From Candidatus Gastranaerophilales bacterium (lineage in GTDB: Bacteria; Cyanobacteriota; Vampirovibrionia; Gastranaerophilales; Gastranaerophilaceae), in assembly GCA_905236055.1 (NCBI GenBank), contig CAJOOA010000078.1, forward strand, positions 1-33,907: a stretch of DNA of 33,907 nt. The letters run 5' to 3'. A program made the position numbers and the translations under genes. Within the stretch, counting starts at the first letter, position 1. The number at the start of each line of letters is the position of its first letter. Below the pieces are notes generated by a model, which worked only from the letters and a program-made list of their open reading frames with translations, had not been told where the DNA came from and ran no database searches. This document shows positions 1-33,907 of this stretch, in pieces.

Positions 1-594
1 ATAGGATACGGCGGTATTGACCACGTTCTTGCACAGGGTCAGAATGTTAATATTTTGGTTCTTGACACCGAGGTTTACTCAAATACCGGCGGTCAAGCTT
101 CTAAATCTACGCCTACCGGTGCAGTTGCTAAATTTGCTACAGGCGGTAAACCGACTTACAAGAAGAATATGGGCTTGATGTCTATGTCTTACGGCTATGT
201 TTATGTAGCATCTGTTGCTTTGGGTGCTGACAGAAATCAAACTCTTAAAGCATTCTTAGAAGCAGAAGCTTATGACGGACCTTCTATCATATTTGCTTAT
301 GCTCCTTGTATCGCTCACGGTATTGATATGTCTAAAACACAAACTGAACAAAAACGTGCGGTTGAAGCTGGATACTTCCCGCTTTACAGATACAATCCGG
401 CAGCAGAAGTTCCGTTCACTTGGGATGCCAAAGATCCGAAAGGTGCATATCAAGACTTCATCAGAAGTGAAGGCAGATACAAATCACTTCTTAAGACAAA
501 TCCTGAATGTGCAGAAGAGCTTTATTCTCAAGCAGAAAAGGACGCTGCAACCAGAATGGAAGTCTATAAAGCAGTCGGTGCATTGCTTAAATAG
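1..594 (+). CDS. nifJ: pyruvate:ferredoxin (flavodoxin) oxidoreductase, C-terminal part (5' end outside window)
   Basis: This is the last 197 residues of a reading frame already open at base 1, so the gene begins upstream of the window. The enzyme oxidatively decarboxylates pyruvate to acetyl-CoA with reduction of ferredoxin, in the cytoplasm of anaerobes. The visible part is the thiamine pyrophosphate-binding domain: IGYGGIDHVLAQGQNVNILV, then LDTEVYSNTGGQ, the Mg/TPP signature typical of this family, then AYAPCIAHGIDM with a conserved cysteine, and the usual C-terminal stretch ending in VGALLK. The full enzyme is about 1170-1200 residues, so roughly one sixth is seen. A strong hairpin follows 17 bases after the stop, so this is the end of its transcript. 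Family assignment is secure; the gene's upstream domains cannot be seen. Confidence 0.95.
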   Translation: MGYGGIDHVLAQGQNVNILVLDTEVYSNTGGQASKSTPTGAVAKFATGGKPTYKKNMGLMSMSYGYVYVASVALGADRNQTLKAFLEAEAYDGPSIIFAYAPCIAHGIDMSKTQTEQKRAVEAGYFPLYRYNPAAEVPFTWDAKDPKGAYQDFIRSEGRYKSLLKTNPECAEELYSQAEKDAATRMEVYKAVGALLK

Positions 595-611
595 TAATTT
601 TAATTACGATA

Positions 612-645
612 AAGAGGCAGGTATAAAATACCTGCCTCTTTGTTA
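612..645 (+). terminator. intrinsic terminator after nifJ
   Basis: A perfect 13-bp stem (612-624 with 628-640) with a 3-nt AAA loop lies 17 bases downstream of the nifJ stop. The 3' arm ends in CTCTTTGTT, a weak U tract. The 5' flank is A-rich, but no gene on the minus strand ends here. Confidence 0.85.
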
Positions 646-677
646 GCAAAAAAAATATTTTGAAGTTTTTAGTAATT

Positions 678-1478
678 ATGCGCATTCAAAATATATCAAC
701 AAATAATTCAAATTATCACCATCCGAGTTTTACAGAGATTAACAGGCAAGTTTGGACAAAATCTTACAAGGTAAAGCACAGAAATACATCGTATCTTTTG
801 AGACCGTCTTTAGAAGAGTGTAAAAATTTTTATGCGTATCTTTCGAAAGCTTTTCGAAATATTGATAAAGTAAATGTGTACAACTACGGGTGTTCTATTG
901 GCTACGAAGCATACAGTTTTATTATGGGAATGTTTTATTCCGGTAAAAAGAAAAATCCAGAGAAATTTATGCCAATAATAGCTAAAGATTATGATAAAAA
1001 AATAATAGAGTACGCAAAAGAAAATATTCTTCCTCTGAATAGCTATGAAATTTACAAACTTAAACAGCTTTATTGTTTTGATATTGATAAAATAAAAGAT
1101 GTTATAAATATAGATGTTTATACTGATCGTGAAACTAAAAACCGTTATGCTTTTGAATTAAGTACCAATCCTTGCATGTATGTAAAACCGACTGATAAAC
1201 TCACAGACAACGTAAATTTTTCGGTAGCTGATATAAGAAAAGATTACAAAAATATAGAACCGAAAAACAGTGTTGTTATGGCATGTAATTTTTGGCCGTA
1301 TATGCGCCCGAAAGACAGAAATGAGCTGGCTGAAAATTTATATCACCATTTAGGCAAAAATTCTTTTGTTAAAATAGATGATTTTGATAATGATGCTTTG
1401 TTTAATAAATCAACAGCGAATTTGCTTTTGGAAGTCGGGTTTAAAACCACACCTATCGAAAATCTTTTTAGAAGGTGA
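678..1478 (+). CDS. CheR-like SAM-dependent methyltransferase
   Basis: Predicted 266-aa protein resembling the catalytic domain of CheR methyltransferases, which methylate glutamates of chemoreceptors using S-adenosylmethionine. Near residue 67 the stretch VNVYNYGCSIGYEAYSF matches SAM-binding motif I (GCSxGxE). IAKDYDKKIIEYAKEN matches the acidic loop after strand 2, VNFSVADIRKD resembles motif II, and VVMACNFWPYM sits where CheR has CRNVLIYF. The N-terminal CheR helical domain is missing and the first 30 residues resemble lineage-specific leader sequences (NNSNYHHPSF). The frame is open from a TTG at 660, but ATG 678 gives the more natural N-terminus; there is no clear Shine-Dalgarno. No chemotaxis genes are nearby, so the substrate is unknown and it need not be a chemoreceptor. 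Confidence 0.75.
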   Translation: MRIQNISTNNSNYHHPSFTEINRQVWTKSYKVKHRNTSYLLRPSLEECKNFYAYLSKAFRNIDKVNVYNYGCSIGYEAYSFIMGMFYSGKKKNPEKFMPIIAKDYDKKIIEYAKENILPLNSYEIYKLKQLYCFDIDKIKDVINIDVYTDRETKNRYAFELSTNPCMYVKPTDKLTDNVNFSVADIRKDYKNIEPKNSVVMACNFWPYMRPKDRNELAENLYHHLGKNSFVKIDDFDNDALFNKSTANLLLEVGFKTTPIENLFRR

Positions 1479-1508
1479 TGTAGATTATATTATTAATAAA
1501 ATTGATTT

Positions 1509-3227
1509 TTACATTTTTTCAGGAGCTGATACTGCAAGAATATCAAGTGCATTTTTTAATACGGTCTTGATTGCTATCATAAGTGCCAGCCGTGCTTTCA
1601 TTAAATCTTTATCCTCTCCGATTACACGATTTGCGTTATAGAAAGAGTGGAATTCTTGTGCAAGCTCCTGAACATATCTGCAAATTGTATAAACTGTTCT
1701 GTTCTCTGCAGAAAGTGCAATAACCGACTTAAATTCTTCAAGCTTCATAATCAGCGCTTTGGCCGAATCGGCAGTCTTTGAAATTAAAGATTTGTCAAAA
1801 TTATTTTCAATTTCTTTAAGTTCAGTTTCCGTCATTGGTGCAGGTTCATTGTTCAATTTTCCGTTTGAAACAGCATTTCTTAAAATCGAGCAAACTCTCG
1901 CATGAGCATATTGAACGTAGAATACAGGATTTTCGTCAGTTGAACGTTTAGCAAGTTCAATATCGAAATCCAAAGTTACATCGATATTTCTCATACACAT
2001 CCAATAACGCGTTGCGTCTATTCCAACCTCTTCAATCAAGTCATCCAAGGTAACCATATTTTTACGCTTGCCCATTCTGACTTCATTTCCGTCAACAACA
2101 AGGTTGACGAGTTGTCCCAACAGCACTTCGAATTTATCGGAATCATACCCGAGTGCCTCTAATGATGCCTTAACTCTGGCAATATATCCGTGGTGATCAG
2201 CGCCCCAAATATCAATCAGACGGTCAAATCCTCTGTCAAACTTATCTGCGTGATATGCAATATCTGCAGTCAAATAAGTATTTGAACCGTCAGCTTTTTT
2301 AATTACTCTGTCTTGATCATCTCCGAATACGGTCGATTTAAACCACATAGCACCATCTTGCTCATATATATAACCCTGTTCAGTTAGTTTTTTTACACCA
2401 TTTTCTACTTTGCCGGATTTATGCAAATCCAATTCAGAATAAAATTTATCAAAATGTACTCTGAAATCTTTCAATAATGCTTGTTGCTTAGCTTCCATTT
2501 CTGCTTTCGCAAATTCGCAAAGCTCATCAAGAGGAATACCCTCAACATTATCCTTATTTACCCCTTGATGACTTGCAAGGTAGTTTTTTGCCGTAGGGAT
2601 TAAATATTCACCGGGATAATAATTTTTGCGTTCAATTTCATCTGTCGGAAAATCTACTTTTAACCCCAATTCTTGTTGAATTCTGATTCTCAAAGAATTA
2701 CCGAGTTTTTGAATCTGACTTCCCGCATCATTTATATAAAATTCTTCAAAAACATCGTGTCCGTAAAACCTTAAAAGATTTGCCAGGGCACTTCCCATAG
2801 CAGCCCAGCGTCCGTGTCCTATATGGAAAGGTCCGGTTGGGTTTGCCGAAACGTATTCAAGCAATATTTTTTCTTTATTTTTAACCTGATTTTTACCGTA
2901 ATTTACTCCCTTTTCCAGAATCTCGGCAACAATATCGGCAAGGATTTCGTCTTTTATTTTGAAATTTATAAATCCGCCGACAACAGAAACTGTATATGTT
3001 GTTTGCGGTAAGAATTCAACAATAGCGTTCGCAATCATAGGCGGTGCAATTTTTGCCAAACGTGCAAGTGAAGAAACATTTACCGCAAAATCGCCGAAAT
3101 CAGGATTTTTTGGTTTTTCTATTACAAGGGTGTATTCGTCATTCAGCCCCATTGAACCTAATTTATTTACCGCTATTGCTTCTTTTATACCGTTTTGAAC
3201 TTCATTTAAGAAAAAATCTTTTAACAT
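1509..3227 (-). CDS. argS: arginyl-tRNA synthetase
   Basis: Class Ia synthetase of 572 aa, charging tRNA-Arg with arginine in the cytoplasm. The N-terminal Add-1 domain is followed by SANPTGPFHIGHGRWAAMGS, carrying the HIGH signature at residues 135-138. YLTADIAYHADKF and IWGADHHGYIARV follow. MGKRKNMVTLDDLIEE at about 385 replaces the KMSKS loop, as is usual in bacterial ArgRS. The C-terminal anticodon-binding domain (DALR) ends in LDILAVSAPEKM. The start at 3227 is supported by AGAGGA 9 nt upstream; the frame continues 20 codons further upstream but without a ribosome site. It is transcribed divergently from the SRP RNA gene. Length is normal for the family. Confidence 0.97.
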   Translation of the reverse strand: MLKDFFLNEVQNGIKEAIAVNKLGSMGLNDEYTLVIEKPKNPDFGDFAVNVSSLARLAKIAPPMIANAIVEFLPQTTYTVSVVGGFINFKIKDEILADIVAEILEKGVNYGKNQVKNKEKILLEYVSANPTGPFHIGHGRWAAMGSALANLLRFYGHDVFEEFYINDAGSQIQKLGNSLRIRIQQELGLKVDFPTDEIERKNYYPGEYLIPTAKNYLASHQGVNKDNVEGIPLDELCEFAKAEMEAKQQALLKDFRVHFDKFYSELDLHKSGKVENGVKKLTEQGYIYEQDGAMWFKSTVFGDDQDRVIKKADGSNTYLTADIAYHADKFDRGFDRLIDIWGADHHGYIARVKASLEALGYDSDKFEVLLGQLVNLVVDGNEVRMGKRKNMVTLDDLIEEVGIDATRYWMCMRNIDVTLDFDIELAKRSTDENPVFYVQYAHARVCSILRNAVSNGKLNNEPAPMTETELKEIENNFDKSLISKTADSAKALIMKLEEFKSVIALSAENRTVYTICRYVQELAQEFHSFYNANRVIGEDKDLMKARLALMIAIKTVLKNALDILAVSAPEKM

Positions 3228-3258
3228 TAACCGCGTCCTCTTTTTAACATTTAAACAT

Positions 3259-3264
3259 ATTATA
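3259..3264 (-). promoter_or_regulatory. probable -10 box of argS
   Basis: A perfect TATAAT on the minus strand lies 31 nt upstream of the argS start. The -35 region (TGTTAA, 16 nt further) is a poor match, so only the -10 is convincing. Confidence 0.45.
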
Positions 3265-3276
3265 GAATAAACAAAA

Positions 3277-3332
3277 CTCATTAACATTAAAAGGACTTAT
3301 ATTGTTTTGCCAAATTTTAATGTTATAATGAG
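3277..3332. repeat. inverted repeat between the argS and SRP RNA promoters
   Basis: CTCATTAACATTAAAA (3277-3292) is the inverse of TTTTAATGTTATAATGAG (3315-3332) apart from a 2-nt insertion. The right arm contains the -10 box of the SRP RNA promoter. The arms are 22 nt apart. This may be an operator, or two divergent promoter elements of like sequence. Confidence 0.5.
3302..3329 (+). promoter_or_regulatory. SRP RNA promoter (extended -10)
   Basis: TGTTATAAT (3321-3329) is a perfect TATAAT with the TGn extension. TTGTTT (3302-3307) at 16 nt spacing is a modest -35. Predicted transcription start is near 3336, exactly where the RNA's terminal helix begins. Confidence 0.7.
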
Positions 3333-3335
3333 TTC

Positions 3336-3595
3336 AGCCGTACTCCACGGGGACTTAGCGGATCTCTCGACCCGAACGCTTAGCGGGGTGCAGAGCCTAC
3401 TGTGAGGGATTCAAAAAGTTTGACAATGTTTTTAAGGTTGTTGAAGGTTTAGGATATGATGGCGTAAGCTATCGAACCGTGTCAGGATGGAAACATAGCA
3501 GCACTAAGATAATCCTTACGGGTATTATATTTCTAAAAATGAGATTTTAATTTCAAAGTCAAGGTTTTTGTATTTCGATAGGTAGTGGTACGGTT
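3336..3595 (+). ncRNA. ffs: signal recognition particle RNA, large bacterial type (6S/scRNA-like)
   Basis: RNA component of the signal recognition particle, which binds Ffh and targets nascent membrane proteins. Domain IV is unmistakable at about 3481-3512: GTGTCAGG, a 10-nt hairpin ATGGAAACAT, then AGCAGCACTAAG, matching the conserved CAGG / AGCAGC asymmetric loop. The 5' part (CGGGGACTTAGCGG and following hairpins) resembles the Alu domain of the Bacillus subtilis large SRP RNA, so this is the long type. The 5' AGCCGTAC (3336-3343) pairs with GTACGGTT (3588-3595), closing the molecule and fixing both ends. An extended -10 promoter lies just upstream and an intrinsic terminator immediately downstream. 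The apical tetraloop reads GAAA closed by AUG/CAU rather than the more usual GGAA closed by UCC/GGA. Confidence 0.9.
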
Positions 3596-3632
3596 AAAAA
3601 AAGAGGACGATAAGAATCGTCCTCTTTTTTTG
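3596..3632. terminator. intrinsic terminator shared by SRP RNA and metK
   Basis: Stem AGAGGACGAT (3602-3611) with ATCGTCCTCT (3616-3625), flanked by an A run on the left and a T run on the right. It works as a U-tailed terminator in both directions: for the SRP RNA on plus and for metK, whose stop is 14 bases away, on minus. Confidence 0.9.
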
Positions 3633-3646
3633 TTTTCAAAAGCATA

Positions 3647-4915
3647 TTAGCATAAGCTAAATGCTTTTAAGGACTTTTTTAGAGCATCCACCTTATCTGC
3701 CTTTTCCCAAGGAACATTAATATCTGTTCTGCCCATATGTCCGTATGCGGCAAGTTTTTGATAGAATTTACCGCCATTTTTAGCAGGAAGATTTCTTAAG
3801 TCAAAATTCTTTATAATTGCTGCAGGTCGCAAATCAAAATTTGCACGGATTACATCAGAAATTTCGTCATCAGAGATTTTTCCTGTGCCAAAAGTATCAA
3901 CGAATATTGAAACCGGTTCTGCAACACCAATTGCATATGCAAGTTCTATTTCACATTTATCAGCCAAACCGGCTGCAACAATATTTTTAGCAACATATCT
4001 TGCTGCATACGCTGCAGAACGGTCAACCTTTGTAGGATCTTTGCCTGAAAAAGCGCCACCACCGTGACGTGAATACCCGCCATAAGTATCAACTATGATT
4101 TTTCTTCCTGTTAATCCGGAATCGCCTTGCGGTCCGCCTACTACAAATCTGCCTGAAGGATTGATTAATATCTTTGTCTCAGAATCCGGCTTAATTGATT
4201 CGGTTTCAAACACATAATCAATTACATATCTTTTCAAATCCTGAGCAATCATCGCCTGAACTCTGGAGTTATCAGAGATTCCATTTATTTCCGGAGCATG
4301 TTGAGTTGAAAGAAGAATTGTATCAATTCTTGCAGGAACTCCGTCAACATATTCAACAGTAACCTGAGACTTACCGTCAGGCCTCAAATAATTCAAATTT
4401 CCTTCTTTTCTGACTTGTGCCAATCTATATGAAAGTTTATGTGCTAAGCTTATTGGCAGAGGCATAAACTCCGGTGTTTCATTGCAAGCATAACCAAACA
4501 TTATACCTTGATCGCCTGCACCGATATTTTCTGTCTCAGAGTTTGAAGTATCAGAATTTTCACTCCTTGACTCATATGCCTTATTTACCCCGCCTGCAAT
4601 ATCACAGGATTGTTCATCAATACTTGTAAGCACGGCACATGTGTTTGCGTCAAAACCACCGCTAGCTTCACCAACGTAACCGATATTTTTTATTGTTTCT
4701 CTTACAATCCGCGGAATGTCGACATAGCAGTTTGATGTAATTTCACCGCAAACAAGCACCATACCTGTTGTGGCAGTTGTTTCAGCAGCAACTCTTGACG
4801 TTGAATCTTTTGTTAAAAATTCATCCAAAATAGCGTCTGAAATCTGATCACAAACTTTGTCGGGGTGTCCTTCGGTAACTGATTCCGAAGTAAATAAAAA
4901 TTTTTTTGATGTCAT
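3647..4915 (-). CDS. metK: S-adenosylmethionine synthetase
   Basis: Makes S-adenosylmethionine from methionine and ATP; cytoplasmic tetramer in known members. The 422-aa length fits (usually 380-430). Motifs in order: [20 protein letters not shown] at the N-terminus (ATP/methionine binding); [18 protein letters not shown] in the middle; [20 protein letters not shown]; and [20 protein letters not shown], the glycine-rich loop and metal/K+ binding region. A short serine/asparagine-rich insertion (residues about 117-130) precedes the GAGDQG motif. The start is fixed by AAGGAG 8 nt upstream. It is divergent from gcvT, has its own promoter and a leader with a stem-loop, and ends at the terminator shared with the SRP RNA. 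Confidence 0.98.
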
Positions 4916-4925
4916 TTTTAATTCT

Positions 4926-4973
4926 CCTTAATTTATATTCTACTGCCGGTAAGGTTTTTAATTCCGACCCGGC
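4926..4973 (-). promoter_or_regulatory. structured metK leader, possible SD-sequestering element
   Basis: On the metK mRNA, GCCGG (4973-4969) pairs with CCGGC (4949-4945), enclosing an inner GG/CC pair and an A-rich loop. The CCUUA segment on the 3' side of the loop (4954-4950) is exactly complementary to UAAGG of the Shine-Dalgarno region (4930-4926). Exclusive use of the segment in either pairing would allow translational switching. It does not match any SAM riboswitch class I can confirm by eye. Confidence 0.35.
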
Positions 4974-4990
4974 TCTTATATATCAGCAAT

Positions 4991-5019
4991 ATTCTAGTAT
5001 GAAGGGGGCAAAAAAGCAA
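4991..5019 (-). promoter_or_regulatory. metK promoter
   Basis: TTGCTT (5019-5014), a 17-nt spacer and TAGAAT (4996-4991) on the minus strand. Predicted start near 4984 gives a leader of about 70 nt carrying the stem-loop. Confidence 0.6.
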
Positions 5020-5069
5020 GTTTTATAAAAGCATTGTTAATATGAAAGTTTTAATATTCTTAATTTTAC

Positions 5070-5098
5070 TTGACACTACAGGGATTTATATAGACAAT
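5070..5098 (+). promoter_or_regulatory. promoter of the gcv operon
   Basis: A perfect TTGACA (5070-5075), 17-nt spacer and GACAAT (5093-5098), 23 nt before the gcvT start. No glycine riboswitch is visible in the short leader. Confidence 0.55.
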
Positions 5099-5121
5099 AG
5101 ATTATAGATTAGGGGGCTTTT

Positions 5122-6219
5122 ATGACTAAACAAACTTTTTTGCACGATTGCCATGTAAAACTCGGAGCAAAAATGGTCGATTTTGCCGGTTGGCACATGC
5201 CGGTTCAATACACTTCAATAATTGAAGAACACAAAACTGTTAGAGAATCCATAGGTTTGTTTGATGTATCTCACATGGGCGAAGTTATTTACAAAGGGAA
5301 AGATGCTAAAGCTTTTTTGAACAAGATGGTTCCGCAGGATATTGAGAAATTAACAACAGGTAAGGCGGTATATTGCCAACTTCCGAATAAATCAGGCGGG
5401 CTTATTGATGATTTAATAGTTTATTGTTTGGAAGAAAATAAGTATCTCATTGTTCATAATGCGGCAAGAGTGGATGAAGACATCAATTGGATGTCATTAA
5501 ACGTCGGAGATATGGATGTAGAAATTATTAATGAATCGCATAACTACTCAATGATAGCAGTTCAAGGACCTAAAGCATGTGATTATATGAAATCTTTGGG
5601 GATAGAAGATTTACCGAAATTCTTTTCAATAAAAGAAGATAAATTGTTCGGCATCAACTTGTGGATTTCAAGAACCGGTTATACCGGAGAAGACGGAGTT
5701 GAGCTTATAATGAAAAACAAGTATGCTGTTGCGATTTGGGAGAATTTACTTTCCCATGCCGGTGATTTTACAGTTAAGCCGATAGGACTTGGAGCGAGAG
5801 ATACACTCAGACTGGAAGCTTGCTTACCTTTATATGGCAACGATTTGGATGAAAACACCACACCAATTGAAGCAGGACTTTCGTGGTCTATACCAAAAGA
5901 TAAATCAGTAGATTACAACGGTAAGTCCATCATTGAAAATCAGATTAAAAACGGCGTACCCAAAAAGCTTATTGGTTTAAAAATGTCAGACAAAAATATT
6001 GCAAGACACGGTTATGATGTTTTTTACAACAATGAGAAAATCGGAGTTGTAACAAGCGGAAGTGTTTCTCCCTCAAGAGGCGACAATATTGCGCTTGCTT
6101 ATATAAAAAATCTTGACAATTTGGCTGTTGGCTCTACAATTCAAATATCAATACGAGATAAGCTGCACGATGCGGAAATAATTAAAAGACCTTTTGTGCA
6201 AAAAAGAAATAAAAATTAA
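5122..6219 (+). CDS. gcvT: aminomethyltransferase, glycine cleavage system T protein
   Basis: Transfers the one-carbon unit from the aminomethyl-lipoyl arm of GcvH to tetrahydrofolate, releasing ammonia. 365 aa, the normal size. Family marks: MVDFAGWHMPVQYTSIIEEH and GLFDVSHMGEV near the N-terminus, FISIKEDK-type centre followed by SRTGYTGEDGVEL, then GLGARDTLRLEACLPLYGND, with the conserved Arg-Asp/Glu folate-binding region. The C-terminal barrel has VVTSGSVSPSRGDNIALAYI. AGGGGG lies 8 nt before the ATG. First gene of the operon gcvT-gcvH-gcvPA-nucleoside transporter, with 15 nt to gcvH. Confidence 0.97.
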   Translation: MTKQTFLHDCHVKLGAKMVDFAGWHMPVQYTSIIEEHKTVRESIGLFDVSHMGEVIYKGKDAKAFLNKMVPQDIEKLTTGKAVYCQLPNKSGGLIDDLIVYCLEENKYLIVHNAARVDEDINWMSLNVGDMDVEIINESHNYSMIAVQGPKACDYMKSLGIEDLPKFFSIKEDKLFGINLWISRTGYTGEDGVELIMKNKYAVAIWENLLSHAGDFTVKPIGLGARDTLRLEACLPLYGNDLDENTTPIEAGLSWSIPKDKSVDYNGKSIIENQIKNGVPKKLIGLKMSDKNIARHGYDVFYNNEKIGVVTSGSVSPSRGDNIALAYIKNLDNLAVGSTIQISIRDKLHDAEIIKRPFVQKRNKN

Positions 6220-6234
6220 AATAGGAGAAAATAT

Positions 6235-6612
6235 ATGAATGACAATTCTTTATGTACCAAAACTCATGAATATTTGCTTGAATTGGAAAACGGAAAGTAT
6301 GAAGTCGGAATTACCGATTATGCAATAGAACAACTGGGGGATATTGTTTTTATAGAACTCCCCGAAGTTGGCACTGAGTTCGTCAAAAATGAAGTATTTG
6401 CTACAATTGAATCTGTAAAAGCGGCATCGGAAATTTATATGCCTATTTCGGGTAAAATAAGTGAAATAAATGAAGAAGTTGTTAATTCACCGGAACTGTT
6501 GAATGATGAAGCTTATGAAAATAAATGGCTTATAAAAATGGATTCTTCTGCAGACCAAATTGAATTTGCAGACTTAATGGACTACTCGGATTATAAAGAA
6601 GAAATTGAATAA
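6235..6612 (+). CDS. gcvH: glycine cleavage system H protein (lipoyl carrier)
   Basis: Small lipoyl-domain protein (125 aa, normal size) that shuttles the aminomethyl group between P and T proteins. The lipoylated lysine is expected at K62 in FATIESVKAASEIYMPISG, a close match to the family consensus. N-terminal KTHEYLLELENGKYEVGITD and the C-terminal NDEAYENKWLIKM are also typical. AGGAG lies 8 nt before the ATG. Its stop codon overlaps the gcvPA start by one base (TAATG), so the two are translationally coupled. Confidence 0.97.
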   Translation: MNDNSLCTKTHEYLLELENGKYEVGITDYAIEQLGDIVFIELPEVGTEFVKNEVFATIESVKAASEIYMPISGKISEINEEVVNSPELLNDEAYENKWLIKMDSSADQIEFADLMDYSDYKEEIE

Positions 6613-7850
6613 TGAAAAATTTTATAGCACATACTGACGAGACCAGAGAATCTATGCTGAAAAGCATCGGTTGTAATTCTGTTGAAGATTTGTTTAAACA
6701 AATTTCTGTTAAAATCAAAGAGTTTGATATAGGCAAGCCATTAAGTGAAATGGAAGTTCAAAAACAAATCAAAGCCCTTGCTAAGAAAAATAATACAGGT
6801 TATACAAACTTTATGGGCGGCGGAGTTTATAACAAATTTATACCAGCAGGCGTAAATTATATTGCGCAAAGAATGGAATTTTTAACTGCTTACACTCCTT
6901 ATCAGCCGGAAATTTCACAGGGAACTTTGCAAATAATTTATGAATATCAAACAATGATTTCTCGGCTTACAGGGATGGATATTGCAAATGCTTCGATGTA
7001 TGACGGCGGTTCTGCATGCGCAGAGGCAGTTTTGATGGCACACAGAATTTCTAAAGGGAAACTAAATAAATGTCTTATTTCAAAAAACATTAACCCTGAA
7101 TATATTGAAGTAATTAAGACATATTGTTGGGTACAAAATATTGAAATAGACATTTTTGATACAATTCCTGCAGACTGTTCAGAATATTTTGCAGTTTTAG
7201 TACAGTATCCTGATTATTATGGCGAAATATCCGAATTGGTTAAACCAAACACAACCTTCATTGTTTGTGCTAATTTAAGTGCACTTTCAATTTTAGAACC
7301 ACCATCAATGGCTGATATAGTGGTTGGAGATATTCAACCGCTTGGCATATCCTTGAATTTTGGCGGTCCGCATGCGGGATATATAGCTTGCAAAGAAATT
7401 TATATGCGCCAAGTGCCAGGCAGGTTGGTTGGTGCAACCCTCGATGCAGACGGGGAAAGAGCTTATACCTTAACAATACAAACTCGTGAGCAGCATATCA
7501 AACGTGAAAAAGCTACAAGTAATATATGCTCAAATCAGTCACTTATTGCGCTTTCCGCAACTTTATATCTGAGCTTGCTCGGAGAAGAGGGCTTTAAACA
7601 AACAGGTATTCTTTCGGCTAAGAATGCACACTTACTGTCTAAAATGCTTAATGATAAAGGAATTAAGACTTTAAATAAAAATTTCTTTAACGAATTTGTT
7701 ATTGAAGTTCAAAATTCGGATGAATTTTTGGCGACACTGAAAGCCAAAGAGATTTTAGGCGGAATTAAGCTTGACAATAGCAAAATCCTTGTCTGTGCAA
7801 CAGAAATGAATTCCGAAGAAGAAATCAGAAATTATATCAATGCAATTTAA
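6612..7850 (+). CDS. gcvPA: glycine dehydrogenase (decarboxylating) subunit 1, P-protein N-terminal half
   Basis: One half of the split P protein, which decarboxylates glycine with pyridoxal phosphate and loads GcvH. The sequence FLTAYTPYQPEISQGTLQII and GMDIANASMYDGGSACAEA are hallmarks of subunit 1, and DIVVGDIQPLGISLNFGGPH and TLQTREQHIKREKATSNIC-like text follow. The PLP lysine is in subunit 2, not here. At 412 aa it is shorter than the usual 440-450, with the loss spread over the middle (around residues 160-215). It is coupled to gcvH by overlapping stop and start. The partner gcvPB is not next to it: the next gene, 12 nt on, is a nucleoside transporter. GcvPB must be elsewhere if the system is active. 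Confidence 0.95.
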   Translation: MKNFIAHTDETRESMLKSIGCNSVEDLFKQISVKIKEFDIGKPLSEMEVQKQIKALAKKNNTGYTNFMGGGVYNKFIPAGVNYIAQRMEFLTAYTPYQPEISQGTLQIIYEYQTMISRLTGMDIANASMYDGGSACAEAVLMAHRISKGKLNKCLISKNINPEYIEVIKTYCWVQNIEIDIFDTIPADCSEYFAVLVQYPDYYGEISELVKPNTTFIVCANLSALSILEPPSMADIVVGDIQPLGISLNFGGPHAGYIACKEIYMRQVPGRLVGATLDADGERAYTLTIQTREQHIKREKATSNICSNQSLIALSATLYLSLLGEEGFKQTGILSAKNAHLLSKMLNDKGIKTLNKNFFNEFVIEVQNSDEFLATLKAKEILGGIKLDNSKILVCATEMNSEEEIRNYINAI

Positions 7851-7862
7851 AAAGGAGTAAAA

Positions 7863-9131
7863 ATGTCAAAATACGTAGGTCTTATAGGTATAGTCGTTAT
7901 CTTTTTGATATGTTATTTGATCTCAAATAACAAAAAAGCTATAAATTATAAGACTGTAGGCATGGGTTTCCTTTTACAAGTTGCACTCGCCGTCTTTATT
8001 TTTAAAGTGCCTTTGGGACAAAAAATATTTTTACTCATAGGTGAATTTATAAGAAAAATTTTGGGATTTGCCTATGAAGGCGGCTCTTTTGTCTTTGGTC
8101 CTCTGCTAAACAACAGCCGTTTAGCTGAATTATTCGGAAATAATTACAGCATATTTGCTCTACAACTAATTTGCTCCACTATCATAATGATGGTTCTTGT
8201 GAATATTTTATACTATTACGGAATAATGCAACGAATAGTTGCAGTACTGGGCAAAGCGATGAATAAACTTATGAAAGTTTCTGGTGCAGAGGCACTGTCA
8301 AATGTAGCAAGCGCTTTTGTGGGACAAATCGTTGCTCAAATTATGATTAAGCCGTATTTGGAAAAATTAACCCGTTCGGAATTATTGGCTTCTATGTCCG
8401 GATCTATGGCCTGCATATCCGGAGCCATAATGCCTATCTACGTTGGGATGGGTATTCCTGCACAATACTTGCTTGCATCTTCGGTTATGGCAGTACCGGG
8501 GGCCTTAATTCTTTCTAAAATAATTTATCCTGAAACAGGCGAACCGGAAACCAGAGATAAAGTTAGAATATCAAGAAGAAGAACCTTTGCAAATGTTTTT
8601 GACGGAATTTCAAGCGGAGCTTCCGAAGGTATGAAAGTTGCAATAAATGTTATCGCAATGATTCTTGCATTAGTTGCCTTGGTAGCTTTCATTGACTGGT
8701 TTTTAGGGCTGACAGGTACGTTCTTGTACAATCATATTCCTTATTGCAATCATTTCGGATGCTTATCACACCTATCATTAAACTTAATTCTTGGTAAGAT
8801 ATTTGCAGTATTTGCTCTTATTATAGGAGTACAGTTGCCCGATATTTCAGCCGTAGGCGCCCTGATGGGCACTAAAATTGTACTTAATGAAATGGTTGCA
8901 TATGTTGATTTGACGCAAATCGCTAATACTATTAGTCCCAGAAGCTTTATGCTTGCGTCTTTTGCATTATGTTCTTTTGGAAATTTTGGTTCTATAGCCA
9001 TTCAAATCGGTGGTATCGGAGAACTTGCACCAAATCAAAGGAAAAATTTAGCAAGATTAAGTATAAGAGCTTTGATTTGCGGAACATTAAGTTGTTATTT
9101 ATCCGCAGCAATAGTTGGAATATTATTATAG
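7863..9131 (+). CDS. concentrative nucleoside transporter (CNT/NupC family)
   Basis: Inner-membrane cation-coupled nucleoside importer, 422 aa. The N-terminal Nucleos_tra2_N-like portion has TM helices with GMGFLLQVALAVFIFKVPLG. The gate region has GPLLNN, then a helix-rich core with VASAFVGQIVAQIMIKPYL and SGAIMPIYVGMGIPAQYLLA. The C-terminal domain contains GALMGTKIVLNEMVAY, with the conserved Lys/Glu and Asn residues used for nucleoside binding, and ASFALCSFGNFGSIAIQIGG. A good Shine-Dalgarno (AAAGGAG) precedes the start. Position directly after gcvPA implies co-transcription; the link between purine/glycine one-carbon metabolism and nucleoside uptake is plausible but unproved. It overlaps the convergent 88-aa gene by 6 bases. 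Confidence 0.93.
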   Translation: MSKYVGLIGIVVIFLICYLISNNKKAINYKTVGMGFLLQVALAVFIFKVPLGQKIFLLIGEFIRKILGFAYEGGSFVFGPLLNNSRLAELFGNNYSIFALQLICSTIIMMVLVNILYYYGIMQRIVAVLGKAMNKLMKVSGAEALSNVASAFVGQIVAQIMIKPYLEKLTRSELLASMSGSMACISGAIMPIYVGMGIPAQYLLASSVMAVPGALILSKIIYPETGEPETRDKVRISRRRTFANVFDGISSGASEGMKVAINVIAMILALVALVAFIDWFLGLTGTFLYNHIPYCNHFGCLSHLSLNLILGKIFAVFALIIGVQLPDISAVGALMGTKIVLNEMVAYVDLTQIANTISPRSFMLASFALCSFGNFGSIAIQIGGIGELAPNQRKNLARLSIRALICGTLSCYLSAAIVGILL

Positions 9132-9392
9132 TTCAGCCAATTCATTTTCAATACCGGAATTGATTTGTTTAATATTGGAAACTCTATCAAGAGCTAGCGT
9201 TAACATATTTATATAATGGTTTCTTTCGGTACTTAGTGTAAATTTATCTTTAGGAGGTAAATTGTAGTATATTGAAGCAAATTCTTTTTCCTGACATACT
9301 TCTTTAGTAAGCATAAGGATGCTTTCCAAAAAATACAATTGATCAAAACAATTTTCAAACGACAATTGAACCTTTTTATATGAATTTTTCAT
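9126..9392 (-). CDS. hypothetical 88-aa protein
   Basis: I do not recognise this family. The protein is helical in character with many charged residues, no membrane segment, and two cysteines. The start at 9392 is decided by GGAGG 8 nt upstream; the ATG at 9407 lies inside that ribosome-binding site and is not used. A perfect TATAAT on the minus strand (9438-9433) lies upstream, so the gene is probably transcribed on its own. It converges on the nucleoside transporter gene with a 6-base overlap and no terminator between. The clear ribosome-binding site makes it likely to be real. Confidence 0.6.
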   Translation of the reverse strand: MKNSYKKVQLSFENCFDQLYFLESILMLTKEVCQEKEFASIYYNLPPKDKFTLSTERNHYINMLTLALDRVSNIKQINSGIENELAEL

Positions 9393-9432
9393 ATTAAGGA
9401 CCTCCATTTTGATACACTATTCTTAATTCCAA

Positions 9433-9438
9433 ATTATA
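9433..9438 (-). promoter_or_regulatory. probable -10 box of the 88-aa gene
   Basis: Perfect TATAAT on the minus strand, 40 nt upstream of the 88-aa gene start; no clear -35. Confidence 0.35.
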
Positions 9439-9505
9439 ATTTCAGTATAACAAGAGTATGAAAAATAATGTTCATATATTTTCCAATTAACAAAAATTTA
9501 CAAAC

Positions 9506-10600
9506 TTATTTATATGCTATGAAAGCACTTAAATAATTAATCAATTCGTTAAAACTGATGTTGGTATGATTTTTCTCTCTATTTATAAGATATTCCTTTA
9601 TTGCGTATAGAATTTCTAAAAATGTCGTTAATGATATACTTCTGTCTGTAAAATCTTCGTACACACTCAGTAAATATGGGTATGTATCCTCGCAATTATG
9701 AAATTTTAATTCTACTATTGCTTTTTTCAACTCTTCATTTGGCATTTCAACATTTATCAACTGCAAGTACAACTCGGCCGAATGTTTAATTTTATTCATT
9801 ATCGCCACATTTTTCGAGTATTTAAGCATCGTTTCAAAATAATTTACAAAATATTCATATAACTTGCTTTCATCAAATTCTTTGAAATTAAATTTACTCC
9901 AAAAGAAATCTTTAAAAAACAAAATCAAATCTGAGTTTTTGTTCTGATAAAGTTCCTTAATATCTTTCCAGATTTCTCTAGTCTTAGGCATATTGATAAA
10001 ATCTTCTATGAGCAATATTTGATTAAGTTTTTTGGAATGTTGGTTTAAAGAATAATATAAATCTCTGTTGCTCACATTTTCTGCATAAACTGCAGTAAAT
10101 GTAAGTTTTTGAAGCATCTTGAATATATTTGCAGCTCTTAAATGATTATCTCTAATATTTTGCCAATAATTGTGAAGCAACACAAACATCGGATGCGCTT
10201 TTTCTTTCCCTGAAAGCTTTTCTCCAAAAATAATTTTCCTGTATATTTCTTGAGAATCACCTGGAAGTTTTAACTTTATTTTATTATTATTCAAAAGATA
10301 TTTTTTACGAATAGTTTTTATCGCAATATCATTCTTCTCTGTAGTTTTTTTGTAACATTCGCAAATAGCATGCAGAAGTAACGATATAGAGAGCAACCTG
10401 TTTAAACCATCAATTAAAATAGTTTTGTCCGCGGATACTTCGGAGAAATACATCACACCGATATCAATTCTTTTTGTAAAATCTTCTTCTATACCGATCA
10501 AATCCAAAAAATTCAGCAACCCGTAGTTGCATACAGCATAATCCAAAGTATGCAAGTTTTTTGTTGTATTTAAAAATTCAAGTAAGTTTTTTACTTCCAT
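9506..10600 (-). CDS. DUF262-like protein lacking an HNH domain
   Basis: 364-aa protein resembling DUF262 (ParB/GmrS-like nuclease fold). The best landmark is ILIDGLNRLLSISLLLHAI (residues about 61-79), matching the DUF262 consensus iIDGQQRLTTLlLLl, but with GLN in place of GQQ. CEDTYPYLLSVYED near residue 307 matches the family's middle region. The usual N-terminal IPxYQRxYxW motif is absent, and there is no C-terminal DUF1524 HNH domain (full GmrSD-type proteins are about 550-700 aa). It starts 2 nt after the stop of the winged-helix gene and lacks its own ribosome site, so it is translationally coupled. Known relatives include type IV restriction enzymes; the altered motif suggests loss of catalysis or a regulatory role. 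No other defence genes are nearby. Confidence 0.55.
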   Translation of the reverse strand: MEVKNLLEFLNTTKNLHTLDYAVCNYGLLNFLDLIGIEEDFTKRIDIGVMYFSEVSADKTILIDGLNRLLSISLLLHAICECYKKTTEKNDIAIKTIRKKYLLNNNKIKLKLPGDSQEIYRKIIFGEKLSGKEKAHPMFVLLHNYWQNIRDNHLRAANIFKMLQKLTFTAVYAENVSNRDLYYSLNQHSKKLNQILLIEDFINMPKTREIWKDIKELYQNKNSDLILFFKDFFWSKFNFKEFDESKLYEYFVNYFETMLKYSKNVAIMNKIKHSAELYLQLINVEMPNEELKKAIVELKFHNCEDTYPYLLSVYEDFTDRSISLTTFLEILYAIKEYLINREKNHTNISFNELINYLSAFIAYK

Positions 10601-10602
10601 TA

Positions 10603-11265
10603 CTATTCAGTCAAGATAAATCCGCCGGAGGGCGCATTTTTTAATTTATCTCCCTCAATTTTTGCTCTCAGATTTTTGATATATTTATAAACATAATCTC
10701 TCGGCAAATCTAAAAGTTCTGCCAAATCCTTTGCAAAAACTGTTTTACCGACATTATTCAAGAAATATTCAAAAACCATCTGTTCTCTGTCAGTCAACGG
10801 TTTTTTCAAAACTACGTTTATATCATTGTGAGAAGAATACTCTTCTACTTGTTCAAGCAAAGACTGTGTCGGCACAGTTTCCTGTTTGGCCATTTTATCT
10901 GCTTCAGGAAGTTTGGAAAGTGCCTTATCCACCATACTTTTAATTGAAGCCGCATCTTCTGACTTCGATGTAACAGATTCTTTGGTATTTGTATATTGCA
11001 TACCTTTTTTATTGATAGAAAAAGGCGTGTGCGAAAGCTGGCGTTCTCTAGCAAAAGCCCTTTCCGCAATAGCAGAAAAACTGTCGCTTATATTGTTATT
11101 AGCATTTGAAGAGGTCCCCTTTGACATAACTATGTCAATAACGTCATTGGTCGGTTTGCTTTCTTCAACTGCCTTACCCAACCTAGCAGCAAACTCCTCC
11201 AACGTAATCTTTTCTAATGAACTCCTCCACTGTCTTATCTCTTCCTTTGTTAAATAATTAGGCAT
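10603..11265 (-). CDS. winged-helix DNA-binding protein
   Basis: 220-aa protein with a C-terminal domain (about 155-220) that looks like an OmpR-type winged helix: LTDREQMVFEYFLNNVGKTV, then AKDLAELLDLPRDYVYKYIK, NLRAKIEGDK, and a wing ending in PSGGFILTE. The N-terminal 30 residues (LTKEEIRQWRSSLEKITLEE) form a helix-rich region, and the middle is low-complexity and probably disordered. There is no receiver domain. AGGAG lies 7 nt before the start. It is followed at once by the DUF262-like gene, so the two likely act together. I expect a DNA-binding role; the target is unknown. Confidence 0.65.
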   Translation of the reverse strand: MPNYLTKEEIRQWRSSLEKITLEEFAARLGKAVEESKPTNDVIDIVMSKGTSSNANNNISDSFSAIAERAFARERQLSHTPFSINKKGMQYTNTKESVTSKSEDAASIKSMVDKALSKLPEADKMAKQETVPTQSLLEQVEEYSSHNDINVVLKKPLTDREQMVFEYFLNNVGKTVFAKDLAELLDLPRDYVYKYIKNLRAKIEGDKLKNAPSGGFILTE

Positions 11266-11321
11266 CCACTGTCTCCTATTAAATTCATGATAGTTAAACT
11301 CAATTCCCCTAATCGACTCTT

Positions 11322-11350
11322 ATTATAATTTATCACAAAATATTCAAAAA
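11322..11350 (-). promoter_or_regulatory. possible promoter of the winged-helix/DUF262-like pair
   Basis: Perfect TATAAT (11327-11322, minus strand) with TTTTTG 17 nt upstream as a weak -35. It is 57 nt before the winged-helix gene start. Confidence 0.35.
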
Positions 11351-11391
11351 TATTTAAAATGTTTCGTGATGTAAAGATTTCTTTATAAAAA

Positions 11392-12000
11392 TTAATCTTC
11401 TTGAACAATACGCCCCGGCATATGATTTTGTTTTATATTCGCTAACATTGCCTCGGCACCGCTTTTATTCTTGAACAAACCCACTTGCAGCGTGTAGTTA
11501 TTTGAACCTATACACTTAATAATCGGTGATAGATTAAGGTTTGATTCCTGTATAATATCCTTAGCCACCTTTGCTTGTTCAGCCGACGTATAAGTACCTA
11601 TAAACACTTTGTATACCGGGTCTCTATTAACAGGAACGCTGGCAGATTCTTCAGGTCCAGACTTTTGAACAGCAGGTGCTACATTTGTTGTCCTATTTTG
11701 AACGCTAGCCGGTTCCGGTTGAACATCCGTAGCATTCTTCATCAAATCGTCAAAACTTCTTCCCCTATCTTCGTCTTGAATCGAACTGAGTCTGTCGTCT
11801 ATATTCACCGCAATTTCCTCTACATCCGGTTCTTGTTTGTAATCACCGATAGACACATCTACAGAAGGCGAAAATGATTTTATAAGGACGGTAAATACAA
11901 GTAGCATTCCGAAAAAAGATATTACAAAAAGCTTCATTAAAGAATAGTCAGTGCTTTTTGCCCCTGGTTTCATATATTTTTTGTAACCGTTTCCAGTCAT
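11392..12000 (-). CDS. SPOR-domain membrane protein
   Basis: 202-aa single-pass protein. A short cytoplasmic N-terminus is followed by one membrane helix (LMKLFVISFFGMLLVFTVLI), then a long, acidic/proline-containing linker and a C-terminal SPOR domain of about 70 residues. That domain starts PVYKVFIGTYTSAEQAKVAK and ends in YTLQVGLFKNKSGAEAML, a typical two-repeat SPOR pattern. SPOR domains bind denuded peptidoglycan glycan strands at division septa, so it likely acts in the cell envelope. The start at 12000 is supported by AGAGGAG 6-7 nt upstream; the frame also runs 10 codons further back. It is the last gene of the HEAT-queC-DUF366-SPOR operon, 1 nt after DUF366. Confidence 0.8.
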   Translation of the reverse strand: MTGNGYKKYMKPGAKSTDYSLMKLFVISFFGMLLVFTVLIKSFSPSVDVSIGDYKQEPDVEEIAVNIDDRLSSIQDEDRGRSFDDLMKNATDVQPEPASVQNRTTNVAPAVQKSGPEESASVPVNRDPVYKVFIGTYTSAEQAKVAKDIIQESNLNLSPIIKCIGSNNYTLQVGLFKNKSGAEAMLANIKQNHMPGRIVQED

Positions 12001-12001
12001 T

Positions 12002-12556
12002 TTATACTCCTCTGACCTTTGTACTCGCAAGAACTATATCATTGAGTTCTTCACTGTAACGTTTCATTATTTTCTCAGCAAACTCTTTTATATTACTTAT
12101 CCCGAGATCACTTTGCAAACCGGAAGCTTTAACCGGAGCACCTTCCGAAATTATATTCAATCCCGTATGAATCAATATTGAAGTGGTTGATTTAGTTGCG
12201 ATTGAAACTGACAATTTGCCTCCGTCAACTATCAAATCATCACCTTTTCTTACAACAAAAACACCTTTTTCTTCTAACATTTCTTTAATTATACATATTA
12301 AAAGCCGTTGTCTAAAAACTCCTTCGCTTAAACTTACACCGAATTGCTCAGATATAAAACTAAGCATTAATTTGCTATAAATCGGTTCATTATTAATTAC
12401 ATCTTCAATATCAACCATTTCGGTAATTTTAACATCGCATTCCCCCGTGAAAGCAACAATGGCATCCCCCTGAATCCCAAAATTTTTATAAATCCAGTGC
12501 GGCGCAAGTTGAGAACCTATATATTTAATTTCTTTATCTATAAATTTAGTTTGCAT
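12002..12556 (-). CDS. DUF366 family protein
   Basis: 184-aa cytoplasmic protein that fits the family I know as DUF366, found in archaea and some bacteria. Characteristic segments are GDAIVAFTGECDVKITEMVD, EDVINNEPIYSKLMLSFISE, RQRLLICIIKEML, and VVRKGDDLIVDGGKLSVSIA followed by T-K-S-T. The last resembles a ligand-binding signature of biotin/lipoate ligase-like folds. Its start overlaps the end of queC by 19 nt and its stop is 1 nt from the SPOR gene, so it is co-translated with queC. That suggests a role linked to 7-deazapurine or tRNA modification metabolism, but this is an inference from context only. Family name is recalled from sequence style and not checked. Confidence 0.65.
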   Translation of the reverse strand: MQTKFIDKEIKYIGSQLAPHWIYKNFGIQGDAIVAFTGECDVKITEMVDIEDVINNEPIYSKLMLSFISEQFGVSLSEGVFRQRLLICIIKEMLEEKGVFVVRKGDDLIVDGGKLSVSIATKSTTSILIHTGLNIISEGAPVKASGLQSDLGISNIKEFAEKIMKRYSEELNDIVLASTKVRGV

Positions 12557-13239
12557 TTCTCAAATAGAATATCTACGTATTTTTCACAATGATTTGCGAT
12601 AAGAGCCCTTTTCAGATATTTACACGACTCACATTCCCCGCAATGAATGTTCCCGGACTTATAACAACTCCATACAAGCTCCAAAGGTACAGCATTCTCC
12701 ACGGCAATTTTAACTATATCATCCTTGCTATAATTAATCAAGGGGGCTATGACATCGGGTTTTACAAGGGTAGAACTTTTAAACAACTCCGATATTTCAT
12801 TCCTAAATATTTCGGTATTATCCGAAAAATTTCGTCCTTCATCCTTGTTTGCACCGAAAATTATATGTTTATAACCGTATGTATCACAAAAACACGCAGC
12901 AATATTTATAAAAAGCGCATTCCTGTTAGGTACCCAAACCGATTTCGCACTTTCATCCGTATTCAAATTCTCTTGCGGGATATGTTTTTCGGACACAAGA
13001 GCAGTTTGAGTTATTTCTTTTAACCAATCGAGTTTAATTACTTTATGTTTAATATCATAATACTCACATATATTTTTAGAAGATTCTGTCTCGTTTTTCA
13101 AAGCTTTTTGACCATAATCAAAAGTTAAGGCAAGAACAATATTATACAGACCGGACTTTTTTACATAATCCAAAGCTACAAGCGAATCTAAGCCGCCTGA
13201 AAGCAAAATAACAGCAGTTTCTGTATTATTCTTCGTCAT
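12538..13239 (-). CDS. queC: 7-cyano-7-deazaguanine synthase
   Basis: Converts 7-carboxy-7-deazaguanine to preQ0 with ATP and ammonia in queuosine biosynthesis. The P-loop of the N-type ATP pyrophosphatase is AVILLSGGLDSLVALDYVKK. SVWVPNRNALFINIAACFCD is the second family signature. The C-terminal zinc site is WSCYKSGNIHCGECESCKYL, with four cysteines. Length (233 aa) is usual. The start is ambiguous: ATG 13248 sits too close to GAGGA (2-3 nt), and ATG 13239, chosen here, is 11 nt away; a GTG at 13242 has the best spacing of 8 nt. All overlap the end of the HEAT gene. No queD, queE or queF is in the window. Its end overlaps DUF366. Confidence 0.94.
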   Translation of the reverse strand: MTKNNTETAVILLSGGLDSLVALDYVKKSGLYNIVLALTFDYGQKALKNETESSKNICEYYDIKHKVIKLDWLKEITQTALVSEKHIPQENLNTDESAKSVWVPNRNALFINIAACFCDTYGYKHIIFGANKDEGRNFSDNTEIFRNEISELFKSSTLVKPDVIAPLINYSKDDIVKIAVENAVPLELVWSCYKSGNIHCGECESCKYLKRALIANHCEKYVDILFEKCKLNL

Positions 13240-14188
13240 CACTTTCATATTCCTCAATAAGATTTTTTGCCTCTGTCTTTAAATATTCCGAATATATTGG
13301 AAGTTCGATCACCTCGTCAAGTATATCCTTGCCAATAAGATTATACAGAGCAATCAAGGCATTCTTTTTAACCTCATCGTCTTCATCCTGCAAACACGGC
13401 TTAATAAGCTTTTCCGAATCCTCGTCACCGCTGTTCATAATTGCTTCGATAGCATTAATTCTAACCATCGGAGATGAATCCATTAAAGAACTCTTAAGTG
13501 CTTTTATAATTTTTTTATTGTTGAAATTAAGCTTACCTAATGATTCCACAATTTTTTCTTTAAGGAAAGAAAATTTATCCAAGAATCCTTGTTTGGATTC
13601 CAATATCGTAACAAGCGGATCTATTGCACTTGTATCGCCCAAAAGCCCCAAAGCAAATGCCGCAGATTCTTTCAGATATACGGATTTTTCATCTTCATCC
13701 TCAACTACGTCAAGAAGCGGTTTTACAGCATATCTGTCCCCTATCCTCCCCAACGCATCTGCGCAAGCAAGCCGAATTCTGTAGTGTTCTTTTTTGTTGT
13801 TCAGGCAGTCTAAAAGCGCAGTAACTGTTGATGTATCTTTATAATTCGCAATGGCTTTAACACACATAATGCGGACATTCATATATTTTTCTTTTTCATC
13901 TTCGTCCGATATATCATCTTTTGGTTGTTGAAGCAGCTCCAACAGTATTGCAAGCGTCGATTTTGCTCTATTAGAATCAGTGAGTTTTATAATTTGTATA
14001 AGCAGATCTGAATCTTCTATGTTCAACAGGCAATAGTTGTAAATGCAAGTGAGTTCGGCAGAATTGTAAAATTTTTCAAGATCAGCTATATTTTTTGCCG
14101 CAACAGATGTAGGTTCACTCCAGATACCACAGTTTGCAAGTATTGTATTAAAATCCAAAACTTTATTATCCACAGATACAACATACAA
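13226..14188 (-). CDS. HEAT-repeat protein
   Basis: 320-aa protein built of HEAT (PBS lyase-like) helical repeats from about residue 100 on. Visible repeat cores include IRLACADALGRIGDRYAVKP, LKESAAFALGLLGDTSAIDP, VRINAIEAIMNSGDEDSEKL and VKKNALIALYNLIGKDILDE. These usually scaffold protein interactions. The C-terminus is acidic (EEYESDDEE). The start is unusual: the only upstream candidates in frame are TTG 14188 and GTG 14173, neither with a Shine-Dalgarno. An in-frame TAG lies 8 codons upstream of the TTG. The next in-frame ATG is deep in the protein. It leads the operon whose following gene, queC, overlaps it by about 14 nt. Confidence 0.8.
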   Translation of the reverse strand: MYVVSVDNKVLDFNTILANCGIWSEPTSVAAKNIADLEKFYNSAELTCIYNYCLLNIEDSDLLIQIIKLTDSNRAKSTLAILLELLQQPKDDISDEDEKEKYMNVRIMCVKAIANYKDTSTVTALLDCLNNKKEHYRIRLACADALGRIGDRYAVKPLLDVVEDEDEKSVYLKESAAFALGLLGDTSAIDPLVTILESKQGFLDKFSFLKEKIVESLGKLNFNNKKIIKALKSSLMDSSPMVRINAIEAIMNSGDEDSEKLIKPCLQDEDDEVKKNALIALYNLIGKDILDEVIELPIYSEYLKTEAKNLIEEYESDDEE

Positions 14189-14281
14189 TAAAAGTGGCTT
14201 TTTCGCAAACTATATAAAGCATTTTCAACATATTTAAGAATCAATTTAAGTAACAAAACTTAATATTTCTTTTTAAAAAAG

Positions 14282-14315
14282 GCAATTTTTTTAAGTAGAT
14301 AAACTTTATATATGT
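14282..14315 (+). promoter_or_regulatory. shared promoter-like motif, copy A
   Basis: GCAATTTT (14282-14289) followed after 13 nt by ACTTTATATATGT (14303-14315). The start codon is 25 nt further on. The same bipartite motif with the same 21-nt offset occurs at 20741-20776 and 31143-31178 on the minus strand. Confidence 0.7.
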
Positions 14316-14340
14316 AAGGCAGTTAATAAGGAGCTATATA

Positions 14341-14544
14341 ATGCGAGAAGAAGAATTGAATGCAGCTGTATCGGTTATACCAGATCCGATTAACAATGTA
14401 TACAAGCTAAATTCAAGAAAAGATATAGAAGAAATTCAAAGAATTTGCAGAATCTTTGCAATCTCCGAACAACAGTCCAATAAACACAAAATGTTGTCTA
14501 TAAAGAATCTTGCAACATTCAGACTTGTGTTGAGTAATAATTAA
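14341..14544 (+). CDS. small hypothetical 67-aa protein
   Basis: I do not recognise this protein. It is hydrophilic and probably helical, with no membrane segment or cysteine-rich motif apart from one Cys. A strong Shine-Dalgarno (AAGGAG, 8 nt from the ATG) and a terminator 25 nt after the stop show a self-contained gene. Its upstream region carries copy A of the motif also found before the 207-aa and 50-aa genes, so it may belong to the same regulon. Confidence 0.7.
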   Translation: MREEELNAAVSVIPDPINNVYKLNSRKDIEEIQRICRIFAISEQQSNKHKMLSIKNLATFRLVLSNN

Positions 14545-14569
14545 AGCATTAAAGATAAAAGAAATAAGG

Positions 14570-14604
14570 AAAAAACGGGATAACTAATAGTTATCCCGTT
14601 TTTT
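14570..14604. terminator. bidirectional intrinsic terminator
   Basis: A 16-bp stem (14570-14585 with 14589-14604), AAAAAACGGGATAACT over AGTTATCCCGTTTTTT, with a 3-nt loop. A run on one side and T run on the other. It terminates the 67-aa gene on plus; on minus the stem overlaps the final stop codon of the 492-aa gene. Confidence 0.88.
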
Positions 14605-16081
14605 ATGTTGAAGGTTTTTTAGTTCTGCCCCCACCGCCTTTGCCATCGTCGTCTTGTTGACCAGGAAGCTCCTCCGCAGGAACCTCCATATCATCGGGAA
14701 CTTCAAATTCAAGTCCTTCAACATCTTCCATATAACCCTGATAAAAGTCTGCGTTTTCATTGTATAAATCAAGAGTTTGACCGTTAATTTCCGATGTTTT
14801 TTCTCTGTCTACAACCTCTTTATGAGTTTCATCCGCCCACTTGCCTTGTTCTACAGCAGCAGCCGTATCAGATGCCGCAGCAAGCAATGCAATCGCACCT
14901 GCTACCAAATAAACTGCGCCTGCTCCAAATGCTACTGAGCTTGCGGAACCCTTAAGAACAGCTTTCCCTCCGTCAACGAGTGCGGTTGCTGCATTAAGAC
15001 CTTGAGACACTGATTCAACTTTACATTGAACTTCGGTAGAATCATCTATACTCGACGCTTCTGCAGTATAACCCGCCCTTTCACCAATATCTTCAGTTAT
15101 TTCATCAAAATAACTTTGGTATTCCGACATTTCTTCGTATACTTCTTGCACGGCCATTTCTGAATCATCTTTTATTGACTGTACATCATCTCCTAACTTT
15201 GTCATCATTTCAGTAGTTTCCTGATATGTTTTAATATCTTTTTCGCTCAATTGATATCCTGCAGTTACAGCTTTTTGTGTATACTCTATGATTGCATTAT
15301 TACTTTCATATTCAGCTTTTGATTCAAACATACCTGTATTAGCGCTATCGACTGTTTCATTAGCCAAATCACCAAGGTCTATAAGTTCCATGTCGTAACT
15401 ATCTAAGTCACATTGATTCTCCAGTGCCGCGTCTTGTAATTCAGGCATTTTTTCAGCATACACATCTATAGCTTTTTTCTGTTCTTCATTCGGTTTTTCT
15501 ATTCTGTATGTAGCCGCCATAACCCCGTCTAAAGCACAAGAAGCCAGCAATGACCATTCCATGTTGTTTGCAGATTCCGCTTTTTTTGCTGCCTTGTCTG
15601 CCTTATTGCCATATTTTTCGGCTTTTGCATAATCCTTTTTTCCGGCAAAATCTGCAGCTTTTTGCCCATATTTATGGGCCTTCTTACCTGCCTTTTTTGC
15701 CACTTTTTCCGCTATTTTTTCTCCGATATTTGCACCCAATTTGCCCGCATAATATTTTCCGACTGTATTACCGGCAAGTGTAACAGTACCGTCTGTAATC
15801 GTTCTGGTTGGCTGCTTCCAATCATTATCATGGTTATACCCAGAATCATCCAGCGCCCATTCATGACCGTTTTCCCAGTCATCATCATCTACATAATAAT
15901 TATTATCATCAGTTTCTACATAGTTATTCCAAGAGTTAATTTTATTGTTGTACAACCCCACAATATAGCCCATTTCATCAGCAGTTATACCCATAGTATT
16001 ACCGTTATAGTAGTAATCTATATAGCACTGTTTAGCATAACTTGGAGATGTTTCGACTAAATTAAAATTAACTGGTGACAT
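14603..16081 (-). CDS. large hypothetical protein with one glycine/alanine-rich hydrophobic segment
   Basis: 492-aa protein that I cannot assign to a family. Residues 1-90 are rich in tyrosine, asparagine and aspartate (for example WNNYVETDDNNYYVDDDDWE). Residues about 100-170 are lysine/alanine-rich and helical (EKIAEKVAKKAGKKAHKYGQ). The middle 200-350 is acidic and probably coiled. Around residues 390-420 there is a hydrophobic stretch SVAFGAGAVYLVAGAIALLA, and the C-terminus is acidic then glycine-rich (DDDGKGGGG). No signal peptide is visible. The layout (helical regions around a hydrophobic hairpin-like patch) is loosely reminiscent of secreted translocator-type proteins, but this is speculative. 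GGAGGG lies 5 nt before the start. Confidence 0.75.
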   Translation of the reverse strand: MSPVNFNLVETSPSYAKQCYIDYYYNGNTMGITADEMGYIVGLYNNKINSWNNYVETDDNNYYVDDDDWENGHEWALDDSGYNHDNDWKQPTRTITDGTVTLAGNTVGKYYAGKLGANIGEKIAEKVAKKAGKKAHKYGQKAADFAGKKDYAKAEKYGNKADKAAKKAESANNMEWSLLASCALDGVMAATYRIEKPNEEQKKAIDVYAEKMPELQDAALENQCDLDSYDMELIDLGDLANETVDSANTGMFESKAEYESNNAIIEYTQKAVTAGYQLSEKDIKTYQETTEMMTKLGDDVQSIKDDSEMAVQEVYEEMSEYQSYFDEITEDIGERAGYTAEASSIDDSTEVQCKVESVSQGLNAATALVDGGKAVLKGSASSVAFGAGAVYLVAGAIALLAAASDTAAAVEQGKWADETHKEVVDREKTSEINGQTLDLYNENADFYQGYMEDVEGLEFEVPDDMEVPAEELPGQQDDDGKGGGGRTKKPST

Positions 16082-16222
16082 AATCCCTCCGAATATATTC
16101 CGGTTTCCTGTTCATTCACCATGTATTACGGCAATTTGCAGCCCAAACTTTAATCATTCTGACATTTTTTTACAAATCTTTACAATAAAAGCAAAATTTA
16201 TATTTACACGCTTTTTTATAGT

Positions 16223-16783
16223 ATGGACTCAATAAGTTTTAAAGCAACTACATTATGTAAAGGTTCTGTTAAATCGTTTGGGAAAACATCTGGCAGTTAC
16301 AGAAATAAAATAGTTAAACTTGTAAAAATAAACAGCTGTTCGGAAAAAGACTATTCTGCTATGGTAAAATTATCAAAACTTTGGGAAGGTGAAGATAATT
16401 TTATAGATACTATTTTAGCAAAATTAAATTATTCAAACAACCATAGAGAAGCCCCCAAAAGTGACGTATACATCTTAACTTCTCAAATAAAAAATTTGGG
16501 GAACCTTAAGCCGGATAAAATTTTAGGACTTGCAGAAGTTACGGCAATAGATAATACTTGTTCTTTAGATTACCTGCAAACAAGACCCGACAGCATGTAT
16601 TCTAAGTCCGAAAGAAAATATAAACACGTGGGAGAGTATTTATTGAATTATGTAACCGGAAAATTCGGCAAAAAAAATTTATATCTTCGTTCAACTGAAA
16701 ATGCCATAGAATTTTATAAAAAATACGGATTTATAATAGCACAGGCCGATTTAAATGAGCCACTTATGAAATATAAAAAATAG
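16223..16783 (+). CDS. GNAT-like acetyltransferase with N-terminal SFKA tag
   Basis: 186-aa protein. The C-terminal 70 residues look like a GNAT acetyltransferase: KYKHVGEYLLNYVTGKFGKK resembles motif A with its acetyl-CoA-binding loop, and NAIEFYKKYGFI matches the A...FYxkxGF hallmark (motif B). ILGLAEVTAIDN is the preceding strand. The N-terminus MDSISFKATTLCKGSVKSFG carries a short SFKA tag like those of other proteins in this window. No clear Shine-Dalgarno precedes the ATG, which lies 5 nt after a T-rich tract. Substrate is unknown. Confidence 0.7.
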   Translation: MDSISFKATTLCKGSVKSFGKTSGSYRNKIVKLVKINSCSEKDYSAMVKLSKLWEGEDNFIDTILAKLNYSNNHREAPKSDVYILTSQIKNLGNLKPDKILGLAEVTAIDNTCSLDYLQTRPDSMYSKSERKYKHVGEYLLNYVTGKFGKKNLYLRSTENAIEFYKKYGFIIAQADLNEPLMKYKK

Positions 16784-16825
16784 AATCTCTTTTATTTATA
16801 TATGCATTGTTGTATTCTTATTGTT

Positions 16826-17764
16826 ATGCTTGACAGAAGATATAATGCATTCAGCGATTATTTAAGACAAAAGTTTGGTGCAAAGGTGTATAAAGTTACG
16901 CTTGATGCCGGTTTTTCCTGTCCAAACCGTGACGGAACCATATCAAATAAGGGCTGTCTGTTCTGTGACGAAAGCGGGAGTTTTTCGCAAACACACTCCA
17001 ATCGAATGACAATTAAAGAACAAATCGAATCCGAGATGGAATTTCTTTCAAAACGTTTTAAAGCAGAAAAATATATGTCTTATTTTCAGGCATACTCAAA
17101 TACGTACAAACCGGTCGAAGAACTCGAAAAAATATATAAAGAAGCCCTTAACCATCCGGACATAGTAGGTATTTCCATAGGAACCCGTCCTGATTGTGTT
17201 GATGATGAAAAGCTTTCATTAATACAATCATTCACTCCCGATTACTATACCTGGATTGAATACGGTTTGCAGTCCGCAAACGACAAAACTTTGAAGAAAA
17301 TTAACCGCGGGCATGACTATGATTGCTTCCTACGGGCTTATGAAAAAACCAGAAAATATAATGGAATAAATATTTGCATACATGTAATTATGAATCTTTT
17401 TGAAACCTATGATGAAATGATGAATACTGCACAAAAGGTTGCTGCTCTTGAGCCGGACGGAGTAAAAATTCATATGCTTTGCGTTCTCGAAGGAACAAAA
17501 TTGGAAAAAATCTACAATCAAGGGAAACTTAATTTAATGACTGAAGATGAATATGTAAACGTAGTTTGCGATTTTCTTGAATATTTACCCCCAGAAACAA
17601 CTATACACCGCCTTGCAGGAAATGGCCTTAGGACCGCCCTTGTGGAACCACGTTGGATTGGGCGCAAGCTCGATACAATGAATCGTGTAACTTGGGAGCT
17701 TGAAAGAAGAAACTCCAGACAAGGAAGTAAATTTAATCTCATATCCGACGTTAACATAATTTAA
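16826..17764 (+). CDS. radical SAM protein, TIGR01212/YhcC-like family
   Basis: 312-aa radical SAM enzyme related to YhcC/YtqA. The family signature is LDAGFSCPNRDGTISNKGCLFCDE, shown here across residues 24-47, where the three cysteines bind the 4Fe-4S cluster. QAYSNTYKPVEELEKIYKEA, GISIGTRPDC, YGLQSANDKTLKKINRGHDY and HVIMNLFETYDEMM are all family-like. The C-terminal portion ending LPPETTIHRLAGNG is typical. The frame is open from 16802, but the second ATG at 16826 (MLDRRYNAFSDYLRQKFGAK) aligns better with the family's N-terminus; there is no convincing ribosome site for either. Biological substrate unknown. Confidence 0.9.
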   Translation: MLDRRYNAFSDYLRQKFGAKVYKVTLDAGFSCPNRDGTISNKGCLFCDESGSFSQTHSNRMTIKEQIESEMEFLSKRFKAEKYMSYFQAYSNTYKPVEELEKIYKEALNHPDIVGISIGTRPDCVDDEKLSLIQSFTPDYYTWIEYGLQSANDKTLKKINRGHDYDCFLRAYEKTRKYNGINICIHVIMNLFETYDEMMNTAQKVAALEPDGVKIHMLCVLEGTKLEKIYNQGKLNLMTEDEYVNVVCDFLEYLPPETTIHRLAGNGLRTALVEPRWIGRKLDTMNRVTWELERRNSRQGSKFNLISDVNII

Positions 17765-17814
17765 AATAGTATTGATTTTATGTTAAAATAAAAACCAAAA
17801 GAGGATTTTTTATT

Positions 17815-19590
17815 ATGAGAATGTCTAAATTATTTGTTCAAACTTTGCGGGAGTTTCCTTCCGATGCGGAAGTTATCTCACACAAACTGCTTGTAAGAGC
17901 AGGTTATATAAGAAAACTTTCGATGGGAATTTATAATTTTTTGCCCCTTATGTGGAGAGTTTTGAAAAAAGTTGAAAATATTGTGCGTGAAGAAATGGAC
18001 AACGCTGGTGCACAAGAACTCTTGATGCCTTTTGTTCAACCCAAAGAACTATGGGAAGAATCGGGCAGATGGGGGGCTTATGGAGGTGAATTAATGCGCC
18101 TTACAGACAGACACGGACGTGAAATGTGTCTGGGACCGACTCACGAAGAAATTATAACAGCAATCGCTCGAGACGGACTCAAATCTTACAAACAATTGCC
18201 AGTAAATTTATATCAGATTCAATCAAAATTCAGAGATGAACGTCGCCCGCGTTTCGGACTTCTTAGAGGGCGCGAATTTATTATGAAAGATGCCTATTCC
18301 TTTGATACGACTCAAGAGGGTTTGGATAAAGAATATAAAAATATGTGGAATGCGTATACCAAAATATTCAAGCGCTGCGGGCTTGATACAAAAGCCGTTC
18401 AATCTGACTCCGGCGCAATCGGAGGCAGTGTAAGTCACGAATTTATGGTTATAACGGATACAGATGCTGGTGAAAATGACGTATTTTACTGCGATTGCGG
18501 TTATGCTGCAAATTCAAATCATGCCATTTCAGACCTTCCAATGGCAAATATAAAAGGAGAATGGAGTACTCCGCAAATTATAGATACTCCTGATACTCAT
18601 TCCATTGAAGAACTTTGCGATTTCTTAAAAATAGAACCGACAGTCATTGTTAAATCTCTTGTTTATATAGTGGATAAAAATCCTGTAATAGCTTTAATAA
18701 GAGCAGATAAAAATGTCGAGGAAACAAAACTTTTAAATGCTGTTGGCGGAAATGAAATCAGAATTGCCGTTGCAGCCGAAATTGAAGACATTATGGTTCA
18801 AAATGGATTCGATGCTGAAAAGGGCTTTATCGGTCCTAAAGGATTAAAAGAATACAATGGTGTTCCGGTTAAATTTGTTGCAGACAAGACTGTTATTGAT
18901 ATGAAAAATTTTGTAATCGGAGTAAATCAAAAAGATAAACACGGAGTTGGATACAATTGGGAGTGTAAATGTAATTCAGGTGGCAGTGACTCTACCGGCT
19001 TGATTGAGTTGCCCGAAACAGTTGCAGATATCCGCCTTGTTGAAGCAGGAGAACTTTGTCCTGAATGTGGAAAACCATTAAAAGTAACAAGAGGAATCGA
19101 AGTCGGAAACATATTCCAATTGGGAACAAAGTATTCCGCACCGATGAATGCAGTTTATACAGATATTGATGGAACAACAAAACCATATATTATGGGATGC
19201 TACGGAATAGGCATTTCCAGAACAGCGGCTGCCGCAGTAGAAGCACATCACGATGAAAATGGCATCAAGTGGCCGCTTGCAATTGCACCTTATCATGCGA
19301 TAGTAATTCCTGTAAGTACAAAAGACGAGCTTCAAATGAAAGTTGCGGAAGATATTTATAAAACACTTGTTAAGCATGGAGTCGAAGCTGTTATTGACGA
19401 TCGTGACGAACGTGCAGGCGTTAAGTTTAAAGATGCCGATTTAATAGGTTTCCCATATAGAATAACCGTCGGAAAAGGTATAACAGAGGGGCTTGTTGAA
19501 TTTAAGACCAGAGAAACAGGGGAAATTTTGAATATTAAGCCGGAAGATGCTGCAGAAATTGTTGTTACCGCCATAACAAAATTAAAATAA
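17815..19590 (+). CDS. proS: prolyl-tRNA synthetase, bacterial type with editing domain
   Basis: Class II synthetase of 591 aa charging tRNA-Pro. N-terminal MSKLFVQTLREFPSDAEVIS, then motif 1 around VREEMDNAGAQELLMPFVQP. Motif 2 is FRDERRPRFGLLRGREFIMK. The insertion (INS) editing domain that hydrolyses Ala-tRNA-Pro spans about residues 230-400 (including VKSLVYIVDKNPVIALIRAD). Motif 3 is at GCYGIGISRTAAAAVEAHHD. The C-terminal anticodon-binding domain has PVSTKDELQMKVAEDIYKTL and DDRDERAGVKFKDADLIGFP. GAGGA precedes the ATG by about 10 nt. It follows the radical SAM gene by 50 nt. Confidence 0.98.
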   Translation: MRMSKLFVQTLREFPSDAEVISHKLLVRAGYIRKLSMGIYNFLPLMWRVLKKVENIVREEMDNAGAQELLMPFVQPKELWEESGRWGAYGGELMRLTDRHGREMCLGPTHEEIITAIARDGLKSYKQLPVNLYQIQSKFRDERRPRFGLLRGREFIMKDAYSFDTTQEGLDKEYKNMWNAYTKIFKRCGLDTKAVQSDSGAIGGSVSHEFMVITDTDAGENDVFYCDCGYAANSNHAISDLPMANIKGEWSTPQIIDTPDTHSIEELCDFLKIEPTVIVKSLVYIVDKNPVIALIRADKNVEETKLLNAVGGNEIRIAVAAEIEDIMVQNGFDAEKGFIGPKGLKEYNGVPVKFVADKTVIDMKNFVIGVNQKDKHGVGYNWECKCNSGGSDSTGLIELPETVADIRLVEAGELCPECGKPLKVTRGIEVGNIFQLGTKYSAPMNAVYTDIDGTTKPYIMGCYGIGISRTAAAAVEAHHDENGIKWPLAIAPYHAIVIPVSTKDELQMKVAEDIYKTLVKHGVEAVIDDRDERAGVKFKDADLIGFPYRITVGKGITEGLVEFKTRETGEILNIKPEDAAEIVVTAITKLK

Positions 19591-19612
19591 CTATCTGCTA
19601 ACAAAAAATGTT

Positions 19613-19624
19613 TTTACGGGTTTT
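19613..19624 (+). promoter_or_regulatory. TTTACGGGTTTT element, copy 1
   Basis: Identical 12-mer to 24036-24047. It lies 35 nt before the start of the 113-aa gene; the other copy lies 33 nt before its gene. A similar CAAA-rich block precedes both at the same distance. It may be a shared -35 type element. Confidence 0.4.
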
Positions 19625-19659
19625 AATTCAAATATAGAACATTATAAGGAGGCCTTTCG

Positions 19660-20001
19660 ATGCAAATCCAACCAATAGCAAACAACACAAATTTTCAGGG
19701 AACCTTTGTAAAAAATCAAGCATGGAAAAATATTGAAAAGCATTACAATCAATACGGAAAAAGCATTATTGATGATTTTAAACCTTATATTAAACTGATA
19801 GAACAGCATTGCCCTGAAAATAGTGTTTACCAATTCATCGAAAAGGAAGAATACACCAAAGACCGCGGATTTTATAACGTTTATACGCTATTGAGAAATA
19901 ATTCTAATATAGGCGAAAGTTATAATTTAAGAATGATTTCATATATATTAAATGCTGCAAAACCAATTATAGTAAAAGATGCCGTTGGTGATATAACGTA
20001 A
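19660..20001 (+). CDS. hypothetical 113-aa protein with N-terminal NFQG tag
   Basis: I do not recognise a domain. The N-terminus MQIQPIANNTNFQGTFVKNQ carries the NFQG form of the short tag seen in several proteins here. The rest is a soluble, mixed helical protein with two short hydrophobic patches but no membrane helix. A strong ribosome site (AAGGAGG, 7 nt from ATG) supports the start. Its upstream region shares the TTTACGGGTTTT element with the 311-aa tagged protein, so both may be co-regulated. Confidence 0.7.
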   Translation: MQIQPIANNTNFQGTFVKNQAWKNIEKHYNQYGKSIIDDFKPYIKLIEQHCPENSVYQFIEKEEYTKDRGFYNVYTLLRNNSNIGESYNLRMISYILNAAKPIIVKDAVGDIT

Positions 20002-20002
20002 T

Positions 20003-20032
20003 AAAAAAAAAGCTTGAGCGAGGACTCAAGCT
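20003..20032 (-). terminator. intrinsic terminator for the 207-aa gene
   Basis: On the minus strand AGCTTGAG / CTCAAGCT (8 bp, 6-nt loop) is followed by eight U residues. It lies 58 nt after the stop of the 207-aa gene. It has no T run on the plus strand, so it serves the minus-strand gene. Confidence 0.85.
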
Positions 20033-20090
20033 GATAAATTGGTTAATTAATAAGGTATTTAATAAGGTTAATTAAAAAAAAAATATGTTT

Positions 20091-20714
20091 TTAAGACTTT
20101 TTTCTAAACCAATTTTTGGGATTCAATTTTGACCAAAAACCGGTTTTAACAGTATTTGCCGGAGCAGGCGCAGGTGCCGGAAGTGAAGGTTTCTTCCTTC
20201 CTCTGAACAATAACAACGGCGTTGCAATTATGACCGCTGCTGCGATTAGACCTTTCAATGTCGGATGAGAGTTTAATACACCCTCTTTTACACCTTTTGC
20301 TTCGTTATAAATAGAATTTTTATAATTATTTTCGTTATACACTGCAGGATAAATATCTCGTTTACTAAAGTTATACGAAGGAGTAGCAAATGCATTTACA
20401 TTATTATAAATATTGGATGCACTGTTAAGATATGCAACAGACTCCAAATCCGCATACGGACTTATATATCCTCCGTAATTTCCACAACACATTGGCATGG
20501 CTGATGGCATATCGCCGGCTTGATAATAATTTGCCGAACTAAGAGCAGCGCCATAAGAATTTCCATAATTACCATAAATTTGTCCTTTCATACTTCCGGT
20601 GTTGTAAGCAGCACCATATGGAGCTGCCGGAATGATTTCATACGCTTCGTATGGAATACGTTCAAGTATTCCGTTATAGTATAAATGATCTAACGAACCT
20701 GGTAAAATTGTCAT
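20091..20714 (-). CDS. hypothetical 207-aa protein, Tyr/Asn/Gly-rich with C-terminal membrane anchor
   Basis: I do not recognise this protein. The first 130 residues are rich in tyrosine, asparagine, glycine and alanine (for example MKGQIYGNYGNSYGAALSSA) and look unstructured or adhesive. One membrane helix (GLIAAAVIIATPLLLF) lies near residue 160, followed by a basic, proline/alanine segment (PSLPAPAPAPANTVK) and a positively charged C-terminus (NPKNWFRKKS). The arrangement fits a tail-anchored membrane protein. AAGGTG lies about 10 nt before the ATG. Copy B of the shared promoter motif lies 26 nt before the start and a clear terminator follows. Confidence 0.7.
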   Translation of the reverse strand: MTILPGSLDHLYYNGILERIPYEAYEIIPAAPYGAAYNTGSMKGQIYGNYGNSYGAALSSANYYQAGDMPSAMPMCCGNYGGYISPYADLESVAYLNSASNIYNNVNAFATPSYNFSKRDIYPAVYNENNYKNSIYNEAKGVKEGVLNSHPTLKGLIAAAVIIATPLLLFRGRKKPSLPAPAPAPANTVKTGFWSKLNPKNWFRKKS

Positions 20715-20740
20715 TTAACAACACACCTTATTTCATACAC

Positions 20741-20776
20741 ACATATATATAAAGTTTTTTTATTTCAAAAAATTGC
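20741..20776 (-). promoter_or_regulatory. shared promoter-like motif, copy B
   Basis: Minus strand: GCAATTTT (20776-20769), 13 nt, then ACTTTATATATATGT (20755-20741). 26 nt before the 207-aa gene. Internal offset of 21 nt equals copies A and C. Confidence 0.7.
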
Positions 20777-20846
20777 TTATTTTTTTTAAGTTTGTTAAGT
20801 TTTATTTACAATATTTGAATTGTTATAAATTTAAATCGCAATTTGC

Positions 20847-20873
20847 TTGACGTTAAGTATCCTTTGTTATAAA
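20847..20873 (+). promoter_or_regulatory. rpmI-rplT promoter
   Basis: TTGACG (20847-20852) and TATAAA (20868-20873), 15-nt spacer, with the TGn extension (TGTTATAAA). Predicted start near 20880, just ahead of the leader structure. Confidence 0.55.
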
Positions 20874-20881
20874 CTCATTTA

Positions 20882-20963
20882 TGCCGAAGTATAGTGCGTT
20901 GGTATGCCTTGCTCGGCAGCAGTTAGAACCTTGCTTATGTGGTTATCATCACATGAGCGCAAG
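20882..20963 (+). promoter_or_regulatory. structured leader of rpmI-rplT, possible L20 autoregulatory site
   Basis: Two stems. First, TGCCGA (20882-20887) pairs with TCGGCA (20913-20918). Second, CTTGC (20930-20934) pairs with GCAAG (20959-20963), extended inside by TTATGTG/CACATGA with a 2-nt bulge. It ends just before the ribosome site. Known rpmI-rplT operons are repressed by L20 binding leader RNA; infC is not present upstream here. Confidence 0.4.
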
Positions 20964-20980
20964 AAAAAAGGAGATAATAA

Positions 20981-21190
20981 ATGCCAAAATTAAAAACACA
21001 CCGTGCAGCAGCTAAAAGATACAAAGTTACTGCAACAGGTAAAATCACAAGAAGACATGCAGGTATCGGTCACTTGCTTCAACACAAGTCGGAATCAAGA
21101 AAACGTAAGATTTTCAGCGATGTAACAATCTCTGAAACTCACGAAAAATTGATTTCTAAAGAGTTACCTTACAAGAAGTATTCAAGATAG
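20981..21190 (+). CDS. rpmI: ribosomal protein bL35
   Basis: 69-aa ribosomal protein, a large-subunit component. Sequence MPKLKTHRAAAKRYKVTATG and the basic stretch HLLQHKSESRKRKI are diagnostic. AAGGAG lies 7 nt before the ATG. It forms a two-gene operon with rplT, separated by 12 nt, without the infC gene that usually leads it. Confidence 0.97.
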   Translation: MPKLKTHRAAAKRYKVTATGKITRRHAGIGHLLQHKSESRKRKIFSDVTISETHEKLISKELPYKKYSR

Positions 21191-21202
21191 GAGTGTTGAA
21201 CA

Positions 21203-21553
21203 ATGAGAATTAGACGTGGAAATGTATGTCGCAACAGACACAAAAAAATATTAAAGCTAGCTAAGGGCTTCAAAGGTGCAAGAAGCAGAATCTTTAAAGT
21301 AGCTAACATCGCTGTTATGAAAGCACTTAAATACGCTTACAGAGACAGACGTGCTACAAAGAGAAATATGCGTCGGCTTTGGATTGTTAGAATTAATGCA
21401 GCTGTAAGAGAACAAGGGATGAGCTATTCGAGATTTGTTAATGCTTGCAAAAAGGCAAACATCCAAGTTAACAGAAAAATGCTTGCAGACCTTGCAGTTA
21501 ATGACAAAGAAGCTTTCCAAATAGTTGTTGATACAGCTAAAGCAGCTCTTTAA
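21203..21553 (+). CDS. rplT: ribosomal protein bL20
   Basis: 116-aa ribosomal protein of the large subunit, needed early in assembly and in known cases a repressor of its own operon. [40 protein letters not shown] and [20 protein letters not shown] identify it. AGGAG lies 8 nt before the ATG. A terminator follows the stop. Confidence 0.97.
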
Positions 21554-21569
21554 TACAAGCTTTGTCTAC

Positions 21570-21602
21570 AAAAAAGGGGAACTAATTAGTTCTCCTTTTT
21601 TA
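21570..21602 (+). terminator. intrinsic terminator after rplT
   Basis: AAAAAAGGGGAACT with AGTTCTCCTTTTTT (21570-21583 with 21588-21601), loop AATT, one G-U pair, followed by a T run. It may also act toward the minus-strand gene that ends at 21633. Confidence 0.85.
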
Positions 21603-21632
21603 GTGCCAATATTGAATTAAAAACAACATTAC

Positions 21633-23906
21633 TTACTTAATAACAGTATAAATTCTGTATTCAGAAGGCATTATCTTGCCAAAGGAAAGAGAATTTGTTG
21701 CCGTTGCAAATTTTTCTTCAACATAATCCGTTCCGTCAAATATATATTCGGAAACTATTGAATAATCGCAAGAAAGCTCGATGGATTTATCAAAAACTTC
21801 CGTTCCTTCTCTTTCTTCTGTCCAAGAATTCCCGTTATCTTCAATTGTGAACTTTTCTGTCGGCGCATTGTAGTTTGCAGCAACAAGAATAGAATTTTTA
21901 ACTCCTTCCTTTTGAATATGCCAAACAACAAATCCGTCATCATCCTGCCTTATAATATTGGCTTCACCATCAGTAATTATCGGATTATTCTTTACAAATC
22001 TGTCAATTGCGTCAAATTTTGAATAAAAATCATAATCCCTGTTTCTTTTCATAGAGATTTCCGAGCCAATTATTTCTTCTATTCCGCCAACAGTAAAGGA
22101 TTCATCCCCATCTACGTGCATAATCGGTCTCTGTGCGAATTTACCGCCCGGAATAAATTTGTACTTAAACCATTTAAAGAGCGCACCATCTTTTCCCAAT
22201 TGAGCCGGATATCTGTCTATCGCTTCAAATTCGCCGTCTTGGTTATTATACGTTTTCATTACTGATAACGGCATTTTTGAAGGCGAAGAAGTATTATAAT
22301 TCGAAAGCCGTAAATTATCATCTGCAATTGTCTCCGGAGTCTTACAACTTTGTAAAACTATATCATTCCCCCAAAGAAGATCAAAACCCATATCTTCGTG
22401 GTATTCCTTGTAATAATTATCCCAAAGCATGTATTCCGCCAAAGATGCAAAATAAGGAATACTTTCCTTCATAGCAGAATTTAACATTCCCAACACTTTT
22501 CTCGGCGCTCTGTAGCTAATCGGAGTTCCATTATCTTCCGAAACTTCATCAACAACATGGTCAATATGATCAACTCTGAACCCGTCAAAATTGTATTCTT
22601 TTTGCAAATTCTTCATATAATCAATGAAAAATTTGATTATATCATTGTTGTATTTTCCGTTTTCAAGACATACAAAATAATACGGAGTTTGACAATCAAG
22701 ATTAGCAAGGTATGTAACGTCTTCACCATTAAATTTGTAATGCTTGAATATCGGATAAGATGCCCCCTCGCTCATTTTATCAAAGACAGGCACGCCTGCC
22801 GAACACCACGCACCGCCCGGAGCCGGCCACATACCCTCAGAAATCAATGTTTGTATAATTTCACCTTGATTTTTGATATCGTTTTCGCTCATCCTTTTGC
22901 CGTTACTGTTTTTGCAAACACGGTTTATGATATTTCTGGCTTTTTTGTGAAGTTTATCCTGAATACTTTTTTCTAACATTGAATTGGATAAAAATGTTTT
23001 TGTTTCCTTTAAAAGTTCATCAATCTCGTTAAAAATATTCTGATAATGTTCGGTTAATTCACCATAAGTTTCACCTTTTATAGCTTTTTTATAAATTCCG
23101 CTGACTATATCTAAATCGTCTTTGATATATTTATTTTGAAGTTCTAATGCAACAGAATCGACGTTTCTGAATAATTCAGACATCAATGCATTTATATCAA
23201 ACCACCTTGCACATTCCGGCGTTGTAAGAACTATTTTAGAGAATCTTCCCGTCTGAGGAAGAATATCATAAATCACCGGATGTCCTGCAAGTTGCGTCAT
23301 TTGGATGAATATTTTTACCTGTTCATCAGCATTTAACCCCGTTTTTTCATAAATTTCTTTATCTTCAAGGTTCGGACTTACACAGCTAGCAGTAGGCAGA
23401 TATGCACAGCCGAATTCACGAGGATGGAAGGGGATTAAATACATCGTTGTATTAAATATTCCGTTCTCTAAATTTCCTGTCGGTAAGATTAACAATTGAC
23501 GTAACCAATCCATAAATCGTCCGCAATCTTCACGTTCGTTGCCGTTTCCTAAACCGGCAAGATTTATAAGTTTTATGTTATGACCTTCTTTTTGAAGCCA
23601 GCTCGAATCTTTTATGTTGTTTCTCGCCAGAACACTTGATTTTAGAAAACTAAATTTCCCGTCTAAAAACACGCCTTCGTTTTCCCACTTAGTTTCCAGT
23701 GCATACAAAACCTCCGCATCAGAAAGCTCTTCCAATGCCTTGATGTGCGGATAAGGGAGATATCCGTATTTTTCCATAGTTGATTTCAAATATTCTTTTC
23801 TCTCATCGGATATTGAATTAAAAGAATATAACTCTTTTAAAGATGAATAAAAGTTATTCAAATTATCAACTGCCGAAACTTCTTTTTTAAACAGAAAATT
23901 TAACAT
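21633..23906 (-). CDS. GH13-like alpha-glucan-active enzyme
   Basis: 757-aa protein with alpha-amylase family (GH13) hallmarks. FDGFRVDHIDHVVDE carries region II with the probable nucleophile Asp446; ASLAEYMLWDNYYKEYHED carries region III with a probable acid/base Glu491. RPIMHVDGDESFTVG is a candidate for region IV, where the usual HD pair is changed to DGDES. Upstream, IPFHPREFGCAYLP and AGHPVIYDILPQTGRFSK look like region I and substrate contact. No signal peptide, so it is probably cytoplasmic and may act on glycogen or maltodextrins, but the subfamily is uncertain. The start at 23906 follows AAGGAG by 7 nt; the frame also opens at a GTG inside that site. A TTGAAA-18-TATTAT promoter lies upstream. 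Confidence 0.75.
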   Translation of the reverse strand: MLNFLFKKEVSAVDNLNNFYSSLKELYSFNSISDERKEYLKSTMEKYGYLPYPHIKALEELSDAEVLYALETKWENEGVFLDGKFSFLKSSVLARNNIKDSSWLQKEGHNIKLINLAGLGNGNEREDCGRFMDWLRQLLILPTGNLENGIFNTTMYLIPFHPREFGCAYLPTASCVSPNLEDKEIYEKTGLNADEQVKIFIQMTQLAGHPVIYDILPQTGRFSKIVLTTPECARWFDINALMSELFRNVDSVALELQNKYIKDDLDIVSGIYKKAIKGETYGELTEHYQNIFNEIDELLKETKTFLSNSMLEKSIQDKLHKKARNIINRVCKNSNGKRMSENDIKNQGEIIQTLISEGMWPAPGGAWCSAGVPVFDKMSEGASYPIFKHYKFNGEDVTYLANLDCQTPYYFVCLENGKYNNDIIKFFIDYMKNLQKEYNFDGFRVDHIDHVVDEVSEDNGTPISYRAPRKVLGMLNSAMKESIPYFASLAEYMLWDNYYKEYHEDMGFDLLWGNDIVLQSCKTPETIADDNLRLSNYNTSSPSKMPLSVMKTYNNQDGEFEAIDRYPAQLGKDGALFKWFKYKFIPGGKFAQRPIMHVDGDESFTVGGIEEIIGSEISMKRNRDYDFYSKFDAIDRFVKNNPIITDGEANIIRQDDDGFVVWHIQKEGVKNSILVAANYNAPTEKFTIEDNGNSWTEEREGTEVFDKSIELSCDYSIVSEYIFDGTDYVEEKFATATNSLSFGKIMPSEYRIYTVIK

Positions 23907-23964
23907 GACTTTCTCCTTGTGCACCTTTAACAGTGATTGTCGGACGTGGTTGTTTTGTATATGA

Positions 23965-23994
23965 ATAATATCATGGTTATATACCGTATTTCAA
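23965..23994 (-). promoter_or_regulatory. promoter of the GH13-like gene
   Basis: TTGAAA (23994-23989), 18-nt spacer, TATTAT (23970-23965) on the minus strand, giving a leader of about 50 nt. Confidence 0.5.
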
Positions 23995-24035
23995 ACTGGT
24001 ATTAAGAATTGTTACAACCGTCAGCAAATTTTTTA

Positions 24036-24047
24036 TTTACGGGTTTT
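24036..24047 (+). promoter_or_regulatory. TTTACGGGTTTT element, copy 2
   Basis: Second copy of the 12-mer at 19613-19624, 33 nt before the 311-aa tagged protein. It is preceded by CAAA at the same 14-nt offset as in copy 1. Confidence 0.4.
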
Positions 24048-24080
24048 TACTTAATAGTTATTTAATTTGAGGAGAACTAT

Positions 24081-25016
24081 ATGCAAATTAATTCAGTACA
24101 AAATTACGGTCAAAATAATTTAATTCAAATTAATAATAAACCCGCTTTTAAAAGCATACGCGTTGCAACGGAGTATGTCGGTCCGTTGTACAAATACGGA
24201 ACAAGAGAAGCACAATCAAAGTATAAGAGTATTGTATCAGAGTTATCGCAAATGTGTACCAATTTAAAAATAAAAACAGACTGGAACGATCGTATAGTCG
24301 GGGATTGGCCTGAATACATGGTGAGTGTTGTAAAAAATCTAAAAGAAAATTGGTTCAGACGTGAAATGTATGAAGAAGCAATCGTACCATTTATCAATAA
24401 ATATTCAAAAACAGATAAGAAAGAACTCCAAGAGTTAAAGAAAAAGTACAACGAAATGATTGACAGTATGGGCAAACAAGGTAAAAGCCTGGATATAGAG
24501 TTTTATACGGCTCCGCCTCACACTAATACTTCATACGGATATATGGTTTATGTTATACCGGCACTCGGAATGGAAGGCATAATAAATGATTATCACGAAA
24601 ATAATGATGCTTATTACGTTGAACCATACGGATATCCTCGATATTATAAGAGAATGTATTTACCTTCAGAAAGAACAATAGATAATATTAAATTAGAAAT
24701 TTTTAATAAATTAAACAGTATCTTTGAAGAAGGAATTAAAAACGGGCAGGATAAAATAGTTGTTCCGCTGCCGGAAGGTAAACATGATGAAAAAGTTCTT
24801 GAACAGCTCAAAGAGAATGAGGAACGTTATGACAGAATGAAAAAAGAATATCACATTAAAGACGAAGAAGAATACCATCGTGAGTGGGCCCATGAATTCT
24901 TATATTCACGCCGGTCGGAAAGCTGTGAAGATTATTTCGAGAGTCAAGCAAGAGAAACTGCGCGGTTTGTACATGACAGACGGTTTGCGTTTAATGAAGA
25001 AATGGAAGACGATTAG
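24081..25016 (+). CDS. hypothetical 311-aa protein with N-terminal AFKS tag
   Basis: I do not recognise a domain. The N-terminus MQINSVQNYGQNNLIQINNK followed by PAFKS is of the tagged kind found in this window. Most of the protein is soluble and helical, with a tyrosine-rich central stretch (GYMVYVIPALGMEG) and a charged C-terminus (CEDYFESQARETARFVHDRR). The strong ribosome site GAGGAG lies 6 nt before the ATG. It overlaps the convergent lipoprotein gene by 4 nt. Upstream it shares a 12-mer with the 113-aa gene. Confidence 0.7.
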   Translation: MQINSVQNYGQNNLIQINNKPAFKSIRVATEYVGPLYKYGTREAQSKYKSIVSELSQMCTNLKIKTDWNDRIVGDWPEYMVSVVKNLKENWFRREMYEEAIVPFINKYSKTDKKELQELKKKYNEMIDSMGKQGKSLDIEFYTAPPHTNTSYGYMVYVIPALGMEGIINDYHENNDAYYVEPYGYPRYYKRMYLPSERTIDNIKLEIFNKLNSIFEEGIKNGQDKIVVPLPEGKHDEKVLEQLKENEERYDRMKKEYHIKDEEEYHREWAHEFLYSRRSESCEDYFESQARETARFVHDRRFAFNEEMEDD

Positions 25017-25873
25017 TTAACATAAACAGCTTCGTTCAGTTTGAGTATAAATCTGCTTCCTGCGGGTATTGATACGTGTCCGCCTTTGGAGAAAAACGCC
25101 GTAATTGGTGAAATTAGTGTATTTGCTCCTAAGCACAGAGTCCCGTATACAAAAGGAAACGGTGAAAGAACAAGAGTAGAACCGCTTCCGCCAAGGTTTA
25201 CGGTTAAGCTGAGCATTCGATTAAATAAACTTCGTCCCCAGTTACCCTTCTTCCACATAGTTTTTAAGTAAGTTCTTTCGCCTTTTATATTATCAAAAAA
25301 CACTTTTTTATCTTTAGCCCTAACAACATAAGCATTTAAAGGAACCGTATGTCCGTTGTAAAACATAGAATATACCCTAATTGCGACTAAACCACCGTTA
25401 CAGGATATCTGAGGCTGGTGAGATTCAACTATTTCACCGTTTAAAATCGTACCGGCGGGTATTGTATATCCGTTTCCGCTTGTTTGAGCAACGGTTTTGA
25501 ATTTTACGGAAGTCCCCTGCTTTTGCCAATCGGAAATCGCGCTTGTGTTTACCACATTAAATTTAGTTCCGGATTTAATTTTTATGTTTCCGCCTTTGTA
25601 AGGGATTGCGGGCAGTGATTTGGGGACAGACGCCTTACTACCGCTTACGTCCGGTTTACTTTTGGGCTTGCTGTTTTTTACAATATTGGGCAAGTCCGGC
25701 AAGCCTCCTCCGTTATTGGTATTTATTCCGGTATCATCAATAAGTTTTGTATCATTATAATTCTTTCGGATTTCATCATTTACGGTTTCATCCAAATTAA
25801 AAGAGCATGCCGTATTTATTGTCAGCATGATTATTAATGGTAAAATCAACACTTTTTTTGTTATAAATTTCAT
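25013..25873 (-). CDS. lipoprotein of unknown function
   Basis: 286-aa protein with a lipoprotein signal peptide: positively charged MKFITKKVLILPLIIMLTIN, then T-A-C, so lipidation at Cys23 is expected although the -3 residue is Asn rather than Leu. Residues 40-95 are a proline/lysine/serine-rich linker. The C-terminal half is beta-rich, with VNTSAISDWQKQGTSVKF and TIPAGTILNGEIV, resembling SH3-like or barrel segments. Hydrophobic glycine-rich stretches (LVLSPFPFVYGTLCLGANTL) lie near 235-260. It is attached to the outer face of the inner membrane or to the outer membrane. No strong Shine-Dalgarno. Function not identified. Confidence 0.75.
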   Translation of the reverse strand: MKFITKKVLILPLIIMLTINTACSFNLDETVNDEIRKNYNDTKLIDDTGINTNNGGGLPDLPNIVKNSKPKSKPDVSGSKASVPKSLPAIPYKGGNIKIKSGTKFNVVNTSAISDWQKQGTSVKFKTVAQTSGNGYTIPAGTILNGEIVESHQPQISCNGGLVAIRVYSMFYNGHTVPLNAYVVRAKDKKVFFDNIKGERTYLKTMWKKGNWGRSLFNRMLSLTVNLGGSGSTLVLSPFPFVYGTLCLGANTLISPITAFFSKGGHVSIPAGSRFILKLNEAVYVN

Positions 25874-25909
25874 CCGTAAGCCACTCTCTAATTATATTTT
25901 AACAAATTG

Positions 25910-25923
25910 TAACAAATTTGTTA
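25910..25923. repeat. 14-nt palindrome between divergent genes
   Basis: TAACAAATTTGTTA is a perfect palindrome. TAACAAATT is also partly repeated just upstream (25900-25908 region). It lies between the divergent lipoprotein and 746-aa membrane protein genes and could be an operator. Confidence 0.4.
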
Positions 25924-25997
25924 AGAACTAGCAAAAAAAATTTTGTTTTGTTTTATGATAAGTGTGTAACCAGACTTGATTTAGATTGGAAACTATG

Positions 25998-28238
25998 ATG
26001 AAGATTCATACAACGCAAAATCTAAGTTTTTTAGCCCAACAACAACTATATCCAACCGGCAGTGTATCGCTAACAGACATTAGATTTAAACAAGGCAATG
26101 TACAAGAAAACAGTACAAAATCAGATTTACCCTCTAAGAAAGATCGTAATTACAAATTGATAAACACTATAGTCTTACTTAGCGGCGGAACAATGATATT
26201 CGGACTGTCAGCTGCTCTTGCAAAAAGCCGCCTTAAAAAGCTCACACCGGAAGATTTAAAAAATACAATAAAAACATTAGAAGAAAAAATTAAAGTTGGG
26301 GACGTAAAGGAAGAATTTACTACCAAAACAACAAGATGGGATAAATTTTTAGAAAGTAAATCTTTAGATAAAGTTCTTCAGTGGACAGAAAAGAATGAGC
26401 CCGTTATACAAGCGGCGATGGCGGCCCTTATTTGTATGATTTTAAGACCTCTTACAATCATGTCACTTCCTAATAAAAAGGGCAAAGATGATAATATGTA
26501 TAAAGAGGATAATATGTATGCTTCTGCACACTCAATATCCTCAGGTATTATGGGGCTTGTTGCCACAATGCTTATTGCTCGGCCATTTGCAAGAGGCACG
26601 CAGTATACTATGGATAAAATGTTCAAAGATCTTAGCGAAGATGCCCTGAAGCGTTATTGCCCGAAACTTGATTTGAATTCAATTTATACAGATGCCACCA
26701 AAACTGCCAGAAAAGAAGTTAAAGAATGGCTTTTAATAGATGGTAACAGATTTATATCGAACCTTAAAGACGTAGAAAAAATTCCTGAACTTATGCAGTT
26801 TAATGAAATTTCCGCAAAAACTTTCCGAGAATTATTACATGCCGATGTTGATTGGGCTTCTCAAAAAGGAAAATCTTTTAATGACGTTGTAACAAAAGAC
26901 GGCAAAAAACTTTATGACGTTATCGATTGGAATTATTTGGGAATTATTGTTAAACAAGAATATAAAGGTGCGGAAAAAGTTGACAAAAAGATTCTGATGG
27001 AAAGCACCGGTGACGCAAGAATTCTTTTGAAAGACCTTGACAGAGAGTTTTTGGAAAAAATAATCAAAGATTCTGACAATTCATCCTATTGGAAAAAACT
27101 TGATATAAATTCTGTATACAAAGATGGACAAGTTGTTGATTTCAGAAATTGGAAAGAATTGGGCTCAGAGAATCAGTGGAAATTAGATTTGGGGAATACT
27201 TACATATCATCTCCGTATGACACAACAATTTATATACCGAGAATCAGCGGTAAACATCGAATTGAACCAACCGGAGAAATAAAATACGCAGCATATCTTA
27301 AAAATGGCATAGACGGAAAGTTGGGAACACCCATAGATGAAGTAATGATGGCTGCCGATAAAAAGAATGATGTGCTTAACAAATCTATGACTTGGGCTCC
27401 TGATATTGTAACAAGACCGTTGGTTGCTACTGCAACTATTTCACTAATTCCGATTGCACTCAAAAATATTTTCCATATTGAAAAAGGGAAATCCGCACCT
27501 GCAAAACCGGTACAAGAAAACAAAGAAAATAATAACGTTTCTTTTAAAGGAAAAAGCGCTGATGATAGCGATACCGAAACAAAAAATCCAAGCAATTCTG
27601 TTTCCTTCAAAAGTAAAGGAAGTAACGGTTCGGCAGGCGGTAAAAAGCCATCTTCATTAAGAGAACATATTAATAAATTTTTAGAACGATTTATTTCAAA
27701 ACCGTTGGCAAAAATTTATGGGAAGCCAATGTATGAATCAAAAACCGTAAATAATATAGCAGAAAGATTATCAAAAGTCCCTGGCGGAATGACTAATCAC
27801 ATGGCTACATTGGGAGCACTCCTGACAAGCAGTGTTTATATGTATCAAACTTTGCATAAAAAAGATTTAGATGATGACAGAAAACGCACTCTAGCAGTAA
27901 ACCAATGCTTATGTTTCATTGTTCCTACAATTTGTGCATATACAGTCGATAAATTACTTAAAAACTTGACAAAAGAAAAAATCGAATACAAATATGCCAG
28001 CAAGCAAGAACAAAAGATTGCTTTGGCGAAACTTAATAAAGCGGATTCTGAAACTATAGAAAAATTACAGAAAGGTTTAGGAGCAAAATTAAAAGGCGTT
28101 CGTACTTTGGTAAGTCTTGCAATATTTGCCTTAATTTACCGTTATGTTGCACCAGTACTAATTACTCCTGTTGCTAACAGAATCGGCGAAAGAGTTAACG
28201 AAAAGAAGCACGCTGAAAAAGCACAGGCGAATGCATAA
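25998..28238 (+). CDS. large multi-pass membrane protein with two internal SFKG-like repeats
   Basis: 746-aa protein, not recognised. Membrane helices are predicted near residues 50-75 (NTIVLLSGGTMIFGLSAALA), 140-160 (AAMAALICMILRPLTIM), 180-200 and about 475-495 in the first part. A C-terminal set of three or four follows (MATLGALLTSSVYMY, CLCFIVPTICAYTV, LVSLAIFALIYRYV). Between the two halves is a low-complexity linker with NNVSFKGK and NSVSFKSK in tandem about 25 residues apart. These are internal copies of the tag seen at N-termini of other proteins. ATG 25998 is 7 nt after GGA; ATG 25995 and TTG 25986 are alternatives. It ends one base before the response regulator gene on the other strand. 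Confidence 0.7.
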   Translation: MKIHTTQNLSFLAQQQLYPTGSVSLTDIRFKQGNVQENSTKSDLPSKKDRNYKLINTIVLLSGGTMIFGLSAALAKSRLKKLTPEDLKNTIKTLEEKIKVGDVKEEFTTKTTRWDKFLESKSLDKVLQWTEKNEPVIQAAMAALICMILRPLTIMSLPNKKGKDDNMYKEDNMYASAHSISSGIMGLVATMLIARPFARGTQYTMDKMFKDLSEDALKRYCPKLDLNSIYTDATKTARKEVKEWLLIDGNRFISNLKDVEKIPELMQFNEISAKTFRELLHADVDWASQKGKSFNDVVTKDGKKLYDVIDWNYLGIIVKQEYKGAEKVDKKILMESTGDARILLKDLDREFLEKIIKDSDNSSYWKKLDINSVYKDGQVVDFRNWKELGSENQWKLDLGNTYISSPYDTTIYIPRISGKHRIEPTGEIKYAAYLKNGIDGKLGTPIDEVMMAADKKNDVLNKSMTWAPDIVTRPLVATATISLIPIALKNIFHIEKGKSAPAKPVQENKENNNVSFKGKSADDSDTETKNPSNSVSFKSKGSNGSAGGKKPSSLREHINKFLERFISKPLAKIYGKPMYESKTVNNIAERLSKVPGGMTNHMATLGALLTSSVYMYQTLHKKDLDDDRKRTLAVNQCLCFIVPTICAYTVDKLLKNLTKEKIEYKYASKQEQKIALAKLNKADSETIEKLQKGLGAKLKGVRTLVSLAIFALIYRYVAPVLITPVANRIGERVNEKKHAEKAQANA

Positions 28239-28934
28239 TTAAATATTGAGTTTATAACCCCCACCATATATTGTTTCGATATATTTTTTACCGTCGGCAA
28301 TCTTGTCAATTTTGCTTCTTAAATGTCTTATATGAACTCTTATCGTTTCAATGTCGTCATCGGGTTCATATCCCCAAACCTCCTTAAGAAGTTTTTGCGC
28401 CGAAACCATATTTCCATGATTCTGAAACAAAACATTAAATATATCAAACTCAATAGGAGTAATCCTTTGAACCTTGTCGTTTATTTTTACACTGTATGTT
28501 TCCGGCATTAAGGTAATTTCTTTATAAGTAAGTAAATCTCTTACCGCTATAGATTTTGGAATCTGATTTGTTCTTTTTAACAATGCCCTGACTCTGACAA
28601 GTAATTCGTCAATTTCAAACGGCTTTGTCAGGTAATCATCCACCCCTATATTAAATCCGTTCACTTTATCATTGAGTTCGGATAAAGCCGTCAACATTAT
28701 AATTGGAATTTCTGAAATTTCAGAACACTGCCGTATTCTTTGTGCGACCGTAAAACCGTCTACTTCCGGCATCATTACATCTAAAATTATAAGTTCGGGA
28801 TATTCTTGTTTAGCAAGAGCAAAGCCATCTGTTCCGTTAAAACTCTGCACCACTTCATAACCTTGAAGCTCAAGATTCACCTTAATCAATTCATTTATTG
28901 CAACATCATCATCAATAACAAGTATTTTAGTCAT
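28239..28934 (-). CDS. OmpR-family response regulator
   Basis: 231-aa two-component response regulator. The receiver domain has acidic residues D8-D10 (LVIDDD), the phospho-acceptor D52 (LIILDVMMPEVDG), T82 and K104. The C-terminal winged helix (residues about 135-230) has ITPIEFDIFNVLFQNHGNMV and DIETIRVHIRHLRSKIDK, ending GGGYKLNI. The style resembles cyanobacterial RpaA/RpaB, but which it is cannot be judged. It overlaps rmuC by 8 nt and is coupled to it; no histidine kinase gene is nearby. GAGG lies about 9 nt before the start. Confidence 0.93.
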   Translation of the reverse strand: MTKILVIDDDVAINELIKVNLELQGYEVVQSFNGTDGFALAKQEYPELIILDVMMPEVDGFTVAQRIRQCSEISEIPIIMLTALSELNDKVNGFNIGVDDYLTKPFEIDELLVRVRALLKRTNQIPKSIAVRDLLTYKEITLMPETYSVKINDKVQRITPIEFDIFNVLFQNHGNMVSAQKLLKEVWGYEPDDDIETIRVHIRHLRSKIDKIADGKKYIETIYGGGYKLNI

Positions 28935-30117
28935 TTACCAGAACCTCATTATTGATATGCTCGTCCGACTCAAGCAAAAGTTCCTCCGGAATATTTTTTG
29001 CAGAAATAATTCCATATTCTTTTAAAGCATTAACTTGAGAAAAAAGACTCGGTTTAGATTTACTGTTTCTTGTGAATCGGTTAATTGTTGTCGTAAATTT
29101 TGAAGAAATCTCACTAAATTTTCTTTGTAAATCAATTAAATCATCACAAAATTGAACAAAAGTATCATACAGATTTGAGCCCGCTTGTACAATCATACTT
29201 ACGCTTTCCTGCTGTTTTTGTTGAGCAAATAATTGATTTACAAGTCTGATAGCAACTAATAACGATGCCGTGCCGACAATAATAATATTATATTTATATG
29301 CCATATTTATTAAATCGACATCTTCATACAAAATATGAACTGAAGATTCTATAGGCATGTACATTAATACAAAATCCGGTTGTGATAAATCACCCGCATT
29401 TTGATAATTCTTGCCTGCCAAATCGGAAATACGTTTTTTTACCTCTGTTTTAAATTCATTCAAACAAGATTCATCTTCTATATATTTAAGATAACTGGTT
29501 AAAGTGACCTTTGAATCAATAATCAGATGTCTGTCATTTGGAAGATTGACAACAATATCAGGTCGTACTGTATGAATTTCTTCATCTTTAAGATTCGTTG
29601 AGGTTGTTACATATTGTTTTGTATAATGGATTCCTTCGTTCATTCCGCAAGATTGTAATATGGTATCAAGCAAATCTTCCCCATACGAACCTTTTACGTT
29701 TTGATTTTTTGTAAGCGCATCAACCAAATTTTTGGCCTCTTGTTCAATAATTTTGTTATTTTTTTCAAGATTAGTAATTTGCTCAACAATTTTGGTTGTA
29801 TTTTCAACGCCTTTAAGATTAAAACTTTCTATTTTCTGTTTAAATTCACCTAATTCTTTAGTGAGCGGTAGAATTTTTTCTTCTAGAGTTTCTCTGTTTT
29901 GCCTTCTCAAATCTTCTTGTTCATTCTTGATGGTTTCGTTTGCGAGCCGAACAAAATCACGTTTAATAATCTCCTGAATCGATTCAGCAGAATCGAGTTT
30001 GGATTTTAGCAAAATCAACTCTTCCTTTGCAGAAATAATCTTCTGCGAATCTATCATGTAAGTTATAAAAAATGAAAGGAATGCCCCTCCTAAAAATGCC
30101 AAAATGTAAAAAAGCAT
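28927..30117 (-). CDS. rmuC: RmuC family DNA recombination protein
   Basis: 396 aa. An N-terminal membrane helix (MLFYILAFLGGAFLSFFITY) is followed by a coiled coil (residues 30-140, with EEKILPLTKELGEFKQKIES). Then comes the RmuC domain: VKGSYGEDLLDTILQSCGMN, PDIVVNLPNDRHLIIDSKVT (a PD-(D/E)xK-like nuclease core) and PIESSVHILYEDVDLINMAY. RmuC limits inversions and acts in DNA recombination or breakage control. AAAGGAG lies 5 nt before the ATG. Operon: Bax-inhibitor-like gene, 3 nt gap, rmuC, 8 nt overlap, response regulator. Confidence 0.93.
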   Translation of the reverse strand: MLFYILAFLGGAFLSFFITYMIDSQKIISAKEELILLKSKLDSAESIQEIIKRDFVRLANETIKNEQEDLRRQNRETLEEKILPLTKELGEFKQKIESFNLKGVENTTKIVEQITNLEKNNKIIEQEAKNLVDALTKNQNVKGSYGEDLLDTILQSCGMNEGIHYTKQYVTTSTNLKDEEIHTVRPDIVVNLPNDRHLIIDSKVTLTSYLKYIEDESCLNEFKTEVKKRISDLAGKNYQNAGDLSQPDFVLMYMPIESSVHILYEDVDLINMAYKYNIIIVGTASLLVAIRLVNQLFAQQKQQESVSMIVQAGSNLYDTFVQFCDDLIDLQRKFSEISSKFTTTINRFTRNSKSKPSLFSQVNALKEYGIISAKNIPEELLLESDEHINNEVLVND

Positions 30118-30120
30118 TAA

Positions 30121-30885
30121 TTATCTCCTTTGGAATTTAGCTAGCAGTCTTAAAATTTCAATGTATAACCACACAACTGTTACAATTAATCCGAAAGCGC
30201 CATACCATTCATACTCTTTCGGAAAATTTCTCTCTGCTGCCCGTTCAATAAAATCAAAATCAATAATAAGATTAAATGCTGCTATAATAACAATGACCAC
30301 ATTTACCAAAAGGCCAAACGGACTTGTAGAATATATCACCGGAACGGATAGCCCAAAGAAGTGTCCTATAAAGTCTATTAAATAAATACCCGCTATAGAA
30401 AGAGTTGCAATAAAAATTACACTTCTGAATTTATCAGTACATTGAATAGCTCTCATCCTGTACAATATCAGCATAATAAACAATGCAGCAAATGTTCCGC
30501 CTATAGCAGACGAAACTATTCCCGGATAGGAAGCTTCAAATACTGCCGAAATTCCGCCTAAAAATAAACCTTCACAAGCAGCATAAAAAGGAACTAAGTA
30601 TTTTATACCGCTTAGTTGGGGTGACCATCTTGAAAAAGAGATTATTAAGGCGAGAATAAATCCTACAATTGCGCCGCCACCTGTTAGCATGGCAACTATA
30701 TCTGTATATCCCAGTGAGAACCTCGTCCATGTATAGCTCGCCGCTATTAGCATAATTAACCCCATTAAACCTGTAACTTGCAATGTGCCATTAACAGTCA
30801 TAACCTGATTACTCGGGAATGCCATTGTCTCAACATACTGAGTATCACGCTCAAGATTATTTTCATTCAAAACCGGATTTGACAT
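30121..30885 (-). CDS. Bax inhibitor-1/YccA family membrane protein
   Basis: 254-aa inner-membrane protein with about seven helices, from LQVTGLMGLIMLIAASYTWT to FGLIVTVVWLYIEILRLLAK. The N-terminus MSNPVLNENNLERD is like that of the actinobacterial and Bacillus members of the family, and the acidic transmembrane motif FNLIIDFDFIERAAE, near residue 210, is characteristic. Members act as calcium channels or modulators of membrane proteases. GGAGGG precedes the ATG. First gene of the operon with rmuC and the response regulator. Confidence 0.9.
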   Translation of the reverse strand: MSNPVLNENNLERDTQYVETMAFPSNQVMTVNGTLQVTGLMGLIMLIAASYTWTRFSLGYTDIVAMLTGGGAIVGFILALIISFSRWSPQLSGIKYLVPFYAACEGLFLGGISAVFEASYPGIVSSAIGGTFAALFIMLILYRMRAIQCTDKFRSVIFIATLSIAGIYLIDFIGHFFGLSVPVIYSTSPFGLLVNVVIVIIAAFNLIIDFDFIERAAERNFPKEYEWYGAFGLIVTVVWLYIEILRLLAKFQRR

Positions 30886-30965
30886 AATATCCCTCCTACT
30901 CCTAAGGATATTATATCATACAAGTTGAAACCGGCAGAATAATTTTAAGTTTTTCTTAACAAATA

Positions 30966-31118
30966 CTAGATGGCTCTGATTTTAACCATCAAGCTTGAAA
31001 CCTGACGTTTTAAATCTTCGTCAATAGGATTTGTTGCATAACATTCAATTCTTGCTGTTTCTTCATTTTCAGCTATAACAGCTTCTAATAATGCAAGTTT
31101 TCTAAATACAATATTCAT
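30966..31118 (-). CDS. small hypothetical 50-aa protein
   Basis: A 50-codon frame with ATG at 31118-31116 and TAG at 30968-30966. It begins MNIVFRKLALLEAVIAENEE and ends VKIRAI; charged, helical, one cysteine, no membrane segment. AAGG lies 9 nt upstream of the ATG, and copy C of the shared promoter motif is 24 nt upstream. Both support expression despite the small size. Not recognised as any family. Confidence 0.6.
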   Translation of the reverse strand: MNIVFRKLALLEAVIAENEETARIECYATNPIDEDLKRQVSSLMVKIRAI

Positions 31119-31142
31119 AGTTCTTAACCTTATATTAACCTT

Positions 31143-31178
31143 ACATATATATAAAGTCTTGTTTCCTTGGAAAATTGC
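31143..31178 (-). promoter_or_regulatory. shared promoter-like motif, copy C
   Basis: Minus strand: GCAATTTT (31178-31171), 13 nt, then ACTTTATATATATGT (31157-31143). 24 nt before the 50-aa gene. Confidence 0.7.
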
Positions 31179-31227
31179 TTTTTAAAGAGCATGTGATGTT
31201 ACAAAAGTTAATAATAATCGGAGCTTA

Positions 31228-32037
31228 TTAACAACCGTTCAGCAAAAGTAAACTCGCCCAAATAACAATCATCCCCGACATAACGCCACCTATTGCATAA
31301 TGCCAATCTCCATATTCATGGGAAAGGGGTAACAATGTATCAAATGAAATGTATATCATAATTCCGACAACCGCAGCCATTGAAAGTCCTATGAATACTT
31401 GCGGGAGGAAGAATTGTAAAATAATTAAACCAATTATCGCACCTATAGGTTCCGTAATACCTGTCCAAAAAGAATACCATATAGCCATTCTTTTCTTCCC
31501 TGTAGCATGGTATATCGGTAAAGCAACCGCAATACCTTCCGGAATATTATGCAACGCAATAGCGAGCGCGACCGAAATACCTATTGCCATATCTTGCGAA
31601 GAAACAAGGAAAGTTCCCAATCCTTCTGGAAAATTATGTATGGCAATTGCAATCGCAGTTAATAATCCGGCCCTTTTAATTCTGTGCTGCCTTTGGCAAC
31701 GAGCATCATCTTGTGCACAATCATCAGAAAAATCTTTTTCTTCAACGTGGTCAGGAATAAATTCATCAATCAATTTTGAAATAACAACTCCTGCAATAAA
31801 TCCTGCAAACAACATCCAATGATATTTTATCGGATAATATGTTTTTAAAAGATTTTCGGCAGTAGTAAGTATTTCCGTCAACGAAACGAAAATCATTACA
31901 CCTGCAGAGAACCCTAAGCCAAGTGACAGCACTTTTAAATTATTTTTCCTAACAAAAAACGTTATAAACCCGCCAAGGATTGTGGCTAATCCTGCTAGTG
32001 TTGTCATTAATAGGGCTATTTTCCAATTTTCGAACAA
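31228..32037 (-). CDS. zupT: ZIP family metal transporter (ZupT-like)
   Basis: 269-aa inner-membrane divalent metal importer, mainly for zinc and iron. Eight helices are visible. The conserved histidine-rich ones are AIAIHNFPEGLGTFLVSSQD and IALHNIPEGIAVALPIYHAT, both with the HNxPEG metal-binding motif. FWTGITEPIGAIIG is the third signature. A cytoplasmic loop with acidic and cysteine residues (VEEKDFSDDCAQDDARCQRQ) could bind metal. The start is TTG at 32037, supported by GGAGG 9 nt upstream; no ATG start fits. The gene is preceded by the GT2 gene, 36 nt away, with no clear terminator between. Confidence 0.93.
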   Translation of the reverse strand: MFENWKIALLMTTLAGLATILGGFITFFVRKNNLKVLSLGLGFSAGVMIFVSLTEILTTAENLLKTYYPIKYHWMLFAGFIAGVVISKLIDEFIPDHVEEKDFSDDCAQDDARCQRQHRIKRAGLLTAIAIAIHNFPEGLGTFLVSSQDMAIGISVALAIALHNIPEGIAVALPIYHATGKKRMAIWYSFWTGITEPIGAIIGLIILQFFLPQVFIGLSMAAVVGIMIYISFDTLLPLSHEYGDWHYAIGGVMSGMIVIWASLLLLNGC

Positions 32038-32073
32038 TGTTTATTGCCTCCGGTTATAAGTCTATCACAAAAA

Positions 32074-33591
32074 TTAAAATAAACTGATAACGTTTTGTTC
32101 TTCAAATTTAGGGCATGTATTCCAAGCTAGAGTCGGGATAATATCTCCCGGGGTACGACCCTCAAAATTACATTTGCAAGTACCTTTAACCATATTTGTA
32201 GAACCATCTACAAGAGTTTCAAAATGTCTGCAATTTTGACATATTTTTAAAACCATACCATAATCTTTTAATTTTGCCGACAATTCTCTAAAGGCATCTA
32301 TCATCCTTAGATGATTATTCTTTGTAGTATATCTTTTCCCATTCGGATTTATGAAAGTTATTTTGGCAAGTCCGTCATCAGATATCAATTCCAGTTTGGT
32401 TTGAATTTCGCGAGTTCCGTCAGTAATGATGGCACTTGTAACCATTTTTTCAATATTGTGAACTCTTGTAGTCTTGTCAAAAATATTTCTTATACTTCTG
32501 CAAAGAGGGAAGTTGTATCCTAATCTTGCAATTGAAAGCAGCGGATATGAGAACAAATATAAATATTCTTGAGGATAAAATTTCATTTTCAAAAGTCCGA
32601 CAAAAAACGCAATTAAGAATATTACAAATGTTATAAGTACTGTGGAATAACTGATTGCCGCAGGGAAGTTGTGTGTATGCACAAGCGGTATAAGAAAACC
32701 TATTGTAAACATAAGCCAATTAGGAGCGGCTTGCGATAATAAAAGTTCTCTTGAGATTAATGATTGATTTTGCTGTGCAATTCCGGTAAAAAACATTCCC
32801 AATCTTTTCGAGAGGGATGGGATTCTGAAATCAAACTTCTCTATGCTTTCATACACATTCAAATCTTCAACAACCGCAACTTGCACTTCTTCTTTAGCAA
32901 GTTTTAAAGTATATTCCATCTCGGAAACAATATTCCTGAAATCGAATACTGCTATTTTGTTAAGAAGAGATTTTTTAATAACAAATGAATCCGTTTTCAA
33001 TATATTAGTTAAACCAAGCCGGGTTCTCGGAATTGAAATAAATCTGTTTATAAATTTGGAATAGACCATTTTTATATTCTGGCAGAAGCTGAGTTCACCA
33101 TCGTCAGAAAGATAAGTTACGGTCGGATTAAAGACATCATATTTAGTTAAATAGTAATTTACATTCGTCAAAAAATCGGAATCAATATAATTTTTGGAAT
33201 CAAGAAAAACATACGCATCCAAATTTTCAATATTATACAATTTTTCCGCAATAATGGAATATGCCTGACTCTTACCTATGGGCTCAATATTATTAACGAC
33301 CACAGTATTAACTTTTAAATCGCTTTGGAAAGTAACTTCTGAAATATTTTCACATTTATCGAGAATTGCATATATAGTATAATTTTCTTTCGGATAATTT
33401 TGTGCTTTCAACTGTTTTATCAGGTTTTCCAGCGTGTTTGATTTACCGGTCGAATAAACAACCACACAAATATTTGCATCTTTAGGGGTGTATTTGTCTC
33501 TGATTTTTCTTGAAGAAACCGACAACACACAAGCATATACCACAAAATACAAGGCAAATATCGTTATATATATGTACAAAATTTCAGTCAT
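32074..33591 (-). CDS. GT2-type glycosyltransferase with C-terminal cysteine-rich domain
   Basis: 505-aa membrane-linked glycosyltransferase. One N-terminal helix (IYITIFALYFVVYACVLS) precedes a GT-A domain (residues 35-260): ANICVVVYSTGKSNTLENLI with sugar-nucleotide binding, DAYVFLDSKNYIDSDFLTNV containing the acidic DSxNY in place of DxD, and SEMEYTLKLAKEEV as the catalytic acidic motif. Three C-terminal helices follow (about 295-375). The last 120 residues are a soluble domain with seven cysteines: KICQNCRHFETLVDG, GTCKCNFEGR and WNTCPKFEEQ, resembling a small metal-binding module. This fusion is unusual. GGAGA lies 7 nt before the start. Confidence 0.8.
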   Translation of the reverse strand: MTEILYIYITIFALYFVVYACVLSVSSRKIRDKYTPKDANICVVVYSTGKSNTLENLIKQLKAQNYPKENYTIYAILDKCENISEVTFQSDLKVNTVVVNNIEPIGKSQAYSIIAEKLYNIENLDAYVFLDSKNYIDSDFLTNVNYYLTKYDVFNPTVTYLSDDGELSFCQNIKMVYSKFINRFISIPRTRLGLTNILKTDSFVIKKSLLNKIAVFDFRNIVSEMEYTLKLAKEEVQVAVVEDLNVYESIEKFDFRIPSLSKRLGMFFTGIAQQNQSLISRELLLSQAAPNWLMFTIGFLIPLVHTHNFPAAISYSTVLITFVIFLIAFFVGLLKMKFYPQEYLYLFSYPLLSIARLGYNFPLCRSIRNIFDKTTRVHNIEKMVTSAIITDGTREIQTKLELISDDGLAKITFINPNGKRYTTKNNHLRMIDAFRELSAKLKDYGMVLKICQNCRHFETLVDGSTNMVKGTCKCNFEGRTPGDIIPTLAWNTCPKFEEQNVISLF

Positions 33592-33673
33592 GCTATTCTC
33601 CGATATAAGTTTACCCTAAAAATAAATTTTAAACAATTAATACTTGATTTAAAGATTTGTCTATGATAAGTTG

Positions 33674-33689
33674 AATTAGCTAGCTAATT
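33674..33689. repeat. 16-nt perfect palindrome
   Basis: AATTAGCTAGCTAATT, immediately 5' of the tRNA-like element; possible operator or transcript hairpin. Confidence 0.5.
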
Positions 33690-33692
33690 TGA

Positions 33693-33782
33693 GGGCTGAT
33701 AGCTCAGGTGATTAGAGCACTCTGCCGAGCAAAAGGTGACTAAATGTCACGTTTTTGTGAGAGGCCTGATAAGGGTCAGCCC
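33693..33782 (+). pseudogene. tRNA-Ile-like truncated element
   Basis: A 90-nt segment resembling tRNA-Ile. The 5' part GGGCTGATAGCTCAGGTG... (33693-33718) matches the first 26 nt of the real tRNA-Ile at 24 of 26 positions, including the D arm. CCTGATAAGGGT (33765-33776) matches its anticodon loop and 3' stem. The acceptor 3' strand TCAGCCC (33776-33782) pairs perfectly with GGGCTGA. The T arm is absent, and 46 nt with a strong hairpin (GTGAC TAAAT GTCAC) replaces the usual 5-nt anticodon stem section. It cannot be a normal tRNA. It sits between the GT2 gene and the tRNA-Ile promoter, and may be a degraded duplicate or an element with its own role. Confidence 0.55.
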
Positions 33783-33813
33783 TTGACAATAGGTTTTGAA
33801 AGTTTAATATAAA
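33783..33813 (+). promoter_or_regulatory. promoter of tRNA-Ile
   Basis: A perfect TTGACA (33783-33788) abuts the end of the tRNA-like element. TAATAT (33805-33810, 16-nt spacer) and TATAAA (33808-33813, 19-nt spacer) are candidate -10 boxes. Predicted start lies just before the tRNA at 33822. Confidence 0.6.
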
Positions 33814-33821
33814 TAGTACGT

Positions 33822-33898
<77 letters not shown>

Positions 33899-33907
33899 TT
33901 TAAAAGG

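Follow-up and report, generated by a model that had tools for sequence, protein, structure and literature searches.

The tRNA-Ile locus and its truncated duplicate

The window, i.e., the whole stretch of 33,907 nucleotides analyzed here from a Candidatus Gastranaerophilales contig, carries near its 3′ end an intact tRNA-Ile (GAT) gene at 33822–33898, which was called by ARAGORN and scored 63.6 bits against the Rfam tRNA family. Like the neighboring features described here, it lies on the forward strand. The gene is preceded by a 90-nt chimera (33693–33782) that opens with a truncated duplicate of nt 1–26 of the tRNA, comprising the acceptor 5′ strand and the D arm (33693–33718; 24 of 26 positions identical to 33822–33847, i.e., two differences). 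This duplicate is interrupted by a 46-nt insert at 33719–33764, hereafter hp1, which consists of ACTCTGCCGA, a stem, a TAAAT loop, the returning stem and GAGAGG. The rest of the duplicate follows at 33765–33776 as the anticodon-loop segment CCTGATAAGGGT, copying CCTGATAAGGG(T); it is identical to the corresponding tRNA-Ile segment and is kept in the Ile units of relatives. The chimera ends with TCAGCCC (33776–33782), able to pair with GGGCTGA at 33693–33699 and directly abutting the TTGACA box that begins at 33783. A preliminary description had already recognized the partial tRNA copy, the hairpin-bearing insert, the anticodon-loop part and the abutting promoter box, as well as the absence of a T arm, all of which direct comparison with tRNA-Ile bears out.

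The chimera itself is not a tRNA gene by current models. ARAGORN called one gene, and the Rfam family RF00005 reached its score only at 33822–33895, which is the intact tRNA; lacking the T arm, the chimera does not possess the RF00005 cloverleaf. The 90 nt fold better than their shuffled counterparts, whether treated as RNA (z −3.5) or as DNA (z −3.6). The unit measures about 100 bp and contains no gene. Elsewhere in the window, 3338–3593 corresponds to the bacterial large signal recognition particle RNA (88.8 bits).

The promoters of this locus indicate how its parts are arranged. In 12 of the 14 congeners compared whose locus is hp1-free, a conserved promoter-like segment, TTGATTTnnAAAnATGTCnATGATAAATTA, lies upstream of tRNA-Ile with 0–3 mismatches to the consensus. 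The window retains this ancestral-type segment (TTGATTT..TGTCTATGATAAGTTG) at 33644–33673 with 4/26 mismatches to the consensus (shuffles: mean 11.7, minimum 6), now situated 5′ of the chimera. The intact tRNA is instead preceded by an unrelated promoter-like sequence (TTGACA-16-TAATAT) at 33783–33810, which differs from the ancestral promoter at 12 of 26 positions. Therefore, the 5′ part of the chimera sits at the old gene start, with the complete tRNA and a new promoter behind it. A simple tandem duplication taking in promoter and tRNA fits another locus (L285) and the arrays described below, but not the window, as its two promoters are unrelated. Within the genus, hp1 occurs patchily at the tRNA-Ile locus and is absent there in most sampled congeners. 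Between hp1 and the tRNA, the motif TTGAMAAYTNAATA is found in 68% of units, compared with 28% of hp1-free tRNAs and 2–4% of shuffles; it may be the usual tRNA promoter in these genomes or part of the inserted unit.

The insert as a member of a dispersed hairpin family

When the chimera region was used as a search query, its part 33719–33764 matched other sites in the same genome and in nearly all congeners searched. These matches are often serial, spaced about 90–150 bp apart, and most do not cover the rest of the chimera. Thus, while the tRNA-like element noted previously is real, it is not a solitary mimic, since its insert belongs to a dispersed hairpin repeat family that had been overlooked; the window copy also matched model R1 at E 7.8e-11. 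Copies of hp1 are about 45–46 nt long. In 22 aligned copies, the ends ACTCTGCCGA and GAGAGG are near-invariant, and the CTCT/AGAG ends form the base of the stem. An A precedes CTCT in 286 of 287 copies, and the flanks outside vary with tRNA type.

Covariation in the stem is strong. Both-sided changes were found in 7 of the 11 pairs of the long helix among the 22 copies, and 28 two-sided-change cells were counted, whereas shuffles gave 8.0 and slid controls no more than 9. Because the copies are related and hence not independent, P values given here serve as guides only. Mismatches in the outer stem are asymmetric between strands (29 G·T versus 7 A·C in 138 distinct copies, among which related copies are again not independent), and some copies have tandem G·A/A·G pairs in place of Watson–Crick pairs. 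Reading of the hp1 fold therefore seems to be confined to one strand, in the form of RNA or single-stranded DNA. The sequence pattern of a UGCC bulge and GA/GA further resembles a k-turn-like internal loop (UGCC-GA/GA). No Rfam family matches hp1; among the CRISPR families of Rfam, the best match had E 1.1.

Related or parallel inserts were also observed. In some tRNA-derived units, a second class of insert beginning with GGGGGTAAAT (or GGGGTAAAT) takes the place of hp1 (L333, at G000:C114:17000–17477; L334, L058, L028 and L113), and this class also occurs in tandem after tRNA-Val-like fragments. The unit before tRNA-Met at L334 (G000:C76) has an hp1-like hairpin with the same loop and different ends (AACTGAACGAGGAAAGTGACTAAATGTCACGTTACAAGTGAAGTTAGG). 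In genome G099 (L102, L105, L108, L111), hp1 variants lie within a longer dispersed repeat, and many copies form same-strand pairs 51 nt apart.

Distribution across genomes

A covariance model built from aligned copies was used for genome searches and detected hp1 in all 58 genomes of the genus and in 125 of 146 genomes sampled from the order, with 1–69 copies per genome with a match. G099, G138 and G110 are examples of genomes rich in copies, and G076, G174 and G190 of genomes that have none. Candidatus Gastranaerophilales are non-photosynthetic Cyanobacteriota. Among 194 genomes sampled from the class, all of the matches listed belong to this same order, and hp1 was not found in the sampled class lineages outside Gastranaerophilales. 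By name, the matches are Candidatus Gastranaerophilales and further gut metagenome-assembled genomes; the few labeled Muribaculaceae, Acinetobacter, Bacilli or Clostridia are presumably mislabeled or contaminated bins. Hence, in the samples searched, hp1 is confined to Gastranaerophilales. Searches of viral contigs, phages and plasmids gave no match, and a phage or plasmid origin was rejected on this ground.

Nearly all of these genomes are draft assemblies, and in that of the window each of the seven hp1 copies is near a contig end; copy numbers are therefore probably lower bounds. In the same genome (G000: C13, C21, C25, C27, C29, C33, C43, C54, C74, C78, C111, C118), about one third of the 38 tRNA genes are situated at contig ends, and hp1 repeats probably break the assembly at tRNA genes.

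Association with tRNA genes

Proximity to tRNA genes was assessed in three genomes with listed tRNA genes (38–42 each). Copies within 450 bp of a tRNA numbered 11/12 in G072, 12/36 in G138 and 5/7 in G000, compared with expectations of 0.25, 0.61 and 0.15. This corresponds to 20–44 times the expectation in the individual genomes and to 28/55 versus about 1 in the pooled data. Across named genomes, 59 of 89 assessable copies adjoin tRNA genes. The orientation is nearly fixed: all 28 tRNA-proximal copies in the three genomes are located 5′ of the tRNA in sense or 3′ of it in antisense, and the pooled loci comprise 146 copies of the former class, 36 of the latter, and 8 and 1 in the remaining two, such that 182 of 191 read into the tRNA.

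In these units, hp1 typically comes 8–26 nt into a truncated copy of one tRNA end; the duplicate resumes briefly after the hairpin and stops, and beyond it lies an intact tRNA of that type. About 20 tRNA types are targeted, as is 5S rRNA. Each tRNA has its characteristic insertion point: 8 nt for some Met units with initiator-type sequence, 11 nt for most Met, Leu and Lys units, 18 nt for most Val and Ala units, 19–20 nt for most Pro units and 26 nt for Ile, as in the window; in Arg, Glu, His, Gln, Leu-CAA and Phe units it lies 10–14 nt from the 3′ end. Units can be arrayed, e.g., four identical 90-bp units before tRNA-Lys, and hp1 pairs are arranged head-to-tail in 62 cases versus 8. Beyond tRNA genes, antisense 5S rRNA duplicates hold hp1 copies (L043, L206), and hp1 also occupies the loop of a dispersed palindrome, whose filled copies can be set against one unfilled copy. 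The tRNA end is duplicated at hp1 units without a target duplication of fixed length. The duplication may vary in length among units, because a long direct repeat in the flanks (at least 20 bp) occurs in only 69 of 158. An exact target duplication or excision footprint was not definable, and the target tRNA loses a few bases in some units.

Acceptor pairing and conservation of tRNA-Ile units

The joint alteration of the acceptor ends had been taken as a sign of constraint. Among 31 tRNA-Ile units, including that of the window, the complement of the acceptor 5′ strand is present at the expected place with 7/7 pairs in 2 and with at least 6/7 in 7 (mean shuffle P 0.61), and the 3′ acceptor-like strand is as variable as the flanking DNA (majority base 46% versus 41%). 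Thus, GGGCTGA and TCAGCCC can pair, but acceptor-stem compensation as a conserved RNA feature was rejected; in relatives the hairpin covaries and the acceptor pairing is not kept. For all tRNA types, complementarity between the tRNA fragment and the 3′ tail reached P ≤ 0.05 in 25 of 227 units, which is barely above chance, and general pairing of this kind was rejected except for tRNA-Ala units, where it is clear. The matched acceptor ends of the window unit are therefore at most a local feature.

Conservation of the Ile units instead climbs toward the hairpin, from 74% (nt 1–9) through 80% (nt 10–17) to 98% (nt 18–26), and the 12 nt after the hairpin are 91% conserved, with flank level reached beyond; as positions 22–26 and CTGATA were demanded by the search pattern, only the remaining positions are informative here. 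In several genera, the tail of tRNA-Ile units (CAAATGCTC) is inversely complementary to a stretch immediately 5′ of the intact tRNA (GCATTTG), with the promoter enclosed between them (L282, L287, L289, L291, L296).

Origin of the chimera

It is reasonably probable that the chimera arose when hp1, a small mobile palindromic element, inserted into the tRNA-Ile gene with a duplication that left the tRNA intact. The truncated tRNA–hairpin chimera would have stayed behind the old promoter, and an intact tRNA with a new promoter would have come to lie downstream. Movement is favored by the sharp ends of hp1, its dispersed copies with unrelated flanks, the filled and empty sites, the arrays and the variety of targets. 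Of the options raised in the preliminary description, a mobile-element scar is accordingly the one favored by the evidence, given a dispersed, family-wide repeat with sharp ends that has hit many tRNA genes and is absent at this locus in most sampled congeners. The element would move in DNA form, with a single-strand mechanism probably recognizing the hairpin on one of the strands, and such recognition would fit the strand asymmetry of hp1. Insertion and duplication may be coupled, and selection would keep those events that leave an intact tRNA; the persistence of intact tRNAs is expected under selection in genomes with about 40 tRNA genes. The element is probably non-autonomous, and no autonomous partner was found. 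Against this reading count the failure to link a transposase to hp1, the target duplication and excision footprint that were not definable, and the long flank repeat in only part of the units. A bolder proposal is that hp1 represents a family-wide class of mobile element targeting the folded tRNA or its gene, in which a structured 45-nt hairpin, as single-stranded DNA or RNA, enters tRNA genes from one end or the other and rebuilds them, a new promoter included, thereby being tolerated by essential single-copy genes; this is conceivable but doubtful.

The most substantial rival, which we nevertheless consider unlikely, holds that tRNA promoters drive transcription of the units into functional RNAs derived from tRNAs; these would fold about the conserved hairpin and its k-turn-like loop and act in tRNA expression, in processing or as decoys. 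Stem covariation and the excess of G·T over A·C would suit an RNA, as would the higher frequency of the GA·GA variant in 5′-sense copies (20/86 distinct hairpins). The strongest argument is that the core GGTTAGAGC-hp1-CCTGATAAGGGT is kept across genera while its flanks are not (some positions being required by the search pattern), and that it is placed behind a tRNA promoter, which in the window is the ancestral one. Moreover, tRNA-Ile units occur in many genera with an identical insertion point and partly homologous tails, an observation that tells against insertion and also fits an ancient, retained RNA. However, the acceptor pairing is not kept, the complementarity of fragment and tail barely exceeds chance overall, 36 of 191 copies are antisense units at tRNA 3′ ends, others lie in 5S rRNA and unrelated palindromes, and presence at tRNA-Ile is patchy within the genus. 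The earlier suggestion of a regulatory tRNA mimic or decoy had its basis in the compensation of the acceptor stem, a feature that relatives do not keep, and it is further weakened by these antisense, 5S rRNA and palindrome copies.

The remaining explanations fare worse. That hp1 is a REP sequence mobilized by RAYT (Y1) transposases is suggested by its small size, high copy number and strand-asymmetric hairpin, and by the occurrence of RAYT genes in the clade, two of them adjoining hp1-bearing tRNA loci. These two genes (L246, L249; 176–181 aa) lie a short distance downstream of tRNA-Met and tRNA-Glu, each behind the palindrome GTAGGTTGGG..CCCAAC (or GTAAGTTGGGG..CCCCAAC). A RAYT origin was nonetheless rejected and is very improbable: no RAYT is present in G000, G005, G014, G015, G138, G110, G086 or G148 despite 7–41 hp1 copies each, both neighboring RAYTs have this GTAG-type palindrome of their own, GTAG follows just 66 of 287 hp1 copies, and hp1 pairs are predominantly head-to-tail. 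It is comparably implausible that the chimera is a neutral, degraded tRNA duplicate whose hairpin is accidental. Truncated copies without a T arm would be the expected leftovers of tandem duplication, but the same hairpin family recurs in duplicated pieces of about 20 different tRNA genes in many species with near-fixed orientation; for the hairpin an accidental origin is already refuted, and the acceptor-end changes of the window unit may be neutral. Finally, replication template-switching, in which a strand stalls after copying 8–26 nt of the tRNA, jumps to an hp1 donor and back again, and then slips backward so that the gene is copied anew, would account for an intact tRNA nearly always lying 3′ of hp1 on the hp1 strand and for duplication of a promoter or terminator on either side. 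It is scarcely credible here, as no microhomology is evident by eye at the junctions and the use of one specific hairpin is left unexplained.

Significance and comparison with known systems

Genes for tRNAs are the classical landing sites of large mobile elements. A minimal palindrome inside the duplicated ends of about 20 tRNA genes across one bacterial family, in near-fixed orientation, has not been described as far as our literature search showed; the search returned no description of it. The family would offer a system for studying the movement of very short repeats and the tolerance of essential genes to insertions. In practical terms, hp1 may be the reason for the breaks at tRNA genes in assemblies of gut Gastranaerophilales, where tRNA annotation and the prediction of promoters are affected by it as well.

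After inserting at their tRNA attachment sites, integrative elements are flanked by a piece of the tRNA on one side and by a complete tRNA on the other. The hp1 units are likewise inserted in a tRNA gene and leave a fragment plus an intact tRNA; at the window locus, nt 1–26 of the tRNA occur on both sides of the insert, with the tRNA restored by duplicated sequence downstream. Unlike such elements, hp1 units are about 100 bp long, lack an integrase, use many tRNA types and duplicate the 5′ as well as the 3′ end. The rtT repeats of Escherichia coli tyrT are tandem and each contain the terminal part of the neighboring tRNA, as hp1 units do, but they are 178-bp units at one locus, with no hairpin family common to different tRNA types. 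Serial hp1 copies do not constitute a CRISPR array, in which regular repeats alternate with unique spacers of similar length: the spacing is mostly 90–150 nt and the intervening DNA is repeated tRNA and promoter sequence. A MITE would carry terminal inverted repeats and a short target duplication and have a related autonomous element; in hp1, the CTCT/AGAG ends make up the stem base, the tRNA end is duplicated over no fixed length, and no autonomous partner turned up.

Among small palindromes, Rickettsia palindromic elements (RPEs) and CGTC repeats lie inside genes at fixed sites with function spared, and CGTC repeats have no known dedicated transposase (PMC3767692, PMC3733652). Copies of hp1 are similarly small and palindromic and sit at fixed sites within genes whose function is not destroyed; RPEs, however, measure 100–150 bp and are known from open reading frames, whereas hp1 resides in tRNA and 5S duplicates and carries the CGTC tetranucleotide in 0 of 287 copies. 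GTAG-tagged REPs, associated with RAYTs and also present in Cyanobacteria, are short dispersed palindromes of variable copy number with G-T pairs in the stem and a tendency to cluster (PMC3733652), all of which they share with hp1. The two differ in that hp1 has no conserved GTAG tag, no linked RAYT and head-to-tail arrays, and in that it lies in tRNA duplicates, whereas GTAG REPs are found mainly downstream of coding regions. In a GTAG REP or REPtron, more than 90% of copies would end in GTAG and the RAYT gene would be flanked by the same repeat; where GTAG does follow hp1 it matches the tRNA's own D-loop sequence, the RAYT genes next to hp1 loci have a different palindrome, and several high-copy genomes lack RAYT. 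The recurrence of hp1 in nearly all members of the family, mostly in several copies each and mainly within duplicated tRNA pieces, suggests a small mobile element, not described before, that targets tRNA genes.
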